Shown here: in pieces, positions 1 through 64,000 of the stretch
Layout of the letters: each line of letters begins with the position of its first letter
How positions within the stretch are numbered: position 1 is the stretch's first letter
Virus record (IMG/VR): IMGVR_UViG_3300029989_000016
Span: 1-64,000 of that record
Direction: 5' to 3' (one strand)
Length of the DNA: 64,000 nucleotides
From: a virus
Program-made: the position numbers and the translations under genes
Notes under the pieces: model-generated
The model's input: only the letters and a program-made list of their open reading frames with translations
What the model was told of the DNA's origin: nothing
Database searches by the model: none

Positions 1-1
1 T

Positions 2-331
2 CAAATCGTACATCGTTACGACCACCTCAAACACGATATGGTTCCAGCGTTTGACTTCAGCGCTGCCGCTATGTTTGGCCAGTTGACCCCGATTCTTTCC
101 GCTGGTGAGGATACAGCTTACTTGTGTCTTATTACGCCGCAAATCTGCGCGGCTCTGGCGGACTTCAAAGAAGGCGATTATTTCCTCGCAGTCGGCGACC
201 CGGCAGTAATCGCAATTTGCAGCGGCGTGATTTTGCGCCAAGTGAATAAAATGAACCTGCTCAAATGGGACAGGAAAACTCAAGTCTATTTCAATATGGA
301 GATTGCACCAGAATGGCCGACGATATCTTAA
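2..331 (+). CDS. Hypothetical protein, 5' end cut by the window
   Basis: The frame is open from base 2 to the stop at 331, so the gene begins before the window; the first ATG at 38 is probably internal. About 109 residues are visible, with no motif I recognise. The stop overlaps the start of the next gene at 313, which suggests translational coupling in one operon with the DNA-metabolism genes downstream. Confidence 0.6.
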   Translation, partial: QIVHRYDHLKHDMVPAFDFSAAAMFGQLTPILSAGEDTAYLCLITPQICAALADFKEGDYFLAVGDPAVIAICSGVILRQVNKMNLLKWDRKTQVYFNMEIAPEWPTIS

Positions 332-933
332 CCCTGCCCGGCGACGACGCGCCGCCCCTCGACTTCTTCGGCGATGCGGACGGCTCTGGCGCAGTGCAGG
401 CTGAACCGGCGACGCTGGAGCGCGTTACTAATCTGGCCCTCGCAGCGCTGGAACTGGAAGCGGAATTGCTGGTAGATTCCGTCGCGCTGGAAGAAAAAAA
501 TGCTCGCCTGCAAAAGATTCTGCGCTACCAGATTCCTGACATTTTGAAGGAATTGCAGTTGGCAGAATTCAAAATGGAATCAGGCCACGTCATTTCGCAA
601 AAGGAAAGCATCAACGCCAGCATCAGCGAGGCCAATAAACCGGCGGCGTTTAAATGGCTGGAGGATGAACAGTGCGACGGCATCATCAAAACGAAGTTAC
701 TTTCCGAATTCGGCAAGGGCGAATATGCAAAAGCAGTTCTGGCCCGCGCCGAAATGGAAAAGGCAGGCTATGCTTGCTCGCTGGATCGCGGCGTGCATCC
801 GGCCACGCTTAAGTCGTTCGTAAAAGAGCGCCTGGAAGCTGGTAAAGACTTGCCGCAGGAATTGTTTGGTGTTCATAAATTTACGGCAGCGGTCATCAAA
901 GCCCCGCCGAAAAAGAAGCCATCCAAAAAGTAA
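313..933 (+). CDS. Conserved phage protein of unknown function
   Basis: The protein has 206 residues. I place the start at ATG 313 rather than at 265, because translation from 313 opens with a typical acidic linker (MADDILTLPGDD) and overlaps the previous stop by only 19 bases. The middle is charged and helical (about residues 50-110). The C-terminus ends in a lysine-rich tail (PPKKKPSKK), which could contact nucleic acid. It sits directly upstream of a putative ssDNA-binding protein, a MazG-like enzyme and DNA ligase, so a role in DNA replication or repair is likely, but only by context. Confidence 0.6.
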   Translation: MADDILTLPGDDAPPLDFFGDADGSGAVQAEPATLERVTNLALAALELEAELLVDSVALEEKNARLQKILRYQIPDILKELQLAEFKMESGHVISQKESINASISEANKPAAFKWLEDEQCDGIIKTKLLSEFGKGEYAKAVLARAEMEKAGYACSLDRGVHPATLKSFVKERLEAGKDLPQELFGVHKFTAAVIKAPPKKKPSKK

Positions 934-1005
934 AGTTTGCAGTAAAATACCGATAGCAGCACCTAAGCCGCAAGGCACTTAAAACCACTAGAAAGGCATC
1001 ACAAA

Positions 1006-1896
1006 ATGACGACCACCAAAAACGCAGTAGTTGACCCTACCATCGCAGCAGCAGCTGTAGCCCTCGTGCAATCGGGCGGCAACGTCGTGATGGCCATGGA
1101 CTTCCTGGGTGACGAAGACATGGGTATGGCCGGTTTCGAAGGCACCGATAAAGACTCGTTCGCCATACCGTTCCTGCAAGTGCTGCAAAAAATGTCGCCG
1201 TTGGTTGACCCCGACCATGCCACCTACATCGAAGGCGCAAAGGCCGGTATGTTCCTGAACACCGTAACCCGCAAGCTGTACGATGGCAAGATCGGCCTGG
1301 AACTGGTTCCATGCGCATACAAACGCACCTATATCCAATGGGGCGCTAACGAGGCTGGCGGCGGCTTCAAGGGCGAGCATACGCCGGAAGAAGTGGACGC
1401 GATGATCGCAAAAGGCACCATCGCAGTCCAGGATGGTAAGTACTTCCTGCCGCTGCCGGATGGTTCGGTGAATGAGAAGAAAAGCGATTATTTCTCGGAC
1501 ACGCGCTCCCACTTCGTCGTGATTATCGATCCCGACACGGGCGATACCAGCCGCGCCATCTTCCCTATTTCGGGCACGCTGACGAAGGCCAGCAAGATGC
1601 TGATGACTTCGTTGCAAGAACGCAAAGTCATGCACGGCGGCGTGAAGAAAACGCCTCCGACCTTCGCCAGCAAGGTGAAGGTAACGACTACTGCAATGTC
1701 GAACGATAAAGGCTCCTGGAGCGGTATTTCGTTCGCAATGGGCGACCTGATCGCTGACGCCGAACTGTTCAACGAATCGAAGTCGTTCCACAAGTCGGTA
1801 TCTGGCGGCGAGATCAAAGCGGATCACTCCCGCAGCGAGCAAGCGCAGACCGGCAATGCTGCCGCGCCGCGCCCGCAAGAGGCTGAAGGCTTCTAA
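1006..1896 (+). CDS. Putative ssDNA-binding or recombination-associated protein
   Basis: This 296-residue protein follows an AGAAAGG ribosome site. It has an acidic, alanine-rich N-terminus and a mixed alpha/beta core (about 45-270). It ends in a flexible tail rich in Q, A, P and E that finishes with EAEGF. An acidic tail with a terminal aromatic residue is typical of phage ssDNA-binding proteins such as T7 gp2.5, where it recruits replication partners. No domain motif is diagnostic, so the assignment rests on the tail and on the neighbours (MazG-like enzyme and DNA ligase). Confidence 0.4.
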   Translation: MTTTKNAVVDPTIAAAAVALVQSGGNVVMAMDFLGDEDMGMAGFEGTDKDSFAIPFLQVLQKMSPLVDPDHATYIEGAKAGMFLNTVTRKLYDGKIGLELVPCAYKRTYIQWGANEAGGGFKGEHTPEEVDAMIAKGTIAVQDGKYFLPLPDGSVNEKKSDYFSDTRSHFVVIIDPDTGDTSRAIFPISGTLTKASKMLMTSLQERKVMHGGVKKTPPTFASKVKVTTTAMSNDKGSWSGISFAMGDLIADAELFNESKSFHKSVSGGEIKADHSRSEQAQTGNAAAPRPQEAEGF

Positions 1897-1920
1897 GCGC
1901 TTCGGCAAATAAGTAACCAG

Positions 1921-1946
1921 TAGGGCGCTTCGGCGTCCTATTTTTT
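1921..1946 (+). terminator. Rho-independent terminator with TTCG loop
   Basis: The stem TAGGGCGC pairs with GCGTCCTA (one G-T pair) around a TTCG tetraloop, followed directly by six T. It ends transcription after the ssDNA-binding-like gene, or attenuates it before the MazG-like gene. Confidence 0.8.
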
Positions 1947-1965
1947 AACCTAACGAAAGTGAATT

Positions 1966-2562
1966 ATGAGCAAGCAAATGGGCAACAACAATATCTACGC
2001 CGCTATCCGCGAATGGGCAATCGCCCGCAACCTGATTGACGGCTGCACTGCCAAAGATCAAGCCCTGAAGCTGTCCAGCGAGTTCGGCGAATTCGCGCTG
2101 GCGTTTATGGGTAAGTGCGGTCAGGACGAAGACAAGCGCTATATCGATATGAAAGACGGTATCGGCGATTCCATCGTGGTGCTGACGATCATCGCCGCGC
2201 AAATCGGCGTCAACATCGAAACCATCTCACCAAACCCTCCAAGCGACTTCAAGTATCTGGCCGCGACTTACAAAGTTATCGGCACGCAAGTGGCAATCGG
2301 AAATCTGTCCGACTCTCTTCTGAAAAATAACCTGATCGATGCGCGTGTTCAAATCCGAACCGTCCTGGACTGCTTGCAGCGCCTGGAAAATGAATTCGGT
2401 TTCGCCCGCTACGAATGCGTTATGGCGGCATACGAAGAAATCAAAGACCGCATGGGCGTGATGTACAACGGAACCTTCATCAAGTCCACAGACGAAAACT
2501 ACGCCCGCGCAATGGCCGAAATCGAAGCGCTCGATCAGCAGCGCGCAGCAAACCCCGATTAA
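1966..2562 (+). CDS. MazG-like nucleotide pyrophosphohydrolase
   Basis: The 198-residue protein has the all-alpha NTP pyrophosphohydrolase signature: an ExxE pair (E39, E42 in SSEFGEF), then a second acidic site (D64, D68 in KDGIGDS) within helices. The C-terminal segment KDRMGVMYNGTFIK is also typical of phage MazG-like proteins. Enzymes of this fold hydrolyse (d)NTPs to NMP and pyrophosphate. In phages they are proposed to clean the nucleotide pool or to lower ppGpp; which applies here cannot be told. It lies between a terminator and the DNA ligase. Confidence 0.75.
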   Translation: MSKQMGNNNIYAAIREWAIARNLIDGCTAKDQALKLSSEFGEFALAFMGKCGQDEDKRYIDMKDGIGDSIVVLTIIAAQIGVNIETISPNPPSDFKYLAATYKVIGTQVAIGNLSDSLLKNNLIDARVQIRTVLDCLQRLENEFGFARYECVMAAYEEIKDRMGVMYNGTFIKSTDENYARAMAEIEALDQQRAANPD

Positions 2563-2568
2563 CCATCC

Positions 2569-2594
2569 TGCCGCGAGTCGTCCGGTTCGCGGCA
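2569..2594 (+). other. Intergenic hairpin before DNA ligase
   Basis: TGCCGCGA pairs perfectly with TCGCGGCA around a 10-base loop. There is no T-run, so it may be a pause, mRNA-stability or processing hairpin rather than a terminator. Confidence 0.5.
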
Positions 2595-2616
2595 CTTCCA
2601 TAGAAAGACAAAGAAT

Positions 2617-3534
2617 ATGAGCACTATTAAATCCGTCCTGCTGGCAGTCGATTACGATCCCTCCGTGCCTATCCGCGATAAGCTGGGTTCCGGTAAAATA
2701 GACGGCTATCGCATCCACAATAACGCCGGTCACGCCCTGACGCGCAGCAACAAATCGCCTGGCAATATCTTCGTTACCCGCGAACTGTCGCACCCTCTTT
2801 TGGCAGGGCTGGACGGCGAGGGTATCGTCGGAGATATGAACGACCCCAACGTGTTCCAGGGTACGTCTTCCGGCTTTAAGCGCGTTGAAGGTGAACCGGA
2901 TTTTAAGTGGATTATTTTCGATGACTACACACACCCTCTGATGCCGTATGAGGATCGCCTAGCCGCAACTATCGAGCGGGTAGACCGCATCCGAGACGAT
3001 CCCCAGGCGCGGCACCTGCGCGACCGTCTGCTGGTGATGCCGCACGTTCCGCTCAACAGCGACGAAGACCTTGAAGAATTCGAAGGCGAACAGCTAGGCC
3101 TGGGCCTGGAAGGCGTAATGCTGCGCAGTAAGAATGGCGTCTACAAGTTCGGTCGCTCCACGCTGAAGTCCGCCGAACTGCTGAAGGTTAAACGCTTCTC
3201 GCACGGCGAAGGAACCGTAATCGGGTTCGTGGAGTTGATGCATAACGACAATCCTGCGTTCAAGGACGAACTGGGCCGCACGAAGCGCAGCGAAAAAGCG
3301 GAAGGTCTTTATCCATCCGGCATGTTGGGGTCTTATATCGTTGAATCACCAGAGTACGATAAGCCATTCAACGTGTCATGCGGCTCGATGTCGCATGACG
3401 AGCGCCGAAAGCGCTGGGTTATGCGATTTTCTGACCTTAACGAACTGCTTCGCTTCAAGTACTTTAAGCACGGTATGAAGGATGTCCCGCGCCACGGTTT
3501 ATACGCCGGTTTCCGTGATCCTTCCGACCTGTAA
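2617..3534 (+). CDS. ATP-dependent DNA ligase
   Basis: This 305-residue protein joins nicks using ATP. The nucleotidyltransferase motifs are in order: motif I KIDGYR with the adenylated lysine K27, motif III-like WIIFDDY (98-104), motif IV EGVMLR (165-170) and motif V LLKVKRF (188-194). An OB-like C-terminal region follows from about 195. The short N-terminus and single catalytic core resemble minimal phage ligases such as that of T7. An AGAAAGA ribosome site precedes ATG 2617. Its role in lagging-strand and repair synthesis fits the exonuclease and DnaE genes encoded further along the window. Confidence 0.9.
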   Translation: MSTIKSVLLAVDYDPSVPIRDKLGSGKIDGYRIHNNAGHALTRSNKSPGNIFVTRELSHPLLAGLDGEGIVGDMNDPNVFQGTSSGFKRVEGEPDFKWIIFDDYTHPLMPYEDRLAATIERVDRIRDDPQARHLRDRLLVMPHVPLNSDEDLEEFEGEQLGLGLEGVMLRSKNGVYKFGRSTLKSAELLKVKRFSHGEGTVIGFVELMHNDNPAFKDELGRTKRSEKAEGLYPSGMLGSYIVESPEYDKPFNVSCGSMSHDERRKRWVMRFSDLNELLRFKYFKHGMKDVPRHGLYAGFRDPSDL

Positions 3535-3574
3535 CCGCCCGGCGCAGGATTCGAAAACGATTCTGCAATGTTCT

Positions 3575-3626
3575 AAAACGCCCACTATTCAGGCACCTTA
3601 CGAGGGCTTTATTTAGTGGGCGTTTT
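3575..3626 (+). terminator. Long-stem terminator after DNA ligase
   Basis: A 13-base perfect inverted repeat (AAAACGCCCACTA and its complement) has a 26-base loop, and its right arm ends in TTTT. It closes the replication operon before the next promoter. Confidence 0.7.
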
Positions 3627-3648
3627 AACGTCCAGAGTGTAAATGGCA

Positions 3649-3677
3649 TTTACTTTCAGTGTATAAAGAGCGATAAT
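3649..3677 (+). promoter_or_regulatory. Sigma70-like promoter
   Basis: TTTACT, a 17-base spacer and GATAAT lie just downstream of a terminator and upstream of the gene at 3700. The same TTTACT-N17 arrangement recurs at 11809-11837 (minus strand) and 56554-56582. Confidence 0.65.
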
Positions 3678-3699
3678 ATAGATTCAGTAGGAGATTTTT

Positions 3700-4014
3700 A
3701 TGTCACGTTTTCACGTAAGATGCATGGATTGTCAGGCGCGGCAAGTTCTACGCATGCGCCCAGATGAATACATAAGGCCGCGAAAGTGCAGGGCGTGCGG
3801 CAAGTCCCGGTTTCGGATAGACAAATGGATGCAAGAGCGCAATACCAGGGCGCTAGGCTGCATGTGCATCGGGTACAAATGGGCAGGTATTATGTCCGGG
3901 GCTATGCACAGAAAAGGCAGCAAGGCGTGCTGGTTTCGCAAGGACGGAACGCCGCGAGTCCCTGGCGATAAAGATTTTTATGATGAAGAATGGAGCGCAG
4001 CAAATGCAGCTTGA
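3700..4014 (+). CDS. Small zinc-ribbon protein, function unknown
   Basis: The protein has 104 residues and starts behind AGGAG. Two CxxC pairs near the N-terminus (C9/C12 and C31/C34) look like a zinc ribbon. The rest is basic and aromatic. It is the first gene after a promoter and overlaps the HNH-like gene downstream. Binding of nucleic acid is plausible, but nothing specific can be read. Confidence 0.6.
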   Translation: MSRFHVRCMDCQARQVLRMRPDEYIRPRKCRACGKSRFRIDKWMQERNTRALGCMCIGYKWAGIMSGAMHRKGSKACWFRKDGTPRVPGDKDFYDEEWSAANAA

Positions 4015-4366
4015 GATAGAGGACGACGGATGGCATGCCGGGCCGCTATTCGTCATAAATAAGATTCGCCCGCTAGTGCGCCCGAAAGGGAAAGAGGGCA
4101 TAATACACCGTGCGCAGACGAAGCGGGCGACGCCTCCGTGGGCCGATATGCAGGCAATCGCCGCGCTGTATAAGGAGGCGAAGCGCCTAACTATTTTGCA
4201 TGGGGAATTATACGTTGTCGATCATATCGTGCCCAAAATAAATGATCGAGTCTGCGGACTGCATGTATCGTGGAATCTGCGAGTTATACATTGGCTTGAA
4301 AATGCAAAGAAGGGCGCATTCACTTGGCCCGATATGCCTTTCGAACAATTAACCTTTTTGGAGTAA
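4004..4366 (+). CDS. HNH-endonuclease-like protein
   Basis: The segment VDHIVPKINDRVCGLHVSWNL (split here as VDHIVP and VCGLHVSWNL) and the following ENAKKG match the conserved core of a phage HNH-like family, with the paired D-H and a late N. Such proteins may nick DNA, or may be degenerate homing-type nucleases. I prefer ATG 4004, eight bases after GGAG, over ATG 3980; the product is then 120 residues. It overlaps the previous gene. Confidence 0.6.
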   Translation: MQLEIEDDGWHAGPLFVINKIRPLVRPKGKEGIIHRAQTKRATPPWADMQAIAALYKEAKRLTILHGELYVVDHIVPKINDRVCGLHVSWNLRVIHWLENAKKGAFTWPDMPFEQLTFLE

Positions 4367-4368
4367 TT

Positions 4369-4707
4369 ATGAGTACCATAACATATCGACGTAACGGAGC
4401 CACGCGAACTATCCCTACAGGCTTTAGTGTGACTACGCTTTTCTTTGGCTCTATCCCAAGCTTTTATCGCGGGCATTGGCTGGTGGCAATACCTGCATTA
4501 CTGCTTATCGATCTTTTGGCCATCAATCTTTCGCTGTCACTCTTGCACTTCGAAGACTTCGGGCTTTCCCTGTTGGCAGTCCGCGCAATCGTAGCATCGT
4601 TCAGAAATCGCTGGTTGGCCGAGCATTTTGAGGCTGACGGCTGGACTTGCCGCGCAGATGGAATTTTCGAAGTACACCACAAACAAAATCCAATCCAAGG
4701 AGCATAA
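4369..4707 (+). CDS. Membrane protein, DUF2628-like
   Basis: The 112-residue product starts at ATG 4369 behind TTGGAG. It has a hydrophobic segment at about residues 38-62, flanked by FYRGHWLVA, and a C-terminal RNRWLAEHFEADGW. The order of a short soluble head, a membrane part and a terminal R-x-W-x-AEH motif resembles DUF2628 membrane proteins, whose function is unknown. Confidence 0.55.
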   Translation: MSTITYRRNGATRTIPTGFSVTTLFFGSIPSFYRGHWLVAIPALLLIDLLAINLSLSLLHFEDFGLSLLAVRAIVASFRNRWLAEHFEADGWTCRADGIFEVHHKQNPIQGA

Positions 4708-4708
4708 G

Positions 4709-5449
4709 ATGTCTTTCAAAAAACCCGGCAAGGGTGGCGTATTCACCACCGTATTTTTCCTGTTGATGATAGGCGGCGTAACGGCTGCTGGAATTGACGT
4801 TGAACGCTCGTCAAAAGCCGAGGCTGCGATTGCCTTCGAAAAAATGGCGTCCACAAAGACTTTGAACCGTGAGACGCCTAACGTCAAGCCGGATGATATT
4901 GCCGCGCTTGCCAGCAAGCCAGCTGCCGAAACGTCCACGAAAGTCGTGTCGAACCGTGCCCGATTTAAGAAGGGCGTCTGGGAGGTTTCGCAGTGGCGCG
5001 ACGACTTCACGAAAACTGATATGAGCATTAAATGCTTGTACTCGGATCGACAAATCATCAATAACGTTGCGGGCTATGCCATGCCCTTGGAAGAGCGCGA
5101 AATGCTTTGCATACGCTCGACTCGCGGCGGCAAGTATGACGTATTCGTAAGGCTGCACTTCCAATTCATGACAGAATATACAGGCGTTGGCCATGGTAAT
5201 TTCCGGTTCGATTCGAAGGATGGCACTTCTGATTTTAAATCATATTATGTCGGTCGTAATTCCAACTGGGATTATCCGGGCGCAATCGTGATGGAATCTT
5301 CGGATGGAAACCTGGAAGAGTTGGCGGCGCGCATCGAGGCGTCTAAGTCGGTGTCGTTCAAGATAATGCTTATGGACGGTCGCGTCCAGACATTAATCTT
5401 TAGCAATCCCACGGGCAACCGCTTTATCGAAAAAGTACCCTATGAGTAA
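4709..5449 (+). CDS. Hypothetical protein with N-terminal membrane anchor
   Basis: I start this 246-residue protein at ATG 4709 behind AAGGAG, not at the upstream start at 4628. Residues 10-28 form one membrane span or uncleaved signal, followed by a soluble alpha/beta region likely in the periplasm. No family is recognised. It overlaps the next gene, a lipoprotein, by 8 bases, so the two are probably coupled. Confidence 0.6.
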   Translation: MSFKKPGKGGVFTTVFFLLMIGGVTAAGIDVERSSKAEAAIAFEKMASTKTLNRETPNVKPDDIAALASKPAAETSTKVVSNRARFKKGVWEVSQWRDDFTKTDMSIKCLYSDRQIINNVAGYAMPLEEREMLCIRSTRGGKYDVFVRLHFQFMTEYTGVGHGNFRFDSKDGTSDFKSYYVGRNSNWDYPGAIVMESSDGNLEELAARIEASKSVSFKIMLMDGRVQTLIFSNPTGNRFIEKVPYE

Positions 5450-5633
5450 CAATAGTTTCCGTAGTAAAATAGCGATTGCCGCGCTGGCCATTTTATTATC
5501 CGGTTGCGCGGCCATTGCAGAGCGCCGGGCAGGGTTCGATAGTCGGCACCCTTGCGGCAACGTGTTGGATATCTGCCCAGGCGACAGCAAAATAATCGAC
5601 GCAATTTCGCGTACACTTAATGGGAGTAATTAA
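5442..5633 (+). CDS. Small lipoprotein
   Basis: The 63-residue product has a basic start, a hydrophobic stretch and a lipobox LSGC (cysteine about residue 22), so it should be a lipoprotein of the cell envelope. Two further cysteines follow in the mature part. Small phage lipoproteins are sometimes outer-membrane spanins, but this one lacks the proline-rich stretch of classic Rz1 and no inner-membrane partner is evident. Confidence 0.6.
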   Translation: MSNNSFRSKIAIAALAILLSGCAAIAERRAGFDSRHPCGNVLDICPGDSKIIDAISRTLNGSN

Positions 5634-5634
5634 A

Positions 5635-5898
5635 ATGCGTAAATGGTTTAATGCGACTTTCAGCCGCAAGAACGTAAATCCAGATCAGGTAAAAGAAATT
5701 TCCGGCCTGCTCATCACCATCATCGGCCAAACCGTATCCGGCAAGGTTGCCCGTGCGGCGCTCGTCGGGGTCGTTACGGTCGGGGGTGTATACCTGTCGG
5801 ACGACAGCCCCAAGCCTACCCCCTCCGCAGATGCCGTAACCGTCGCAGCGGCCCGCCTCGCAGCGCCTGCCCCTATCCCCGCGACGCCTTCGCAGTAA
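5635..5898 (+). CDS. Small single-span membrane protein
   Basis: The start at ATG 5635 gives 87 residues. A hydrophobic stretch (about residues 36-53) is followed by a proline/alanine-rich tail. It is the last gene before a strong terminator that faces the endolysin gene. It could take part in lysis, but it has no recognisable holin feature beyond its size and span. Confidence 0.5.
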   Translation: MRKWFNATFSRKNVNPDQVKEISGLLITIIGQTVSGKVARAALVGVVTVGGVYLSDDSPKPTPSADAVTVAAARLAAPAPIPATPSQ

Positions 5899-5918
5899 GG
5901 GCCGACGCCGGGCAAAAG

Positions 5919-5943
5919 AAAAGCCCCTTTTCAGGGGCTTTTT
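5919..5943. terminator. Bidirectional terminator between convergent operons
   Basis: AAAAGCCCC pairs with GGGGCTTTT around a 6-base loop, with A-runs and T-runs on both sides. It separates the plus-strand small genes from the minus-strand virion block. Confidence 0.85.
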
Positions 5944-5956
5944 AACGTCTGCCGGA

Positions 5957-6418
5957 TTAGCGAACCGGCAAGATTCCTACGCGGGTTCCTTTTGAGTCGA
6001 TTGTGATGATGCGGTTGACTGCGCGCTCTACCGTCTTCGTGCTGACGTGAACCCAGGTCAGTTCGTTGATGATCTGTCCGATTCCGAATTCGTCCAGGTG
6101 CGGCAAAAGCAGGTTGCAGACTTCGTAGGGAGTCAGGCCCTTTGCCTTGAAGTCGCAAGCATAGCCCTTTACGTGGTGGCTGCTGTCCGCGCTTCCGATG
6201 CCGCGATTTACCGGGATCGAACGGAACCCGGACAGATCGTACATTGGCGTATCTGCGCCGCGATGCGCGCTGAGGAAGTCTCGGATTTTTTGCAGCATCG
6301 TCGCAGTTGCGGTCAGGTTTGCAATCTCTTCGGCACTAGGAACGTTAGGTACTTTATGGGCCGAAGCCCATGCCGAATCGGTAAGCTCTTTGAGTTTGAA
6401 GTTTTTAGCCAAGTTCAT
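5957..6418 (-). CDS. Endolysin-type peptidase, M15 (VanY/DacD-like) family
   Basis: This 153-residue enzyme should cut peptide cross-links of peptidoglycan. The M15A zinc site is visible: SxHxxGxAxD at residues 80-89 (H82, D89) and a late WVH (H124) as third ligand. The N-terminal part (1-55) is helical, without a separate wall-binding domain. I start it at ATG 6418, behind AAGGAAAT, because the earlier start lacks a ribosome site. It is the last gene of the late minus-strand operon, a usual place for lysis genes. It has no signal peptide, so it needs a holin that I cannot identify. Confidence 0.8.
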   Translation of the reverse strand: MNLAKNFKLKELTDSAWASAHKVPNVPSAEEIANLTATATMLQKIRDFLSAHRGADTPMYDLSGFRSIPVNRGIGSADSSHHVKGYACDFKAKGLTPYEVCNLLLPHLDEFGIGQIINELTWVHVSTKTVERAVNRIITIDSKGTRVGILPVR

Positions 6419-6438
6419 TTTGATTTCCTTATGGTTTA

Positions 6439-9057
6439 TTAAGCAGTTTCCGCGCTTGCCTCCCAATGCCCCTGGACATTATATTGTCTAGCGGCTATTG
6501 AAGGTCTTATGGTGAATCTCTTGGTGGAAGTATCAGATGCTACAACCCCGCCCTGGAATGCCGTAGGCGTGCCATTTGCTGACGTTCCTTGGCACGCCCA
6601 TCCTGCAACGTTTCCGATGTAGCCGCGAAGACTCACAACAGGAGGGGTGGCCATAGAAACTGGGAATCTTATTATAAACTTTCCGTTGTTTTCAAGAGAA
6701 TCGCATCCGTCAGAATAAGACACTCCTGCCAGAAGTGCGGTTGCGTCCGCTGCGATGAAAGGCGCCATATTTTCAGGGAACGAATTACAATACTTTCTCT
6801 GGCACATAGAAAGTTCCGTGGCGATATCGCGGCGAGAAAATGGCATTGCAGGCCCAACATTAAAACTTACTCCAGAAAGGCCGAAAGTGCCATTCGATCC
6901 CAATACGGATACGGCCCCAGTAACGCCGATGAACGTTCCTGATCGCCACGCACCCGCCGCAGCCAAAAGTCCTGATCCTGATCCGAGATTGAACCGAATA
7001 CGGAGGCCTGTTGAGGTTCCGCCTCCAATAGCATTGGCCGTATCGCCTGGAATGTTTACTGTGATGGCAGTCCAGACGTTTGCGACTGGTATGCTAAATG
7101 TGAAAGGGAAGGACATAGATGCAATGGAATTGAAAATTGCGCCAGAGTGAGTTCCCGCGATGCTTGATCGAACCATGGCTGACAAAGTGCATGATTTAGC
7201 ACTTGCCGTGCCATACTGAATGTCGGCCAAGTTATTTCCTTCGATGGATTGCGTAATCTGATACCCCTCATTGGCAGGTGCGACGTATGCCGCGACCGAT
7301 CCAAAACCTAAATAATTTGGGAATCCTAATGCTGTTGCCCATGCGCCGTAGTTTAGTCCGAGGGTGAATTTTCCACCTACAGTCGGATCATAATTCCAGT
7401 AATCCAGGCAATATCCTGTGGCCGTAGTGGACGATCCTATAAATCTTTGATTTACTCGCATGTCTCCATTTATTATTCTGTTCTGCATTCCGCCAAGGAA
7501 TGAGCCATTAATGCTGGCCAGATTAAAGTTCTGGGACGCATCGCCATTTATAGCGGCCTTGAGATTAAGCTCATAATTATCGTTTACTCTGGCAGTGCAA
7601 ATTCCCACCTGCCACGTATTAGCTCCATCAGAAACAAGCTCGGCTTGCTGACCATTAAATATTTGTAAGTTTGAAAGCACTCCTTGATAGCTGATGATGG
7701 AGCTGCCAGAAGGAGATATGGTAATAGTAGTCTTGGTTTGTAAGCCCTTGACGCTTGAGAACGTAACGACATCACCAGATTTTGCACCTATTGATGATGG
7801 CGTTGGAATGATGACAGAAAAGTCCGCATTCGCACCTACGATTAAAGAGCCTATATCGGTCGAAGATATTGCTATAGCTCCGGTTAGTGCGGTAATTTTC
7901 GTGTACCCAGACAATCCACCCTTGATCATTCCTTTTACTGCTGATGGAGTTGATCCGCTGTTGGTTTGATACCACGCGCCGGAGCCTGTGCTTATGGCGA
8001 AAATTGCAGTCTCTCCGGCTGATAGATAGTACGAGGTTACTGTAGAGCTGGAGTCGGACAGCACGACGCCTGATGCAAAGTTGATAGTACCGCCCGCAAT
8101 CGCAGTCACTGAAAACGCCATACCCTGCAATGCAACATCCATAGCGGGAACGTTAAGGGTGGATGTGGCGCTTGCCATCTGAATCCACGATCCTGCCATT
8201 GCGTTCGTGAATGCTACGGTTGCTCCAGATGCCACTGCCGAACCAGCGCCATAGTACTTAAGTCCCAATCCCATCACATAGGACGTAGATGCAGCCTGAT
8301 TAGTGTTGTTGAATCTCGCAGCCGTTGGAACGGTCGGCGATCCTTGGAACGCCGGGGATTGCAGAGGTGCAGCGGTCGCCCAGGAAGTAAACGGCAATGT
8401 GTTTATTTGTGACCTGGAATTAATGCTTCCGTCATAGCCTCGATAATTCTGAATCTTAACAGTGCCTGAACTAGTGGCCCACGTTTTTGTTTCAAGCATT
8501 CCTGCGGCGATTGTGGGCGGCTGATTAGAACTTGCTGCCAAAATAGCATCTGATTGGAAAGCGAATGTTCCATCAGCAACAACATTGAAGTCGATTGCAG
8601 CTTGAATAATAGCTGCTGAAGGCCCTGACAGCCCACCCCAAGGCATTGGAATTGCACTTACGATATTGGCATAAGTTCGCACAGGCTCCCATGATGTGGG
8701 CGACGATGCAGGGTTTGTTACATTCGCCGCGACAATAGAGCGATATGGAACCGCAACGCCACCTGTAACGTAGCTGACTTCTGAATTTATGTCGTAGCCA
8801 CCAGGCATATCGCTGTACCAGATCGGGCGAGAATATTTTTGCCATTGCTGTACGTTTTCCGACAACAAGTTAAACAAAAAGTTTTGCGCTCGTCGCTCAA
8901 CGGCTTTTGCGGCGGGATTACCTGATGCAAGACTGATTTCATAGTCCGGGCCGTAACCGTTCGTAAAGTTGACGAAACCGGCAGGGCTTAATTGCGGAAC
9001 GTCTACCAAGTCACCCGCATTTGCGAAGGGCTTAAGAATTAATTTTGGGCTTGCCAT
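6439..9057 (-). CDS. Tail fibre / receptor-binding protein
   Basis: The 872-residue protein is rich in G, S, T, A and N, with repeated short beta segments as in trimeric fibres. The N-terminus (about 1-120) probably anchors to the baseplate. Near residue 540 the segment GGMQNRIINGDMRVNQR begins a distal jelly-roll-like module often seen at the ends of phage fibres. It follows the baseplate genes directly, in the expected order. Receptor specificity should lie in the last 300 residues. No chaperone gene follows. Confidence 0.8.
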   Translation of the reverse strand: MASPKLILKPFANAGDLVDVPQLSPAGFVNFTNGYGPDYEISLASGNPAAKAVERRAQNFLFNLLSENVQQWQKYSRPIWYSDMPGGYDINSEVSYVTGGVAVPYRSIVAANVTNPASSPTSWEPVRTYANIVSAIPMPWGGLSGPSAAIIQAAIDFNVVADGTFAFQSDAILAASSNQPPTIAAGMLETKTWATSSGTVKIQNYRGYDGSINSRSQINTLPFTSWATAAPLQSPAFQGSPTVPTAARFNNTNQAASTSYVMGLGLKYYGAGSAVASGATVAFTNAMAGSWIQMASATSTLNVPAMDVALQGMAFSVTAIAGGTINFASGVVLSDSSSTVTSYYLSAGETAIFAISTGSGAWYQTNSGSTPSAVKGMIKGGLSGYTKITALTGAIAISSTDIGSLIVGANADFSVIIPTPSSIGAKSGDVVTFSSVKGLQTKTTITISPSGSSIISYQGVLSNLQIFNGQQAELVSDGANTWQVGICTARVNDNYELNLKAAINGDASQNFNLASINGSFLGGMQNRIINGDMRVNQRFIGSSTTATGYCLDYWNYDPTVGGKFTLGLNYGAWATALGFPNYLGFGSVAAYVAPANEGYQITQSIEGNNLADIQYGTASAKSCTLSAMVRSSIAGTHSGAIFNSIASMSFPFTFSIPVANVWTAITVNIPGDTANAIGGGTSTGLRIRFNLGSGSGLLAAAGAWRSGTFIGVTGAVSVLGSNGTFGLSGVSFNVGPAMPFSRRDIATELSMCQRKYCNSFPENMAPFIAADATALLAGVSYSDGCDSLENNGKFIIRFPVSMATPPVVSLRGYIGNVAGWACQGTSANGTPTAFQGGVVASDTSTKRFTIRPSIAARQYNVQGHWEASAETA

Positions 9058-9059
9058 TG

Positions 9060-9749
9060 TTACTCCTGTATAACAGTTATCTTACTTCCACCGAATTGCG
9101 GCACAATTCCGTACTCTGGCTTATTAAGAAGATTTAGAAACTGGCCAGAGAAATTCATTGCGCGGCCAATCCGATATTCTACCTTAAATGCACCAACTAT
9201 ATTAGGGCTTGACGATCCGGCAGGGGTTATCCCGGTCGAATCCGTACAGTAAAAATACTTGCCAGCCGCGAAGTCCCAAGGCTTTTCTTCGTTGAATATA
9301 TACGCAAGCATTCTGTTTACATATTTGACGCTGCCGTTAGATATGAGCATTGCATAACGCAATTGCAAAGCCCATCTGACTTCTTGAATACTCAACAAAG
9401 TAGTATCACCACCACCGTAAAAGTTACCGCCTACGGTATTAGGGTTTGCTACTGCGCCTCCAGAGTATTTGAAGTTCTGACGGTTAGGGCCGTATGCCCA
9501 CGAGAAGTTGCCTGGATAAAGGCCGAATAGTTGCGACGGAACGCCCAGAATAATACACCAGACCATAAGGCCGAACGTGTTGGCAGTTCGCAAGTCGAAT
9601 ACGGATATCTTCCAGTTTTCCCAGAAAATATTTTGGTTCGTATTATAAAATGCGGCCTTATCCTGGATGATTTTCGTAACATGCGGGGCGTTACTATGCA
9701 ACCATTTTATCGCTCGCTGCACGTCAATAACGTAAGGGGTCATAGTCAT
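9060..9749 (-). CDS. Baseplate/tail protein, DUF2612-like
   Basis: The protein has 229 residues. Position and character (between baseplate J and fibre; segments LRTANTFGLMVWCIILGVP and VEYRIGRAM) match DUF2612-type proteins, which take the place of P2 gpI / Mu gp48 and link the wedge to the fibres. It overlaps the baseplate J gene by 4 bases (ATGA), so translation is coupled. Confidence 0.7.
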   Translation of the reverse strand: MTMTPYVIDVQRAIKWLHSNAPHVTKIIQDKAAFYNTNQNIFWENWKISVFDLRTANTFGLMVWCIILGVPSQLFGLYPGNFSWAYGPNRQNFKYSGGAVANPNTVGGNFYGGGDTTLLSIQEVRWALQLRYAMLISNGSVKYVNRMLAYIFNEEKPWDFAAGKYFYCTDSTGITPAGSSSPNIVGAFKVEYRIGRAMNFSGQFLNLLNKPEYGIVPQFGGSKITVIQE

Positions 9750-11005
9750 GGCGCGACGGTTACGGTGATGTTATTGATTAGCAGAATTGCCATTTCAAAA
9801 GGTTTCAGAACGACCTCAGCCGAATATCCGGCAGGGAATGCGGGCGGCGATGATCCGGTAAGGACTGCTGCCACGCGAACGTCCTTGATGTACAGGCCAG
9901 GAAGCTGACGCGCAACGGCCCCGCCCATTTCGAACGACGATACACTTGCGCCGACGACTAGGCCCGGCTCACCATCCTCTAATCCGCTTACATAGTTCAT
10001 GATTGCGCGCTGGATCGCCGGGGCAGGTGCCGCAACGCTGCTGGATTGCTTTACGGTAATGTTCACGTAGCAATCATACAGGGTCGGAATCGTCCACTTC
10101 GTATAGTACGAAACGCCCGTTGCTGGATCGATAGTCGGCACGCCTAGAGGGCTGCTAACGGGCGTGCCGCTTGCCGTTCCGTAGTCCCATGGGCATCCTC
10201 CGTGGTGCGCCTCGTACAGCGCTGCGGCGACTGCTGCGGCATTCGGTGCGCCAGCCACGCAAACCCACATGGCATTCGGCAGTACGAAATTAACCCCAGC
10301 AATAACGCCTGCCGCGCCTGTGTTGTTTTCGATTACTTGACAGGACGTAACGTTATCCACCTTCATAACTGCGGCGCGAATTGCGGCTGACGATCCTACG
10401 CCCTGAGTAGCAAGCTGCTGGTTGCGTGCGGTTTTAAGTTGTGGGTCTTGCAGCGCAAGAGTGCCATTCACGATAACCGTCGCGCCAGTAGTCATAGCGC
10501 CACCCCATCCGATGGTTCCATCCATGATTCGAAGCGAAGGCGAGGCGATAGGAATCACTCCGAATTCAACAGAGCGTATATCTGCCGTCACCGTACCACT
10601 TACTGGAATCGTAATCGGCGTGATGGTCGTGAAAATATCGCCAGCCGTAGTCTGCAAGCGCGATCCTGCCGGAATATTGGTGGCGCTATTACCGGTGAAG
10701 GTTACGTTACGCGCTACTGTTGATGCATTCTTGCCGCGAGTAATTCCCATCAACGCGGCGATTGAATCCAAAAACGTACCGTATGCAAGATTAGGGTTAA
10801 TCTGATTGGCCAGTTCCGAATTGTTTTTGATTACGCCAGTACGTGCAATGACCTCTGCCGTAATCATAGTTCCTTGCGGCGTACTCGATCCTAAATCCAG
10901 ACTCGTTCCGAAGTTATCAGTCCACTCTTTTTGGACTTCCATCAGCACTGTTTCGGTATCAGGCGATATTGCCCCGGTATCCGTGATGTAATTATAACCG
11001 CTCAT
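9746..11005 (-). CDS. Baseplate J-like wedge protein
   Basis: The 419-residue protein follows the Baseplate_J plan: an N-terminal helix and strand region including IARTGVIKNNSELANQINPN, a core with GTFLDSIAALMGITRGK, and a C-terminal region holding YVNITVKQ and DVRVAAVL. It resembles P2 gpJ / Mu gp47, which form the baseplate wedge that opens at contraction. It abuts the spike gene, sharing one base. Confidence 0.85.
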   Translation of the reverse strand: MSGYNYITDTGAISPDTETVLMEVQKEWTDNFGTSLDLGSSTPQGTMITAEVIARTGVIKNNSELANQINPNLAYGTFLDSIAALMGITRGKNASTVARNVTFTGNSATNIPAGSRLQTTAGDIFTTITPITIPVSGTVTADIRSVEFGVIPIASPSLRIMDGTIGWGGAMTTGATVIVNGTLALQDPQLKTARNQQLATQGVGSSAAIRAAVMKVDNVTSCQVIENNTGAAGVIAGVNFVLPNAMWVCVAGAPNAAAVAAALYEAHHGGCPWDYGTASGTPVSSPLGVPTIDPATGVSYYTKWTIPTLYDCYVNITVKQSSSVAAPAPAIQRAIMNYVSGLEDGEPGLVVGASVSSFEMGGAVARQLPGLYIKDVRVAAVLTGSSPPAFPAGYSAEVVLKPFEMAILLINNITVTVAP

Positions 11006-11787
11006 TAAACCATTCCTCCATCTGTTCGTTGACCGGCTTCATGACCGGTCTGTATGTGGCCGTGCGTGGATACGGTAATCCCAGCGACGGTTGTGGTTTG
11101 CGGCAAAGCGCACAAGGACGTACCGCCAGCGCCGCCCGTCGCGCTGAATCCGCCATTAACGTTAGTCATTCCGGTAAGCAACGAAGTTCCTTTTACGATC
11201 AGATTTTTATCAACAGTAACGTTGCCCGTCATTTCAGTCTCAGGCACATCAATAAGAACTTTGCTAGGGGCTGTGATCTTTATATTATCGGATCGAATTG
11301 AAATTCGCGTCTTGGAATCAGTGGACTGTATAACCATGGCCCCTGAATCTTCGCCATTTATGACGTAATTTCTGAATACGTCAGGCACGAACATACCAGA
11401 GCTAAATTTGTGAATGGTGCCAGTATTGGGTGGAGATTCTTTTAGCGTCTGCATAAACAGAGCCATATCACGATCTGCCGCGTGAATCCAGCCCAAGTCG
11501 CCTGTCGAAATAGGGAAGCTTATGTGGAAATTGCCAGCACCTATAGACAGGGCTGGCACTTCGGCAAGTTCGAAACGGGATCGCGGCTTATCATTAAGAC
11601 CCACCCATGTTATCAGCGGCTTTACTGTTGCGACATTCTTCGCCCGGTCGTAATTCACGACTATGGCTGGAAGCATTCCTTCCATTGAAATATCATGCTG
11701 GCGCATCATCGAACTCAGAGCCGCGAAAAGACTTGTATCGTCGTTTGGCGTCGCAGATGTAAGGGGGATTAGATTTTCTTCGGCCAT
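11005..11787 (-). CDS. Baseplate central spike, Gp138-N type
   Basis: The protein has 260 residues. The N-terminal OB-like domain (about 30-125) has the Gp138 pattern (PAIVVNYDRAKNVATVKPLI). A beta-helical shaft follows (about 150-210). The tip carries histidines in STHGHIQTGHEAG, which in related spikes bind a metal ion at the membrane-piercing point. It lies between the hub region and baseplate J, as in P2/Mu-type tails. Confidence 0.8.
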   Translation of the reverse strand: MAEENLIPLTSATPNDDTSLFAALSSMMRQHDISMEGMLPAIVVNYDRAKNVATVKPLITWVGLNDKPRSRFELAEVPALSIGAGNFHISFPISTGDLGWIHAADRDMALFMQTLKESPPNTGTIHKFSSGMFVPDVFRNYVINGEDSGAMVIQSTDSKTRISIRSDNIKITAPSKVLIDVPETEMTGNVTVDKNLIVKGTSLLTGMTNVNGGFSATGGAGGTSLCALPQTTTVAGITVSTHGHIQTGHEAGQRTDGGMV

Positions 11788-11808
11788 ATACGCTCCATTA
11801 ATCCCGGT

Positions 11809-11837
11809 ATTATATCCGTATGCGACGCCCTAGTAAA
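11809..11837 (-). promoter_or_regulatory. Sigma70-like promoter for the spike/baseplate genes
   Basis: On the minus strand, TTTACT (11832-11837), a 17-base spacer and a perfect TATAAT (11809-11814) lie in the 56-base gap upstream of the spike gene. This is the same form as the promoters at 3649 and 56554. Confidence 0.65.
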
Positions 11838-11843
11838 ATGCCA

Positions 11844-12377
11844 TTATACTTTGCTTTTCTTCATAGAGTCTTCATTAGCCAAAGCTTGATTAACGCCTTT
11901 GGCGACGGCGACATCAAACATTTTAAATGCATCTTCAAGAGAATAATACTCTTCCAATTCGCGCAGCGTAGCTATACCGTCTTGCAATAGCTGCGCGATT
12001 AATGGATCCACGCTAACGCTATTGACGGGCGTGGAGTCGCCGCGAAAACGTGACGGTACTTTTACGCCTCGCCATGTTTTCAGGAACTTGAAAGTGTGAT
12101 CGCTGGAATATACAGTAATGGCGCGCATGACCATAATCGGCGGCATCTTTCCGATTCCGTCACGAACGTGCAAATTGATTGCCTCTGTTGTATCAAGTCG
12201 GCACCATACGCCAGTCTCTCGCATGCCGTCCATAATCATCGCTTCGGTATTGCCCAGAATAATGCAAGGCGGAATATCACCCGGCATCGCCATAAGCTCT
12301 AACGCACGCACTGCCGCGAACTGGCGCGAACGGTATTGGCGACCGAACACGGTAAATGTTTTAGTTTGAACGCTCAT
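11844..12377 (-). CDS. Conserved tail/baseplate protein of unknown role
   Basis: The 177-residue protein lies between hub and spike genes. The end (LEEYYSLEDAFKMFDVAVAK) is helical and charged, rather like tail-assembly chaperones, but a better chaperone candidate lies next to the tape measure. It overlaps the hub gene by 4 bases. It may be a minor baseplate component or an assembly factor. Confidence 0.55.
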   Translation of the reverse strand: MSVQTKTFTVFGRQYRSRQFAAVRALELMAMPGDIPPCIILGNTEAMIMDGMRETGVWCRLDTTEAINLHVRDGIGKMPPIMVMRAITVYSSDHTFKFLKTWRGVKVPSRFRGDSTPVNSVSVDPLIAQLLQDGIATLRELEEYYSLEDAFKMFDVAVAKGVNQALANEDSMKKSKV

Positions 12378-13252
12378 GCTGCTGGTGGGCTTCCTGTTGC
12401 TTTAACGTAGAAAGGAATATCGCGGCTGGTAAGATCATATTCAAGCGAAGTAATAACGTAACGCCCGTCCAGACTAGGGTTTAATTGTGACGTGACTTCC
12501 ACGGCCTGCGCAAGCTTTATATAGCCATCGAACATGCAGCGGAATTCTATACCCCATTCATTCCAAGTCGGTATGCCTATGAACTTAGTCACGTTAGCGA
12601 CTTCGGACGGATTAATGATTCGATTGCGATCTTTGACGATCAAAACGTCATCATCAACGAATGCCGCGACGTTCGGGCGATACATCGACTGGATATCGAT
12701 AAGCAGCGCAGAGACTACCAAAATACTGCGAGCCGGGTTCGATATCACAACATCGTTAAACGAAGTCTCGCAGACGAAGTTAGCGCCGAAGCCCATCTGT
12801 TTAGCTGCGTATTCGACATATCTATAGAAAGTCGTAGATGCCGGGGCGGGTTCGGATACGAAAGCGGTCTTGTCGATCTGGCGGGTAAAGCACGTAATTC
12901 TAACTCCGACATTAGGGGGCGCAGCGGTAGGCTCGCATAGCACCACCTGCCCCTTAAATACTGTCGATACCAGTTCGCCGCGAGTCGTTTTATATCCGGC
13001 CTGAATTTTAACGTTAATCCACTTCTGGCTTGCGCGACCGCTGTCAACCAGGCGCTTATTCCACGCCGTGAATTGAGATAACAATTGCTCGCGCAAGCTT
13101 TTGGACATGCCCGTTACGTCAATCGCGGCGCGGCTTTGAATCGCCAGCGCGGCTTTTGATATCTTAATTTTCAAGTTAATGGACTGATCCAGCGTGACGT
13201 CGCCGCCCGGCATCGAAAGGATTACGCGAAGTATGCGAGTGTCAAGAGTCAT
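12374..13252 (-). CDS. Baseplate hub protein (gp27 / gpD-like)
   Basis: The 292-residue, beta-rich protein is placed directly after the tape measure and before the spike, the usual position of the hub that holds the spike trimer. Segments such as GVRITCFTRQIDKTAF and GRYVITSLEYDLTSRDIPFY resemble the hub family (late-control D / gp27 fold). The final strand ITSLEYD is common in these proteins. It shares one base with the tape measure gene. Confidence 0.65.
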   Translation of the reverse strand: MTLDTRILRVILSMPGGDVTLDQSINLKIKISKAALAIQSRAAIDVTGMSKSLREQLLSQFTAWNKRLVDSGRASQKWINVKIQAGYKTTRGELVSTVFKGQVVLCEPTAAPPNVGVRITCFTRQIDKTAFVSEPAPASTTFYRYVEYAAKQMGFGANFVCETSFNDVVISNPARSILVVSALLIDIQSMYRPNVAAFVDDDVLIVKDRNRIINPSEVANVTKFIGIPTWNEWGIEFRCMFDGYIKLAQAVEVTSQLNPSLDGRYVITSLEYDLTSRDIPFYVKATGSPPAA

Positions 13253-15639
13253 TAGTATTTAATCCCGCTTGCGGCCTGGATAACCACGTCCGAAAATTGA
13301 TCTGAAAATTGATCGCTGATGGCCTGTGCCGTCTCTTCAGGGCGCAAGGTGCTATTCACGTTAATCCATACTGCGCGCTCGCCGATAGTAATGCTTCGCG
13401 GCCCTTCCTGCGCACGCTCTACAGATTCGCCACCGTACTTTTGCATCAGCATAAGGCCGCGAGACTGGTCACGAACGTCAGTCATTATCTTGGATCGTTC
13501 CGTAGCGGTCAACATCTGATTTTGTAGACTGACAGCAAGGGCCGTGCCTTGATTCTGAATCTTTTTTGTGGACTGAGAAAGTACCATTTCAACGTCGCCA
13601 CTATTAATACCGCCGTGCTGAATTTGTCCTACCGGAACTCCTAACGTACTTGCGATGTTAGTCTGGACGGATCGGCGGTTAATATCGGCACGCGTTTCGC
13701 CAGCGACTTTATTGCGCGCCACCGGAAGCACTTTACGATCAGGCTCATTACTGGATTTAACGATTGCGCCGACTAGGGATTCCATAGACCGCAAACGCTC
13801 GCCGCTAACGTGGACGACTTGCATTGCATCACGGGCCGTTTTAACGCCCGCTGCTGCGTCCGACTGCCCGCCCTTGTCGCCGGTAGGGATACCGTCCGCA
13901 ATCGCAGCCTTGCCCTGTTTCCCGACCGCTACGCCGCTTCCTAACACCTTATCCGGGTATGCACGAGTCAACGGCCCCCATCCCGACTTGTCCGGGCCAG
14001 CGTGATAGCGCATAAGCCCTTCTCGGATATCGCCACCAGCAGCTTTTATTTCCATCGCCAGCAGTTTAGCGCCGCCCGCTATATTCTGCGCGGGGTCTTT
14101 TGCGTTCGTCACACCGAGCGCTTTATTGTTGGCTGGCATAAGCTGCATAAGGCCGACTGCGCCCGCGCCACTTACGATATTAGGATTAAATCCGCTTTCT
14201 ACTTTCGTCACGCGCTTGAGCAAGTCGGCATCCACACCGTTACGTTTACCCTCTGCACGGAAAATAGCATCATACTTATCGGTGGATCGTTCGTATCCTG
14301 CGCCGTTGCTGCCGTTCATTTGCTTCGCAAGCTGCGCCTGAACGTCCATCGGGTCTTCCGTGTTCGTCATCGAAGCGGCTTTGCCTATTTCACCCGCCCA
14401 TGCCGCCCACACCTGCTTCTCGTCAATAGCGTTAGCAAACGATGATACGGCCCCTGCGAACATATTCACGGCGAGGCTCATTTCTGTGGCGGTTGCAAGA
14501 CCTTGCTTATTTATTTCGTCAAGACCTGAAACTAATTTATCTGCCGCCTTGTTGCTCTTTTCCGCCGCCTTTTGACCTTCTGGTGTTGCAAGATGGGCCT
14601 TCGCCGCCTGCGCCTCTTGCACTCCAGACACAGCACCCTTTATTGCCTTATATGTGGTGATATATGTTTCGGCATTGAATGGGTTAAAGTGTATGGCCTT
14701 CTCCCATAAAGGCTTAATTCGTTCACCCTGCTGTGGCGCAAGTTCTTTTTTAACTCCTTTTGCCACAGCAGGTATCGAACCGGCAATACCGGCGAACATT
14801 TCCGTAAGCTTAGTCAGGAACGGGATTAACTCTTGCCCCAGAACGTTGGACGCCGCACGGAACTGCTCGTTCATATCCGTGATGGCTTTGTTAAATCCGG
14901 TCACGGATGCCTCAGCGCCGATGCGGGATTTAATTTCCTCTTCAGTGAGTGTAGTTATTTTGCCGATTTCAGGCCCGACCTTTTGAAGCGCAAGCGCGAA
15001 GTCTTGAGACATTCCGATGCTTTTTGCCAAGCCCTGCACGTCGGACGACGACTTACCTGCGAACGTGGTTGCGAGCGATGATAATGCATCGTTTGTGGAC
15101 GTGGAGCCTTTGCCGCGCTGGCCTGGATCGATGCCCAGCATTTTAAGCTGCTTCGATTGCGTGCCCATGCGCGTAGGATCAGCGTATGCCGCTCCTATCA
15201 TTTCGCTGAACTTCTTAACTTCGCCGATGGTAGTGTCGCGGCTTACCGTTCCAGCAGACGCCTTTGCTATCTTTCTCTGGTAGTCCTCGATACGAATACC
15301 TGACACGCCAGTCTCCATCCCCTGTACGCGCTGCGTGTTATATTGCTCGCGCATAGCCATCGTCGCTTTAATGCCTGCCGCGAGCGCTGCGACGGCCAGC
15401 GTGGCAATTGCAAACTCGCCGGACATAAGTTTTACTGCTGCGGATACTTTATCCACACCTGGAACCACCTTGCCTAGCTCGTCAACGGCACCCCTGGATA
15501 GTTCTTCGAATTGGCGCTTAAGATTGGAATTCGTCTTTACGACGCTTTCCACTTTTTGATTAAGCTTTTCCAGACGCTCGATGGCGTCCTTCATTTCTAC
15601 GGTGTATTGTAGAACGAATTTATCCATTTCATCAGCCAT
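13252..15639 (-). CDS. Tape measure protein with lytic transglycosylase domain
   Basis: The 795-residue protein sets tail length and is injected first. It begins with coiled coil (about 1-55), has hydrophobic segments near 75-95 and 270-295, and long helical stretches. A soluble lytic transglycosylase (SLT) domain spans about 455-570, with catalytic E481 in KVESGFNP, then GLMQLMP and MRYHAGP. It can open peptidoglycan locally during DNA entry. At one residue per 1.5 angstrom the length suggests a tail of roughly 110-120 nm (inference). Confidence 0.9.
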   Translation of the reverse strand: MADEMDKFVLQYTVEMKDAIERLEKLNQKVESVVKTNSNLKRQFEELSRGAVDELGKVVPGVDKVSAAVKLMSGEFAIATLAVAALAAGIKATMAMREQYNTQRVQGMETGVSGIRIEDYQRKIAKASAGTVSRDTTIGEVKKFSEMIGAAYADPTRMGTQSKQLKMLGIDPGQRGKGSTSTNDALSSLATTFAGKSSSDVQGLAKSIGMSQDFALALQKVGPEIGKITTLTEEEIKSRIGAEASVTGFNKAITDMNEQFRAASNVLGQELIPFLTKLTEMFAGIAGSIPAVAKGVKKELAPQQGERIKPLWEKAIHFNPFNAETYITTYKAIKGAVSGVQEAQAAKAHLATPEGQKAAEKSNKAADKLVSGLDEINKQGLATATEMSLAVNMFAGAVSSFANAIDEKQVWAAWAGEIGKAASMTNTEDPMDVQAQLAKQMNGSNGAGYERSTDKYDAIFRAEGKRNGVDADLLKRVTKVESGFNPNIVSGAGAVGLMQLMPANNKALGVTNAKDPAQNIAGGAKLLAMEIKAAGGDIREGLMRYHAGPDKSGWGPLTRAYPDKVLGSGVAVGKQGKAAIADGIPTGDKGGQSDAAAGVKTARDAMQVVHVSGERLRSMESLVGAIVKSSNEPDRKVLPVARNKVAGETRADINRRSVQTNIASTLGVPVGQIQHGGINSGDVEMVLSQSTKKIQNQGTALAVSLQNQMLTATERSKIMTDVRDQSRGLMLMQKYGGESVERAQEGPRSITIGERAVWINVNSTLRPEETAQAISDQFSDQFSDVVIQAASGIKY

Positions 15640-15642
15640 GGA

Positions 15643-16056
15643 TTATTCCTTGTTGACGGCGTTAATCGATTCCAGCGCAGGGCCAAGTAATCCAGACGCC
15701 GCCGCGAAGAACGCAACGGCCATTTGCTCGCCGACTTCCGCCCAATGGCGCGGCTGGTTAGCGTGCGTCTTCGGATCGATTCCGTTGAACGACAGGACGG
15801 CTTCGAAGACTTCGCGTATATTCTCCCAGCTGCGAAGATGGTTATCGATAAGCGCGTCGGTGGAAAGTGGCATGTCGTTTGTGCCGATTTTGATGGTGGC
15901 ATAGCTCAGGACTTCCATCGTGAATTCCCGGCGCGAATGGCGGTCTGTAGCTGCCGCGAATTCCACGAAGCGATGCTGAATTTCCCAGCCGTCCAGCGCA
16001 GGGAAATGGGAAATGGTGACTTGGCGCGTCTCGCCGTTCGGGAGGGTAATGTTCAT
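15643..16056 (-). CDS. Tail assembly chaperone
   Basis: The small acidic protein (137 residues) is immediately upstream of the tape measure gene, the conserved position for chaperones that coat the tape measure during tail assembly. The sequence opens with a beta hairpin (ITLPNGETRQVTI), then is helical, as in many of these proteins. I did not find a clear slippery site or a -1 frame extension, so the usual frameshift form is not supported here. Confidence 0.6.
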   Translation of the reverse strand: MNITLPNGETRQVTISHFPALDGWEIQHRFVEFAAATDRHSRREFTMEVLSYATIKIGTNDMPLSTDALIDNHLRSWENIREVFEAVLSFNGIDPKTHANQPRHWAEVGEQMAVAFFAAASGLLGPALESINAVNKE

Positions 16057-16622
16057 GTTATTCCTAGCTTGGTGGATATGCGATTATATAGGGTCTTGGC
16101 AGACTCCGTAAGGGTAGGGGGCGTCTGTATGCGTGCGCCGTATGTCGGAGCGTCTGCGGACTGCGCCGGGTCGAATCCTGCGGGCGTCGGAGGCGCGGCC
16201 TGCTCCATCAGCATGACCACTTTGCTTGCGCCTAGCATATCGCCAGCCTGCGATATTTCCATTTCCACCGGCATCATATTTGCTACGATGAACGATTTAG
16301 CGGATACTGATATCGTCAGAGTCTGATCGTTAAAGTCACCCTGCATGGAAGTAAGCGTAGATACGTCCTCTACAAATCCAGTAATTCGCATGCCGGAAGG
16401 CGTTATGACCTTTGCGGCTTTAATGTCTTCCGCCAAAAGGCTTATGTATGCACCCTGCTGAGCATACTGGATAGATGATATCGGGGATTCCGTCGTCTCG
16501 GACGATGCCAACACCTCCACGTCCCGAATCTTAAAACGCGCCCACATGGCTCGGCCAGTTGCATCATTCGTTATCGACGTTGCGGACTTTCCGAAGATTG
16601 ATGATAAGATTGAGTTAGCCAC
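16053..16622 (-). CDS. Tail/baseplate structural protein A (possible paralogue of the next gene)
   Basis: The protein has 189 residues. It starts MANSILSSIFGKS, much like the neighbour at 16615-17163 (MASSALSSLFSRA). The central segments also align roughly, each with a D-x-x-T stretch followed by SVSxxxxI and a late MPVE or LPLS. No known motif is present. It lies between tube-like and chaperone genes, so it is probably a virion component. Confidence 0.5.
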   Translation of the reverse strand: MANSILSSIFGKSATSITNDATGRAMWARFKIRDVEVLASSETTESPISSIQYAQQGAYISLLAEDIKAAKVITPSGMRITGFVEDVSTLTSMQGDFNDQTLTISVSAKSFIVANMMPVEMEISQAGDMLGASKVVMLMEQAAPPTPAGFDPAQSADAPTYGARIQTPPTLTESAKTLYNRISTKLGIT

Positions 16623-17163
16623 CTATTAATCCTTTTACTTGATCCACTCCAGCCTTTACTTTCGCGGATAGTTCGGCGACGTTCTGCTTTGCGTTATTCA
16701 CCAGAACCATGCCGCGATTTACTATCGTGGAATCTGCGGACTGACCTAGAATTGCGGACGGCTTACTATCTGTCGGCACGCTTTTGAAGCTGATTCGAAC
16801 TGGTGTGGCTGTGAGAACTTCCGGCGTCTGCCTTGCGTTCTCACTCAGGGGCAGAAGGCCGTCAATAGTAATGCCGCGACTGGATACTGAATATTGAGAC
16901 TCACGATCCAGCATTATTGCATTAACCTGATTAATGGTATCCATATCTGGGCAATAGGCGTCTATGGCGACCATCGCAGGCTTGATGATGCGAGTGTCTG
17001 TTGTGGTAGTTCCGTCCTCGTTGGCGTGGCGCATTGCCGTGGACGAAAGCTTGATCGTGACTTTTATTATTTTTAAATTAGGGGCGACGACAGAGGATGC
17101 CGCTCCCTTTGATATTTTGAAAGTGGCCCGCGAAAACAGGCTCGATAATGCGCTGGATGCCAT
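16615..17163 (-). CDS. Tail/baseplate structural protein B
   Basis: The 182-residue protein is beta-rich in the middle and has a helical, alanine/valine-rich end (about 150-182). It overlaps the downstream gene by 8 bases. Its N-terminus and central pattern resemble that neighbour, which suggests an old duplication. Position suggests an inner baseplate or tail-initiation role. Confidence 0.5.
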   Translation of the reverse strand: MASSALSSLFSRATFKISKGAASSVVAPNLKIIKVTIKLSSTAMRHANEDGTTTTDTRIIKPAMVAIDAYCPDMDTINQVNAIMLDRESQYSVSSRGITIDGLLPLSENARQTPEVLTATPVRISFKSVPTDSKPSAILGQSADSTIVNRGMVLVNNAKQNVAELSAKVKAGVDQVKGLIGG

Positions 17164-17660
17164 TACAGAAGGCTCGTAAAAGTTTGAACCAATCCAGATA
17201 TGACCTGTTTGGCAGATTGGGCACCAGAGAAGCTGCCGAAGACGAACGTATAGACGTTCCCTTTTTTACGCCCGCTCAACTGAATACTATCTGCAAGCGG
17301 GCCTTTGATAATGCTTCCGTTCGTGAAAATTACCTTGCCGCCGTCCGGGTACGATATCACCATCGACGTAACATCAGGCAGCGGAATGATAGAGGCCGCG
17401 CCCTTGCGTGATTGCAATAGTATTTTCAAATTTATGTCGTCGCTACTGCCTGGAATAACAGCCACCATCAGTTTTACCGGCACTGCCTTATCGAAGATAA
17501 AGATGGAACCATCCATGAGCATTTCATAAGCGGTTGCTTCGATATCTTCGACGGCAAGCGGGTCTTGATCGTCAGCGAACTGGGACAGAGAAAATCCGAC
17601 CGGGAATGACTGAACTGCCAGCACGGTTATGCTCGCCCCGAATCCGCTGATGTCGATCAT
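17163..17660 (-). CDS. Tail-tube-like protein, second paralogue
   Basis: The protein has 165 residues. The opening MIDISGFGASITVLAVQSFPVGFS and FADDQDPL match the tube protein at 18615-19067 almost position by position, as do SYPDGGKVIFTNGSIIKGPL and the RKKGNVYTFVF end. It should share the phage tube (DUF3277-like) fold. It lies after the gp25-like wedge rather than beside the sheath, so it may form a special ring, for example at the tube-baseplate junction. Confidence 0.7.
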   Translation of the reverse strand: MIDISGFGASITVLAVQSFPVGFSLSQFADDQDPLAVEDIEATAYEMLMDGSIFIFDKAVPVKLMVAVIPGSSDDINLKILLQSRKGAASIIPLPDVTSMVISYPDGGKVIFTNGSIIKGPLADSIQLSGRKKGNVYTFVFGSFSGAQSAKQVISGLVQTFTSLL

Positions 17661-17661
17661 A

Positions 17662-17934
17662 TTACGCCTTCGCTGCGACTTTTGCTGCCGGCTTCGCTAC
17701 CGCATCCGAAGCAGGCGCTTCCGTGGCAGGCTCGACGGCAACGGGCGCAGGGGCAGGTTCTGCGGAAACGGGTGCAGGGGTAGGCAAGCGCTCTGCAAGG
17801 CCGACATCTTGAAACGGCTCTGCTTTAGTCTCTTCATGCAGGGTGTAGGATGGCAAAGGGGCTTGCGCGATGGGGCGGAAGTCTTGCGCCGATACAAGAA
17901 CGCCATTCGAAAATTGCACTTTGTTTTCGTTCAT
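17662..17934 (-). CDS. Small proline/alanine-rich protein
   Basis: The protein has 90 residues. The first 45 look folded (VQFSNGVLVSAQDF); the rest is a low-complexity A/P/E/V tail that ends in lysines. It sits between the gp25-like and tube-like genes with 1-base gaps, so it is translated with them. Function unknown. Confidence 0.5.
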   Translation of the reverse strand: MNENKVQFSNGVLVSAQDFRPIAQAPLPSYTLHEETKAEPFQDVGLAERLPTPAPVSAEPAPAPVAVEPATEAPASDAVAKPAAKVAAKA

Positions 17935-17935
17935 T

Positions 17936-18286
17936 TTATTTACTCACAAGTAATAGACCGTAGATCGTGACGACTTTGGCCTCATAATTAAAGATATCGC
18001 CATCGATGGTGATATCTAAGGAATCGATACTAATCGTATCGGGAACGCTGAGAATTGCAATCGAAAGGGATCGCCGCGCCGCGCCGTAATCGCGCTGTGC
18101 GGCAAAAATTACGCCAAGAAAATCCACCCCGTCCGTCTGGCTGTACGGATTTTCTTTCAGGCGCATAAGGCATGCTTGGCGCATATCCTGTACGCACGCA
18201 TCTGCTCCTGAAAGGACGTTAATTGATCGACCATTCGGTAAGAACAGGTCATTATTCTCGTCCACTTGCAGTGTCGATATAGCCAT
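17936..18286 (-). CDS. Baseplate wedge protein, GPW/gp25-like
   Basis: Starting at ATG 18286 gives 116 residues; the longer frame overlaps the previous gene without reason. The core (DENNDLFLPNGRSINVLSG, ACLMRLKENPYSQTDGVDF) is typical of gp25/GPW proteins, which join the sheath to the baseplate wedge and trigger contraction. Start and stop overlap by one base with the plug gene. Confidence 0.75.
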   Translation of the reverse strand: MAISTLQVDENNDLFLPNGRSINVLSGADACVQDMRQACLMRLKENPYSQTDGVDFLGVIFAAQRDYGAARRSLSIAILSVPDTISIDSLDITIDGDIFNYEAKVVTIYGLLLVSK

Positions 18287-18615
18287 TATACGGTAACGCT
18301 CAAAAGTGAACTTGCCTGGAATTCCGCAAACTCTGCGGCACTCAAATAATACAGATTGCAAGAGGACGCAAAATTAGTCCAGTCGGCATCTTCGTCAAAA
18401 ATCAGGTTGCCGAAATTCGGAGTATGCATGTAAGAATACGGCATTAAAGCGATTCCGCCGAAGCACCGAACGCCATCCATAAGCTTAACCCCATTCCTGG
18501 AGATATCGGCGTACATATGGCTTATGGCTTGATAAACTCTAACCTGCCAATATGCCCCGTCCGCATTAAACGATATGGACTGATTCGGAACTGGAGTCAG
18601 CGGAATCGCTAACAT
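18286..18615 (-). CDS. Baseplate plug protein (Pam3 gp18-like)
   Basis: The 109-residue protein begins MLAIPLTPVPNQSISFNADG and contains YWQVRVYQ and MYADISRNGVKLMDGVRC, the pattern of the small baseplate plug known from cyanophage Pam3 (gp18). It seals the tube end in the baseplate. It is sandwiched between the tube and gp25-like genes, with one-base overlaps on both sides. Confidence 0.7.
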   Translation of the reverse strand: MLAIPLTPVPNQSISFNADGAYWQVRVYQAISHMYADISRNGVKLMDGVRCFGGIALMPYSYMHTPNFGNLIFDEDADWTNFASSCNLYYLSAAEFAEFQASSLLSVTV

Positions 18616-19067
18616 TATTGCCCGCCGCTCTTGCTTACTTGCTCAAAGCGGAAGCGGTACAGTCGCGTTTTCATGCGGCCAGCCGATGCGACGTTGGGCA
18701 GGATCGCGCCTGAGATAATCACGCCCTTGCTCAAGTTTGCAATCATTCCGTTCGGATAGGTGATAACCATTCCGACCTGATCGCGTGCGCTCGATTTGTT
18801 TTTGCCGACGCGGTTTGCGTCCAGCAATACGGCCAGATTCGAATCGCTGTCGCTCGTCGGGATGACGTTCAAAACGATTTCGATACCTGCTGGGCGAGTC
18901 CACACCAGCATGTCGCCATTCAGGCCGAACGCGGTATCAGCAGCGACCAGATCAGGCGAATCCAAAGGGTCGGCATCGTCGGCAAAATCCGCAACGGAAA
19001 AGCCCGTTGGGAACGAGGCCGATGCCGTCACGATGGCCAGCAGGCCGAAGCCGGAAATATTAATCAT
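18615..19067 (-). CDS. Tail tube protein
   Basis: The 150-residue protein (MINISGFG, FPTGFSVADFADDADPLD) is next to the sheath gene, as expected for the main tube subunit of the DUF3277-like type. It has its own promoter and a ribosome site AAGGAG, which fits a need for many copies. A paralogue lies at 17163-17660. Confidence 0.8.
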   Translation of the reverse strand: MINISGFGLLAIVTASASFPTGFSVADFADDADPLDSPDLVAADTAFGLNGDMLVWTRPAGIEIVLNVIPTSDSDSNLAVLLDANRVGKNKSSARDQVGMVITYPNGMIANLSKGVIISGAILPNVASAGRMKTRLYRFRFEQVSKSGGQ

Positions 19068-19089
19068 TTAACTACTCCTTGTGTTGTTT

Positions 19090-19118
19090 ATTATAGCCTG
19101 GCAGAACGCGGCAAGCAA
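19090..19118 (-). promoter_or_regulatory. Promoter for the tail tube operon
   Basis: On the minus strand TTGCTT (19113-19118), 17 bases and a perfect TATAAT (19090-19095) precede the tube gene. The -35 box lies inside the hairpin loop and stem of the terminator-like repeat at 19107-19134. Confidence 0.7.
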
Positions 19119-19134
19119 CATGCAACTTGCCGCG
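19107..19134 (-). terminator. Hairpin after the sheath gene
   Basis: CGCGGCAAG pairs perfectly with CTTGCCGCG around a 10-base loop, 7 bases after the sheath stop codon. No clear T-run follows, so it may be a partial terminator or an mRNA end stabiliser. It overlaps the -35 box of the tube promoter. Confidence 0.55.
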
Positions 19135-19141
19135 AATTGCG

Positions 19142-20665
19142 TTAGATCAGGATGTTGCTGCCGACGACTTTGCGGATGGAATCTTTCTTAGCATACAGCA
19201 AAACGTAGTTCGCTTGCCATTCGACAATGCCGCTGTTCGGGTTCGGGGCGCTCGTGAAATTCACGTCCAGCCAGTAGCCGATGGTGGCGATTTGACGCCA
19301 TGCATTTTCGTCCGCGCTGATGGCCGTAATGTACTGCTTTTGGATCACGATCAGAGTTTTGCCGATTGAAATCACGCCGTTATCACGGGCCTTATCGATG
19401 GAGCTTTGGATGACTGCCAGAATCTGGCCCTGCCCTTGGATATCAGCAGGCACGATAGGCATCGCCAAGAACAGCGAAAACAGGCTGGCCGTGATGTCGG
19501 ACTTGAGCCACAACTCATTGGAGTAGACGCCCATATCAGTCGCCGCCGTAGCATCGCCGCACAAGACGCCGCGCTGGTAGAACGCCAGGGGCTGGCCTGC
19601 CGCTTGCGTGACGCCGATATAGTTGCAGCGGCTTGCGTCGGCGAGGTTAGCACCTGCATCGTCCGTAACAGTAACGGTGCGAGCGCCGAACTGATAAAAC
19701 ATATAGTTCTGCGCAGCGGCAGGGCGCGAGTAGTCTGTGGATGCCATAATTTCACACGGGCTTTGCTCGATGAAGTCGGTGGACAGCGGCGACGAGGAAA
19801 TGTTAATCGCGCAACCGGAGTAACCCTTAACCAGAGCGTAAAGCGCGGCCATGTTGCTGCGCAGCGTGATTACGCTGTACAGATACATATTGTTTTGCGA
19901 ATGGTTCCACAAAGCGATATCCGCAATATCCGAATTAGCCAGCGGCGCAGTTCCATTGCAGAATGCGAACGAACCGAAATTGTTGCTGATGCTTGCGCTT
20001 TTTGCGACAGCTACGGCTGGCGTATCGGCAACCTGCCCGGCAGTCGTCACCATACCATTACCCACCCAGCCAAGTAGTGGCGCTAGGTCGGCAGGCGTTC
20101 CGGTTGGAGTAGGGGTGATCGTGCCGGAACCTACTACGCCGCCAGCCAAAATAAATTGGTTCGTGTTCGTATTGAACGTGACGACTGCGGTTGCAAGTTG
20201 TACGTTTGCGCCTGGCGCCGCACGAACTGCCGTTTGGATCAGCGCGGCCACTTCTGTGAGGTTCGTGGCCGTGGAAGTATTCACTGCGGAAACCACGATA
20301 GGAGCGCCGCCTACGGCCAGAGTCAAAGTGCCAGCCGTTACGCCCGTGAATCGGCCATCTTTCTTGTCGGAATCGCCGATGATCATAGGCGCGATATCCG
20401 CGCTCACGAAGCGGGCAAAGCTGATCATTTCCGGTTTTTTAATGCTCTTGTTGATGAAGCCGAAATACGCCTGCGCGCGGCGGTATTCTTCCGAGGTCAT
20501 GCCAAAATATGCGCCGACCGATTCCGGGTTTCCGAACTCTGCTACAATTCCTGGAGGGATTGCGCCACTCTGCGTGATGAGGCGCAAGATGAGCTTACGG
20601 GCCGCGACTACTGCGCCAGCCCCCACGCCCGAAGTAATTAAAACGTAACGGGATTGATTAATCAC
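19142..20665 (-). CDS. Tail sheath protein, DUF3383 type
   Basis: The 507-residue protein forms the contractile sheath. The N-terminus (MINQSRYVLITSGVG) and the segment SVGAYFGMTSEEYRRAQAYFGF are typical of DUF3383 sheath proteins, and the C-terminal part (NSGIVEWQANYVLLYAKKDSIRKV) is the conserved sheath domain. It is followed by the tube gene. This gene is the main evidence that the phage is a myovirus. Confidence 0.9.
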   Translation of the reverse strand: MINQSRYVLITSGVGAGAVVAARKLILRLITQSGAIPPGIVAEFGNPESVGAYFGMTSEEYRRAQAYFGFINKSIKKPEMISFARFVSADIAPMIIGDSDKKDGRFTGVTAGTLTLAVGGAPIVVSAVNTSTATNLTEVAALIQTAVRAAPGANVQLATAVVTFNTNTNQFILAGGVVGSGTITPTPTGTPADLAPLLGWVGNGMVTTAGQVADTPAVAVAKSASISNNFGSFAFCNGTAPLANSDIADIALWNHSQNNMYLYSVITLRSNMAALYALVKGYSGCAINISSSPLSTDFIEQSPCEIMASTDYSRPAAAQNYMFYQFGARTVTVTDDAGANLADASRCNYIGVTQAAGQPLAFYQRGVLCGDATAATDMGVYSNELWLKSDITASLFSLFLAMPIVPADIQGQGQILAVIQSSIDKARDNGVISIGKTLIVIQKQYITAISADENAWRQIATIGYWLDVNFTSAPNPNSGIVEWQANYVLLYAKKDSIRKVVGSNILI

Positions 20666-20680
20666 GGTTGTAACTCCTGT

Positions 20681-21163
20681 TTAAGTGATGATGCTGCTTA
20701 CCGATTGCCACATATGCGCAGTATCGATTAGCGGTTTATCGAAGCCTTTAGCCCGAATGGTATGCGGGGAATTCGCTTGCCATCCCCCATTTCTTATGCT
20801 TCTTACGATGCTGTTTTCAAGCGCTGTACCGATTTGACCAAGTGCCTGATCTGCGTTTATTTTTCCAGAAATAAGGTCTTTGGCAATCTTGTCCTGAATC
20901 TTTACGCGGTCATTCTGAAAGTTCTTCCAAGCCAATCGCATGAAGGGCCGCGCAGGTATTATAACCGTGTACGACGTTCCTTTAGAGCTTGTTTTGCGGA
21001 TAGTTGCGCCGAACTCCTGTATGCGGGCGACGGATGCCACGGACTGGCCGGGGCTTCCGCCTGCGCCTGATCCGTACCGCGCAGAGGCGAACCAGCCCGC
21101 CTCTACAGAGCGCCCTTTAAGCTTCTTCAGCGCGTCGATATGGCGCTGAATCATGGACGTCAT
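20681..21163 (-). CDS. Tail completion / neck protein, HK97 gp10-like
   Basis: The protein has 160 residues. Features of the gp10 / Mu gpG-like family are visible: early SVEAGWFAS, VARIQEFGATI, IPARPFMRLAW, and a late SPHTIRAKGFDKPLIDTAHMW. These proteins sit in the neck or tail tip during tail completion. It overlaps the next upstream gene by 4 bases. Confidence 0.75.
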   Translation of the reverse strand: MTSMIQRHIDALKKLKGRSVEAGWFASARYGSGAGGSPGQSVASVARIQEFGATIRKTSSKGTSYTVIIPARPFMRLAWKNFQNDRVKIQDKIAKDLISGKINADQALGQIGTALENSIVRSIRNGGWQANSPHTIRAKGFDKPLIDTAHMWQSVSSIIT

Positions 21164-21708
21164 ACAACGACCTGCACAAGCTGCGCGACAACCTTATCCG
21201 TTCCCGGCGTCGTCATGGAAATGGTACGGTTATAAGTCACTACCAAATCGAAATTAGGGTTTGCCTCGATTTGGTTTCGATCATCTTGAAAGTAAGGGTT
21301 CCGTACATTCGTAACGCGAAGAAGTCCGATTCCCATGGCGCGCAGTCTGCGCATGACCGTAGGGGTTTGCAGGAACATTTTAAGATGCTGCGCAACGTCC
21401 GATGCAGACGGCAGCGCAAGATCGGTTTCGACTTGACGCACCATCGCGCTGATCTGGAAAGTAGCCTCCCAAAGCTGCATGGTTACGTCTGTGAAGATTT
21501 TATTCTCTGCGTCTGGAGTGCGTTTAGTCATCGGCCAGCCGTAAGCGTCATCAAAAAGCTTTTCGAAAAATACAGTCGGGGCGGCTGGTATTCCCTCTTG
21601 CGTAAGATTGTGTTTTTGGATGACGATAAAGCCCCACTTGACGGCCATAGCGGCCTCAAGCTGGGTTGAAACTGCATCTATTAATTCCAGGTCGTCAAGT
21701 TCGGTCAT
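21160..21708 (-). CDS. Tail terminator-like protein (Mu gp37-like)
   Basis: The 182-residue protein is between neck genes and sheath. Its plan (ELIDAVSTQLEAAM, long central strands, LRVTNVRNPYFQDDRNQ, DLVVTYNRTI) fits the LIC_12616 / Mu gp37 family of tail terminators that cap the tube and sheath. The assignment is by family resemblance and position. Confidence 0.6.
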   Translation of the reverse strand: MTELDDLELIDAVSTQLEAAMAVKWGFIVIQKHNLTQEGIPAAPTVFFEKLFDDAYGWPMTKRTPDAENKIFTDVTMQLWEATFQISAMVRQVETDLALPSASDVAQHLKMFLQTPTVMRRLRAMGIGLLRVTNVRNPYFQDDRNQIEANPNFDLVVTYNRTISMTTPGTDKVVAQLVQVVV

Positions 21709-21709
21709 T

Positions 21710-22081
21710 TTATGAGTCCAGAGGCACTTCCACGGCTATGCAAGACACCCAACCGTCCATATCAAACCATGCGTTCTGGCCTTCCAGTTGGTAATGTCGC
21801 CCTTTGTAGGTAAATTTATCGCCGGAAGAATCGCGGTGAATATTTACCAGATTACTCATTGCGTAAATTTTGATGTAATTCTTTTGGAACTCCAGGCCGT
21901 ACTCGATATATTTATTGCGTGGAACGGCCTGGACAGATGCTTTGATAGTCAGCGGCGGGTTGTATTCGCTAACCCACTGCCGCGCCCTGTTTAGCGTGCG
22001 CGCCTTAAAAGTCTCGATTGTGATATCAGTCGGCTTTATGAGTCTCAGAGCCTGCCGCAAAAGGTTAGAGCCGGGATTCAA
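21710..22081 (-). CDS. Head-tail connector (stopper/collar) protein
   Basis: The 123-residue protein is beta-rich in its second half (SNLVNIHRDSSGDKFTYKGRHYQLEG). The recurring order adaptor - stopper - terminator in this gene cluster makes it the probable head-tail stopper. It overlaps the DUF4054-like gene by 4 bases. Confidence 0.55.
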   Translation of the reverse strand: MNPGSNLLRQALRLIKPTDITIETFKARTLNRARQWVSEYNPPLTIKASVQAVPRNKYIEYGLEFQKNYIKIYAMSNLVNIHRDSSGDKFTYKGRHYQLEGQNAWFDMDGWVSCIAVEVPLDS

Positions 22082-22539
22082 AAGAATGCCCCGCCCACCT
22101 TGCGGAACGCTTCACGCTCTGGCAGTCCGCCAATGCTGGTTCCGCCAACTCCGATGATGCCGAGTAGCGCCCAGAGCATTTGCCCGTAAGGTGTAGATGC
22201 CAGCCACCACTCCCATCCGTCTTTTGCAGGGGGTGCAAGCTTCGCCACGCTTACGTCTCCTACCGTTGCGCTCGTTTCGAACCCGCCCTGCTCGCCGCCC
22301 GGCGTTCCGCTGCCGTTCGGGCCTGCGCCTTGACGCTGGCCGATAATCAGCAAGTGCGCGGCGAGCATGTTTACTGCCGCGACTAGCGCCTTTCCATTGA
22401 GCATTCGGAATGGGCAATCCACCGTATCGATAAAGGCCGACGCTAAATCCCAATACAATTCGATCATGATCGATGGATACGCGACCGGATCGGCGAACTC
22501 TTGGAACTGCAATCTGAATTTTTCTTCGTCATACTGCAT
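22078..22539 (-). CDS. Head-tail adaptor, DUF4054-like
   Basis: The 153-residue protein has the DUF4054 pattern: FRLQFQEFADPVAYPSIMI at the start, CPFRMLNGKALVAAVNMLAAHLL in the middle, and WWLASTPYGQMLWALL near the end. Such proteins form the ring that attaches to the portal. Confidence 0.75.
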   Translation of the reverse strand: MQYDEEKFRLQFQEFADPVAYPSIMIELYWDLASAFIDTVDCPFRMLNGKALVAAVNMLAAHLLIIGQRQGAGPNGSGTPGGEQGGFETSATVGDVSVAKLAPPAKDGWEWWLASTPYGQMLWALLGIIGVGGTSIGGLPEREAFRKVGGAFF

Positions 22540-22556
22540 AGCGTCGGCCTTTTAGG

Positions 22557-22991
22557 TTACAGACTGAATTGCGTGTCGGACTGCATGTGGTGGTTGGTCT
22601 TCACGGCGATGCTTTGCTTTACCGTCGATGGCGTCAGCTGGTCGGATTTGTCCGTGCATTCCATCGAGCGCGTTTCTTTGATGATGGCGCTGTGGTTTCC
22701 GGCGATGTTGTCGTCCAGGATTTTTACGCGGTTCGCGTCCAGGTGCTTTTTGAAGAGCGTATGCAGCATCAGACTGGCGTATTGCTCGTCCGTGACCTTC
22801 GTTACGACGCCCTGCGCCGTCCAGAGTGGCTGCGATCCGCCGTCTACACGGTCGCCAAAGCCGCTGGTGGCGCTTGGGGTGCGTGCGCCGCCGTGGATGA
22901 TGATTGCATCCACAACGACTGGGATTTGACCCGATGTTTTGTAAGTGCGATAATTGATGGAGTTAGCCATCGTGGAAAGAATATATTTCAT
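22557..22991 (-). CDS. Conserved virion-associated protein of unknown function
   Basis: The 144-residue protein begins MKYILSTMANSINYRTY, with an AGGA site nine bases before ATG 22991. VVVDAIIIHGGAR and GVVTKVTDEQYASLM are typical of a common phage protein found next to capsid genes. It may be a head fibre or decoration protein. The second half lacks clear motifs. Confidence 0.6.
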   Translation of the reverse strand: MKYILSTMANSINYRTYKTSGQIPVVVDAIIIHGGARTPSATSGFGDRVDGGSQPLWTAQGVVTKVTDEQYASLMLHTLFKKHLDANRVKILDDNIAGNHSAIIKETRSMECTDKSDQLTPSTVKQSIAVKTNHHMQSDTQFSL

Positions 22992-23052
22992 GTCGTGTAG
23001 TCCTCGTTATTTACGTCAGATTAAGCCCCTACAGCCTATCTAATCGGGTTTA

Positions 23053-23079
23053 ATGGGCGGCGATAATATTGCCGCCCAT
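23053..23079 (-). terminator. Hairpin after the major capsid gene
   Basis: ATGGGCGGC pairs perfectly with GCCGCCCAT around a 9-base loop in the 112-base gap after the capsid gene. The T-run is weak. A partial terminator here would keep capsid mRNA in excess over the connector genes. Confidence 0.65.
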
Positions 23080-23103
23080 CCGTTTTACTTCACTTGCACG
23101 GCA

Positions 23104-24246
23104 TTAGATGCCGGTAACGCGTACCACGGCCCACGGACGCTTACAGATCACGCCTGCGGTAGCATTCGCGTAGTCTTCGACGTACGACTTTGCGCGCTTT
23201 TCAACGCCCAGGGTCATGAACTTCGTCTGCACCAGCTGGGCGAAAGTCTCGCCGCCATCGGTCGAACCGTCGATGGACGAAGAAATTTCTTCCGCGTACA
23301 GATACATCACGTCGTCGCCAGGAGTGCCGCCAGGATTTGCGCCGCTCAGTTCCGGTGCAGATACGATGCGAACACGCGGATAGGTCTGTTTCAACCAGTC
23401 GCGCACGCTGATACCGAAGTCGGTGGTTTCCGTCAGGAAATCGACTTTGCCGGTAGGCAGCAGCATCGTGATATCAACAGATTCAGGATCGATTTGATCC
23501 TGCGATTGAACGCGCAGCTGGACGATTGCCATACGGATATCGCCGGTGATTTGCTGGAAGGTCGATCCGGCCCAGCCAGTCGTGGACGACGAAATGTAGG
23601 CTGGCAGGTTCGGATCATTCAACAGGCCGAACGTTCGGTTTTTACCCGTATTCCAGCCGTAGAAGCCGACCGCATTGCGGAAGATTTCCAGTTGAACTGC
23701 CGCGCCTTGACGCTTGGTGTCGGCGGAATTCAGACGCATCGCCGAAGCGCGGCCTTCTTCCAGCAGGCCAACGGCCATGCCCATTTCACCGCGCACGATA
23801 CTGCGACGTTCAAAATTCACGTTCCAGCTTGCCAGCGGAATGTTCGTGAAGTCGCCGTATTCGGTCACGGTGCCGGCAGGCTCCACGATGCCCTGGACGA
23901 TTTCTTCATCTTCCCACGAGCCGACGGTTTTGATGCCGATTGCGTCATCGATCTTACGTGCTGCGGTAATGATCTTGATGAAGCCCGGCAACCATGCTTG
24001 CAGGAACTGGATAGGCGTCGCCATCGAAGGCGTGGTGGACATCGGCGCAAAGTTCGAATCCATGACGGTCTTGCCACCTGCGGATACGCCCAGCAACTGG
24101 ATTTGTTCGCGCACCATGGCGCTGTCCAGAACGATACCGATTTTGGTCAGCGCTTTTACTGCCGAGTCGGTGACTGCTTTCAAGTCGAACGGGCGAACGT
24201 TACGCGGCGCCAGATACGAATGAGTTTCGGTGATTTTACGGCTCAT
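23104..24246 (-). CDS. Major capsid protein (DUF2184-like)
   Basis: The 380-residue protein is in the right place, after the protease/scaffold and decoration genes. It has an N-terminal arm, then a long core with the strand-rich [19 protein letters not shown]-like stretch (residues about 125-150) and a late [26 protein letters not shown]-like end. The family resembles Mu-type DUF2184 capsid proteins with the HK97 fold. The hairpin after it is usual for capsid genes. Confidence 0.8.
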
Positions 24247-24256
24247 TTATGGCCCC

Positions 24257-24874
24257 TTATTGCGTGAGTTGAACGATGGTGTAAGCCGAAACCAGAGCGC
24301 CCAGCGCCGAAGCCGCTGTCGATACTGGATTGGTCACACGAGCGTTTTTGATGACGACGAAGCCGGTTGGTGCCGCGCCTGCTGCCGGGTACGAAACGAT
24401 AGCGCCGAAAGGCAGCGCCAGCGGATTGTCAGCGCCAGCGATGTTGCTTGGCACGTATGCCAAGCCGTCACCGAACGACACATTTTTCGTGGCCGTGGTT
24501 TCGTTGAACAATTCCACGATCATGATCGCCATATCGGCGAATTCGGCGTTGACTTCATCCGGCAGATTCAGCGAAGGGGCGAGCGTGCCGCCAGTACGGG
24601 TGCCGACCAAAACGTGATGTTTCGGATGCGCCAGGACGCCATAGAAGTTCGGGCCACCGACTTGCACGTAAGGCGCAATGGCCGATTTCGTCGGGTCGGT
24701 AGTGGCCGTGTTGCCGAAGTAACCGAACGCACGCGACATTGCATTCGGGTTCGCTGCCGACAGGATGGTCGTGGCCAGTGGCGCGATGCGGGCAGGCTTG
24801 AGGCGCTGCGGGCCATCGCGGACGATTTCACCAGGAATACCGGTGGAGTATTGACGTTGGACAGTGCGTTGCAT
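24257..24874 (-). CDS. Capsid decoration/cement protein, putative
   Basis: The 205-residue protein is rich in G, A, T, N and P and strand-prone (VQVGGPNFYGVLAHPKHHVLVGT, VGFGDGLAYVPSN-like). It lies between protease/scaffold and capsid genes, where cement proteins are often found. It abuts the protease gene, sharing one base. Confidence 0.6.
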   Translation of the reverse strand: MQRTVQRQYSTGIPGEIVRDGPQRLKPARIAPLATTILSAANPNAMSRAFGYFGNTATTDPTKSAIAPYVQVGGPNFYGVLAHPKHHVLVGTRTGGTLAPSLNLPDEVNAEFADMAIMIVELFNETTATKNVSFGDGLAYVPSNIAGADNPLALPFGAIVSYPAAGAAPTGFVVIKNARVTNPVSTAASALGALVSAYTIVQLTQ

Positions 24875-26307
24875 TATTTTGCGCCTTTCAGATATGCGTC
24901 CATTTCGCTGTTTGCCGATGCGGAATCAGCGGCAGCGGCTTTGACGACTTGGGTTTGTTGTTTGCGGCCTACGGCGATGCCGGTCAGGTACGCGTCCAGG
25001 GTAACGACTTCCATGCCATCAGCGCATTTCAAGCCGAGTTTTTTCACGCCATAAGCACTAACTTGACGTGCATCCATAGTCTTGCAATCGAAGGCTCCAA
25101 CAACCGAAGACAGCCGGTTGTAGACGCTATCCTTAACAGCAAGATCAGCATAGAAAGCAGATACTGCACTGTCTTTTGCTTGCGCGTTAATGCCTGCCGC
25201 TGGGCCTGCCGATGCTTTGCCTTGACCCTCGCCAGCTGAACCAGCTTCGGCGTCGGCTGCGTTTTGAGCTTCAGCTTGGCTTTCACCAGCCGCATTCGCT
25301 GCACCTTCGTCAACGGTTCCGTTGACTCCTTGGGTTTCGTTTGTGGTTCCATTCATGCCCTCATCACCTGCGGAACCAGCGCACAGAGCTTTGATCTGAG
25401 CGAGAACGCCTTCGACTTGCGCGATCAGCTGCGGCAATTCGCCCGCCTCGCCTGCCGTGTTTTCCGGGGCCGCTACGGCTTCCGTTCCTGCCGGGGCTGC
25501 TACCCCTTCCGCACCCGCTGCGGCCTCGCCTGCCAGCGGGTCGTCGGTCGCAGCGGTATTGCCTGCTGCCGCGCCTGCTTCGCCGCCTTGGTGCTCGGGT
25601 TCTTTTGCTTCCTCGCCCAAAAACTCCTGGAGCGCTGGCAGCAAAGCTTGCAACTGGGCAACGGCGTTATCCAGAACCACTTTACGGTTCGGATTCGCTT
25701 TGCCTTTGGTGGCCTTGATGGTCATGTTATCATTCCTTTTATCGGATGGTCTTACAGCAAAATTAAGATGGTCGAAAATCAGACCATCCAACACTTTCGC
25801 GCCGGGGACACGACCTTCATCCACCAGAGCGATATGATTACCGCGCATGTTGGTTTGGACTACCTCGTAAGGTTGCCCGTTCCACACGCCCGGCGTTAAT
25901 TCGAAGTCGCAGGAATAACCCAACGACAAATCTTTTTTGCCCGACGCCAGCGCCGCCTGCATATCGCGTGAAAATACTTTGATATCGCCGCGCATCCATG
26001 GGGCTTCGTAATATACGTTCGCCGTGAGGACGCCGGATACTCCGTACTCTTCAGGTGCGGTGGCCGTCTCGTCGTTTTGCAAACCAGACAGCATTTCGTG
26101 ATCGTTGATGAGCGGAACGTCTTTAAAGCTTTCGATGGCCGATAAGTCGCTGACTGCCGACTCTGGACGGAAAACTTTTACGATGCGGTTTGGGTCGCCC
26201 GGCAGGCCAAGCTGACCGGCGCTGTAATCAAAAATGCCGAATGACGAAATAGGGCAGCCTTTAACTAAGAGGAATCCGTTTTCGTCTTGCTTGCGCTGGC
26301 TTGGCAT
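24874..26307 (-). CDS. Prohead protease fused to scaffold (DUF2213)
   Basis: The product has about 477 residues. The N-terminal 200 match DUF2213: DENGFLLVKGCPISSFGIFDY, FKDVPLINDHEML, SLGYSCDFE and MRGNHIALVDEGRV, which hold the likely His-Ser protease residues. From about 230 to 410 the chain is A/E/G-rich and low in complexity, as expected for an internal scaffold, and the last 90 residues are folded again. The start is uncertain: ATG 26307 or ATG 26322; neither has a strong ribosome site. Confidence 0.75.
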   Translation of the reverse strand: MPSQRKQDENGFLLVKGCPISSFGIFDYSAGQLGLPGDPNRIVKVFRPESAVSDLSAIESFKDVPLINDHEMLSGLQNDETATAPEEYGVSGVLTANVYYEAPWMRGDIKVFSRDMQAALASGKKDLSLGYSCDFELTPGVWNGQPYEVVQTNMRGNHIALVDEGRVPGAKVLDGLIFDHLNFAVRPSDKRNDNMTIKATKGKANPNRKVVLDNAVAQLQALLPALQEFLGEEAKEPEHQGGEAGAAAGNTAATDDPLAGEAAAGAEGVAAPAGTEAVAAPENTAGEAGELPQLIAQVEGVLAQIKALCAGSAGDEGMNGTTNETQGVNGTVDEGAANAAGESQAEAQNAADAEAGSAGEGQGKASAGPAAGINAQAKDSAVSAFYADLAVKDSVYNRLSSVVGAFDCKTMDARQVSAYGVKKLGLKCADGMEVVTLDAYLTGIAVGRKQQTQVVKAAAADSASANSEMDAYLKGAK

Positions 26308-26750
26308 TATGTTCGAACCCATGAATATTATCTGTAGGAGTATATGCGGTTGTCTTATTGCAGGCAACAGATTTATTAAAAACTTTATTCGGTAATTTGC
26401 CGCGAGTTAATCGATATATTCAGCCGCGATATTAATGGAGTTAGGTACATATTCTAAAATACCGGAATATTTCTGAGGGAATAAACCGATACAAACTTGG
26501 GTATTGCCGCAAGTCGTTGTTTTATATAGTTATTAATACCTTTTTATCTGTATATTATCTAAATATCTAAATATCTACAGAATAACTAAAGTAGATAGCT
26601 TTCTATTCCTATGCTCTTGCGAAACCCTCTAGAAAAACGATATTCGAAAATAACGCGGCAAGTCCTTGATTATAAAGCGAAAAGAAATATCCGATTTTTT
26701 AGAATCCGCACTTTCGAAAACCCGAATCCGCTATATCCGGGGCGAAAACA
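26308..26750. other. AT-rich non-coding gap with dispersed repeat
   Basis: No convincing gene is present. The gap carries two copies of a repeat centred on GCAAGTCGTTG (26504-26529) and GCAAGTCCTTG (26655-26677), and a 67-base block that recurs at 46835-46901. Stretches of TATCTAAATATCTA make it easily melted. It lies upstream of the protease/capsid operon, so it may hold a control region or an origin. Confidence 0.6.
26504..26570 (+). repeat. 67-base block shared with 46835-46901, copy 1
   Basis: It begins ATTGCCGCAAGTCGTTGTTTT-like (positions 26503-26523) and ends with TTATCTGTATATTATCTAAATATCTAA-like sequence (about 26544-26570). The same order of elements, with small changes, appears 20 kb away in another non-coding gap. 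Confidence 0.75.
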
Positions 26751-26778
26751 GGCGCGGCAAACATCAATTCGCCGCGCC
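26751..26778 (-). terminator. Terminator after the small membrane gene
   Basis: GGCGCGGC pairs perfectly with GCCGCGCC around a 12-base loop. On the minus strand TGTTTTCG follows. It lies 4 bases beyond the stop of the 51-residue gene. Confidence 0.65.
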
Positions 26779-26782
26779 CGCA

Positions 26783-26938
26783 TCAGATATAAAACATTAA
26801 AAGTATGATCGCAAGATCGAAGAATGCCAGGCGGCGCTTAAAAAACGCGCAGGTAAGGAAAAAATCGTACATATCGATGGCAATTTCTTTTATGCGCTTC
26901 GATACTGATTTCGTTTCGTCTTCAGACGTATATTCCAT
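26783..26938 (-). CDS. Small C-terminally anchored membrane protein (51 residues)
   Basis: On the minus strand, ATG 26938 follows AGGA at seven bases, ten bases after the previous stop. The product starts MEYTSEDETKSVSKRIKEIA and ends in a hydrophobic LAFFDLAIILLMFYI, suggesting a tail-anchored membrane peptide. A terminator follows directly. The gene is short, but ribosome site, coupling and terminator all agree. Function unknown. Confidence 0.55.
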   Translation of the reverse strand: MEYTSEDETKSVSKRIKEIAIDMYDFFLTCAFFKRRLAFFDLAIILLMFYI

Positions 26939-26947
26939 GAGCATTCC

Positions 26948-27148
26948 TCATTTATTGGCAATACCAATTATTCTGTTGATTTTGGTTATCAGCGATTTAA
27001 TCATAGGCTTCATGCTATCGCTGGCTTTATTCTTTCGCTGCTGAGAATACGCTATCGCAACGGCCTGTTTTGGGTCTTTGCCTGCGGCTATTTCTCGCTT
27101 GACATTCTCTTCGCGGGCTGCGCTTCCAGTCCCTTTTGATAATGGCAT
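26948..27148 (-). CDS. Small conserved phage protein
   Basis: The 66-residue basic protein begins MPLSKGTGSAAREENVKREIAAGK and contains KQAVAIAYSQQR, the signature of a widespread family of short phage proteins encoded near head genes. Function unknown; it may bind DNA through its basic helices. Confidence 0.65.
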   Translation of the reverse strand: MPLSKGTGSAAREENVKREIAAGKDPKQAVAIAYSQQRKNKASDSMKPMIKSLITKINRIIGIANK

Positions 27149-27162
27149 TTAATAAACTCCTA

Positions 27163-28002
27163 TTAAGTGATTACCGGCAGTTTTCTGCATCGGCAACGGA
27201 TCGCCCAGCCGGGCGGGCCTTGGTCTGCCTTCGGGCCTTCCCACAGTCGCGGGTCGTTAAGCTTGAAAATCATACCGTCTTTGGCAACGTGCGAAGGGCG
27301 CGGCGTCTTGCCCGCCGACGAGTGCGCCCATTCGAATTCTTCGATACCATTCTGCAACATTCGCTCGTCGCTCAGAGCGGAATACAACTTACTGTTCTGA
27401 TCGATTGCGATAAGTTCGATTCGCTTTTTAGAGAATCCGGACACTTCCTTAAGCGCGCTTTCGATGCCGGATTGCCCTTGCTGCGCCGGATCGGGCGACG
27501 TAAGGGAAAGCATTACTGCCGTATGGATTTTTTCGTGGACTTCCTTCTGGATTCCGGTAATCAAAGTATGGTTAAAATTGACTGATGCCGCCAGAGTATT
27601 CGCCACGTTAGCGTTATATGCCTTCGTAGGCTGCTGCACTCCCATAGTACTTAGGCTGAATAGCGTGGACGCATCGGCGTGCTGCTCGGACTTGTCCACG
27701 AATTCCTTAGCGGTCTTAGTGGCAAATCCCTGATAAACGCGAGTCCATTTCTCGTTCATGCGAGCAAAGATTGCCGCGAAGATGGACGATACTGACGAGT
27801 CTTCAGCAAAGAACGTTTTCACCTGACTACGATCCAGAGCGGCCTTTACCTGCTCACGGTAGTCCTCGATCATGGAGTGCGTAACAGCGTTCATTTGCTT
27901 TTCGTACCAGCGTTCCACCACTGCACTGGGGATTAAAAGGCGACCTTTCACGGTCGGCCCTTTTAATTTAGTCTCGCGCTTTTTGGATGCAGAGAAGGCC
28001 AT
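27163..28002 (-). CDS. Minor head / head morphogenesis protein (Mu gpF-like)
   Basis: The 279-residue protein has the C-terminal signature of the SPP1 gp7 / Mu gpF group: WAHSSAGKTPRPSHVAKDG, then LNDPRLWEGPKADQGPPG and AIRCRCRKLPVI. It acts inside the procapsid near the portal. It directly follows the portal gene. Confidence 0.8.
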   Translation of the reverse strand: MAFSASKKRETKLKGPTVKGRLLIPSAVVERWYEKQMNAVTHSMIEDYREQVKAALDRSQVKTFFAEDSSVSSIFAAIFARMNEKWTRVYQGFATKTAKEFVDKSEQHADASTLFSLSTMGVQQPTKAYNANVANTLAASVNFNHTLITGIQKEVHEKIHTAVMLSLTSPDPAQQGQSGIESALKEVSGFSKKRIELIAIDQNSKLYSALSDERMLQNGIEEFEWAHSSAGKTPRPSHVAKDGMIFKLNDPRLWEGPKADQGPPGWAIRCRCRKLPVIT

Positions 28003-30327
28003 TTACGAGTCCATCGAAAAAGCGTTTTCCATATCACCCATTTTCAGCCAGGTCTTGAGCGACGCCATATCGATGGAGTGCATGGAATCGAAGCCGCCCC
28101 AGTCTTTCGAATAGGCGGACAGATATGCCTCTTTAGCGGCCTCTGGCGAATCGAAACCGATCATGATTTTATGTTCGTCGAACTCGCCAGATTCTGTGTC
28201 GTTCTGGTTGATTATGTGGACGGTTTGCGCCTTTAGGTTCGGGCCGATAAAGCAGTCCATTTCTTCGCCGTCAGCGCCGTTAGTGCCGCGAATAAAGCCG
28301 TAATGGTTATTCATTTTCGACTGCCACGGGCCATCGATTCCTTGGCCTGCGCGGATAGAGCCGCGAGGGTTTTCGACTGCGATTACCATGCCACCGACTT
28401 TCATCTTAGGCAGTTTGTATTTATCCATCGTCGGAATCAGGTTGCCAGCGCCAGCAATCGAAGGGGCTGTACTGCCTGCAATGCCCGGCGTAGTCGTTCG
28501 CGTTATTGAAGACGCCGAATGCTGCGGCAAGTCCTGGCCTTCAACGACTTTGTTTTCTATGATGGCCATAAGTGCATCAGCTAGCGTGCGCAGCCCCTCC
28601 GATACTAGATCGGTTCGCGCTGCGGTCGAGGTCGTCGGCACGGACACTGCCGTGGCCGGGTTCGCTTCGTCGTTCGGGGCTTCGTCGGTCGGCATCGGCG
28701 CATCCGTCTTTTCGTTCGCCGTAATAATGGACGCTTGCCCACGTTGCGCCTGCCCCTCTGCTCCGGTAGACGCCGCGCCTGCTTTTTCGAAGGCTGCGAT
28801 ATTCTCTGGAGACTCGCCCGGCGTAGCATTCGCGTCGTCGTCGGTAAGGCGGTTGTAGCCTGAATTCTTATCGTCGCGCAGGCGGCTACGCACCTCGTCA
28901 GGAGATACCGCGCCCAGGGCGACGTTCTTAGTGTCCGTGTCGGCCTTCTTATCGTTCAGTTCCGCTTGCTCTTTCGTGCTGACGGAATCCACAGGCTCCC
29001 AAACGATGATGAGAGTTTCTTTCATCCCCAAACTGCGGCTAAGGATTAGATAATGGCGCTCCAAAAACGGATGCATTACGTTTTCTTGAATGGATTCCAG
29101 TTCCTCGTGATACGACTTCGCCTCAAACTCGCCGGTAGCGTTAAAGCCTTTCGGAGACGTACCCAGAATCTTTGTCGCTGGAGTCTTCGATATCGCCGCG
29201 ACAAGCTGATACTGGTTCATGATGACGGAATCGAAGTCTGCCAGCGACGTATCGAACTGCTCCATGGCCTCGTCTTTGCCAAGAACTTTCACGGCGTGGT
29301 TATCTCGGAATCGCAGCCATACGGCAAGCTTGTCCATGAACGACTTTTCGTTCAGGACTACTTTGTCCATATCTACGTGAATAGCCGTCGTGCGCTTATT
29401 CATCGCCAGCAAAGGGGCTTCGTTCGCCGTGCGCTCTGCGGCGTAGACCCGCTCGTAAATCCGTTGCGTCAGAGGGATTCCGCCGAAAATATATGTCGGC
29501 TTGAGAATGTCCGGTGGCTGCGGGCCGCGAGAGATGATAAGGTGCGTGCGGTGATATTTCTTTCCGCTGATGACCCAGAATTCAGGCTCGTAAAAGTGCG
29601 GGTTCGAAGGGTCGTTTGTGGACTCTGACGTCATCATCGGCATCATCCAGTAAGGGTCTACCTGAGAAATGCCTGTGTACGATCCTTCTGTAATGCCGTC
29701 CGCGTTGAACGGTTTTTCGTAGTATAGCGGATCGTCGCTTTTCACCTGGAAGATCACCACGCGGATTCCGAAAATATTTTTAAATCGGTTGAATTCCGCA
29801 AGCTGCTCTTTCAGTTTAAACCGCATATCGTATCCGGTCAATTCGTCATGCGTTTCGCTGGATAACGCCTCGTCGCTGCCTTTCGCTTTGATGATCCAGC
29901 CGTTGCGCACCGCATCCTCACCAGACATCGAGCAAGCCTTATCCACCAGCCAATGCTGCGAGATAATTGCGCATGCCTGATGCCCGATAAAGCTTTGCGA
30001 CGAATACCAGCCTTGCAGCATAGGCGCGATTGCGTCGCCGCCAGTTGGGACTGCATTGCCCACGTTCATATCGTCCATCACCGACGCCTTGACCGACGCC
30101 GGGACGTTAGCAGAGTCGCCGACGAGGACTCTATCGAATCGGTCGTAAACAGGGAACTCGTTAATGTTCTTTAATGGCACGACCTCCGACGCTTCCCAGC
30201 CGCTAGACCGGGCGACCGTATCCATAGGGTCTAGCCAGTGCGGCTTTGTCGTCGGCGCGGCAACGCCATCCTCTTTAACTTTCCAAGGCGCTAAGAGGCG
30301 GCGTATTGCGTTTTTGATGGTCTGCAT
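28003..30327 (-). CDS. Portal protein (DUF1073) fused to an InPase-like domain
   Basis: The 774-residue protein is longer than a usual portal. Residues about 60-480 are a DUF1073 portal (GWYSSQSFIGHQACAIISQH-like region, YHRTHLIISRGPQPPDI, FNATGEFEAKSYHEELESIQ). A disordered A/T/P-rich linker follows (about 500-620). The last 150 residues (MVIAVENPRGSIRAG, HYGFIRGTNGADGEEMDCFIGP, FDEHKIMIGFDSPEAAKEAYL) match an inorganic-pyrophosphatase-like domain often attached to phage head proteins. The portal forms the DNA gate; the role of the tail domain is unknown. Confidence 0.85.
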   Translation of the reverse strand: MQTIKNAIRRLLAPWKVKEDGVAAPTTKPHWLDPMDTVARSSGWEASEVVPLKNINEFPVYDRFDRVLVGDSANVPASVKASVMDDMNVGNAVPTGGDAIAPMLQGWYSSQSFIGHQACAIISQHWLVDKACSMSGEDAVRNGWIIKAKGSDEALSSETHDELTGYDMRFKLKEQLAEFNRFKNIFGIRVVIFQVKSDDPLYYEKPFNADGITEGSYTGISQVDPYWMMPMMTSESTNDPSNPHFYEPEFWVISGKKYHRTHLIISRGPQPPDILKPTYIFGGIPLTQRIYERVYAAERTANEAPLLAMNKRTTAIHVDMDKVVLNEKSFMDKLAVWLRFRDNHAVKVLGKDEAMEQFDTSLADFDSVIMNQYQLVAAISKTPATKILGTSPKGFNATGEFEAKSYHEELESIQENVMHPFLERHYLILSRSLGMKETLIIVWEPVDSVSTKEQAELNDKKADTDTKNVALGAVSPDEVRSRLRDDKNSGYNRLTDDDANATPGESPENIAAFEKAGAASTGAEGQAQRGQASIITANEKTDAPMPTDEAPNDEANPATAVSVPTTSTAARTDLVSEGLRTLADALMAIIENKVVEGQDLPQHSASSITRTTTPGIAGSTAPSIAGAGNLIPTMDKYKLPKMKVGGMVIAVENPRGSIRAGQGIDGPWQSKMNNHYGFIRGTNGADGEEMDCFIGPNLKAQTVHIINQNDTESGEFDEHKIMIGFDSPEAAKEAYLSAYSKDWGGFDSMHSIDMASLKTWLKMGDMENAFSMDS

Positions 30328-30537
30328 TATTTATGTTCCGGGTTGGCGTATCGTGCATTATAGGATTCTCCCCGCGATATTACTACACCGAACAGAAAAA
30401 AGCTGTTGATTTTTTATCGAAAGTAGGATAGATACAGAAGTGGATCAGAAAGCGGTCTATCTGATATAGCTTTACGACGTTCTGGAAATAATATATCCTA
30501 TAGCTTTAATGCTCAGAATGAATAGAAAGGGAACGAT
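30328..30537. promoter_or_regulatory. Divergent control region, portal versus plus-strand island
   Basis: A TATAAT on the minus strand at 30357-30362 precedes the portal gene without a good -35 box. The plus side is AT-rich, with GTTGATTTTTTATCGAAAG resembling part of the dispersed repeat, and ends in an AGAAAGG ribosome site before 30538. Confidence 0.4.
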
Positions 30538-31308
30538 ATGGCTACGAAAATTTATGTATCACGATGCGAAAAGTGCAGAGGAACCGGCAAATGGCACGGA
30601 ACTCAGAACTGTTTCTCGTGCGGCGGAGCTGGCACTAAAGAGTTTAAGTCGTCGCCGGAAAAGCGGGCTGCACGGAACGAGGCGAACGAGACTCGCCGCG
30701 AGCAAATCGCAATCGCTAATTTGGGTGGCTTCGAAATAAACAATCCTGGTATAGCTGATTGGTGGAACGCGCCGGGCGCTGCTGATTTCGCGCTGGACTT
30801 GCGGGCGACGGTGATGCGTAAAGGGTCGTTGAGCTTTGCGCAGATGCACGAGGCGAAATATCAGTCTGAAAATACGCTCTCGGTATCGGCAGTGCGTTCC
30901 AAGCGCGAACGAATTACGCCAGACGAGACTTACGCGGCCTTCTTCGAAGCGTTCAAAACAGCAACGCGCAATGGCGTTAAGAGTCCTAGTATCCGTCTTT
31001 GGGTTGACGGTCGTGACTTTAATTTCTTCCCTGCAAGCTACATAAGCCTTAATTCTGGCTACATTTACGCTAAAGAGGGAGAAACGTACCTGGGCAAGTT
31101 AGGCGAAGGGCGATTTAAACCAGCCCTAGAGTGTTCTGCCGGGCTTGCCGTCCTCGTGCTGGTAGCGGTCGCCGATCCCCTCCGATTCGTCGCTGCGCAC
31201 GCGGCAGCAACCGGCAATTGCCCCTTATGCGTAGGAAAGCACGGCGAAGGATTGCACCCGGAGTGCTTCGCTAAATTCTTCCCAGATTCGAAGGCAGAAA
31301 ATGCATAA
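30538..31308 (+). CDS. Zinc-finger protein of unknown function
   Basis: The 256-residue protein has a DnaJ-like pair of CxxCxGxG knots at the start (CEKCRGTG about 10-17, CFSCGGAG about 25-32). A second Cys pair and further Cys near the end (NCPLC ... HPEC) resemble DUF6011-like zinc motifs. It opens a plus-strand island between portal and terminase, read against the virion operon, so it was probably added later as a moron-type gene. Confidence 0.6.
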   Translation: MATKIYVSRCEKCRGTGKWHGTQNCFSCGGAGTKEFKSSPEKRAARNEANETRREQIAIANLGGFEINNPGIADWWNAPGAADFALDLRATVMRKGSLSFAQMHEAKYQSENTLSVSAVRSKRERITPDETYAAFFEAFKTATRNGVKSPSIRLWVDGRDFNFFPASYISLNSGYIYAKEGETYLGKLGEGRFKPALECSAGLAVLVLVAVADPLRFVAAHAAATGNCPLCVGKHGEGLHPECFAKFFPDSKAENA

Positions 31309-31375
31309 GCACGCTACCGCAATAATCGTCATCTTTGTGGTCGCCGTAGTGGCCTCACAGGGCTGGCCTAATTAA
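31301..31375 (+). CDS. Tiny membrane peptide (24 residues)
   Basis: ATG 31301 overlaps the previous stop by 8 bases. The product MHKHATAIIVIFVVAVVASQ is almost only one membrane span. It is too short for certainty; the coupled start and pure hydrophobic composition are the only support. Confidence 0.3.
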   Translation: MHKHATAIIVIFVVAVVASQGWPN

Positions 31376-31421
31376 TTTCATTTATTTTCTGGAAAGCACT
31401 TCCTTTTTAAAATAGCTGGTA

Positions 31422-31440
31422 TATAATTCTTGTATTGGAA
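31422..31440 (+). promoter_or_regulatory. Recurrent promoter/leader motif, copy 1
   Basis: TATAATTCTTGTATTGGAA is near-identical to copies at 40876 and 42103. TATAAT should be the -10 box; the conserved CTTGTATTGGAA lies where transcription starts. The -35 box is weak. Confidence 0.6.
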
Positions 31441-31474
31441 GTGCAAACGCAAGTCAACCGAGAATGGAAATAAG

Positions 31475-31699
31475 ATGATCGACTTCAGCAGCTTTACGAT
31501 TAAAGGCGCAATGGTATTTCAGTCGGAATCGAGACACTGCACGCCCATCGCAGTCAAACGCGTAGTGCAGCAAAAAGACGGCAGCTGGTGGCAGTATAAT
31601 TTTTACAAGGGCGGAAAAGTCGGTACGCCACTTCGCGGCAAGGATCGACAGAAATATATGCTGCTGTTTATCGAAGAAGTGAAAGCAGCACTTAAGTAA
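31475..31699 (+). CDS. Small hypothetical protein
   Basis: Starting at ATG 31475 gives 74 residues; the longer frame reads through the promoter. The chain is basic and aromatic (DGSWWQYNFYKGGKVGTPLRGK), like a small beta barrel. It lies behind the recurrent promoter and before a terminator, so it is a single-gene unit. Confidence 0.6.
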   Translation: MIDFSSFTIKGAMVFQSESRHCTPIAVKRVVQQKDGSWWQYNFYKGGKVGTPLRGKDRQKYMLLFIEEVKAALK

Positions 31700-31707
31700 T
31701 CCAAACG

Positions 31708-31726
31708 CCCCGCTAGACGGGGTTTT
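31708..31726 (+). terminator. Short terminator, CCCCG-CGGGG-TTTT
   Basis: A 5-base stem with loop CTAGA and TTTT. Closely similar hairpins occur at 41599-41619 and, weaker, near 42526. Confidence 0.55.
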
Positions 31727-31757
31727 ACCAGTATAACTAACCTAGAATGGAGCTAAA

Positions 31758-32507
31758 ATGGACTTCACCGCACTGGAATTAATCAAAGACCGCATTGCCA
31801 AGCTCTTGCGCATGGCAGCAGACGCCAGCAGCCCGAACGAGGCGGCAATCGCGGCATCCCGCGCCCGCAAGTTAATGGACAAGCATCAGCTGGACGAGTA
31901 CGATATCGGCGACCGTGCGCCGGAAGAGTTTGCAACGATGGACGTTACCCGCGCCTATGCCGCGCTGCCGTCGTATATCGATACCCTGGCCGTCGCCGTC
32001 GCGCAGTATAACGACTGCCAGTCATCCCGCGAATGGGCCGATATGGACTATCGCATGTCCGGTAAGGCGAAAGAGAACGGGCGCGAAGGCCAGCGCACGA
32101 AGATGCGCGGTTGCAAGCTGGTCTTTAAGGGATATAAATCTGACGTGGAACTCGCAGTACAGATGATGGAGCGCCTGCTGGAAGCCGCTAACCGCCTTTG
32201 CAAAGAATATCTGAGCAGCAAGGGTTACGCAAAGTACCCGGTACGCATCGGCGGGCAGTTCAAAATAGGAGCGTGCGGCGCCATTCAGCAGCAATTGCGA
32301 TCCATGACCGTCCAGCGCCAGCAATTAACGTCAACGGCTGGAACTGCCCTAGTTCTGGTAAAGTCTGCTAAGGTGGACGAACATTTCGGTGAAGCCGAAT
32401 ATGGAAAAGTGACTCGCCGAGAACTGCAAGACAACGCCGAGCGCGACGCCCATGAAGAGGGCGTTCGCAAGGGAAGCGCCGTCGAGATTACGCCCCACCT
32501 CGATTAA
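31758..32507 (+). CDS. DUF2786-like protein
   Basis: The 249-residue protein begins with the DUF2786 helix pair: IAKLLRMAADASSPNEAAIAA-like, then ARKLMDKHQLDEYDI. The later part (AVAQYNDCQ, FKGYKSDVELAVQMMERL, RIGGQFKIGACGAIQQQL) matches the module usually joined to it in phages. Function is unknown. Its stop overlaps the convergent terminase stop by 4 bases, with no terminator between. Confidence 0.75.
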   Translation: MDFTALELIKDRIAKLLRMAADASSPNEAAIAASRARKLMDKHQLDEYDIGDRAPEEFATMDVTRAYAALPSYIDTLAVAVAQYNDCQSSREWADMDYRMSGKAKENGREGQRTKMRGCKLVFKGYKSDVELAVQMMERLLEAANRLCKEYLSSKGYAKYPVRIGGQFKIGACGAIQQQLRSMTVQRQQLTSTAGTALVLVKSAKVDEHFGEAEYGKVTRRELQDNAERDAHEEGVRKGSAVEITPHLD

Positions 32508-33883
32508 TCAAAGAAGCCTTTAGCGGCGCGCTTCGGAATAATCATGGCCATAATGAACCCATCCGCGACGTTAGGGCTATGGATTCCACGGGCGCGCAAG
32601 TCTTTTTTGCTTTCAACTTTGAACCTTCCGTTTCCGTCAGCATCCTTGCGCGGCGCGGATAGTTCTATCTTCAGCTGATCCAGAAGTTTTTCCGGGAACG
32701 TCGCGCTATCGATGCTGATGCATTCGTCTCGCGGGTGTTGGATTCCAAGCGTAATTAGCTCGTGCGTTTTGCGGAAACGGGTGGCGACTTGATCCCAGTA
32801 ATATGCCTTTGCATTCGCAAAATGGTCTTGGTTCAAAATCTTGATATGCGGCAGTTCCATGTAGACCGCTTTAGGCTCTGGAACACCGCCGCCCGCGTTG
32901 AACGGCTCGTAATCGATTTCCAGTTCGCGGGCGTTATTTAGCTCCTTGAACTTCGATCCGGCGTGTGCGCCGACGCCGATAGAATCCCATGTAATCTTGG
33001 CGCCCATAATGACGGCCCGGTTATAGACGCGAGTGCAGGAAAGCAATAATTCATCCTCCTGCCCTTCCCATTCTTCGGCCCCGGTTACGACGTTCCCCTG
33101 AGCCTCTACCGTCGCGTTTGCATCCTCGCCATCGTCCGCCACGTCGAAGCCTATCGTTTTTAGTCCGACTTTCTCCCACCCGTATTCTGCATGTTTGTGG
33201 GCATCAACCGCTGCCAGGATATAGGACAGATTAATTACTGACTTATCGCTGCCTGTCTTCGGCACGCCGCCATATACGTGCTCTGCCCGCTTTGGGTCAT
33301 CCTTGTACATTTTGCGGATAATCTTTAGCATCGTCTCGGACAGCCACGGGTTTGAGTCCCAGTTTACGTGGCAAGTAATCGTATCCGCCTGCTTTTTGAC
33401 TACGAAGTGATTATAGATAAAATCTGTCTGGTCGTCAGGGTTAAAGATCATCCAGATTTCGGAATTCTCGTTACGTATGGTAGGCTCGATTACGTCCCAC
33501 TCGTCCTGCGATAGTTGCGCGGCCTCTTCCAGCCAGCAGATGTCTACGCCCTCCAAGGAGCGGATTTCGGCAAGGTTGCGCGCAGTGCCCATGAAGATGA
33601 AATGGGAGCCGGTAACTTTGTGCCGTATCTCCGTCTTGAGTACGTCGAATTCGTGGGCGCGGCCAGATGCGTTAATCTTTGCAACTAGCAGGGCGTACAC
33701 CGAATCACTAATCTTGTTCTGGAACTTACGGGCGCATAGAAATTTTAGCTTATAGTTAGAGGCGAGGTAGATGGCAAAGCCCGCCGCGTCGTGGCTCTTG
33801 CTGGACGCCCGGCCCCCGTAAAGCACCTTGTTACGGGCCTTGGTGGTCCAGAACCATTGCAGTTTAGGGTTTAATTCGTACAT
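32504..33883 (-). CDS. Terminase large subunit
   Basis: The 459-residue motor packages DNA and cuts it. ATPase: Walker A GGRASSKS (23-30) and Walker B VDICWLEE (113-120), then a coupling motif near IFNPD (146-150). Nuclease: GFDVADDGED with D247, an acidic middle residue in ITWDSIGVG, and a late SPNVADGFIMAM. It resembles the PBSX/Terminase_3 type. It is separated from the portal by a plus-strand island and from the likely small subunit (45992-46480) by 12 kb. Upstream there are two TATAAT boxes on the minus strand (33886-33925), without good -35 boxes. Confidence 0.9.
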   Translation of the reverse strand: MYELNPKLQWFWTTKARNKVLYGGRASSKSHDAAGFAIYLASNYKLKFLCARKFQNKISDSVYALLVAKINASGRAHEFDVLKTEIRHKVTGSHFIFMGTARNLAEIRSLEGVDICWLEEAAQLSQDEWDVIEPTIRNENSEIWMIFNPDDQTDFIYNHFVVKKQADTITCHVNWDSNPWLSETMLKIIRKMYKDDPKRAEHVYGGVPKTGSDKSVINLSYILAAVDAHKHAEYGWEKVGLKTIGFDVADDGEDANATVEAQGNVVTGAEEWEGQEDELLLSCTRVYNRAVIMGAKITWDSIGVGAHAGSKFKELNNARELEIDYEPFNAGGGVPEPKAVYMELPHIKILNQDHFANAKAYYWDQVATRFRKTHELITLGIQHPRDECISIDSATFPEKLLDQLKIELSAPRKDADGNGRFKVESKKDLRARGIHSPNVADGFIMAMIIPKRAAKGFFD

Positions 33884-34011
33884 TAGCGCGCAGTCGTTCG
33901 ATTATAGGTGCGCCGATTATAGCCTACGGGCCGCGAAAGTATGCTAGGAATGTTTCTAAGTGTTCGTTTTCCCATGTCGAAAATTATTTTACATATTTCG
34001 TGAAAAGGCGC

Positions 34012-34040
34012 TTGCTTTATACTTCGAAATACCTCATAAT
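34012..34040 (+). promoter_or_regulatory. Sigma70-like promoter with recurrent leader
   Basis: TTGCTT, 17 bases and CATAAT, followed by ACTTGTATG as in the recurrent ACTTGTATTGGAA motif. It drives the plus-strand cluster from 34096. Confidence 0.7.
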
Positions 34041-34095
34041 ACTTGTATGCGCTGAACGAGGCGCACAACCAGAAAGCTTAGAAAGAGTAAATACC

Positions 34096-34770
34096 ATGAA
34101 CATCGACCAAGTTAAAACCGCAACCTTCGCCGAACTGATCGCCTTCGTCCAAGACGAAACCACCTCCACCGTTACGCTGGTCGCAGTTCATAACGAACTC
34201 AATCCAGAAAAGCCGGTAAAAAAATTCGCAACGCGTGGCAAAGCAGTAGAACGCGTGATGGCTCTGATCGCAGCAGAGCAAGCGGAAGAAGAGGCCGCAG
34301 ACGCAGCAGCAGAGGCCGCAGAAAAAGCCAAGTCGGCAATGGGCGTTTCGATCGTAGTGGTAGAATCCGCCACCCCGGTAATCTCCGAAGAATTCGATGC
34401 AGACTCCGACGCCGCTTTGAAGCAAGCTAAAGCAATGGAGGCATCCCCGGACTTCGCGCAATTGCTCAAAAAAGCAAGTGCTTCCGGCAATGCCTCTAAT
34501 TCGGCAGGCGTCGCCGCAAGCTGGTTGATTGCTGACGTCGCAGCGGCTCGCAAAGTCCGCAACGGCGTTTCGGTGACTTTCAACGGCGAGACGACGGAGC
34601 ATAAATCTGTCAACGCGGCTTTCCTCTACTACGGCCTGACCGATACCAAGCACATTCGTTTCCGCGCAGAACTGAAAGCAGCAGGCGCAAAGGTCTACAC
34701 GGAAACTATGGCTAAGAATGCAAAAGGCGATTACGCTTTCGTCGTTCTGGCCTCCAAACCGGCTGAATAA
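34096..34770 (+). CDS. Conserved phage protein, two-domain, unknown function
   Basis: The start at ATG 34096 gives 224 residues. An N-terminal unit (AELIAFVQDET ... KKFATRGKAVERVMALI) resembles a short helical module seen in many phage proteins. An A/E-rich linker follows, then a C-terminal unit (RKVRNGVSVTFNG, HKSVNAAFLYYGLTDTKHIRFRAELKAAG). It is first in the operon with a good promoter, so it is probably abundant. A regulatory or DNA-binding role is possible but not shown. Confidence 0.6.
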   Translation: MNIDQVKTATFAELIAFVQDETTSTVTLVAVHNELNPEKPVKKFATRGKAVERVMALIAAEQAEEEAADAAAEAAEKAKSAMGVSIVVVESATPVISEEFDADSDAALKQAKAMEASPDFAQLLKKASASGNASNSAGVAASWLIADVAAARKVRNGVSVTFNGETTEHKSVNAAFLYYGLTDTKHIRFRAELKAAGAKVYTETMAKNAKGDYAFVVLASKPAE

Positions 34771-34982
34771 TGGCTGCGCCTATCCTCGATAGGCCGACCA
34801 GTAACCCGCGCTGCATCAAGCGGGTTAAATGCGAACCTAGCTTAACGCAAATCGAAAAGGGCGCACGGGTTTTTCTGGATCAAGAATGCCCGATACTGCG
34901 CACCCTTAATATCAAAGAACGCCGCGCCCTTGCGGAAGAAATTTACCGTGCAATGGTCGGTAATCCACCGGAGAAAATCTAA
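34770..34982 (+). CDS. Small hypothetical protein
   Basis: The product has 70 residues, basic at the start and helical after (NIKERRALAEEIYRAMVG). One-base overlaps with both neighbours (TAATG) show it is part of one translated operon. No motif. Confidence 0.6.
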   Translation: MAAPILDRPTSNPRCIKRVKCEPSLTQIEKGARVFLDQECPILRTLNIKERRALAEEIYRAMVGNPPEKI

Positions 34983-35182
34983 TGAAGAAGGCATTGCTTA
35001 AATCTTGGTGCCTGTTCCTCGCGCTCGTACTGGTCGCGTGCGTTGCGACAGGCGCAGTGCTGTGGGTAATCGCAAGCAAATTGGCTAACGTCTGCGCATA
35101 CTATGAGATATTCGTTGCAGTCACCGTGGGCGTGGCGTCTGAAATCTATCACGCAACTTCTGGGGAATATTATGAAGAATAA
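34982..35182 (+). CDS. Small membrane protein
   Basis: The 66-residue product has one long hydrophobic segment (about 8-32) after a basic start; a lipobox-like VACV is present, but its position is late and unconvincing. It overlaps a second small membrane protein by 11 bases. The pair could act together in the envelope, for example in lysis or exclusion. Confidence 0.55.
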   Translation: MKKALLKSWCLFLALVLVACVATGAVLWVIASKLANVCAYYEIFVAVTVGVASEIYHATSGEYYEE

Positions 35183-35405
35183 ATTTATTTTCGCGGCATG
35201 CGTCGCAACCGTAATACTTTCATTGCTCGTTGCAGTCCACATATACGAATTCGTCCATTCTTTGGACGATCAGATCGTTGAGTCGTTCATCGTAAAGCCT
35301 ATCGCCGCTATTTCTGCAATTTTCTTCATTGTCGTCCCGGTGGCTAATTGGCTGTTCAAAAAAGTTACCGGCGAATCGTTTTTCAAAAGTAAGAAGGGGC
35401 AATAA
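35172..35405 (+). CDS. Small membrane protein with two spans
   Basis: Starting at ATG 35172 gives 77 residues. Two hydrophobic segments (about 5-22 and 39-60), a short charged linker and a lysine-rich end fit the general form of a class II holin, but I see no proof of that role. Confidence 0.5.
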   Translation: MKNKFIFAACVATVILSLLVAVHIYEFVHSLDDQIVESFIVKPIAAISAIFFIVVPVANWLFKKVTGESFFKSKKGQ

Positions 35406-35890
35406 TGGCACGCGCAAACTCAAAAGAGCGAGTTATTGAATTCGTACTGGCGCAGCCTCATCGCATTAGCGCGACCTGCCTCACTATGCATAAAACTTTG
35501 AACTCGCATACGTTCATTTACGACGATAAGCCTAACGGCATCTACCGTGAGCGCGTCGTTCCGCAAAAGTATCTCAGCAATCTCGATCTGGACGAGTGGA
35601 TCGCGTTGGGCGTCTCGTTCGTTTCCGCCATCGGCGAAGAACTCGCCGCGCAATCCTTGAACCGTCTTTCGGGCATTGCGAAGGCTTCACGAGACGCGCT
35701 AGGCACGGGCGTTTCGTTCGATCTGGGCGAGCGTATTGCCCGGCTTTATAGCCGTCTGGAAGGGGCCAATATCAATCTTGTCAAATGCGATCCGCGAGAC
35801 GAGCAGATGTGGATTGACCGAAAGACAGAGGCGTGCGAGGCGCTTTTCGCAATCGGCATCCAGGTTATCGGCTACGAATACGGAAAATAA
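35405..35890 (+). CDS. Hypothetical protein
   Basis: The 161-residue protein is mixed helical, with ANSKERVIEFVLAQPHRISA at the start, like a short helix-turn-helix, and no other motif. It is the last gene of the operon from 34096 and overlaps the previous gene by one base. Confidence 0.55.
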   Translation: MARANSKERVIEFVLAQPHRISATCLTMHKTLNSHTFIYDDKPNGIYRERVVPQKYLSNLDLDEWIALGVSFVSAIGEELAAQSLNRLSGIAKASRDALGTGVSFDLGERIARLYSRLEGANINLVKCDPRDEQMWIDRKTEACEALFAIGIQVIGYEYGK

Positions 35891-35915
35891 TTCACTATCC
35901 TTTCTGGAAATGCTT

Positions 35916-35935
35916 TATAATTCTTTTACTGACTA
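35916..35935 (+). promoter_or_regulatory. Probable promoter, diverged copy of the recurrent motif
   Basis: TATAATTCTTTTACTGAC follows a CTGGAAA stretch, similar to the region before 31422. An AGAAAGG site and ATG 35964 follow. Confidence 0.45.
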
Positions 35936-35963
35936 ACCGGTCAGCGTCTAGAAAGGAATAGAA

Positions 35964-36197
35964 ATGAAGTTGACAAACTCAAATGTTTTCGCAGAAACGG
36001 TAATGTACTATAACCGTATGCAGTTCTGGACTGAATTTGCATACGTGGTCGAAAGCGTTCGCGGCGTTCGCGGCGTTCGCGGCGACAAGCGCGTACAGGG
36101 CGGCATAGTGGGCTGGCCGGAATGCCGAAGCCTGCCGCACATGCCAGCGTGGCAGCGTATGTATTGCAATAATCTGGCGCGACATCCTACGCTGTAA
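35964..36197 (+). CDS. Small hypothetical protein with VRG repeat
   Basis: The product has 77 residues, aromatic at the start. Three direct 9-base repeats (GTTCGCGGC, 36057-36083) encode VRGVRGVRG. It follows an AGAAAGG ribosome site. No family recognised. Confidence 0.5.
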   Translation: MKLTNSNVFAETVMYYNRMQFWTEFAYVVESVRGVRGVRGDKRVQGGIVGWPECRSLPHMPAWQRMYCNNLARHPTL

Positions 36198-36243
36198 TAA
36201 TTAAAACCGGGCGGCGAAGGTCGCCCTTATCGGAGAATATAGA

Positions 36244-36546
36244 ATGGATAAGAAAGAAAAGAAAATGACGCCCTTTGTAATGGGCCACTGCCGCGACGCG
36301 GCAGAAAAGCTGGATGCCTGCATTTTCTCTGATGATATGCTTGCAGGCGCGCAAGGACGCGACGCCCTGAGCGCCTATATCAAGCGCTGGAAGAAGGCAA
36401 TTAAAACTGCTGAATCCAGCAGCGTATCCGACCTGCGCGATGATGTCGAACGGCTCAACAAGGCGCTTGACTTTGCGTTCAATCAGCTGCCAGTCCACGG
36501 AGAAGCGCGTAAGCATGTTACGAGACTACGCGAGGACGTTCTGTGA
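36244..36546 (+). CDS. Hypothetical helical protein
   Basis: The 100-residue, charged, helical protein (LRDDVERLNKALDFAFNQLP) resembles a short coiled coil. It follows a GGAGAATATAG leader. Its stop overlaps a GTG start downstream. Confidence 0.55.
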   Translation: MDKKEKKMTPFVMGHCRDAAEKLDACIFSDDMLAGAQGRDALSAYIKRWKKAIKTAESSSVSDLRDDVERLNKALDFAFNQLPVHGEARKHVTRLREDVL

Positions 36547-36752
36547 AAGACCCAATTACATCCGGTGCGATCAGCGCCCTGTTCCTCTTCGTCGGAATAG
36601 CGGCTGGCAGCCAGCTGCACAAAATTAACCAGACGCTGCCGACTGCGCCGCCTGCCCTCGTCGTATCGATCAGCGGCCCGCAAGGCCCGGTGTCTATGAA
36701 CTGCTTCATGGCCGCATCTCCTATGAAGGAAAATGAAAATGCAAGTAAGTAA
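36543..36752 (+). CDS. Small membrane protein, GTG start
   Basis: The 69-residue product starts at GTG 36543, overlapping the previous stop (GTGA). One hydrophobic span (about 6-22) is followed by a proline-rich external part with ISGPQGPVS. Function unknown. Confidence 0.5.
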   Translation: MKDPITSGAISALFLFVGIAAGSQLHKINQTLPTAPPALVVSISGPQGPVSMNCFMAASPMKENENASK

Positions 36753-36927
36753 AATGGAAAACAAGCCGCGAATTGCCATGATCAATGGCAAGTTCGAAGC
36801 GATCTATAGCGGCCCTATCCCTGGCATGGTGCTGCTGCATGTGGTAAATCTGGTGTACGCCCTTAACTTCGCCCGAATGATGGAAGCAATTGCGTCAGAA
36901 AGCGACGTAATTGTACTGGCGGCGTAA
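36739..36927 (+). CDS. Small hypothetical protein
   Basis: I choose ATG 36739, eight bases after AAGGA, rather than ATG 36733, which is too close to that site. The product has 62 residues with a hydrophobic middle (GMVLLHVVNLVYALNFA). It overlaps both neighbours. Confidence 0.5.
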   Translation: MQVSKMENKPRIAMINGKFEAIYSGPIPGMVLLHVVNLVYALNFARMMEAIASESDVIVLAA

Positions 36928-37679
36928 TGGCTAAGAAACCGAACGTCATCGCGGGCATCGTATCACTAAAGCCGTCTGCATCGCCGGAGATTATTTCTGA
37001 TCTGGTTAAGCTGCACGATGATAAAAAGATAGTCTCTGGCGGGTGTCGTGGCGGTAAGTCGATGGCCGCTAAGGGATATGAGCGCACCGTAAGCGAACAT
37101 CTTGCACGGTCGTTCCAGCTTTCCACGCCAGGATTGCCTGCGCGTTACGGAATGCTTAACGACCGTGGCCCGGTAGTTTGCGGCATTGGGCCGACGTTCA
37201 CGAATATGGCAAATGCAGTCTGGGCGCAAAAGAGCCGCGAGGATATTCTCGCGGATATCAATCTAGGAAAGGAGTTTTTGATGAAAGAATCAAATTGGCT
37301 TAACGATAATGCCGCTACGGCGCAGCGCCTTAATTCGGAAGCTCTGGAGTCGCAGGCGGCTGAGCACGCCGAATACCTTAAGAGCCTGGGCCGTGCGCCT
37401 TCATACGGACACGTTGTAGTGCAAATCGGCACGCCGCCCGCAAGCTGCTCTGTTGCCGAGCGCTACGGAGTCGCCTATATTAATGACCAGCTTCGGGCCT
37501 TGCGTCTGGACCACTGGAAGAAGCACGGCGAGTGGCGAGATATCCAGTATATGTTCGGTATGGATGCTGCGGTGATCGAAAACGCGCGAAATATGGCCGA
37601 ATGGCATCTTAAGGCCGTCCAGACGCTCAACAGCATCGTAACCGGAACCGCCGAACAGGACGATGCGGCAGTCGCCTGA
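36927..37679 (+). CDS. Hypothetical protein
   Basis: The 250-residue protein is partly helical. GGCRGGKS near residues 38-45 resembles a P-loop, but no Walker B or other NTPase motif follows, so I do not call it an ATPase. It is the last long gene of the cluster. No family recognised. Confidence 0.55.
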   Translation: MAKKPNVIAGIVSLKPSASPEIISDLVKLHDDKKIVSGGCRGGKSMAAKGYERTVSEHLARSFQLSTPGLPARYGMLNDRGPVVCGIGPTFTNMANAVWAQKSREDILADINLGKEFLMKESNWLNDNAATAQRLNSEALESQAAEHAEYLKSLGRAPSYGHVVVQIGTPPASCSVAERYGVAYINDQLRALRLDHWKKHGEWRDIQYMFGMDAAVIENARNMAEWHLKAVQTLNSIVTGTAEQDDAAVA

Positions 37680-37761
37680 ATCGCAGGGAAAACGTAGTAC
37701 GTTAATCCCTATCTTGGAGACTTCCTGGGCAATATAATTATGCTTCTTAACGGGAGGCATA

Positions 37762-37950
37762 ATGGCAAATACGCCCATAGAAATTTTGGTGGACGCGCAG
37801 AAGGCGATAGGAGGCGCACTATCGATTGACCGGCAATTATTCGTTAGCGAGCATTATTTGAGTCTGGTGGAATTCCTTTCCAGCGACAGGGGCCGGGCGT
37901 CGGTGGTTCTTTTCGTTGACGCATGGCGAGCGCATAAAACCGATACATAA
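37762..37950 (+). CDS. Small hypothetical protein
   Basis: The product has 62 residues behind a strong GGGAGG site. It is amphipathic, with no motif. A perfect terminator follows two bases after the stop, which supports a real short gene. Confidence 0.6.
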   Translation: MANTPIEILVDAQKAIGGALSIDRQLFVSEHYLSLVEFLSSDRGRASVVLFVDAWRAHKTDT

Positions 37951-37951
37951 C

Positions 37952-37981
37952 AAAAGGCCCACTAGCGATAGTGGGCCTTTT
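37952..37981. terminator. Strong bidirectional terminator
   Basis: A 13-base perfect stem (AAAAGGCCCACTA with its complement) around GCGA, with A and T runs on both sides. It ends the plus-strand cluster and the minus-strand gene at 38091. Confidence 0.9.
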
Positions 37982-38090
37982 CTATTGCGCTATGCTAGAT
38001 GCCTGCAATGATGACGCATCTTGGCAATATCGCTGATGAGTTCGTTGACTGCGGCAAAAACTTGTCTTTCGAACTCATCAATTTCGTGCG

Positions 38091-39140
38091 CTAGGTACGC
38101 ACGTTCACAGGGTTCGCAGTCTGCGCGCCGGTCGTCGTCGCGCCGGTATTTCCGATGATCATGTTGCTGTTCGTCGCCACGGCGTTTTGCAAACCCGCTA
38201 CCACTGCCGCAAGCTGGTTAAAGCCGACAACCAGTTGTTGCTGTTGTTGCTGCGCCTGGGCTTGGGCTTGGTTCTGGTTGACGTTCTGGGTGACCGTGAC
38301 TTCAACTTCACGCTGGCGACCCAACAGGCGATCTTCCAGTCCACGAGATTCGGCAATTGTCAATTGACGTTGCAGGTTCGCATCGTTGATCGACTGGATC
38401 AGGGCGCGGGTTTTGTCGCCATCGTTGTTGACGACTTGACTGAGAGCGTAGGTGTTTTGCACCATTGCCGTACCCAGATTTGCCACGGCCAGATTGGTCG
38501 CTGCCGAAGTGGCGTTAACGGTATCCTTCACCGTTTCCCCTACTGCGATGATGCCAGCCGTTGCCGTCGAAATTGCAGAATTCGTGTTGGCGAATCCCTG
38601 GATGTTCGAAATGGCATAGGCGCTCGCCTGACCAGAAAGGGCAGCTTGCGCACCGGCAAGCGCCAGCTGTACTTGGCCTTCGTTGTATGGAATGGCGGCT
38701 TCGATGCGGCCCAATTGCGACATAACTGCCGTGTTGTTCGCCGATTCCGTTACGCCTGCAAGGGCTGCTGTCAGTTGCGTCGGCGTTACGCAGCCCTCGA
38801 CAGGGCCGACGCCGCGACCGTCGTTACCAAGCAGTCCGCGACCACCCAGGAGCGCCCCGCCCAGCACGCCGCCGAGCAGACCAGCACCCAGGCCCGCGCC
38901 AGCGCCTGCACCCGCACCGCTTACGCCGTTACCGCCCATCATCATCGGCAGCATTGCGCCCATGGGATTCGTTTCGAAAATGTTTTTTACGTTTACTGGT
39001 TCCGTCATTTCTTGTGCCTCTTTCGTTTGATTTTCATGCGTTTGCGCGGCTACCTGCGTGCCTGGAACTTCCCGGCTTTCGTAATGCGATTTGTGCGCAA
39101 TTTGCGAATGAACGGGCATTTCTTGCTCATGTATTTCCAT
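38091..39140 (-). CDS. Low-complexity Gly/Ala/Gln-rich protein
   Basis: The 349-residue protein is alone on the minus strand within the plus-strand cluster. After a charged start comes a glycine/leucine-rich block (about 70-107: GAGAGAGLGAGLLGG), an alanine-rich helical middle (120-260), and a Q/N stretch (NVNQNQAQAQAQQQQQQ, about 285-301). It could be an unusual virion or internal-head protein, or a membrane-active one. A second open frame runs past its stop (see findings). Confidence 0.6.
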   Translation of the reverse strand: MEIHEQEMPVHSQIAHKSHYESREVPGTQVAAQTHENQTKEAQEMTEPVNVKNIFETNPMGAMLPMMMGGNGVSGAGAGAGAGLGAGLLGGVLGGALLGGRGLLGNDGRGVGPVEGCVTPTQLTAALAGVTESANNTAVMSQLGRIEAAIPYNEGQVQLALAGAQAALSGQASAYAISNIQGFANTNSAISTATAGIIAVGETVKDTVNATSAATNLAVANLGTAMVQNTYALSQVVNNDGDKTRALIQSINDANLQRQLTIAESRGLEDRLLGRQREVEVTVTQNVNQNQAQAQAQQQQQQLVVGFNQLAAVVAGLQNAVATNSNMIIGNTGATTTGAQTANPVNVRT

Positions 39141-39210
39141 TAAAATTCTCCTTAATCGCTAAGGCGACGCTTAATAATAACCTTCAGAACGTAATGCGAA
39201 ATGGGGATAT

Positions 39211-39420
39211 ATGCAGGACGAAATTAAGAGCGTGGGACGACCTAGGATCAATAGTGACCAGGATTTCGCTCTAGATAATTACAATGCCAGGATAATGGCG
39301 CGGCAGGCCCGCAAGGCGAGGCGAATAGGTAACGGCAATCTGTCGGAGGGTATCCGAATCGTGATAGATGCATACGACGAATCGGCCACGAAGCAAGGTG
39401 ACGACGCGTTGCCGAAGTAG
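39211..39420 (+). CDS. Small DNA-binding-like protein (ribbon-helix-helix type, putative)
   Basis: The 69-residue basic protein contains GRPRI and ARRIGNGNLSEGIRIVIDAY, which resembles the helix pair of Arc/CopG-type repressors. It lies divergent to the low-complexity gene, 70 bases apart, so it could control that gene. GGGGAT precedes the ATG. Confidence 0.5.
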   Translation: MQDEIKSVGRPRINSDQDFALDNYNARIMARQARKARRIGNGNLSEGIRIVIDAYDESATKQGDDALPK

Positions 39421-39466
39421 TTGATATCGGGCATACTATTTACTCTAACCATGATGAGGAATTAGT

Positions 39467-39661
39467 ATGATACATGCACCAAAAACGTTGACTGAGGTGA
39501 TGTTATGGCATAGCAATAACGCCGTGGCATTGCAGATCGCAGCGCAAGAAATTTTCGACAATCCAAAGTGCATGCCGTACGATCTGAAGTCGGGCAAGGA
39601 TAAGCAGGAAATGTCCAGGTTCCATATGGCCGCTGCCGAGTTGATCCAGAAAAGTATTTAA
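39467..39661 (+). CDS. Small hypothetical protein
   Basis: The product has 64 residues behind TGAGGA. It is helical, with no motif. It comes before the next copy of the promoter-leader element. Confidence 0.5.
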   Translation: MIHAPKTLTEVMLWHSNNAVALQIAAQEIFDNPKCMPYDLKSGKDKQEMSRFHMAAAELIQKSI

Positions 39662-39702
39662 TTAATTCCACTATAGCCCTTCCCTTTCCATTAAGGGTGG
39701 GC

Positions 39703-39719
39703 TATAATTCTTTGTATCG
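39703..39719 (+). promoter_or_regulatory. Recurrent promoter/leader motif, diverged copy
   Basis: TATAATTCTTTGTATCG corresponds to TATAATTCTTGTATTGG of the other copies with one inserted T. It is followed by GAGAATGGAAATAAAATG. Confidence 0.55.
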
Positions 39720-39758
39720 GCGCTTCGCAGGCCGCAACTAGACGAGAATGGAAATAAA

Positions 39759-39986
39759 ATGACTTTGACTGAGCGCCATCAAGTCTACCTTGCCCGCAGA
39801 ATCTGCCGGGCGGAGGATCAGGCCAAGTTCATCCGAAAGAATAAAGTCCAGATGACGCCTTTCCTGCTGGAGCTTATCGAAGCCCTTCCGCGCCTTCTGA
39901 ATCTTCACTGCATCGCCCTTGCCGAAGCAATCGCCGTAGCGCAATGCGGCGGAAGTCCAAACCGTTTTAACAACCCAAAGGAGTAA
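39759..39986 (+). CDS. Small hypothetical protein
   Basis: The 75-residue product is basic and helical (QVYLARRICRAEDQAKFIRK). It starts in the common leader GAGAATGGAAATAAAATG. AAAGGAG near its end forms the ribosome site of the next gene. Confidence 0.55.
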   Translation: MTLTERHQVYLARRICRAEDQAKFIRKNKVQMTPFLLELIEALPRLLNLHCIALAEAIAVAQCGGSPNRFNNPKE

Positions 39987-39990
39987 CGCC

Positions 39991-40818
39991 ATGGATCGCC
40001 CTTATTTCTCCGCTGAAGCAATTTTGATTGAAATGTTCGGAACTATCGAACACGTATCCAGAAAGCGCATCGAAGATCGTGCGTCCGAATGGTCGGACGC
40101 AAGCTTTCTTGAGCATTGCAAAGAGCGCGACCCGGTAAGGTATTCGGCTGCGATTACGCGCTTGAAAGACCCCGCACGCGACACACGAGAATCGATGGAC
40201 TCTAACGTCCAGTTCGCATTCACGGCGCAGCAAATCCTGGCCGTGATGTTCGGTGCTATCGGAATCGATAAGGCGAAGGCTCGCAACGGCTGCGCGATCT
40301 ATACGGATGAGGATTTTGTGGACTACATGCGCTCCTACGCACCTAGCAAATATAAGGCGGCTATCGACTGGCTGGACACTCAGCTGGATGCCGCCAACGG
40401 GATCGTTAAGGCACAGCCCGCTATTAAGGGCGGCAAGATCATAGTGGATATCGCGCCGGTCGTAGGAACCGCCGAACAGATCGATATCAGCCGCGCCGTT
40501 ATGCGACAGCGGGCATTCATAGACACTCCTACGTCGAACGCAGCGCAATACCCTGACCGTCCTGCACCGGTAATCGCCGGTAAAATGGACGCCATGAGCG
40601 ATCAAATGGCGGCATTCGTTGACGCGCTGTCGGCGATGGAATCCGCGCTTACGGTCGTGCTGCGTCCTAGTGACGTTACGGTGCAGACGGGCGATACAGG
40701 CCCGATCCCTCCGAAGCCCTCGCAATCTGCCGTCGCGCATTCCCTGGACGATCTTATCGGGCAGTGTAAGCGCGCAACGAATTACGTGATCGAGCTTACG
40801 GATCGCATCGAAGTATAG
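39991..40818 (+). CDS. Hypothetical protein
   Basis: The 275-residue protein seems to have two related N-terminal units: YFSAEAILIEMFGTIEHVSRKRIEDRA and FTAQQILAVMFGAIGIDKAKARNG both show an AxxILxxMFG helix followed by a short basic helix, about 70 residues apart. The C-terminal part is less structured and ends in a helix. Function unknown. Confidence 0.55.
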   Translation: MDRPYFSAEAILIEMFGTIEHVSRKRIEDRASEWSDASFLEHCKERDPVRYSAAITRLKDPARDTRESMDSNVQFAFTAQQILAVMFGAIGIDKAKARNGCAIYTDEDFVDYMRSYAPSKYKAAIDWLDTQLDAANGIVKAQPAIKGGKIIVDIAPVVGTAEQIDISRAVMRQRAFIDTPTSNAAQYPDRPAPVIAGKMDAMSDQMAAFVDALSAMESALTVVLRPSDVTVQTGDTGPIPPKPSQSAVAHSLDDLIGQCKRATNYVIELTDRIEV

Positions 40819-40836
40819 ACGTAAATTATTTTCACT

Positions 40837-40870
40837 AAATACCCAGAACGCAAAGCAATTCTGGGTATTT
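40837..40870 (+). terminator. Hairpin before the 40.9 kb promoter
   Basis: A 12-base perfect stem (AAATACCCAGAA with TTCTGGGTATTT) around a 10-base loop. Its right arm runs up to the following -10 box, so terminator and promoter are joined. Confidence 0.7.
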
Positions 40871-40875
40871 CCATA

Positions 40876-40895
40876 TATAATACTTGTATTGGAAG
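40876..40895 (+). promoter_or_regulatory. Recurrent promoter/leader motif
   Basis: TATAATACTTGTATTGGAAG is identical to 42103-42122 and nearly so to 31422. It leads directly to a CTGGAG site and ATG 40918. Confidence 0.7.
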
Positions 40896-40917
40896 CAAAC
40901 AGCCCTGGAGAAATAAA

Positions 40918-41070
40918 ATGAACAAGAACTTCAAATTCACCGTAGTCGATAACGTAACCCGCCGCGCACGTCAAGTAACGGCAATCGCAAAAACCCAGAA
41001 GGCAGCGCAAACATACATCAACGAAGCATACAAAGGTTGCTCGTCGTGCTTCCTGTGTATCGAAGCTTAA
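40918..41070 (+). CDS. Small basic protein (50 residues)
   Basis: ATG 40918 follows CTGGAGAAATAAA. The product MNKNFKFTVVDNVTRRARQV is basic; three cysteines near the end (GCSSCFLC) could bind metal. It follows the strongest promoter motif, so a high level of expression early in infection is likely (inference). Confidence 0.55.
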   Translation: MNKNFKFTVVDNVTRRARQVTAIAKTQKAAQTYINEAYKGCSSCFLCIEA

Positions 41071-41095
41071 TTAATAACCGAACTGGAGAATGGAA

Positions 41096-41296
41096 ATGCA
41101 AAGACTTACGACTATGGGTATAAGCGAAGGCAAAGCCACCGAAGCTATCATGGACGCCTGCCGCGCCAACGAATCCCGCCAGCCAAAGGGCGGCGTAACG
41201 TTCATGCTCTGCGCAGACGGTAGCCATACGGCAGCACTGCGCGACGAAAACGGCATCGTCGTTGCTCTTGCGAACGTTGACGAATTCGATAACTGA
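41096..41296 (+). CDS. Small hypothetical protein
   Basis: I prefer ATG 41096, seven bases after GGAG, to the in-frame ATG 41090, which lies inside the leader. The product has 66 residues with a strand-rich second half. The same ATGGAAATG leader occurs before 41311. Confidence 0.5.
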   Translation: MQRLTTMGISEGKATEAIMDACRANESRQPKGGVTFMLCADGSHTAALRDENGIVVALANVDEFDN

Positions 41297-41310
41297 TCTG
41301 GAGAATGGAA

Positions 41311-41589
41311 ATGGAAACTATCATCATAGCAGTCGGAGTTATGCCAGCCGAAGAAGAACACGATCTGCGCAAGCTTTCCCGCGATGCGCGGCAGGACTTA
41401 GTAAAGTCTCTGCGCGAGTCGGCTGACGTAAAGTTCACGGCCTACCAACGCTGCACGCGGCAGGCGGGCGCATCGGACGACGTTTGCTCGATCCTTTACG
41501 GCGAATACCAGGATGCCGCAGCAAGGGCGCAGGCCGTCGCACGGATCGACCACGAAATAATGAACCCGTGGGCTTATCCTAAGCTTTAA
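41311..41589 (+). CDS. Small hypothetical protein
   Basis: The start at ATG 41311 gives 92 residues, charged and helical (DLRKLSRDARQDLVKSLRES). The leader CTGGAGAATGGAAATG is the same as before 41096. A terminator follows. Confidence 0.55.
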   Translation: METIIIAVGVMPAEEEHDLRKLSRDARQDLVKSLRESADVKFTAYQRCTRQAGASDDVCSILYGEYQDAAARAQAVARIDHEIMNPWAYPKL

Positions 41590-41598
41590 TTCCAAACT

Positions 41599-41619
41599 GC
41601 CCCGCACGACGGGGCTTTT
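41599..41619 (+). terminator. Terminator GCCCCG-CGGGGC-TTTT
   Basis: A 6-base stem with loop CACGA and TTTT, the same element as at 31708 and in part at 42526, each time followed by CCAGTA. Confidence 0.65.
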
Positions 41620-41666
41620 CCAGTAAGAGGTCGCGCATTCCGTGCGGCATTACTAGGATATCAAAA

Positions 41667-42050
41667 ATGAAAACGTTCCTCAAAGTCTCCATTGCAGCAG
41701 TTCTGGCCCTGTCGGTGGTCGGTTGCTCCAACGATGCTGACGTTGCATCGAAAAATCTGTCGAAAGACGCGGACAACTTCAAAATCAATCGACGGGTGAT
41801 CTTCTACAACGGCATTACCTCCGAGTATATGCTCAGTATCGAAGGGCTTTGCGCTCTGGATGCCGATTCCAGCCGCAAGATCACCGTCACCTGCAAGACC
41901 GGCAAGGATGAATACAAAAAGCACTACCTTGGCCTGTCGGATAACGTCACTTACTTCATCGAACAGATGCAACCGGCCAAAGTCGGCGTACATTTCTACA
42001 AAGTAACGTTCAAGCCGTCCGTTATACTGCCGGATATCGAAGTTCGTTAA
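41667..42050 (+). CDS. Beta-sandwich lipoprotein
   Basis: The 127-residue product has a signal peptide with lipobox VVGC (cysteine at 20). The mature part (NLSKDADNFKINRRVIFYNG, MLSIEGLCAL, GLSDNVTYFIEQMQPA, HFYKVTFKP) matches a phage beta-sandwich lipoprotein family. It should sit in the periplasm or outer membrane. Such lipoproteins are often thought to act in superinfection exclusion; no test is possible here. Confidence 0.75.
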   Translation: MKTFLKVSIAAVLALSVVGCSNDADVASKNLSKDADNFKINRRVIFYNGITSEYMLSIEGLCALDADSSRKITVTCKTGKDEYKKHYLGLSDNVTYFIEQMQPAKVGVHFYKVTFKPSVILPDIEVR

Positions 42051-42080
42051 TTTATTTTCATAATTAGTGGAAATAATCCT

Positions 42081-42122
42081 TTGAGTTCCAGTTTGCCTCC
42101 TCTATAATACTTGTATTGGAAG
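42081..42122 (+). promoter_or_regulatory. Promoter with recurrent leader motif
   Basis: TTGAGT, 16 bases and TATAAT, then ACTTGTATTGGAAG. This is the best formed copy, with both boxes visible. Confidence 0.75.
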
Positions 42123-42149
42123 CAAACAACCACTCTGGAGAAATAAAAA

Positions 42150-42299
42150 ATGAAATCTTACTTCGTAACCGTGCAAGCCAAACTGTTCACCATCAACCGT
42201 AGCGTGATGGCCGATGGCAAAGCAGAGGCGGCATCTAAGGTGGATCAGGACGGCGCGCTGTGGGTGTCGGTGGAAGAGTCCTGTTTCGATGAGGAATAA
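42150..42299 (+). CDS. Small protein (49 residues)
   Basis: ATG 42150 follows CTGGAG. The product MKSYFVTVQAKLFTINRSVM resembles a small beta hairpin plus helix. Its plan is close to the gene at 40918 (FKFTVVDN ... AKTQKAAQ versus YFVTVQAK ... GKAEAASK), and both follow the same promoter. Confidence 0.55.
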   Translation: MKSYFVTVQAKLFTINRSVMADGKAEAASKVDQDGALWVSVEESCFDEE

Positions 42300-42519
42300 T
42301 CAGACGGATAAGGAGCGTGACGCCGCGCTCCTTATAGAACAGGCTTTGATAGAAATAGATGCCATAGAGGCCGCAAAGCCAGTAAGCTACGCGGACGACA
42401 GCGAGCGTGAGTACTGGCTGAGGCGCAAGCTTACTATGAAGGATGCAAAGCCAAAGGCGAAACGTGCGGCGATGCTACTGCGCCAAGCGTGGGAAATTCT
42501 AGACCCATCGATAAAGTAG
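42289..42519 (+). CDS. Small helical protein
   Basis: I start it at ATG 42289, which overlaps the previous stop. The product has 76 residues, helical and charged (DAALLIEQALIEIDAIEAAK). No motif. Confidence 0.55.
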   Translation: MRNNQTDKERDAALLIEQALIEIDAIEAAKPVSYADDSEREYWLRRKLTMKDAKPKAKRAAMLLRQAWEILDPSIK

Positions 42520-42575
42520 AACACGCACCGCACGACGGGGATTTTCCAGTAGCAACTAACCAGAAAGGGACTAGA

Positions 42576-42788
42576 ATGATTAATCCAAGGCAAAAGTATC
42601 AAGTCCGCTTAGAAAGCGGCGAAGTCATCGTAAGTGCGCAAAGCATGTGGGGTATCTGCAACTGGCTGGAGACTAACGTTGCTTACGACGACCCGGCACG
42701 CGACGAGTACGCCGTACTCAAAGCTAGCGAGGCTATCGAAGGCAAGACGGTCTGGACTGTTCGCGCTAATTCGGCGGTGGCAGTATGA
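42576..42788 (+). CDS. Small hypothetical protein
   Basis: ATG 42576 follows AGAAAGGG. The product has 70 residues and opens with a beta hairpin (KYQVRLESGEVIVSAQ). It overlaps the cysteine-rich gene by 4 bases (ATGA). Confidence 0.55.
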   Translation: MINPRQKYQVRLESGEVIVSAQSMWGICNWLETNVAYDDPARDEYAVLKASEAIEGKTVWTVRANSAVAV

Positions 42789-43129
42789 AATGCACCTGCC
42801 CAGATGGTAAATGCCGGTGCGACGGATGCGACGGCCAATGTGAAAACTGCTGCATTGACGGATCGAGCGCACCTAAAGCGCCTTACAATCCCATCGACGG
42901 GGCGCGAACCCACCGTGAGCGCATGGATCGACACTACGCAATCCGAAAGCGCCAGGAACTCGTCGCGCAGGCCATCGCGGCAGTAGACCGAAACAAAGAA
43001 ACTTTCATCGCCCAGTGGATTATCCAGCATCCAGACGAGGATATCGGCGATTACGCGATGATGCATCAAAACGACTGGTCTGCTGACGGCCATCATGCTG
43101 TTAAATTCTGGATTGAAAAGAAAGTCTAA
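42785..43129 (+). CDS. Cysteine-rich small protein
   Basis: The 114-residue protein begins with eight cysteines in the first 23 residues (MKCTCPDGKCRCDGCDGQCENCC), able to bind one or two zinc ions. A helical part and an aromatic end follow. It could bind nucleic acid or a protein partner. Confidence 0.6.
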   Translation: MKCTCPDGKCRCDGCDGQCENCCIDGSSAPKAPYNPIDGARTHRERMDRHYAIRKRQELVAQAIAAVDRNKETFIAQWIIQHPDEDIGDYAMMHQNDWSADGHHAVKFWIEKKV

Positions 43130-43133
43130 TAAA

Positions 43134-43709
43134 ATGACCAAAGAAAACGAAGTGGAAGAAGTTCTGGCGATGTACGCCGTGGCAATCCGTATTATGACGG
43201 AAAAGGGTTATGTCGGATGGATGCCGTTCGGGTATGAGTCGTTAAAGGGCGGGCTGATCGTGACTGGTGGAGTGCCTCGTCCTATCCAGAAAGGCCCGCG
43301 CAAAGGTCAGATGACCTGGGACGCGAAAGACTCGTCTAAGTGCGTCGTTTCGTCGTCCGACTGCGATGCTTACGAACGCGACAGGCGGGCGCATAACGCG
43401 TTTAACGCCGTAGCGGTAGGTAAGGGTGGGGCGGCTCTTAAAAGTCGCATGCAGCACTTGCAGGCAGCGCTACGGGCTATGCAGGCGGCGCGGGAACTCG
43501 CAAAGCTTCCGGAACTGCACGGCATCAAGCTTTATTCAATGCCGCGAGAAATCACCGAATTGTTCTGCACTGCAAACGCCGAATTTATGGGCATAGCAAA
43601 GTCGTTTTGCTTTTCCGAGCGCGATGCGATCCGCGCTTGTGAGCTGTTCTTTAATAACGGCTCTGCCTCCGAGTCTCCTGTGGCGCATATGTTCGGAAAC
43701 TCCCGCTAA
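43134..43709 (+). CDS. Hypothetical protein
   Basis: Starting at ATG 43134 gives 191 residues. It is mixed in structure, with no motif recognised. It is the last gene of the plus-strand cluster and ends before a convergent terminator. Confidence 0.55.
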   Translation: MTKENEVEEVLAMYAVAIRIMTEKGYVGWMPFGYESLKGGLIVTGGVPRPIQKGPRKGQMTWDAKDSSKCVVSSSDCDAYERDRRAHNAFNAVAVGKGGAALKSRMQHLQAALRAMQAARELAKLPELHGIKLYSMPREITELFCTANAEFMGIAKSFCFSERDAIRACELFFNNGSASESPVAHMFGNSR

Positions 43710-43724
43710 ACATTACTGAAATAA

Positions 43725-43764
43725 CAAAAGCCCTGTAAATCTATCCAGACTTGCAGGGCTTTTG
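43725..43764. terminator. Bidirectional terminator
   Basis: CAAAAGCCCTG pairs with CAGGGCTTTTG across an 18-base loop, between convergent genes. Confidence 0.75.
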
Positions 43765-43786
43765 TTCGTCTAGCTATCGAGGCTGG

Positions 43787-43996
43787 CTATTCAGCGGCCT
43801 CGATAGCGTCGGCGAGTCGTTTGCGGGCGGCGTCGTCCCACGAAACAACTTGCTCCCATTCGGCGGCGGTCAGTTCCGTGCGTCCGTCAGCCTGCACGCG
43901 AGCGATAATGGCCGAAACGGCGGTGATCGACTGCGCCAGAGCGGTCAGCGACGCGGCCATGCGGGCGATTTCGGCGAGGGCGGCAATGACATTCAT
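43787..43996 (-). CDS. Small helical protein
   Basis: The 69-residue product is alanine-rich and helical (ALAEIARMAASLTALAQSITAV), then TELTAAEWEQVVSWDD. The hydrophobic part is not long enough for a sure membrane span. It overlaps the lipoprotein gene by 4 bases. Confidence 0.5.
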   Translation of the reverse strand: MNVIAALAEIARMAASLTALAQSITAVSAIIARVQADGRTELTAAEWEQVVSWDDAARKRLADAIEAAE

Positions 43997-44358
43997 TTCA
44001 TCACCCCTTTATCACGCAAAAAGGCTTGCACTTGCAGCAAGGTGTAGGTCGCTTCGGCCAGTTTTTCCAGGGCCGTCGTCTCTCGCCCGCTGAATTGCGA
44101 TAATCGGGCGAAGTCCAAGCTGGAACGGGCGGTATCGGTCATCGTCAGCACTTTTGTGGCGTCTGCCGCGCTGATAATCTTGGACGGCAGGGCGTCGGCG
44201 GTCACGCTGCGTACGGCGGTGACGGTGGCATAGCCATACGCCAGTTGCTGTTCGAAGCCTTGCGCGGGCGTTACCCCGATTTGCGCGCATCCGGTAGCCG
44301 CGAGCATGGCAAAACAGGCCATAAGCCCGAACGCAATGCGTTTGATGGTCTTCATCAT
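43993..44358 (-). CDS. Lipoprotein
   Basis: The 121-residue product has a signal peptide and lipobox AATGC (cysteine about 24). The mature part is helical (ATVTAVRSVTADALP, ALEKLAEATYTLLQVQAFLRDK). ATG 44358 or 44355 may be used. With the next small gene it may form an envelope pair; a spanin role is possible but not supported by motifs. Confidence 0.6.
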   Translation of the reverse strand: MMKTIKRIAFGLMACFAMLAATGCAQIGVTPAQGFEQQLAYGYATVTAVRSVTADALPSKIISAADATKVLTMTDTARSSLDFARLSQFSGRETTALEKLAEATYTLLQVQAFLRDKGVMK

Positions 44359-44397
44359 AGATAGTTACTCCTAAAGTGGTGGGATTTACTACAGGAA

Positions 44398-44476
<79 letters not shown>

Positions 44477-44484
44477 ATCATGGA

Positions 44485-44735
44485 TTGACGACAAGAAGTG
44501 AAGAGATTTATATGCGATGTAATCCGCTTCGGCATTCGTCAAAAGGTGCCGGTTACGTTATCCGGCGTCACTTTCGTGACCGTGCAGGGCTTCACCCGCT
44601 AAGTGCCGCGCCCTATGTTCGTCGCTGACGATGATGGTGCGCTACAAATGCTCTGGCCCTCGTGGCGCGGAGTTAAACCGGCGTTGATCGACATTATCCG
44701 CCCTTGCGCAAGGAGAGGACTAACACGAGGATGAT
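44485..44735 (-). ncRNA. Structured non-coding segment between tRNA genes
   Basis: No gene is seen. Perfect stems are TTGACGA/TCGTCAA (44485-44491 with 44536-44542), GCCGG/CCGGC (44548-44552 with 44562-44566) and GTCAC/GTGAC (44567-44580), the last closing a GAAA tetraloop on the minus strand. It may belong with the structured RNA candidate at 44990-45985. Confidence 0.4.
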
Positions 44736-44736
44736 C

Positions 44737-44813
44737 TGGTGGGCAATAAGGGATTCGAACCCCCTGTCACGCGGCATAGAAGACCGCTGTTCTATCCACT
44801 GAACTAATCGCCC
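44737..44813 (-). tRNA. tRNA-Arg (TCT)
   Basis: A 77-base cloverleaf: acceptor GGGCGAT/ATTGCCC, D-stem GTTC/GAAC, anticodon loop CTTCTAT with TCT, T-loop TTCGAAT, encoded CCA. It reads AGA, a codon rare in hosts of moderate to high GC. Confidence 0.9.
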
Positions 44814-44912
44814 ATATTCGGTGCCGCTTACCTTTATGCGGCGACTGGATAAGGATTTTAACCCTCATAAAGCCGGTTCCCTATCGATTGGCCGTAAAGG
44901 GATGTACGGTTC

Positions 44913-44987
44913 TGGAGCGGGCTGTGAGGTTCGAACTCACGCATGGCGACTTGGAAAGACTCAGCCTTACCACTTGGCGAAGCCCGC
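44913..44987 (-). tRNA. tRNA-Gly (TCC) with irregular anticodon stem
   Basis: A 75-base cloverleaf: acceptor GCGGGCT/AGCCCGC, D-stem GCC/GGC, loop TTTCCAA with TCC, T-arm GTGAG-TTCGAAC-CTCAC, discriminator T and CCA. The anticodon stem GAGTC/GTCGC has only three pairs (A-G and T-T mismatches), so it may be decaying or specialised. Confidence 0.75.
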
Positions 44988-44989
44988 AA

Positions 44990-45985
44990 TAATCTGGGCA
45001 GGGGTAACGGCACAATAAAACCGCTCATAATTCACTCTAGGCCCATCCCGCGACAACCTAAAGCCTGCACGAAGAAACTGGGAGGGAATAACTAGCTCTT
45101 TGCCAAAGGCGCTCTAGCTTTGTTCTACAATCCACTTCCCCCGATTATGGACTGATTCGCCGTTTTTACCGCCTCTTTAGCCCGCTAAGGCCCGCCATAA
45201 CACGGTGCGGTTTCGTGACTAGGGCTATCCGAATATGCCTTTCGTCAGTTTGCTCCAGCGCTAGCCGAACAAACTTATTTGAAAATGGTTGAGTGGTTAG
45301 TTACTCCACATCGCAGCGACCACGCACTGTATCCTACTATTTTAGACGATCAACCATTAGGCAGTTTCTATTTCATTCTAGCTACTCCCGACCGCGCCAT
45401 GCCGAAGCCGAAAGAAGGATCACAAAATAGAAACTGCCTAATGGCACCGGGGCGTGAATCGAAACACGCTATCCTCTGTAGGCTTACCATCGAACGACTC
45501 AGTGGCCGCCCTCAATAAACAACGTACAGCGCACAGGCCGTTGTGCTTTCCCGGTACTGGGTGCCGCTGCTGGGAGTGCGCTTTCGCGTCTCACTGATGC
45601 CCGAAGGCAAAGATGCAGCGCCATTTGCTACTCGGACGTTTTACCTTTGTCAGCACGCCATTTACATCATGCTTTTCAAGTCGTCCGTTTCGATGCTGCG
45701 GGTGTTATCCCTAGTCCCTTTCCACGCTAGTCCGAAATGTTCGCAAATTGGTGAGAGAGAAAGCCCAATCAGTTGCTACTAAGTCCAGCGGCGTCGTCCG
45801 TTTGCTGCACCGACGAGACGAACTATATCGCGCACCCACTACCGAAGCAATACCCTAGACACCTTATTAGTGAACGACTTGCAGTGTATCGTAATGCGAT
45901 TTTAAGGCCCGTAGCGCTGTTTGCGTAAAAACCCAGGGCTTACTACCTCCGTGGGGTCGTTCGCAGCGCGTAGGGGCCGGAAAAT
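44990..45985 (-). ncRNA. Candidate giant structured RNA beside tRNA genes
   Basis: About 1 kb lacks any convincing gene yet is full of stems that fit a minus-strand transcript. Near the 5' side GGCCC...GCGCTG pairs with CAGCGC...GGGCC (about 45906-45920 with 45964-45978). CGGACG/CGTCCG (45633-45638, 45682-45687) encloses AGCATG/CGTGCT with a G-T pair. A TGCC-TTCG-GGCA hairpin lies at 45598-45609, a CGC-GAAA-GCG hairpin at 45579-45588 and GCACA/TGTGC at 45531-45546. Length, phage setting and the adjoining tRNA genes recall GOLLD and ROOL RNAs. Class membership is not shown. Confidence 0.5.
45354..45444. repeat. 20-base perfect inverted repeat
   Basis: CCATTAGGCAGTTTCTATTT (45354-45373) and its exact complement (45425-45444) flank 51 bases. 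The left arm also overlaps the end of another possible 9-base stem (AATGGTTGA, 45284-45292, with TCAACCATT, 45350-45358), so two foldings exclude each other. Confidence 0.9.
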
Positions 45986-45991
45986 CGATTC

Positions 45992-46480
45992 TTAGTGCTT
46001 TGCGGACGTATCCGGTGTGCCGGGAACTGCCGCCCCGTGCGATCCGTAGAAGTCGGCCAGCGAAGTTCCTTTGCGCGACTTGCCAGTTTCGTCAACCACG
46101 ATAATGCCGCACATAACGTTAAGCTCTTTCAGCGCGTTCAAACGTACAGATTCTTTGTAGACAGGATTGCGAGTCAGGCACAATAATTCGTGCAGCGACT
46201 GCTTTGTATTCCACAAATCCTCGATTGCAATCTCTTTCAAGCGCTGCTTAAAACCGTTCTGGTAATAAGGCGTCGATTCGATTGCATCAATACGCTTCAA
46301 AATGTTCTGGTCTGCGTTGACCTCGCCGAATACGCGACGCAAGGCGATGGACGCGTGGTAGCCGCGTACTCTGTGATCGATATAAAGATCGTAGTCCGCT
46401 TTGTGTTGCTCGATGAATTTATCATCTTCGAACTTCTCATACATAATCGGGAAATTCGACTTGCGTAATGGCTCTGTCAT
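45992..46480 (-). CDS. Terminase small subunit, putative
   Basis: The 162-residue protein has an N-terminal helical region with a helix-turn-helix-like part (HRVRGYHASIALRRVFG), a central helical oligomerisation segment (NTKQSLHELLCLTRNPVYKESVRLNALKEL), and an end with DETGKSRKGTSLADFYG. These are typical of phage small terminases that recognise DNA for packaging. It is 12 kb from the large subunit, an unusual distance, and the structured RNA candidate lies directly downstream on the same strand. Confidence 0.55.
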   Translation of the reverse strand: MTEPLRKSNFPIMYEKFEDDKFIEQHKADYDLYIDHRVRGYHASIALRRVFGEVNADQNILKRIDAIESTPYYQNGFKQRLKEIAIEDLWNTKQSLHELLCLTRNPVYKESVRLNALKELNVMCGIIVVDETGKSRKGTSLADFYGSHGAAVPGTPDTSAKH

Positions 46481-46531
46481 AATATGCTCCTGTTGCTTTA
46501 TTCCGTTTGGCCTCTGTGGCGCTGTGTTGCG

Positions 46532-46562
46532 ATTATATCTAATGCATGCTACTCAGGGTAAA
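46532..46562 (-). promoter_or_regulatory. Probable promoter for the small terminase gene
   Basis: On the minus strand TTTACC (46557-46562), a 19-base spacer and perfect TATAAT (46532-46537) lie 52 bases before the gene. It may also drive the downstream RNA and tRNA genes. Confidence 0.5.
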
Positions 46563-46834
46563 TATTATGTTAATTTCGTGCTGCTTTATGTCCTCTTGAC
46601 GCCGCGCCGCGATAACCTAGAATAGTGCTGCTTTATTGCTGGTTCTGATGATTTGATTATGTCCGAAATTGCGGATATTTTACTGTGGCTGCTGCCGCGC
46701 ATATTGCTTGTTTCCGCTCGTAAGTCGTTGATTCTAAAGCGAAAAGTTTTTTGTGGTTGCCGCGAGTAATTGCGAAATGATGCCGAATATATCGGATTCT
46801 TCTGGCTTTACGAAAACAGATATATTTTCCGGTA

Positions 46835-46901
46835 TTGCCGCAAGTCGTTGTTTTTGCAGTCTTAATTTACTTCTTTTATCTGTATTTATCTAAATATCTA
46901 A
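46835..46901 (+). repeat. 67-base block shared with 26504-26570, copy 2
   Basis: Same order as copy 1: TTGCCGCAAGTCGTTGTTTT, then TTTATCTGTA and TATCTAAATATCTA. The two gaps are 20 kb apart and otherwise different. Confidence 0.75.
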
Positions 46902-47009
46902 TTTAATAGAATATAGATATAAGTATATAGGTATTGTCCTATGCCCTCTCAGACCTTTATGCTAAATTAGTTATTTGCGATTTCAGCGGCTAAATACACT
47001 AAATTTCTC

Positions 47010-47220
47010 TTTAAATACAACTACTTAACAGTTAATGCGAATTATTTCTGACCTTAAAATAAACGGATATTTCCGCTACGAAAAACGATATTTACCGAAT
47101 TTTCACCAGTTTTCGCGGCCCTAAATATTTTCCTCTTTAAATACAACAACTTACGCGGCACGCGAAAAACAGATAAAACGGATATTATCCAGCTTTCGCT
47201 TTAAATACAAGGACTTGCGC
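47010..47220 (+). repeat. Three direct repeats, TTTAAATACAA-N2-ACTT
   Basis: Copies begin at 47010, 47136 and 47200: TTTAAATACAACTACTT, TTTAAATACAACAACTT and TTTAAATACAAGGACTT. Spacings are 126 and 64 bases, near multiples of 63 (about six helical turns). They are the reverse form of the GCAAGTCGTTG repeat. Confidence 0.75.
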
Positions 47221-47450
47221 CACAACCCTAGGCGACATAAACTCGACATAATTCCTGCAAACACGACACTAAAACAACCCACTTCCATTCATAATCCGCC
47301 ACTCACGACTCTACCTCATTTCGCCAGCGGCCTGACTCATAAACAGAACACTTTAAACGCAAGAAAGGACGGCTCAGAAACTTAGTAAAAAGTCACCGAA
47401 CCGCCCGCAAAACTTATCAAATCTCTAACGTTTTAATGTTCTATTCGGCA

Positions 47451-49532
47451 TCAAAATCCAGCCCCTTCGCTCGCTCCGTTACGCGCATTCCCCTTGCCAC
47501 CGGTACGCGTAACCCGCGTAATGTCCTCGTCTTCGGTCGAATCTGCGGCAATTACGCGGCCCATATATTCAACGTCGTCCATCACGCCCTCAAACATATA
47601 GCCCTTATATCCGTCCATCTGCTCCGGTTTCGCCCCCATAGCCAGCATGCGAACCTTAAGCCGGTTATCCATCACCCGATGCCCGCGAGACAGATCAGTA
47701 ATGCGTGAGCTAATATCGCCCGTCTTAACGAAAGCGCCTTTCTTCACGCGACGGTTATAGAACATAACCTCGATACTCATAAGCGCCTCGGTGAGATAAT
47801 TCTCCAGGGCCTGATCTCGCGGCGTACCACGGTTGTTGTTCATTTCGGTAAGGTTGAAAGCCGCAACCTCTTTCACCACCTCTCCGACGAACTTATTGTA
47901 TCCAGACATTCCGTCGTTAGCGTGCAACCACTCACGGCACTCTGCCATAATCTGCCACAGGTCGTCAACGAACCCCGTAAAGTCTGCGCTGTATGTTTCC
48001 GCCGCCGACTCCTTACCGTTCGCGTCAATATGCTGGCCCACCAGCATGGGATAGAAACGACGATTACCAGTTTCGTCCCTTTGCAAGCCTTCGTAACGAT
48101 TGCCGTCCATCACGGTTATCCACTGCCGCTGCTGGTCGTAATGGCCCTCAAATTTCTGGTGCATCTTGTCGCTGGTCAGCGTCATGAAGGACTTGACCTT
48201 ATTCATATCGGCTGTATTAAAACCAGTCATTTCGCCGATATTAGCGATGATCGATGTGCCGGTAATATCGCGCAAGAACTTAATCGGATCGACGCCCAGG
48301 TCCAGCTGCACGGCATCCGCATTTTGATCGCTCATAAGGGTGCGGCATATCAGCTTCGACATATACGACTTACCTGCGTCCTGCGGCCCGAACAGAGACA
48401 GTGCAATGGGTGCCATGCAGCCTGGATGCATAATACGAGCATAAAGCGACAACCAGAAATACTGCCCGAACTTCTTGTTTAAGTCCGTCTTGAACGTGCT
48501 GAAAAGGTTAATCAACTTGTGCTGGGCGCGTCGCTTTCCGTCCCATTCCGGTAACTGCCGTTCGAAGCTGATGATAAGGTCGTTTTGCTTGCGACCCAAA
48601 GACCACTCACGAAGTGATGCCTTAAGGTCGCGTACCGATTGCGACTTAAGCCCGGCAGCGCCCGACGCCGTAAGAATTTCGATCATATTGTAATGGTCGT
48701 CAATAATTACCTTGTTGTGATCCACCATGCGCCCGCTGAATAAATCGATGTGCGGTCGGTCTTCTCCGTCGCCGAAAATCATATCGAAAAATGCCATACG
48801 ATTGGAGTCGCATGATACTGGCTGGGATATCGTCATATCGCCGACTCGAATAAATTTTTCTTCGGCCCACTTAAACGGCATGGCATTAGAAAGTGCCTTT
48901 GCTCGCTTTACCAGATTAGGCTCTAAGCGTATTTCGTCCGCAAGTTCCTCGTCAGCACTGCGGCGAACCGACAGGCTAGATACGGCGCGCACCGATAACG
49001 TTTGCGCGGCCTGCATATCTTCCGACACTTCCGCTTCGCCCCACTTTGGCATCGAATACTCTACGTCCACGTCGTCCTTCGGCAGCATAGGGGCGACTGT
49101 CATGCGACGCTCGCGCCATTCCGAAACCGAAGCCGAGACTTCCGCCTCACGCTGCTCGCGTGCCACTTCCTTTTCTTGCTCTGCCTTTGCCACTTCCGCG
49201 TCTGCCGCATCTTTCAATTGCTGCGCGAGTGCGTCAGCATCTGCCGTCTTCGCCTTGACTCGTGCTAATTGCCGCGCTGCCACGTCCTGCGCTACCGCCG
49301 CGACGTTTTCGGGCGTCGGCTCTACGAAGGGAACCCCTCTTTGCTCTGCGACGAGCCTGGAGCGTTCTAGCGCCTTTGCCGCCTTCGCCTCTTTCTTAAG
49401 GCGGGCTATTTCTTTTGCCTCTTCCTTCACTGCCGCGCTTGATGCTTTAATCTGGGCAGGCGTTAATACGTCTTCCGCCTTCGTTGCTTCGTCGTCCCAT
49501 GGGAGTCCGCCGCCTGTTTTACTATCGGTCAT
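47451..49532 (-). CDS. VapE-type primase/helicase ATPase
   Basis: The 693-residue protein has an A/E/K-rich coiled-coil front (about 25-145) and a VapE-like superfamily 3 helicase domain: Walker A GPQDAGKS (382-389), Walker B-like SIIANIGEM (about 425-433), and KSFMTLTSDKMHQKFEGHY with RFYPMLVGQ after it. Such proteins unwind DNA at phage origins, usually with a primase, which is the next gene upstream. The C-terminal 120 residues may bind DNA or the partner. Confidence 0.8.
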   Translation of the reverse strand: MTDSKTGGGLPWDDEATKAEDVLTPAQIKASSAAVKEEAKEIARLKKEAKAAKALERSRLVAEQRGVPFVEPTPENVAAVAQDVAARQLARVKAKTADADALAQQLKDAADAEVAKAEQEKEVAREQREAEVSASVSEWRERRMTVAPMLPKDDVDVEYSMPKWGEAEVSEDMQAAQTLSVRAVSSLSVRRSADEELADEIRLEPNLVKRAKALSNAMPFKWAEEKFIRVGDMTISQPVSCDSNRMAFFDMIFGDGEDRPHIDLFSGRMVDHNKVIIDDHYNMIEILTASGAAGLKSQSVRDLKASLREWSLGRKQNDLIISFERQLPEWDGKRRAQHKLINLFSTFKTDLNKKFGQYFWLSLYARIMHPGCMAPIALSLFGPQDAGKSYMSKLICRTLMSDQNADAVQLDLGVDPIKFLRDITGTSIIANIGEMTGFNTADMNKVKSFMTLTSDKMHQKFEGHYDQQRQWITVMDGNRYEGLQRDETGNRRFYPMLVGQHIDANGKESAAETYSADFTGFVDDLWQIMAECREWLHANDGMSGYNKFVGEVVKEVAAFNLTEMNNNRGTPRDQALENYLTEALMSIEVMFYNRRVKKGAFVKTGDISSRITDLSRGHRVMDNRLKVRMLAMGAKPEQMDGYKGYMFEGVMDDVEYMGRVIAADSTEDEDITRVTRTGGKGNARNGASEGAGF

Positions 49533-49606
49533 GGAATGTTTCCTTATCGTTTTCTTCGTACATTACTAGTGTTTTGTTATGCCTACCGCACGGAAACGGC
49601 GCGGGG

Positions 49607-50728
49607 TTAGTATTCTCCGTTAATTCGCTCTAAATCTGCAACTATTTTATTAATTACTATTTCGTCAATGAACGTATTCCACGTTCGGCGATGCAGTTTG
49701 CGGCAGGTATCGTGACCGCAACCGAATACGAATTCGACTTCAGCGCCGGGGATAGGGCCGCGAAAGTATGCGCCGCTCGGATCGCCGTTGGCATGCTCGT
49801 GACCCCATGGGCAGGCGATGCGGAATTTGCCCGACATATTCATGACGACTTCGCCGTTACTGCCTTCGCCCTGCTGCGCTTTATTGAGGATGCGTTCGGC
49901 CATAGTGAGCCATAAGGCGTCGAAAGTGTACGCTTCGGCGTCTATCTCATAAATCCGTTTCTGCGGCACGACGATAGGGAACGTAAAGGCGCGGGCAATC
50001 TCGTCCATGGAGTATCGGCGGCGGTAGTCTGCGTCCCGGATTTGAACCTGATACGGTACTGCGTTTCCTTTGCCGTCCAGTACCGGGTATTTATAGGCGT
50101 TATTGGGGCCGTGGCGCTTGTTGTTGATGCCGATTGGCATTCTGCCGTAGCGGGATACGTCTTTGATGGTGCTGTCGCCGCCCTTTTTGAGAACTGCGCT
50201 GACGAAGCACGACAAGAAGGCTTTGAAGCGTTGCATATCCGGCTCAGGGATATCGAAGAAATACCAGAGTTGGTAATTTCCGGGGCTGGTCTCCACAGTC
50301 GCGGTAGGCTTAAGGATATCGTACATATGCTGTACGCTGATATCGCCCTTGCTGCCGGTTCCGCTTCCGATATCGTCCACCATTAAGGCGAGGCCATGGC
50401 CGAAAGACATTTCGCCGCGCCAGTAGCGCATCGTTCCAGTTCGCGGGTTCGGCGTTTTAATGCTGCTGCTGATGCAGGCATAGCAGTTCGCGGCGTCGTT
50501 GATGTACTTCCCTTCTGCCCACGGAGTCGGCCACCATCCGCCGTTGATTTTCTTGCCGTCCGAGTCCGTTTGTACGGTCGCCTCGTCGGCATATCCTGCC
50601 ATAACACGCTCGTTCTCCGGGATTCCGTTGTGTAACTGGATCAGGAATTCTTCGCACTTTGCCATGCGTGCGGCTTTGATTACTTGCGGCGATACTTGCG
50701 CCGTTTTTACTTCGCTACTGGTAGTCAT
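49607..50728 (-). CDS. DNA primase, RepB/AEP-like
   Basis: The 373-residue protein has the archaeo-eukaryotic primase core: LALMVDDIG (113-121, metal-binding acids), ATVETSPGNYQLWYFF (143-158) and later DVSRYGRMPIGINNKRH. The C-terminal part (CPWGHEHANGDPSGAYF, GCGHDTCRKLH) has Cys/His pairs, like a zinc module. It primes DNA synthesis, here probably with the VapE-type helicase encoded next. Its start overlaps the previous stop by one base (TAATG). Confidence 0.75.
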   Translation of the reverse strand: MTTSSEVKTAQVSPQVIKAARMAKCEEFLIQLHNGIPENERVMAGYADEATVQTDSDGKKINGGWWPTPWAEGKYINDAANCYACISSSIKTPNPRTGTMRYWRGEMSFGHGLALMVDDIGSGTGSKGDISVQHMYDILKPTATVETSPGNYQLWYFFDIPEPDMQRFKAFLSCFVSAVLKKGGDSTIKDVSRYGRMPIGINNKRHGPNNAYKYPVLDGKGNAVPYQVQIRDADYRRRYSMDEIARAFTFPIVVPQKRIYEIDAEAYTFDALWLTMAERILNKAQQGEGSNGEVVMNMSGKFRIACPWGHEHANGDPSGAYFRGPIPGAEVEFVFGCGHDTCRKLHRRTWNTFIDEIVINKIVADLERINGEY

Positions 50729-51150
50729 TACGCCTCGATTCGATTGATTACGATAGGTTGATTCGGGTCAATCCACGCCCAGGCCGTTATTTTAACCGAT
50801 ACGCGGCCCATGCGTTGCTGCAATGTCTTCGCCGCCACTAAACTGTTGGCAAGCTTCGCGCCGAATTCTGTATCTTCAGGACTTGCGCCGCCCTGCACCA
50901 TGACGCTGTTTTCTTTCAGATACAAGTCGTACGCCGCGCTCTTGTAGTTGAAATAAATGCGCAGGTATGGCTTTGCCCGTTCGCGCTTCGACTTAATGGA
51001 CGGGACTTCCTTTTGCTTGCGCTCGTGCCGCTCGTCTGCACTTTCACGGTCGCGCCGGGCGTTATCGGAGTGGTCTTTAAAGTGCTTACGCTTACGCTTG
51101 CGCTTGTTTGCGCGGACGTTCGCAAAAGCGCTGCTGTAGTTCTTTGCCAT
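50728..51150 (-). CDS. Small basic protein of the primase operon
   Basis: The start at ATG 51150 (TAATG overlap with the previous gene, after GGAG) gives 140 residues. The first 60 are extremely basic (ANKRKRKRKHFKDHS), the rest a small mixed domain (YLRIYFNYKSAAYDLYL). DNA or RNA binding is likely. Confidence 0.6.
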   Translation of the reverse strand: MAKNYSSAFANVRANKRKRKRKHFKDHSDNARRDRESADERHERKQKEVPSIKSKRERAKPYLRIYFNYKSAAYDLYLKENSVMVQGGASPEDTEFGAKLANSLVAAKTLQQRMGRVSVKITAWAWIDPNQPIVINRIEA

Positions 51151-51563
51151 TATTTTCTCCAATCGCCTTTGATTAAACGGAATGACGTAATATCTTGATC
51201 AGCCGATGCCGAATGGTGTCCCCAGGAATAATGGCCTGCGATTACGCCGGATTCTATGCGACCAGAAGCTCTGGCAACGTCAACGATTGCATCCGGCTCA
51301 GTAGGGCAGGCTCCGCCCGGCCATGCTATCCAGCCATACTCTCCAGGCGCCAGTTCCACTCGCCGTATCGCCTCTTTTAGATCGGCCATGATCTTGTCAC
51401 TCGTTTCGAAACAGTAGTAGTTATGGTGGTCATGCAGCGCCGCCTTTGCAGCGCGCAAAAGATTATCTTTGGGCGATAGTTGGCACAGATCCAAAGTTAT
51501 TGCGTTTCTGTCACGCAACATCGCAACGTTCAATTCAACGACAGCATCTACTTTCTTGCTCAT
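51150..51563 (-). CDS. Hypothetical protein
   Basis: The 137-residue protein has YGWIAWPGGACPTEPDAIVDV and AGHYSWGHHSASADQDITSFRL, a combination common in small phage proteins of unknown role that accompany replication genes. It overlaps both neighbours. Confidence 0.55.
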   Translation of the reverse strand: MSKKVDAVVELNVAMLRDRNAITLDLCQLSPKDNLLRAAKAALHDHHNYYCFETSDKIMADLKEAIRRVELAPGEYGWIAWPGGACPTEPDAIVDVARASGRIESGVIAGHYSWGHHSASADQDITSFRLIKGDWRK

Positions 51564-51763
51564 TTCGCTTCCTTACAAGTAAGGCCCATACGGCGCGCAA
51601 CCTCTTTATGGATCTTGCGCGACTTAGCGACGAACGGCGCGGCATGGTCGATATCAACCCCACCCTCTACCTCTTTATATATGCGGTAGTACTCTTCCTG
51701 CTGCGTCTTGGACGGCTCCGGCATTGCGCCCGTGGCCAGATTGTCGTGGTCGGTCAAGTTCAT
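51560..51763 (-). CDS. Small hypothetical protein, first gene of the primase operon
   Basis: The 67-residue charged product (QQEEYYRIYKEVEGGVDI, KSRKIHKEVARRMGL) follows a minus-strand TATAAT at 51796-51801. The end resembles a short helix-turn-helix. It may regulate the operon, but this is not shown. Confidence 0.5.
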   Translation of the reverse strand: MNLTDHDNLATGAMPEPSKTQQEEYYRIYKEVEGGVDIDHAAPFVAKSRKIHKEVARRMGLTCKEAK

Positions 51764-51939
51764 GGTGGACTTTCTTTCTGGTTAATCAAGCGCCTATTAT
51801 ATATGCCTTCGCGCCAAGTAGGGATAGTTTACGCAACTATTTATACGTTCACTATGAACGAAAATAATTTACCGTTACGGTGGAAAGCGAGATATACTTC
51901 GTGCTGTAGTTCCGAGAATAACTCAGAAAGGAAATAGAA
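51764..51939. promoter_or_regulatory. Divergent promoter region with operator-like palindrome
   Basis: Minus side: TATAAT (51796-51801). Plus side: TTACCG, 18 bases, TATACT (51871-51900). Between them CGTTCA-CTA-TGAACG (51847-51861) is a perfect 6-base palindrome, suited to a dimeric regulator acting on both operons. Confidence 0.5.
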
Positions 51940-52398
51940 ATGCATACAGTACACAAGTACTCCCTGCCGCACCCGCATCAAGAATCGATCATCCAATGCC
52001 CGGAGGACGGAATCATCACTGCCGTTGCAATTCAGAACGGAGTCCCTTGCCTCTGGATGTGGGTCGATACTAACGCCCCTATCGTTTCCCGCGCATTCCG
52101 TTCGTTCGGCACCGGATGGCCCATCCTGCCGCCCATCGGATTGCTGCCGCACTTCGTAGGCACTTATTTCGAAGAAAGCGAAGCATTCGGCATGAACCTC
52201 GTTTGGCACCTCTTCGAATTCATCGACGCTGCGCCCTTCGATACCATTATCGATCCGCAAAGCGCCGACGATATCGAGCAAGAGAAAGCCGATATCGCCG
52301 CTGATATGCGCCGCGAAATCGTAGAGCCGGACACCGGAGAATCCGACTCAGACCGTGCAATGCGCGTACTGGGCCGTATCAAAGGGGATTCGCAATGA
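51940..52398 (+). CDS. Hypothetical protein
   Basis: The 152-residue protein starts MHTVHKYSLP and opens with a strand-rich domain (IIQCPEDGIITAVAIQNGVPCLWMWVD, GTGWPIL), then an acidic helical end. Similar short proteins occur in many phages next to replication genes. It follows an AGAAAGG site and is first in the long plus-strand operon. Confidence 0.6.
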   Translation: MHTVHKYSLPHPHQESIIQCPEDGIITAVAIQNGVPCLWMWVDTNAPIVSRAFRSFGTGWPILPPIGLLPHFVGTYFEESEAFGMNLVWHLFEFIDAAPFDTIIDPQSADDIEQEKADIAADMRREIVEPDTGESDSDRAMRVLGRIKGDSQ

Positions 52399-52892
52399 AC
52401 GGCAAAGCCGCTAAACGCATCCGCCTCGCTGCCGAACGGCAGAACTATCACGGTGAATGCGCTGGCGAAACCCTGCGCGTAACGTACCGACGACTTAAAT
52501 CGGAATACCTGGCATCGCCTTACCATGCTCGTAAGTGCTACGGCTGGCCTCACCACTCGCATAAGGTTCGAATCGGCATGGCTCGTGTTCGTGCAGCGGA
52601 AGAAAGCCTGTTCCTGATGCGCAAAGAACGTGCGGCGACTATGGCATACTTCGAACCTACGCCAGCGCAAAACGATGCTGCCGAAAAGTTTTTCGTCCAA
52701 GTGCATTCCGAAATCGATTCCGTTATCGAGCGAACCACAAAGAATATCGCGGACGTTTGCGGCCTCGATCCCGAAGTATTGAAGGGCGCAGTAGACGCGC
52801 CTGGCCGGGTCAAGGCGAGCGATTACGTCATCGTGCAAGTCGAATCCAGCGAGCCTATCAAGTACGTAACCGGCTTTGCCAAGTTAATCTAA
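52395..52892 (+). CDS. Hypothetical protein
   Basis: The 165-residue protein is basic and helical in the first half (RIRLAAERQNYHGE, RYRRLKSEYLAS-like), with a mixed second half. It overlaps the previous gene by 4 bases. No family recognised. Confidence 0.55.
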   Translation: MNGKAAKRIRLAAERQNYHGECAGETLRVTYRRLKSEYLASPYHARKCYGWPHHSHKVRIGMARVRAAEESLFLMRKERAATMAYFEPTPAQNDAAEKFFVQVHSEIDSVIERTTKNIADVCGLDPEVLKGAVDAPGRVKASDYVIVQVESSEPIKYVTGFAKLI

Positions 52893-52904
52893 GGACAAAA
52901 TACC

Positions 52905-53987
52905 ATGTTTGCAAAATACTACAATCTTTCCATCACACGAAACTACGTCAACGCTTGGGGTATCGGCGAAGCCTGCCGCGAAGTAATCCAGAACGCCCTC
53001 GATAGCGCATCGCCGTTCGTCTTCGAATTCATCCGCTCCGAAGACGGTAACGAGTTCACTTTGCGCCTGCGCTCCGAGTTCTCTGAATTGTCGCCTAAAA
53101 CATTGCTCCTGGGCGCTTCCAGTAAGCAGGACGACCCGGACTCTATCGGCTCCTTCGGCGAGGGCTACAAGATCGCCCTTCTCGTGCTTACGCGGCTTGG
53201 CAAGCGTGTCGAAATCTGGAACGGAAAATTGCTGTGGACGCCGCGCTTTCGCATGGACAAGACTTTCGGCGAGGAAGTTCTGGCTATCGAGGAAGAAAAG
53301 CTGGACTTCCAGCATACCGGCCTGACGTATAATATCCATGGCCTTACTGAATCGGAAGTCGAATTGATTCGCATGTCCTGCCTGAAAATGCAGTCGGATA
53401 TCGGCGAAGTGCGCCGCGTCGCCAAGGGCGAAATTCTGGTCAATCGCCCCGGCATGCTGTATGTCGGTAGTCTGTTCGTTTGCGATACTGGTCTGGACTT
53501 CGGATATAATATTAAACCGGAATTCATCAAGTTAGAGCGCGACCGTCAGACGGTTTCCGACTGGGATTTGAAGCTTCTGACGAAGGATATGCACATCGAA
53601 TACGGCGACTTCAAAGAGCTTTCCGAACTTGTTAGCCGCGAATCGCCGGATACGGAATATGTGCGGTATGGCAGTAATTCGCTGGTGAAAGAAGCGTGTT
53701 ACCAACACTTCATCGCGGCGCATCCCGGCAAGGTGATCGCCGCGAACGATAAGGAATTGCAGGAACTGGTAAAGCGCGGAATGACGGTGTACGTGGGCGG
53801 ATCGTCCTACTACTCGCAAGTGTCGCAATCCGCGTCTTACCTTGCTAACGTTCCGAAGCTGCCGCCAGCTGCTAAACCGTCGCTCGTTCTGGAAGAGTTC
53901 CTGAAGAATAACCGTAAATATCTGGATCGCGTCGGCATCGTAGCGTTCAAGGAACTTATCAACAAGTCGCAAGACTGGAAAGCATAA
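52905..53987 (+). CDS. GHKL-type ATPase
   Basis: The 360-residue protein has a Bergerat ATP-binding fold: EVIQNALDS with E26 and N30, and SIGSFGEGYK (80-89) as the ATP lid. The DxGxG motif between them is absent; LRLRSEFSEL stands in its place, so ATP binding may be altered. The later part holds no known domain. Relatives include HSP90, MutL, topoisomerase subunits and T4 rIIA. It lies one base before a helicase gene; a role in DNA handling or host control is possible. Confidence 0.7.
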   Translation: MFAKYYNLSITRNYVNAWGIGEACREVIQNALDSASPFVFEFIRSEDGNEFTLRLRSEFSELSPKTLLLGASSKQDDPDSIGSFGEGYKIALLVLTRLGKRVEIWNGKLLWTPRFRMDKTFGEEVLAIEEEKLDFQHTGLTYNIHGLTESEVELIRMSCLKMQSDIGEVRRVAKGEILVNRPGMLYVGSLFVCDTGLDFGYNIKPEFIKLERDRQTVSDWDLKLLTKDMHIEYGDFKELSELVSRESPDTEYVRYGSNSLVKEACYQHFIAAHPGKVIAANDKELQELVKRGMTVYVGGSSYYSQVSQSASYLANVPKLPPAAKPSLVLEEFLKNNRKYLDRVGIVAFKELINKSQDWKA

Positions 53988-53988
53988 A

Positions 53989-55164
53989 ATGGCCGCAACC
54001 GCAAAAGACTACACCCCGAAAGGGGCTAAGTTCCCTTTCAACTGGCAGCAAAACGAGGCCATCGGAATCGTCATCGACTGGTTCCATTCTTGGCAGGCTG
54101 GCAATCGCCGCAAGCAATGCTTTTTCTTGGCAGGCTTCGCTGGTACTGGTAAAACGTCGGTAGCCCTTACCATTTCGACTCTGTGCGTTCCGCCGCATCG
54201 CGTCGTCTATATCGCCCCTACCGGCAAGGCCGCAAGTCGTCTGCGCCAGAAAGGATGCGCTAACGCCAAGACCATACACCAGCTTATCTACAACGTTCGC
54301 GGCGAAGACGACGACGGCGAGCCTATCTTTATTGGCAAGGGTTCGATTGACGAGCGCCCTTTGCTTATCATTATGGACGAGGCATCCATGGTGGGCGAGT
54401 ACGATCTGGAAAAACTGTTACAGCACGGCGTTCCCGTTCTAGCGCTGGGCGACTGGGGGCAGGTAAAGCCAGTAAAGGCCGTTGCGCACTTCACTAAAGA
54501 GCGTGCCGACTATACGCTGACCGAAATCGAGCGCACCGATAAGGATTCCAACATCGTTCGCGGCTCCATGTTCGTGCGCGAAGGTAAGCGCTTGCCTCTG
54601 GTGGAGTACGCAGACGTGCAGGTGCGCGACGGCATGCCTACTGATGCGGAATTGATCGCGCACTCTGGCGAAGATAGCCAGATTATCTGCGCCTTCAATA
54701 AGACGCGCACGGCCATTAACGCCCGCGTCCGCAAGCTGCTTGGATATGAAGGCCACCTGCCTGCCATCGGCGAGAAAATACTCTGCAAGTGCAACCAGCA
54801 CGGTCACGGCTTCATGAACGGAGAGCAAGGCATCGTTCTGGAGTATCTGGAACTGGCCGACTACGAGCGCGAAGACGACGACGAGACTGGCATTATGGTT
54901 AAACTGCGCTCGCTGACTGACGGCAAGACGATTACGGTTAAGTTCAATCCTATGTCGTTCTCTACCGACGAATTGACGCGCAATATCGCGTACAAGTCGC
55001 AGGGCGGTTTCGATTACGGGCATTGCTTGACTATCCACGCTTCGCAGGGTTCGGAGTGGGATAACGTCCTGGTGATCGAAGAGGCCATACGCGGCAGCTA
55101 TGCCGAATCCATCTACACGGCAATTACCCGTGCAATCAAAAACATGCTGATGCGAAGGGCATAA
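53989..55164 (+). CDS. SF1B helicase, RecD2/Dda-like
   Basis: The 391-residue protein has a Q-motif (FNWQQNEAI, 17-25), Walker A GFAGTGKT (49-56), motif Ia APTGKAA (76-82), Walker B LLIIMDEASM (125-134), motif III ALGDWGQV, an OB/SH3-like insertion, then GHCLTIHASQGSEWD and YTAITRA. This is the form of 5'-3' helicases such as T4 Dda, which act at replication start and in fork restart. It follows the GHKL gene with a one-base gap. Confidence 0.9.
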   Translation: MAATAKDYTPKGAKFPFNWQQNEAIGIVIDWFHSWQAGNRRKQCFFLAGFAGTGKTSVALTISTLCVPPHRVVYIAPTGKAASRLRQKGCANAKTIHQLIYNVRGEDDDGEPIFIGKGSIDERPLLIIMDEASMVGEYDLEKLLQHGVPVLALGDWGQVKPVKAVAHFTKERADYTLTEIERTDKDSNIVRGSMFVREGKRLPLVEYADVQVRDGMPTDAELIAHSGEDSQIICAFNKTRTAINARVRKLLGYEGHLPAIGEKILCKCNQHGHGFMNGEQGIVLEYLELADYEREDDDETGIMVKLRSLTDGKTITVKFNPMSFSTDELTRNIAYKSQGGFDYGHCLTIHASQGSEWDNVLVIEEAIRGSYAESIYTAITRAIKNMLMRRA

Positions 55165-55165
55165 T

Positions 55166-55492
55166 ATGAGCAAAATCAACGCAATCGCCGCCGAATATTT
55201 TGGGGCAGGTTCCGACTACACCGCGCCCGGCAAACGCATCAAGCGCCGCACGATTACCGGGCCGCGCAACCACCCGAAGCCCGAAGCGGCATTGCCCGCC
55301 GTCCCTGCAATGTCGGAAGTGCAGGCGCTTTTCGAAGAGTGGGCCGCTCGGGACGAATACTGGATGAAGCTTGCGCCGCAGGGCGTGGGCATGACGTACA
55401 TTTCGCAAATTACCGAAGGGGCATACCGTGGATTCGTTGCGGCGATGGAAATGGGCAAAGAAGCTTTTCAGATTCAATTTAATAAGGGGTAA
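55166..55492 (+). CDS. Hypothetical protein
   Basis: The 108-residue protein has a basic front (KRIKRRTITGPRNHPK) and a helical end (EVQALFEEWAARDEYW, EGAYRGFVAAMEMG). It lies between helicase and the gene at 55497, one base after the helicase stop. Confidence 0.55.
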   Translation: MSKINAIAAEYFGAGSDYTAPGKRIKRRTITGPRNHPKPEAALPAVPAMSEVQALFEEWAARDEYWMKLAPQGVGMTYISQITEGAYRGFVAAMEMGKEAFQIQFNKG

Positions 55493-55496
55493 TATA

Positions 55497-56513
55497 ATGC
55501 CGCACGATTTAGTAGCAAAAGTTCCAGAGATTAACCGCGACTCTTCGCAGTTCGCGCAATTGACCAGCAAGGCGATGCTGGAAATTGTCGATGCGATGGG
55601 CCTGGGCGCAGTCATTACGAGCGTGGACGAACTGTCCATAGTCGTTAGCGGCGTTAAAGACTTGCTGGAAGGGCAGAAGATCGCAATCCAAGAGCGTATG
55701 CAGCGACTGGAAGACGACAAGAAATTCATTAACGAAACCCGCGACGCGCAATCTCTGCGCGCCCGTCTTCTTAACGCATTCGGCGGCGATCCCGAATTAC
55801 CCATCACCAACGACGCTCTAATTAAGCAAGCCCTGAAGCTTTCGAATCAGGCCGAGCAAGGGATAGTTCACGGCAATACTGTATCGGAAGTCCAGAAGGC
55901 TCTGGGCTTTAATGCGCCGGGATTTTACGATCCGTCGCTGATCGTTATGCAGGTAAAGAAGCGCCACGACGACCTGGAATCGCTGCGCAAAGTCCTTAAC
56001 GAGTGCCAAGCCATTTCCATCGCCGAACACATTAAGATCGTTCGGCAGCGCGACGCCTTCGGTAACATTCTTACCGACTATATCCATAGCGCGGCTATCC
56101 GGGACGTAATGGCCGAACGTGAGAAGCAAGTCACCGTAAAGGGCTATACTGCCCGGCAAGACGACGCATACGGGCAAGGCGTCCTTTCCACCAGCGCAGC
56201 GGCATACGCAAGCCCTTCGCTTTACGAATTCGCATGGGCATTCAGACCCGACTCGTTTAAGCCTTCGGACGATCCGCGCCGCAACTGGGTTAAGGCGTGC
56301 GCAATGCTTATTGCCGAAATCGAGAAATACGACCGGTCGCAGGCAGTAAAGCCTAAGGCGGCAGCAACGCCCAGCGAGGACGCGCTAGGCCCGACGCAAC
56401 CGACCGCCGCGCAGTTACGGGAGGCCGACCGCAATGCAGGCGCTACGGGCCGCGCAGGACGCGATAAACGTTGGGCGCAGCGCGACGGCATGACCCGTCC
56501 AGAAGAGCAATAA
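55497..56513 (+). CDS. Hypothetical protein
   Basis: The start at ATG 55497 behind AAGGGG gives 338 residues. It is mostly helical, with a charged coiled-coil-like stretch (about 50-100) and a disordered K/A/Q-rich end. No family recognised. It is the last gene before a promoter-terminated gap. Confidence 0.55.
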   Translation: MPHDLVAKVPEINRDSSQFAQLTSKAMLEIVDAMGLGAVITSVDELSIVVSGVKDLLEGQKIAIQERMQRLEDDKKFINETRDAQSLRARLLNAFGGDPELPITNDALIKQALKLSNQAEQGIVHGNTVSEVQKALGFNAPGFYDPSLIVMQVKKRHDDLESLRKVLNECQAISIAEHIKIVRQRDAFGNILTDYIHSAAIRDVMAEREKQVTVKGYTARQDDAYGQGVLSTSAAAYASPSLYEFAWAFRPDSFKPSDDPRRNWVKACAMLIAEIEKYDRSQAVKPKAAATPSEDALGPTQPTAAQLREADRNAGATGRAGRDKRWAQRDGMTRPEEQ

Positions 56514-56553
56514 ATTACGGCCATAAATAATACGTAAAAATGCCCTGATTCTA

Positions 56554-56582
56554 TTTACTTAGCGCTTCGATCAGTGCATAAT
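56554..56582 (+). promoter_or_regulatory. Sigma70-like promoter
   Basis: TTTACT, 17 bases and CATAAT precede the Lys/Ala-rich gene. A second TATAAT lies at about 56616-56621 without a proper -35 box. Confidence 0.65.
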
Positions 56583-56640
56583 ATCTTCAGTTGCACGAAA
56601 CAACGAATTAAATTCTTATAATCTAAAAGGACATAAAATT

Positions 56641-57579
56641 ATGAACACTCAAGAAAATGCTGTCGGCGGTACGAACACCCTGAACCCTGCCATCCCTACC
56701 GACGCGCAAATCGCCGCCAAAGAAAAGGCCGACAAAAAAGCTGCCGACGCGCAAGCCAAGCTGGACAAAAAAGCCGCTGAAGACCTGATCAAAGCCGACA
56801 AAAAAGCTGCCGACGACCTGGCAAAAGCCGAAAAAGCAGCCGTCGCATTGCAGGCCAAAGCCGACGCCAAAGCGCTGAAGGATGCCGAAAAAGCCAAAAA
56901 ACTGGCCGACGCTGCCGCGCTGAAAGCGAAAGACGCCGAAGAAAACGCTGGCGCCATCGCCGAAGCCAAGGCCAAAAAAGAGGCAGACGCCGCCGCCGCG
57001 AAGCTGGAAGCGAAAACCAAGAAAGACGCCGATAAAGTCGCCGCAAAAGCCCTGAAAGATGCCGCCAAGGCCGAAAAAGCCGAAACCGCCCTGCGCCTGA
57101 AAAGCGAAGGAAAGACCGCACGCGAAGCCCACCTGGCAAGCGTCGCTAAATCGGTTGCAGAACGCCGCGCAGCTACCGTAACGCCGGGTGGCCGTCGTCC
57201 GAAGGCAACGCATATCGTTCTGAATGCCGACGATTCCGCGCTGTCCGTCCCGCAAAAAGCATCGGTTCGCGGCCATGTGCTGGCCTACATCCGCGAAAAC
57301 TTCGTCGTCGGTGAGCAAGTATGCATCGAAACGATGGGGGCCGATATCGCCGCCGCCGACCTGGCAGCAAGCGCGGCCCGTACCCCGCAAATCCTGTACG
57401 GTTCGGCCCTGCGCCAGTACCTGTCGAAGCTGGAAGAAATGGGCCATATCGATTACGTCGCCGTCGCACCTTCGGAACCGGAATCCCCCGCTTGTGGCGC
57501 ACCGGACGAAACTGGCAACGCTTCGGCTGACCAAGCTGAAGGCCAGACAGTCGGCGAAGAAAGCCCCGAGCAAGCTTAA
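56641..57579 (+). CDS. Lys/Ala-rich coiled-coil protein with C-terminal domain
   Basis: The 312-residue protein has a long run of K, A, D and E (about 25-165: AKEKADKKAADAQAKLDKKA), like TolA or histone H1 tails. A folded domain follows (about 175-275: VPQKASVRGHVLAYIRENFVVGEQV, LRQYLSKLEEMGHIDYV), of winged-helix form, and an acidic end. It has its own promoter and terminator, so it is probably abundant. It might coat or organise phage DNA; this is inference. Confidence 0.6.
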   Translation: MNTQENAVGGTNTLNPAIPTDAQIAAKEKADKKAADAQAKLDKKAAEDLIKADKKAADDLAKAEKAAVALQAKADAKALKDAEKAKKLADAAALKAKDAEENAGAIAEAKAKKEADAAAAKLEAKTKKDADKVAAKALKDAAKAEKAETALRLKSEGKTAREAHLASVAKSVAERRAATVTPGGRRPKATHIVLNADDSALSVPQKASVRGHVLAYIRENFVVGEQVCIETMGADIAAADLAASAARTPQILYGSALRQYLSKLEEMGHIDYVAVAPSEPESPACGAPDETGNASADQAEGQTVGEESPEQA

Positions 57580-57600
57580 TAAGCCAGTAAAATCTCACTA

Positions 57601-57662
57601 GCCGCACAAGCGGCATAGTATAATACCCGTCAAGGCCCAAAGTTCTGACGGGTATTTTTTTT
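57601..57662 (+). terminator. Strong terminator, two hairpins
   Basis: GCCGC-ACAA-GCGGC (57601-57614) is followed by ATACCCGTCA / TGACGGGTAT (57623-57632 with 57646-57655) and eight T. It ends the single-gene unit. Confidence 0.85.
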
Positions 57663-57685
57663 AAACTAAAATAGAAAGTCTCACT

Positions 57686-58645
57686 ATGAAAACGACCATT
57701 ATCGGCGCAGGGCTGGCCGGGCTTATCGCGGCCTGCTATTTTAAGGATGCCGCCATCGTAGAAGCCGGTAAGCGCGCACCATCCCATAAAGCCCTCTTGC
57801 GTTTTCGCGGCGAAGGTGTAAGTGATATGACCGGGATTCCTTTTAAGGAAGTCCGCGTGCATAAAGAAGTCCACTCAGACGACAAGCAGCATGCGCATTG
57901 CGCTATCGCCGATTCGAACCTGTACGCCCGCAAGGTATCCGGCGCAGTCGCCGCCCGCTCCATTCTCGATCTGCGCCCGGTAACGCGCTATATCGCCCCG
58001 GACGACCTGTACGACCAGCTTGCCGACCGGCACGCGTCGCGTATCGAGTGGGAGACTCCCCTGGCCAACATTAACCATTCATATGAGCCGTTGACGCAAT
58101 GGATTAACACCGCCCCTCTGCCCGTTATTATGGACATTTGCGGAATGCCGCCGCTATCCATTGCTCAAACCCAGCATAAGGCAATACGCGTTAATCGCTA
58201 CCTAGTGCCGTGTTGCGACGTTTACCAGACGATGTACTTTCCAGAGCAAGACTTACGGGTCTACCGTGCGTCCATTACCGGCAACCTGCTAATCGTGGAG
58301 TCTATCGATTCCGTCGATCCGTCCGAAGTATTCGTATGGCGAGAAACCCGCGATGAAGAATTGATTCGCGTACTGCAATCGTTCGGCATCGGCGATATGT
58401 TTATGGACTTGCATGTTCTTCCTTCGGTATCGCAAAAGCTGGGCAAGATTACCGACTTGCCGCGAGACCAGCGCGAGGCTATTCTGTACGAGTTGACTAA
58501 CACGCATAACGTCTTCAGCCTGGGCCGCTTTGCCACGTGGCGCAATATCCTGCTGGACGACGTTGTAAGCGATATCGGCAAGGTTGACCGACTTATGCAA
58601 TCTTCGAACTATCACCGCAATCTTTCGATTCGCGGGCGGAAATAA
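57686..58645 (+). CDS. FAD-dependent oxidoreductase-like protein
   Basis: The 319-residue protein begins with a classic dinucleotide fold: IIGAGLAGLIAACYF (GxGxxG at 7-12) and a strand ending in E (IVEAG, 24-28), typical for FAD binding. The remainder has no GD motif that I can place with certainty. In phages such proteins may act in DNA base hypermodification or tRNA modification. The nearby ThyX and the nucleotide-modification-associated gene make a DNA-modification role possible, but no full pathway is seen. Confidence 0.7.
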   Translation: MKTTIIGAGLAGLIAACYFKDAAIVEAGKRAPSHKALLRFRGEGVSDMTGIPFKEVRVHKEVHSDDKQHAHCAIADSNLYARKVSGAVAARSILDLRPVTRYIAPDDLYDQLADRHASRIEWETPLANINHSYEPLTQWINTAPLPVIMDICGMPPLSIAQTQHKAIRVNRYLVPCCDVYQTMYFPEQDLRVYRASITGNLLIVESIDSVDPSEVFVWRETRDEELIRVLQSFGIGDMFMDLHVLPSVSQKLGKITDLPRDQREAILYELTNTHNVFSLGRFATWRNILLDDVVSDIGKVDRLMQSSNYHRNLSIRGRK

Positions 58646-58896
58646 TGCCAGGCGCGATCCGTTCGAAGCGCCGCAAGTATGGCGGGAAAATATATGATCT
58701 GGTTCGATCCGATTTAGTATCCATCGGCGAAGTTATCAGATATAATCCTACAAACTGGGGCTTGCGTATTGACCGCATTTACTGGCGCGATGGCGAACCT
58801 AACCGAGTGTCTGGCGGTATGGTAGGGCCGCGCTGCTATAGTTTGGCGCAGGCAGTCATAATGATGAACCGAATTGCGAAAGAACTTAAATTATGA
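58645..58896 (+). CDS. Small basic protein
   Basis: The 83-residue product (MPGAIRSKRRKYGGKIYDLV) is basic, with a strand-rich centre and a helical end. One-base and 4-base overlaps link it to both neighbours. No motif. Confidence 0.55.
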   Translation: MPGAIRSKRRKYGGKIYDLVRSDLVSIGEVIRYNPTNWGLRIDRIYWRDGEPNRVSGGMVGPRCYSLAQAVIMMNRIAKELKL

Positions 58897-59345
58897 AAAC
58901 CGAACCAATATCAATCCATAGCATGGACGACGCAAAGAACGGATTGCGCAAGACGGCAGTTTTCGAAATGCGCGTTGACCGTCCAGGCTTCGAAATCGTT
59001 TTGAGGCACAAAGAGAATACCGTAACGCTGCCCGGCGACGTTCGCGTGGTAAGTGGTGACGTGCTTATCGTGCGCGAGTATATGCCTGCTGCTCCTCACC
59101 GTTCGTCGCTCCCACGCGTGCCTGGACGCCATAAATATATCGGCGACACTCCACCCGGAATCCCCGGCATCGAACCGAACTACTCAGGCCGCATTTCCGT
59201 GCGACGTATCCAGAAAGTAACCGCATACGGCGATGACTGTATTGCCGTAGTAATCGGCCCTGCATACCATTCCACGATCAGCCAGATTGCCCGCGACGGC
59301 TTCGCAATGCGCGTGTTCAAATTCATTCGTCGCGCTTGGAATTAA
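58893..59345 (+). CDS. Hypothetical protein
   Basis: The 150-residue, strand-rich protein (VRVVSGDVLIVREYMP, ISVRRIQKVTAYGDDCIAVVIGP) may be a small beta barrel. It ends in a basic, aromatic helix. No family recognised. Confidence 0.55.
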   Translation: MKTEPISIHSMDDAKNGLRKTAVFEMRVDRPGFEIVLRHKENTVTLPGDVRVVSGDVLIVREYMPAAPHRSSLPRVPGRHKYIGDTPPGIPGIEPNYSGRISVRRIQKVTAYGDDCIAVVIGPAYHSTISQIARDGFAMRVFKFIRRAWN

Positions 59346-59409
59346 TCGCTTGCTTCCATAGTGAACAGGCCCCATAATAATGCTTTACCATCTTAGAAAG
59401 ACATAGAAT

Positions 59410-60177
59410 ATGCAAGTCAGAATCCTCGCCAGCACTCCGAACGCGCTGGACATTTTACTCGGCACGAAGTCAGCCCGTATGCGCGGCGCTGATCCTGCGA
59501 CTATGACTGAAGCGGAAAAGCAAGACCATTACCGCTACATGCTCGACACCATCAAAAGCCCTTTCGAATTCGTGGACTACATTTTCGAAATCAGCGGCGT
59601 CAGCAAGAACTTTACGCATCAACTCGTGCGAACCCGTACCGGCGCATACCAGCAAGAGACTAGCCGCGCCCTGGACATGTCGGACTGCGAAACGATTACG
59701 CCGGAAGGACTGGAAGGGCGGGCGCTGGAACTGTTCCTGGACGGCGTGGCCGACGCAAATTGCAACTATGCGAACCTGATCGCGGCTGGCGCTCAACTGC
59801 AAGACGCCCGCGCAATCCTGCCTTCGAATATGGCAACCAAAATCCAAGCAAAGTTCAACCTGCGCACTCTGAGCGAGACGGCAAAGAATCGGCTTTGCAC
59901 CCGTACCGCAGGCGAGTATCAGAACGTATTCCGCCTTATGCGCGCTGCCGTCCTTGAACTGCATCCGTGGGCCGATTCGCTCCTGCAAGTCGCTTGCGTG
60001 GCCACCGGGCAATGCGCTTTCCCGCGTCATGCGATGCCGACCGAAGATAAGCCGGGCTGTACGTTCTGGCGTCCGTGGATGGACTTGCGCGACGAAAAGG
60101 ACGAACTTCGAAAAGTATTCTGGGCAACTGACTTGACCACGAATAACCCTATTGCCAATAACGGCAAGTCCATTTAA
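59410..60177 (+). CDS. thyX: Flavin-dependent thymidylate synthase
   Basis: The 255-residue enzyme makes dTMP from dUMP with FAD and methylene-tetrahydrofolate. The ThyX region is QLVRTRTGAYQQETSR (71-86); the usual RHRxxxxNExS is here RTR with Q-Q-E-T, so the family's His, Asn-Glu and Ser are changed, as in other divergent phage forms. Later LQDARAILPSNMATKIQAKFNLRTL and RLCTRTAGEYQNVFRLM are typical. It has an AGAAAGA site and leads into the HAD gene. Confidence 0.85.
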   Translation: MQVRILASTPNALDILLGTKSARMRGADPATMTEAEKQDHYRYMLDTIKSPFEFVDYIFEISGVSKNFTHQLVRTRTGAYQQETSRALDMSDCETITPEGLEGRALELFLDGVADANCNYANLIAAGAQLQDARAILPSNMATKIQAKFNLRTLSETAKNRLCTRTAGEYQNVFRLMRAAVLELHPWADSLLQVACVATGQCAFPRHAMPTEDKPGCTFWRPWMDLRDEKDELRKVFWATDLTTNNPIANNGKSI

Positions 60178-60195
60178 CTAAAGAAGGAAACCACT

Positions 60196-61416
60196 ATGCA
60201 AATCCTGCCTAAAAACGAAACGAACATCATTCGCCGAGCCGCGATCTTTGACCTGGACGGATGCCTTTTTGACGATGCGTGGCGCGTCCATATGTTCGAT
60301 CTTACTAAGCCGCACGGCGACGAACGTTATGACCGCTACCACAGCAATAGCGGCGGCGATGGTATCCTGCCAGTCGGCGCGGAAGTCCTGCGAGCCTGCT
60401 TGGCAACCAATATTTACCCGGTGTTTATTACCGCTCGCCCGGAAAAGTGGCGCCATATAACCGCCGATAAGCTTAGTTCAGAATTCGAACTGGGCGAGGA
60501 TTCTGCGGATGACGGATTCAAATGTACGTTGTTGATGCGTGCGGACGGCGATGCAACCGATACCGTGGAAATAAAGCGTCGGCATGTTGAAACGGTATTA
60601 CGCGCTGCGCTGGGCGAGGGATACCACATTATCGGCGCATTCGATGACCGACAGGACATCATCGATATGTATCGCGGAATCGGAATTCCTGCCGCGATCC
60701 TAGATGCAAGCGGCCTTTCGAAGTTCCAGACGGAAGACTACGATGGGCAGTTTATCGGATTCGTCGGCAAAGTCTTTTATAAAACCCTGCCGCGCCCTGC
60801 ACCTTCGAAGTCCAGCGAATCGATCACGACCGAAACGCATACGGCTGGCGCTCTGTCGGTTAGCAAGTCGGTTCACGAAATCAAGTATGATATTGGCAGT
60901 CCCGTTGGCAAGAAACTTCACGACTCCATTCAATGCGACGTCAGCCAGATCGACTATAGCAAAGTAGATACTGCCGGAATGTACGACGATCCAGCGCAAG
61001 GGCCGTCCGTCTTCGGCGTGGCAGTTCCGGGCGTAATGTTCGATATCGACGCGCACGCCGAACGCATCGCGCAGCAATCCCCTACCGTGCATCCGGTTGC
61101 GGCAGCACTGCGCGGCGATGCCGCAATGTTCGAACAGCGCAATGCGATCTGGAAAAGTAACCATGCGCAAGTCGGAGCGATTATGTCGATTCTGTACCCG
61201 GAAGGAATCGACCTGACGACGCCCGAAGCGCACCAGAAATATCATATTCTTTCGCAAGTCGTAGGCAAGCTTTCCCGCTTCGCAGTCAGCGGCAATGCCA
61301 GCCGCGATAGCTTGAAAGATATGCGCGTGTATGCCGCGATCCTGGAAGACTTGACTTTCCCGGAAGACCATAGCGAGCCACGCGACGCGCACGAAGACGG
61401 CAGCGGACGCCTGTGA
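60196..61416 (+). CDS. HAD phosphatase fused to a nucleotide-modification-associated (DUF1599/Nmad1-like) domain
   Basis: The 406-residue protein starts with a HAD domain like the 3'-phosphatase of polynucleotide kinases: FDLDGCLFDD (D19, D21), ITARPE (about 78-83), and GAFDDRQDII as motif IV. Residues about 285-395 (RGDAAMFEQRNAIWKSNHAQVGAIM, HILSQVVGKLSRFAVS, DSLKDMRVYAAILEDL) resemble DUF1599/Nmad1-type domains known from phages with altered nucleotides. The fusion suggests work on a modified nucleotide or DNA end. Confidence 0.7.
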   Translation: MQILPKNETNIIRRAAIFDLDGCLFDDAWRVHMFDLTKPHGDERYDRYHSNSGGDGILPVGAEVLRACLATNIYPVFITARPEKWRHITADKLSSEFELGEDSADDGFKCTLLMRADGDATDTVEIKRRHVETVLRAALGEGYHIIGAFDDRQDIIDMYRGIGIPAAILDASGLSKFQTEDYDGQFIGFVGKVFYKTLPRPAPSKSSESITTETHTAGALSVSKSVHEIKYDIGSPVGKKLHDSIQCDVSQIDYSKVDTAGMYDDPAQGPSVFGVAVPGVMFDIDAHAERIAQQSPTVHPVAAALRGDAAMFEQRNAIWKSNHAQVGAIMSILYPEGIDLTTPEAHQKYHILSQVVGKLSRFAVSGNASRDSLKDMRVYAAILEDLTFPEDHSEPRDAHEDGSGRL

Positions 61417-61754
61417 AACTCGATCCTAACCGGGCCTGCCAGAGCGAAAACGAAAGGCTTCTGTGGGCTATCCTGCACGACCTAATCGCGCATCCGTTTC
61501 TAGCTATCACGCTCTATTCGAAAGTAGGGCGGCGGTTCCACGACTTCACGAGTCATAAGGCGTGGCCGCGAGGCGCTGGCGATTACGATCACTTTACCGT
61601 AAACAGTACCAGCTTCGGACTCGTGGAAGGCGTAAAGCGCAAGAACGGAATCTGGACGATTAGCCACCCAGGAATCCGGCACGACGTTACCGTGAAGGCT
61701 AAGAGCATGTCAGAGGCGCTGGAGAAGGCCGAGGACTGGTTTAAGACTCTTTAG
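61413..61754 (+). CDS. Small hypothetical protein, GTG start
   Basis: The 113-residue product begins at GTG 61413, overlapping the previous stop. LLWAILHDLIAHPFLAITLY is typical of a small phage family often found near HAD or nucleotide genes. Function unknown. A terminator follows. Confidence 0.6.
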   Translation: MKLDPNRACQSENERLLWAILHDLIAHPFLAITLYSKVGRRFHDFTSHKAWPRGAGDYDHFTVNSTSFGLVEGVKRKNGIWTISHPGIRHDVTVKAKSMSEALEKAEDWFKTL

Positions 61755-61761
61755 CCCATAT

Positions 61762-61796
61762 ATAAGGCCCGGTGAACGTATCTAGCCGGGCCTTAT
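61762..61796 (+). terminator. Terminator before the polymerase operon
   Basis: An 11-base perfect stem (ATAAGGCCCGG with CCGGGCCTTAT) around a 13-base loop. The T-run is weak. TATAAT at 61802-61807 directly after it may begin the next transcript. Confidence 0.7.
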
Positions 61797-61843
61797 TGCC
61801 GTATAATTGCAGTTCCCATAGAGCAAAATAGAAAGGCAATACT

Positions 61844-62395
61844 ATGTTGTTTGCTACCCATGACTGGGAGACTACAGGTCTCACGCGTCACCGCGATGCA
61901 GAGTTAGATTTACAGCCACGAGCAATCGAGTTCGCTGGCATCATTACAGACGGAAACGAAATTCTTTTCGAACTGGAATTCATCGTGAATCCAGGAGTGG
62001 AAATCGAGCCGATCATTACCAAAATTACCGGCCTAACAAACGAAGACCTCGCCGACAAACCGAATATTTCGGAATACTTAGGGCGTCTCGGTGACTTCTT
62101 CAGCCGCGCAGACGTCGCAGTATCCCATAACCTTTCTTTTGATAAATCAATTCTCCATTACGACCTCTTGCGGCGCGGCCTTTCTCTGGCTGACGTGCAT
62201 TGGCCTGCAATCGAGTGCTGCACCGTAGAGCAGACCATGCCGCAGTTCGGGCGGCGCATGAAGCTGGTAGAGCTTTACGAGCGCCTTATCGGCCCTTACG
62301 AGCAGAAGCACAGGGCGTTGGACGACGTTAAATTACTCCATGCAGTCTGCCAAGTTCTTGGCATTTATGATGCATATAAAGGTGGATCGAAATGA
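61844..62395 (+). CDS. DnaQ-like 3'-5' exonuclease
   Basis: The 183-residue protein shows the DEDDh motifs: HDWETTG (D7, E9), SHNLSFDKSIL (middle D) and KHRALDDVKLL (H and D). It removes mismatched ends, as the epsilon subunit does for DNA polymerase III. It overlaps the DnaE gene by 4 bases (ATGA), so polymerase and proofreader are made together. AGAAAGG precedes the ATG. Confidence 0.9.
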   Translation: MLFATHDWETTGLTRHRDAELDLQPRAIEFAGIITDGNEILFELEFIVNPGVEIEPIITKITGLTNEDLADKPNISEYLGRLGDFFSRADVAVSHNLSFDKSILHYDLLRRGLSLADVHWPAIECCTVEQTMPQFGRRMKLVELYERLIGPYEQKHRALDDVKLLHAVCQVLGIYDAYKGGSK

Positions 62396-64000
62396 GCTTT
62401 CCAGAAGACTTCCCACAGCTTCGAGTCCGCACCGGCTATTCATTCCGTAACGTCTACGGGCGGCACGACGAGGTGTTCGCACGCCTTGCGGAACTTGGTT
62501 GCACTACTGCCGCAATCGTGGATATGGGCACCTGGGGGCATGCGCGCTACGAACAGGCCGCAAAGAAAGCAGGCGTACAGCCTATCTTTGGTGCTGAAAT
62601 TCCTATTCTCACGTTCGCACCTGACGGTGAAAGCTTCGAAAAGCATAAGCCTGTTGCGTGGATGCTGGGCGCTTGCATGCGAGCGTTCTATACGGCGTCT
62701 TCGGAGTGCGTCCGGGGCAAGGGGCTGACTGCTGACGAGTTCGGGGCGCTAGAGGGCTGCATACGCTTCCCTGGTGGTGCTATCGATTTGCTCCACCCCG
62801 ACGATTACGATTATATCGATATCAATCCGGCGTCAATACTGCAAGCGCACATAAACATCAACGTAGCGCGGCAGACCGGAAAGCCCATCGTCATAACCGC
62901 CTATAACGATATGCCGCGTGAGTCGGACAAGAGTTTCGCATACGCCTGGGAAGTCCGGGATTCGGTAGGCATGCGCCATATTCCGACACTAAGCGAGCTT
63001 TGGGCCGAATTGCAATGCGTGCTTACCCGTGCCGAATTCGACGCTGGTGTCGCAAATGCGTTCAAGATCGCGGCGTCTATGCAGGGAATGTCTCTGCCTA
63101 AAGCGCCTTTGATCCACCTGGACGGCGACCTTATGGCGCTGTGCCGCGAAGGGCAAGAGTATCGCGTTTCGAAAGGGCACATCGAGTCGTGGGATGAAAT
63201 TTATGAAGCACGTTTGCACGAGGAAATCGAACAGATCGCCAACAAAAAATTTGAGTCCTACTTTTTCGTAGTGGCCGACTTGATCCGCTTCGCAAAGCTG
63301 CATATGCTCGTCGGCCCGGCTCGCGGCTCGTCAGCAGGATCGCTGGTTTGCTATCTGATGGGGATTACGGAAGTTGACCCGCTGCCGCACAAGCTGATTT
63401 TCCAGCGCTTTATCGACGTTACCCGCGCCGACTTGCCCGATATCGATATTGACTTTGCAGATACAAAGCGTTACATGGTCTTCGATTATCTGAAAGAAAA
63501 GTACGGGGCCGCGAACGTCGCAAAGCTTGGCAATATCAACACCCTGAAAGCGGCATCGGTTATGGCGCAGGTAGGAAAGCAATTCAACATTCCTATCCAC
63601 GATAATATGAGCGTCCGCAATGCCCTGATCGAATATTCATCGGGTGATGAACGTTACGGCAAGGGTTTGCAGGATACTTTCGATACGACTGCACCGGGCC
63701 GCGAATTCGCAGCGCGATACGTGGAAGCCTCTAAGTGCATGGGCGACTTGGAATTGCACCCTTCGCACTCTGGCGTGCATGCGGCGGGTATCATCGTCTG
63801 TAATGATGCTATTACAGATTACTGCACCGTCAACGAGGAAGGAATCGCACAGATCGATAAGCCGGATTCGGAATATTTGAACCTGCTTAAGATCGATGCC
63901 TTGGGACTCCGTACTCTGGGGATTATCGATGATTCCGGCGTCACATCTTCGGAAGAATTGTACGCCCTGAAGCTGGACGACCCCGAAGTATTTAAGATTC
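62392..64000 (+). CDS. dnaE: DNA polymerase III alpha (DnaE-like), 3' end cut by the window
   Basis: At least 536 residues are visible from ATG 62392; the frame stays open to the window end. The N-terminal PHP region (FPQLRVRTGYSFRNVYGR, ELGCTTAAIVDMGTWGHARY) lacks several usual metal-binding His, so it is probably inactive. The palm is intact: GPARGSSAGSLVCYLMGITEVDPLP begins near residue 308, and PDIDIDF (349-355) holds two catalytic Asp. The HPSHSGVHAAGIIV segment (fingers) is also present. This is the phage replicase, with the exonuclease encoded just before it. Confidence 0.9.
   Translation, partial: MSFPEDFPQLRVRTGYSFRNVYGRHDEVFARLAELGCTTAAIVDMGTWGHARYEQAAKKAGVQPIFGAEIPILTFAPDGESFEKHKPVAWMLGACMRAFYTASSECVRGKGLTADEFGALEGCIRFPGGAIDLLHPDDYDYIDINPASILQAHININVARQTGKPIVITAYNDMPRESDKSFAYAWEVRDSVGMRHIPTLSELWAELQCVLTRAEFDAGVANAFKIAASMQGMSLPKAPLIHLDGDLMALCREGQEYRVSKGHIESWDEIYEARLHEEIEQIANKKFESYFFVVADLIRFAKLHMLVGPARGSSAGSLVCYLMGITEVDPLPHKLIFQRFIDVTRADLPDIDIDFADTKRYMVFDYLKEKYGAANVAKLGNINTLKAASVMAQVGKQFNIPIHDNMSVRNALIEYSSGDERYGKGLQDTFDTTAPGREFAARYVEASKCMGDLELHPSHSGVHAAGIIVCNDAITDYCTVNEEGIAQIDKPDSEYLNLLKIDALGLRTLGIIDDSGVTSSEELYALKLDDPEVFKI

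What the first reader, a model, noticed from the sequence alone, without database searches (positions are those of the whole stretch)
44990..45985. Candidate giant structured RNA next to phage tRNA genes
Seen: about 1 kb without a plausible gene, between the small-terminase-like gene and three tRNA genes, all on the minus strand. Many perfect stems are present. Strand-specific signs point to a minus-strand RNA: TGCC-TTCG-GGCA (45598-45609), CGC-GAAA-GCG (45579-45588) and AGCATG/CGTGCT with a G-T pair that would be an A-C mismatch on the other strand (45652-45673). Known: GOLLD and ROOL RNAs are large, ornate, often phage-encoded and often beside tRNA genes. Inference: this may be one of them or a new class.
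Basis: partly seen in the sequence, partly recalled or inferred. Interest (0 to 1): 0.85.

Follow-up and report, generated by a model that had tools for sequence, protein, structure and literature searches.

The report
Orphan candidate phage RNA beside tRNAs
A virus of soil-type bacteria carries about 1,000 letters of gene-free DNA next to three tRNA genes, which may make a large RNA molecule of its own, but it matches no known RNA family and, without any relatives to compare, its structure cannot yet be proven.

Summary
In detail: 44988-45991 (1,004 nt) has no ORF above 79 aa, no codon signal and no protein-family match. It lies between a TerS gene and three tRNA genes on the same strand.
It is not GOLLD or ROOL by any test that could be run: Rfam at E<=10, whole-record GOLLD and ROOL searches, and two covariance models built here from a ROOL-like core. 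No sequence relative was found in INPHARED, PLSDB, 48 related IMG/VR phages or 398 Burkholderiaceae genomes. Twenty-four of 25 related phages have no such gap after TerS and the other's is unrelated, so the RNA-tRNA block is lineage-specific and covariation cannot be tested. Folding energy is no higher than in this phage's coding DNA, but a true ROOL also fails that test.
Best reading (0.5): an orphan large minus-strand noncoding RNA, co-transcribed with the tRNAs and cut free by RNase P. Main rival: functionless DNA acquired with the tRNAs.
By-product: Staphylococcus phage K's 1.15-kb RNA is a divergent ROOL below Rfam's cut-off.

The parts
44988..45991 (-). ORF-free 1,004-nt stretch, candidate large noncoding RNA (5' limit just after the TerS stop, 3' limit at the tRNA-Gly 5' end; both limits inferred)
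   Evidence: no ORF above 79 aa; no codon signal in six frames; no significant Pfam/PHROGs match in read-through frames; GC 0.515, like the genes, unlike the AT-rich gap upstream (0.39)
45346..45450 (-). long hairpin, 24 pairs on the minus strand with a perfect 20-bp core (45354-45373/45425-45444) plus a 9-bp apical stem
   Evidence: local z -7.8 minus, -5.1 plus
45317..45540 (-). predicted multi-branch domain closed by CGGCC/GGTCG and TGCGCTGTA/TACAGTGCG, holding the long hairpin
   Evidence: predicted pairing probability 0.85-0.99 for the closing and long helices; z -5.1 minus, -3.3 plus; no covariation test possible
45896..45988 (-). predicted 5' hairpin immediately after the TerS stop codon
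   Evidence: (I2); z -3.4 minus, -4.7 plus
   Evidence: z -2.1 minus, -1.7 plus
44913..44987 (-). tRNA-Gly (TCC); its RNase P cut would set the 3' end of the RNA
44737..44813 (-). tRNA-Arg (TCT)
44398..44476 (-). tRNA-Met (CAT), 60 bases identical to tRNA-Met genes of Cupriavidus and Oxalobacteraceae genomes
45992..46480 (-). TerS-like protein, PB1 gp79 family (phrog_4783), upstream neighbour
   Evidence: a weak relative sits directly upstream of a large terminase gene in L001
43715..43765 (-). strong hairpin with A- and T-runs on its sides, likely bidirectional terminator ending the minus-strand unit
   Evidence: sequence; z -8.1 in its 150-nt window; fold

Best explanation
An orphan, lineage-specific large noncoding RNA of about 1.0 kb. 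It would be transcribed from the minus strand together with TerS upstream and tRNA-Gly/Arg/Met downstream, and cut free at its 3' end by RNase P at the tRNA-Gly 5' end. It would act as a stable structural RNA during infection, in the manner of GOLLD, ROOL and phage K's long RNA. Shown: no coding signal, position, strand, tRNA adjacency, one exceptional hairpin, absence from relatives. Inferred: transcription, processing, structure, function.
For: 1 kb without coding signal in any frame but with gene-like GC 0.515, against 0.39 for the intergenic gap next door, in an otherwise densely coded phage. It abuts three same-strand tRNA genes, with the likely terminator only beyond them. The same gene / 1.15-kb RNA / three-tRNA layout occurs in phage K, where the RNA is transcribed and its family's structure is supported by compensatory changes in 61 of 108 pairs. 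A 24-pair hairpin whose outer pairs are G-U on the minus strand only. CTTCGG and AGTAGC each occur three times on the minus strand and never on the plus strand (noticed after the fact).
Against: No homologue was found anywhere searched, so nothing shows conservation or covariation. Folding energy is within the range of this phage's coding DNA. The 3' third has no excess structure (z 0.8). 25 relatives with TerS located lack it, so it is dispensable to the group. No convincing promoter was found.
Confidence: 0.5

Rival explanations
1. Functionless or decaying DNA: the three tRNAs were acquired recently with flanking sequence, and the 1-kb stretch is eroded foreign DNA or a dead gene awaiting deletion.
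For: The block is absent from relatives. The spacers between the tRNAs (260 and 99 nt) are also non-coding, and one holds a frame broken by a stop. Only the long hairpin makes the whole region exceed shuffled folding.
Against: GC matches the genes, yet no residual codon signal remains and no family matches significantly in read-through frames. Host sequence matches only the tRNA, not its flanks. Phages usually lose 1 kb of dead DNA quickly (general knowledge).
Confidence: 0.3
2. A DNA-level element: terminase recognition site, replication origin or recombination site, with the 20-bp inverted repeat as the protein or cruciform site.
For: It abuts TerS, and the inverted repeat is strong on both strands.
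Against: The likely origin is the other gap, 46481-47450: AT-rich, repeats, skew change, syntenic with PB1 and Carpasina. Relatives with the same TerS lack this stretch. 1 kb is long for a packaging site.
Confidence: 0.1
3. A highly divergent member of ROOL (or GOLLD) that current models miss.
For: Rfam's ROOL model also misses phage K's RNA, although its relatives CF5 and MSShimriz1 score 62.5 and 60.2 bits. An AGTAGCAAA element sits beside a stem at 45624-45672, as in the ROOL core.
Against: No ROOL or GOLLD match at E<=10. Models built here from the ROOL-like core give at best 6.2 bits (E 0.55, an unrelated hairpin alignment) and 4.8 bits (E 1.1) at the AGTAGC site, without the closing stem.
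Confidence: 0.07
4. A fast-evolving gene or several micro-genes overlooked by ORF length.
For: Two 79-aa ORFs in the same plus-strand frame (45279-45518, 45543-45782).
Against: Codon log-ratio negative in every frame; random sequence gives longer ORFs on average.
Confidence: 0.03

Closest known systems
Staphylococcus phage K long RNA at 37679-38832 (lnc002 in Table 1 of PMC9241854), shown here to be a divergent ROOL
   Same: about 1.1 kb, ORF-free, minus strand, between a gene and a cluster of three tRNA genes
   Different: no sequence similarity and no match to the covariance models; it is conserved in 330 phage records and shows covariation, whereas the window RNA has no relative
ROOL RNA (RF03087)
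   Same: large phage RNA near tRNA islands
   Different: no match; about twice the length of the L. salivarius ROOL (543 nt)
GOLLD RNA (RF02032)
   Same: above 800 nt, tRNA-adjacent, phage-borne (PMC12286853)
   Different: no match at E<=10
Phage ICP1 ~800-nt abundant noncoding RNA (PMC7567579)
   Same: an ORF-free ~1-kb space in a lytic phage
   Different: ICP1 has no tRNAs; a blastn search of public phage records with the window region listed no ICP1 match; the two RNAs were not compared directly

Membership tests
GOLLD (RF02032) | significant match to the covariance model of the conserved 3' region | tested here: not met
   no match at E<=10 in the window region or the whole record
GOLLD (RF02032) | phage-encoded, near tRNA genes, above 800 nt | tested here: met
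   1,004 nt abutting tRNA-Gly in a 67-kb phage record; that it is an RNA is not shown
ROOL (RF03087) | significant match to the Rfam covariance model | tested here: not met
   caveat: the same model misses phage K's RNA
ROOL (RF03087) | core domain (capped hairpin plus AGTAGC element closed by a covarying stem) | tested here: not met
   models R1 and R2, filters off: best 5.3 and 6.2 bits, E 0.8 and 0.55
Large ornate noncoding RNA (general kind) | non-coding, about 1 kb, next to same-strand tRNAs | tested here: met
Large ornate noncoding RNA (general kind) | covariation across homologues | tested here: inconclusive
   no homologue found, so it cannot be measured
Large ornate noncoding RNA (general kind) | discrete abundant transcript | not testable with these tools
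   no RNA-seq available
Group I / group II intron, riboswitch or any other Rfam family | match to an Rfam model | tested here: not met
   only chance matches below the gathering scores

The most novel reading that the evidence does not exclude
A new class of giant ornate phage RNA, unrelated to GOLLD and ROOL, carried with a tRNA cluster by a Lindbergviridae-like phage of Burkholderiales: a further independent case of a phage pairing a large structural RNA with tRNAs.
Probability: 0.3. Interest if true: 0.72.

Novelty: new member of a known kind. Interest (0 to 1): 0.42.

Why it matters
Large ornate phage RNAs (GOLLD, ROOL) form RNA cages with no known function, and why they sit beside tRNAs is open. 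An independent large RNA in the same place would suggest that the tRNA-linked position itself matters, for example because tRNA processing releases the RNA. The work also shows that Rfam's ROOL model and blastn can both miss real family members: phage K's RNA is one. 'No database hit' is therefore weak evidence against such candidates.

Tried and rejected
Coding gene or pseudogene: codon model, Pfam and PHROGs on six read-through frames.

Homologues: blastn in phages and plasmids; relatives via TerS, primase and portal proteins in IMG/VR; DNA search of 48 related records and 398 Burkholderiaceae genomes. Four exact 15-16-mer scans of IMG/VR gave only chance matches with no flanking similarity. 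A 20-mer hairpin arm found nothing in genome contigs. A 40-base Janthinobacterium match was judged chance.

A 1,017-nt gap after TerS in G018 (L249) was unrelated.

Folding z-scores as evidence: rejected in both directions, because coding DNA reaches -3.8 and a ROOL gives only -0.75.

Full report
What is there. The window is part of a 67,348-base IMG/VR virus record. Its proteins place it near Pbunavirus/Lindbergviridae-type myophages, at roughly 25-60% protein identity to PB1, BcepF1, Carpasina and others. On the minus strand the order is: primase (47451-49532), an AT-rich gap (46481-47450), a TerS-like gene (45992-46480), 1,004 ORF-free bases (44988-45991), tRNA-Gly, tRNA-Arg, tRNA-Met, then two small genes and a strong terminator-like hairpin (about 43715-43765).

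The stretch is non-coding. The longest ORF is 79 aa where shuffles average 88. All six frames score negative in a codon model under which 30 phage genes score +0.04 to +0.43. Read-through frames hit nothing in PHROGs and only one chance-level Pfam match (E 0.32). Its GC (0.515) is that of the genes; the upstream gap has 0.39.

Structure. Tetraloop hairpins are not in excess of shuffles. One structure is exceptional: a perfect 20-bp inverted repeat that extends to 24 pairs on the minus strand only, through G-U pairs (z -7.8 minus, -5.1 plus). It sits in a predicted 224-nt multi-branch domain (z -5.1 minus, -3.3 plus). A 93-nt hairpin begins just after the TerS stop (z -3.4 minus, but -4.7 plus). 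The last 329 nt show nothing (z 0.8). These sub-regions were chosen after folding, so their z-scores are optimistic.

Why energy cannot decide. The whole region has z -1.43 on the minus strand and 0.12 without the long hairpin. Coding segments of the same phage range from -3.8 to +2.6, and 7 of 16 fold at least as well as this region. The 543-nt L. salivarius ROOL gives -0.75 and two 23S rRNA segments -2.0 and -2.7. The test neither supports nor refutes an RNA.

Family tests. Rfam gives only the tRNAs at gathering thresholds and only chance matches at E<=10. Whole-record GOLLD and ROOL searches are empty.

Relatives. In 25 IMG/VR relatives in which TerS was located (two further fragments are near-duplicates), all but one have at most about 400 nt free of ORFs of 80 aa or more downstream of it. 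The exception (L249, 1,017 nt) is unrelated sequence with repeats and small ORFs. Only four of 48 related records hold a tRNA, none with a comparable gap beside it. The RNA-tRNA block is therefore specific to this lineage, as far as sampled. DNA searches in phages, plasmids, related records and 398 Burkholderiaceae genomes are empty. The tRNA-Met is identical over 60 bases to genes of Cupriavidus and Oxalobacteraceae, which points to a Burkholderiales host; the similarity stops near the gene's edges.

Calibration by an analogue. Phage K has a 1,154-nt ORF-free minus-strand stretch between gp191 and three tRNA genes, reported as a long noncoding RNA. Rfam at E<=1 does not recognise it. It is conserved in 330 phage records, nearly all Staphylococcus phages. 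Seven aligned members support 108 predicted pairs, 61 of them with at least one compensatory change. A covariance model of its core matches the L. salivarius ROOL inside its known position (26.4 bits; E 0.003 in the wider search). Rfam's own ROOL model matches two relatives at 62.5 and 60.2 bits, E about 1e-10, below its cut-off of 99.1. Phage K's RNA is therefore a divergent ROOL. Two lessons follow: an ORF-free kilobase beside phage tRNAs can indeed be an ornate RNA, and blastn and Rfam can both miss one.

The same models on the window. With filters off, R1 and R2 give at best 5.3 and 6.2 bits (E 0.8 and 0.55). The top R2 alignment is an artefact of the long hairpin. A second, at 45624-45672, aligns an AGTAGCAAA element but without the closing stem (4.8 bits, E 1.1). 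This does not support ROOL membership, although the element is worth remembering.

Mechanism proposed. Transcription from upstream of or within TerS runs through the stretch and the tRNAs to the terminator. RNase P cuts at the tRNA-Gly 5' end and leaves an RNA ending at 44988. The RNA then folds and acts as a structural molecule, as GOLLD and ROOL do in vitro (PMC12286853). Only the layout is shown; transcription, processing and function are inferred. I put this at 0.5, functionless acquired DNA at 0.3, a DNA-level element at 0.1, divergent ROOL/GOLLD at 0.07 and a missed gene at 0.03.

Verdict. A sound observation and a reasonable idea; the specific family assignment is not supported, and the structural claim is untestable until a relative is found.

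Noticed in passing
L265:680-1833 (-) = NC_005880.2 37679-38832; L286:876-1384; L287:802-1309: Phage K's long RNA between gp191 and three tRNAs is a divergent ROOL: 108 predicted pairs, 61 with compensatory changes across Twortvirinae, core model matching L. salivarius ROOL, Rfam ROOL at 60-62 bits in two relatives, below the 99.1 cut-off. In PMC9241854 the text and Table 1 disagree on whether this locus is lnc001 or lnc002.
   Followed up: partly
window 46481-47450: AT-rich gap between primase and TerS with three copies of a 24-nt repeat (TTTCTCTTTAAATACAACTACTTA) and a skew change halfway; same position and a skew change in PB1 and Carpasina. Likely replication origin.
   Followed up: partly
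window 43715-43765: Very strong hairpin flanked by A- and T-runs between convergent genes, likely bidirectional terminator.
   Followed up: yes
window 44477-44736: 260-nt spacer between tRNA-Arg and tRNA-Met with a protein-like plus-strand frame interrupted by one stop (RQEVKRFICDVIRFGIRQKVPVTLSGVTFVTVQGFTR*VPRPMFVADDDGALQ...); no PHROGs match.
   Followed up: partly
window 26368-27135: Another AT-rich (GC 0.39) stretch of 768 nt without ORFs of 80 aa or more, between head genes.
   Followed up: no
L249:960-1100: Three copies of AAATAAGCATGCTTTGTA in the 1-kb gap after TerS of a related phage (G018).
   Followed up: no
window 45780, 45632, 45386 (minus strand): AGTAGC, the conserved element of the ROOL-like core, occurs three times on the minus strand of the region and never on the plus strand; noticed after the fact.
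   Followed up: partly

What the first reader, a model, noticed from the sequence alone, without database searches (positions are those of the whole stretch)
46716..47220. Dispersed repeat in both orientations, possible origin or phage-specific promoter
Seen: five copies of one element around TTTAAATACAA-CGACTTGCGGC (or its reverse, GCCGCAAGTCGTTG) at 46716, 46835, 47010, 47136 and 47200, with spacings of 126 and 64 bases between the last three. They lie in AT-rich sequence beside the primase/helicase operon. Inference: iterons of a replication origin, or binding sites of a regulator.
Basis: partly seen in the sequence, partly recalled or inferred. Interest (0 to 1): 0.7.

Follow-up and report, generated by a model that had tools for sequence, protein, structure and literature searches.

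The report
Twin putative phage replication origins
The repeats look like the docking sites of a replication-starting helicase, and most related phages examined carry two such arrays, one by the replication genes and one inside the head-building genes, each lineage with its own repeat 'password', which gives a testable origin for a phage family whose origin is not known.

Summary
Five copies of CAAnnACTTnCG lie at 46719-47219 (0.19 chance matches expected for the six found in the window). They sit in the most AT-rich part of the window, between a VapE-type helicase gene and the small-terminase gene, in two arms pointing at an 82% AT core. A second region with the same element lies at 26399-26680, inside the head operon. 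The phage is Lindbergviridae-like (PB1/BcepF1/WFC relatives). In 15 of 22 genomes compared the same two places carry repeat arrays; each lineage has its own repeat, used at both places and almost nowhere else. Over 33 arrays, 133 repeats point one way and 136 the other, and the AT peak lies between repeats in 24 (7.5 expected). The helicase models on the staphylococcal PriRep1 initiator (Z 24.3), winged helix included. Best reading: a PICI/SaPI-type origin (rep gene, then two iteron sets around an AT core) in lytic myophages, plus a second copy in the late region, comparable to SPP1 oriL/oriR. Initiation, the identity of the binding protein and the role of the second site are inferred. Packaging-site and promoter readings are less likely but not excluded.

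The parts
46481..47450 (.). Site 1: 970-bp non-coding AT-rich gap between the VapE-type helicase gene and the terS gene; proposed primary origin
   Evidence: (AT rank 1 of 2834 windows)
46719..46738 (-). Iteron copy, left arm (TTTAGAATCAACGACTTACG)
46759..46774 (-). Degenerate iteron (GCCGCGAGTAATTGCG on + strand)
   Evidence: one mismatch to CAAnnACTTnCG at 46761; sequence
46839..46858 (-). Iteron copy, left arm (TGCAAAAACAACGACTTGCG)
46848..46927 (.). AT core between the two arms (82% AT); shares TTATCTAAATATCTAA with site 2
47010..47029 (+). Iteron copy, right arm (TTTAAATACAACTACTTAAC)
47136..47155 (+). Iteron copy, right arm (TTTAAATACAACAACTTACG)
47200..47219 (+). Iteron copy, right arm (TTTAAATACAAGGACTTGCG)
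47451..49532 (-). VapE-type AAA+ (SF3/D5-like) helicase with C-terminal winged helix (about residues 574-650); proposed initiator
   Evidence: PF05272 E 3.9e-28; PDB 7pds E 4.9e-24 by profile; model vs 7pds Z 24.3 over residues 217-658
49607..50728 (-). RepB-type primase
   Evidence: PF16793 E 1.1e-33; phrog_4861
45992..46480 (-). Small terminase (TerS) homologue directly beyond site 1
   Evidence: family profile hits PDB 7uxe small terminase E 2.3e-66
26368..26800 (.). Site 2: second AT-rich non-coding region in the head operon, upstream of the prohead protease gene; proposed second origin or fork-arrest site
   Evidence: rank 1 of 1302 windows sharing site-1 repeated 8-mers; aligned
26399..26413 (-). 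Degenerate iteron in site 2 (GCCGCGAGTTAATCG on + strand)
   Evidence: sequence
26508..26527 (-). Iteron copy in site 2 (ATATAAAACAACGACTTGCG)
26517..26596 (.). AT core of site 2 (82% AT)
26657..26676 (-). Iteron copy in site 2 (TTTATAATCAAGGACTTGCC)
24874..26310 (-). Prohead protease gene downstream of site 2 (marks the conserved location)
   Evidence: phrog_3778 E 2.1e-161
27163..28002 (-). Head morphogenesis gene on the other side of site 2
   Evidence: phrog_324 E 5.4e-75

Best explanation
The repeats are iterons: binding sites of the phage's own initiator, most likely the VapE-type helicase encoded next door, through its C-terminal winged helix. At site 1 two opposed iteron arms flank an AT-rich core. 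The helicase would load there (perhaps as two rings), melt the core and start replication, with the RepB-type primase laying primers. Site 2, in the head operon 20 kb away, carries the same iterons beside a similar AT core and is bound by the same protein; it acts as a second (late) origin or as a roadblock that converts theta replication to concatemer synthesis, as proposed for SPP1 oriR. Shown: repeats, arms, AT core, two-site conservation and the initiator's predicted domain structure. Inferred: binding by VapE, initiation, and the role of site 2.
For: Chance excluded. The site-2 gap ranks first of all windows genome-wide for shared site-1 repeats in OWN, E217, Bas99, BcepF1, G014, G012, G002 and G016; a hypothesis-free repeat scan finds paired arrays in most genomes. 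Motifs are nearly confined to the two sites, e.g. E217 16/16, Bas99 20/20, Maja 17/17, G012 23/23 (motifs were trained on the sites, so partly by construction). Orientation 133:136 and AT peak between iterons in 24 of 33 arrays, 7.5 expected. Sites are among the most AT-rich windows. Same geometry at both sites in 7 of 15 genomes. The helicase resembles PriRep1, winged helix included. Motif similarity follows the VapE winged helix (partial r 0.25, p 0.006) better than TerS (0.16, p 0.07) with TerL controlled. PICI/SaPI Rep proteins bind iterons directly 3' of their gene, two sets around an AT-rich region (PMC6092414; PMC7581432).
Against: No replication or binding data. In four genomes (Bas99, G001, PaPA1, G010) site 1 lies 4.5-8.3 kb from the helicase gene but still beside terS. 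GC skew does not support it: in the window cumulative skew peaks near 45 kb and its lowest value is near 60 kb, and in Pbunavirus the published skew minima lie elsewhere. Three genomes (Pluto, G009, G011) show only site 1, three are unresolved, SMP is weak. In this window site 2 has only two clear iterons, both in the same direction. The covariation with VapE is modest and eight protein regions were tested.
Confidence: 0.68

Rival explanations
1. The arrays are packaging (pac) sites recognised by the small terminase, whose gene lies directly beyond site 1.
For: Site 1 is within about 0.6 kb of terS in all 15 two-site genomes, even where the helicase gene is 4.5-8 kb away; TerS identity is firm; TerS also diverges quickly.
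Against: Pluto and G009 have the array beside VapE with terS about 3 kb away. BcepF1 and Karil share nearly the same motif (0.92) although their TerS are only 44% identical, while BcepF1 and Maja TerS are 67% identical with motif similarity 0.65. E217 TerS showed no appreciable DNA binding in vitro (PMC9611059) and read starts of a Pbunavirus show no significant peak (PMC12390725). Two pac sites 12-29 kb apart around AT cores have no precedent known to me.
Confidence: 0.14
2. The arrays are control regions: sites of a phage transcription activator or sigma factor driving terS and the protease-capsid genes.
For: Both sites lie upstream of a late gene. The JG024 paper predicted a sigma70 promoter at 13050-13100, which by coordinates would fall in site 2 of that closely related phage, and proposed that conserved intergenic motifs of PB1-like phages are sigma-factor sites (PMC3008698).
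Against: Repeats point equally both ways (133:136) around an AT core; the element is nearly absent elsewhere in the genomes; sigma70-like matches in the window sites are at chance level. Promoters may still lie inside an origin, so the two readings are not exclusive.
Confidence: 0.13
3. The reader of the repeats is not VapE but another lineage-variable protein, or the repeats are single-strand priming signals of the RepB-type primase (as RSF1010 ssi sites).
For: RepB-type primases recognise ssi sites in opposite orientation in RSF1010 (own knowledge); short family-wide elements such as CGCGGCA and CTTGCGGC are enriched at the sites.
Against: RepB is strongly conserved (mean identity 61%) while the repeats differ completely between genera; RepB identity does not predict the motif beyond TerL (partial r 0.07).
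Confidence: 0.05

Closest known systems
PICI/SaPI replication module (pri-rep-ori), e.g. SaPIs and E. coli PICIs (PMC6092414; PMC7581432)
   Same: Primase gene, initiator helicase gene, then an origin directly 3' made of two sets of short iterons around an AT-rich region; helicase of the PriRep1 fold with a C-terminal DNA-binding domain; element-specific iterons.
   Different: Here in lytic myophages, not satellites; the primase is a RepB-type protein; a second array of the same iterons sits in the head operon; site 1 can lie several kb from the helicase gene. [quoted passage not shown]
Bacillus phage SPP1 oriL/oriR (PMC6316719; PMC3485210)
   Same: Two origin-like regions with the same repeats plus an AT-rich element, one with the replication genes and one interrupting the late morphogenesis genes, 12-13 kb apart (here 12-29 kb).
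   Different: SPP1 uses the initiator gp38 with a DnaB-type helicase and loader, and direct repeats; here a self-loading-type helicase is the candidate and repeats are inverted in two arms.
Satellite phage P4 ori and crr with alpha protein (own knowledge; briefly PMC6092414)
   Same: Two separated sites with the same short repeats in both orientations, bound by one helicase-initiator with a C-terminal winged helix.
   Different: P4 alpha is a fused TOPRIM-type primase-helicase of a small satellite; spacing a few kb.
Conserved intergenic motifs of PB1-like phages (JG024, PMC3008698)
   Same: AT-rich boxes and conserved intergenic motifs had been noticed with MEME in this group.
   Different: They were suggested to be sigma-factor sites; arms, two-site sharing, lineage-specific iterons and the link to an initiator were not described in the papers I could read.

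Membership tests
PICI/SaPI-type origin | Adjacent initiator helicase of the Rep/VapE (PriRep1) type | tested here: met
   PF05272, 7pds by profile E 4.9e-24, structure Z 24.3 over 217-658
PICI/SaPI-type origin | C-terminal DNA-binding domain in the helicase | tested here: met
   winged-helix-like helix/strand order at 574-648 in the model; 7pds alignment extends to 658; DNA binding itself not tested
PICI/SaPI-type origin | Origin directly 3' of the rep gene | tested here: met
   window: the gap begins right at the helicase stop; in relatives not met in Bas99, G001, PaPA1, G010
[quoted passage not shown]
   window site 1: two copies left, three right, opposed, core 82% AT; over all arrays 24 of 33 vs 7.5 expected; site 2 of the window only partly
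PICI/SaPI-type origin | Cognate Rep binds its own iterons | not testable with these tools
   only indirect covariation
PICI/SaPI-type origin | pri-rep-ori maintains a plasmid | not testable with these tools
   needs experiment
SPP1-type dual origin | Second array with the same repeats in the late region | tested here: met
SPP1-type dual origin | gp38-type initiator and DnaB-type helicase | not tested
   no search for a gp38 homologue; the candidate initiator is VapE-type, so the likeness claimed is in layout only
pac site | Recognised by TerS; start of headful packaging | not testable with these tools
   no reads; literature: no appreciable DNA binding by E217 TerS, no read-start peak
pac site | Motif follows TerS divergence | tested here: inconclusive
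   BcepF1/Karil/Maja contrast and partial correlation disfavour TerS, not decisive

The most novel reading that the evidence does not exclude
A lytic phage family runs on two copies of a PICI/SaPI-type origin: one in the replication region that starts theta replication and one embedded in the head operon that switches replication to concatemer synthesis. One helicase reads both, so the two arrays and the helicase's winged helix change together, giving each lineage a private replication code.
Probability: 0.35. Interest if true: 0.78.

Novelty: new variant of a known kind. Interest (0 to 1): 0.62.

Why it matters
Pbunavirus and its relatives include phages studied for therapy, yet their origin of replication is unknown; the only published guess found here, from GC skew, is in the DNA polymerase gene. 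This work names two short places, a repeat for each lineage and a candidate initiator, so origin mapping, gel shifts and plasmid tests become direct. It moves an origin type described as exclusive to satellite islands into lytic phages, and links it to the SPP1 idea of a second origin in the late genes. A helicase that changes its recognition sequence together with two distant arrays would also be a good system for studying how replication specificity evolves.

Tried and rejected
Exact repeat in IMG/VR: eight stretches from one pattern scan, each with a single exact match and no array; taken as unrelated. The shared 22-mer TATTGCCGCAAGTCGTTGTTTT: no hit in IMG/VR. DNA-level search of the region in phage records: none. 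GC skew as origin evidence: not helpful. Rfam: only tRNAs, no known structured RNA at the sites. Sigma70 promoter and terminator scans: near chance. Geometry match between the two sites is significant in 7 genomes (G002, Maja, PaPA1, Bas99, G010, G012, G016) but not in the window, E217, G015, BcepF1 and G001. The primary paper on the PriRep1 structures is not held. Two early scripts stopped on an error part-way and were completed.

Full report
What is there. They lie in a 970-bp gap without a convincing gene (46481-47450) that holds the most AT-rich 250-bp window of the window. To the right is a VapE-type helicase gene (47451-49532) preceded in its operon by a RepB-type primase gene; to the left is a 162-aa protein whose family matches the solved small terminase 7uxe. 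Copies left of the AT core are on the minus strand and copies right of it on the plus strand, so the two arms point at each other around an 82% AT core.

A second site. Relaxed searching gave two more copies at 26508 and 26657, in an AT-rich non-coding stretch between the head-morphogenesis and prohead-protease genes. Both regions also share a longer core, including TTATCTAAATATCTAA and TCCTATGC. Of 1302 windows, that stretch shares most repeated 8-mers with site 1.

The phage and its relatives. The record is a 67,348-bp IMG/VR virus. Its helicase and primase match phages of Pbunavirus, Bcepfunavirus, Wifcevirus, Kylevirus, Myosmarvirus and the Luteibacter phage Pluto, genera of Lindbergviridae. 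I read 21 related records, 18 of them full-length or nearly so and three partial. A repeat scan made without the hypothesis found, in most genomes, two places with the same lineage-specific repeat: after the helicase gene and/or before terS, and in the gap before the protease gene. In E217, Bas99, BcepF1, G014, G012, G002, G016 and the window the protease-side gap is rank 1 of 559-1394 windows for sharing site-1 repeats. Repeat consensuses include CCAAATTACCG (E217), ATGATACGGATGAT (Bas99), TAACTAAG (BcepF1, Karil), ATAGTTAA (Maja), TATCCGATAA (G012), GAACTTGCGG (G002) and AAACCGTTATAA (Pantoea PA1). Genome-wide they are nearly confined to the two sites, although the models were trained there, so this last point is partly by construction. 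Fifteen genomes show two sites (E217 and G015 are near-duplicates), SMP weakly; Pluto, G009 and G011 show site 1 only; G005, G007 and G013 are unresolved. The sites are 12-29 kb apart, always in the same direction.

Architecture. Over 33 arrays there are 133 repeats in one direction relative to the genes and 136 in the other; the AT-richest repeat-free stretch lies between repeats in 24 arrays, 7.5 expected. Geometry repeats between the two sites of one genome in 7 of 15 cases, most clearly G002 (9 of 9 site-2 repeats in register). [quoted passage not shown]

The likely reader. A model of the window helicase (mean pLDDT 80) aligns with PriRep1 bound to DNA (7pds) at Z 24.3 over residues 217-658, twice the Z of the next entry and including the C-terminal winged helix; the profile search agrees (E 4.9e-24). 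Independently, the Banzai paper proposed the Pbunavirus homologue as initiator from its likeness to these helicases (PMC12390725) but placed possible origins by GC skew, the most prominent within the DNA polymerase gene. Motif similarity follows the winged helix best once TerL divergence is controlled (partial r 0.25, p 0.006; TerS 0.16, p 0.07), a modest result among eight regions tested. In the Bcepfunavirus group the repeat stays almost the same between BcepF1 and Karil although TerS has fallen to 44% identity.

Rivals. The packaging-site reading is the strongest rival, since site 1 stays beside terS where the helicase gene lies apart (Bas99, G001, PaPA1, G010). Against it: Pluto and G009 have the array by the helicase gene and terS about 3 kb off, E217 TerS did not bind DNA appreciably (PMC9611059), read starts show no significant peak, and two pac sites would be odd. 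The promoter reading goes back to the JG024 paper, which noticed conserved intergenic motifs and AT-rich boxes and suggested sigma-factor sites (PMC3008698); equal orientations argue against it, but a promoter could lie inside an origin.

Role of site 2. SPP1 has two origins with the same organisation of direct repeats and AT-rich region, oriL in gene 38 and oriR interrupting the late genes, 12-13 kb apart; gp38 bound to oriR is proposed to stall forks and trigger concatemer synthesis (PMC6316719; PMC3485210). The layout here is similar with a different kind of initiator. Whether site 2 starts, stops or switches replication is not known; some relatives manage without a detectable one.

Verdict. 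A putative origin of PICI/SaPI type in lytic myophages, with a second copy in the head operon. What is shown is sequence architecture and its conservation; binding and initiation remain to be tested.

Noticed in passing
window 47451-49532 (C-terminus) and relatives: The VapE-type helicases end in a nearly invariant phenylalanine after an acidic, variable tail (often ...GF at the C-terminus), reminiscent of the interaction tip of single-strand binding proteins.
   Followed up: no
window 49080-49532 (N-terminal part of the helicase): The window's helicase has an N-terminal extension of about 150 residues, mostly predicted helix, absent from relatives.
   Followed up: no
window 47001-48000: Strong local GC skew (-0.285) including the spacer between the repeats and the end of the helicase gene; E217 has a C-rich stretch with a 39-bp tandem repeat beyond its repeats.
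   Followed up: partly
L016:11335-11955 (E217 gp77): Annotated hypothetical gene overlaps the iteron array and the 39-bp tandem repeat; probably not a real gene.
   Followed up: partly
window 56641-57579 and repeat-dense stretches in relatives: The most repeat-dense stretch in many of these genomes is a different region, probably coding, rich in short repeats (AAGCCGAG-like), unrelated to the iterons.
   Followed up: no
window 44401-44987: Three tRNA genes on the minus strand.
   Followed up: no
sites 1 and 2 of 17 genomes: Short elements shared across genera, CGCGGCA and CTTGCGGC, are enriched at the sites (e.g. CTTGCGGC 21 seen, 2.6 expected, 11 of 17 genomes), besides the lineage-specific iterons.
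   Followed up: partly
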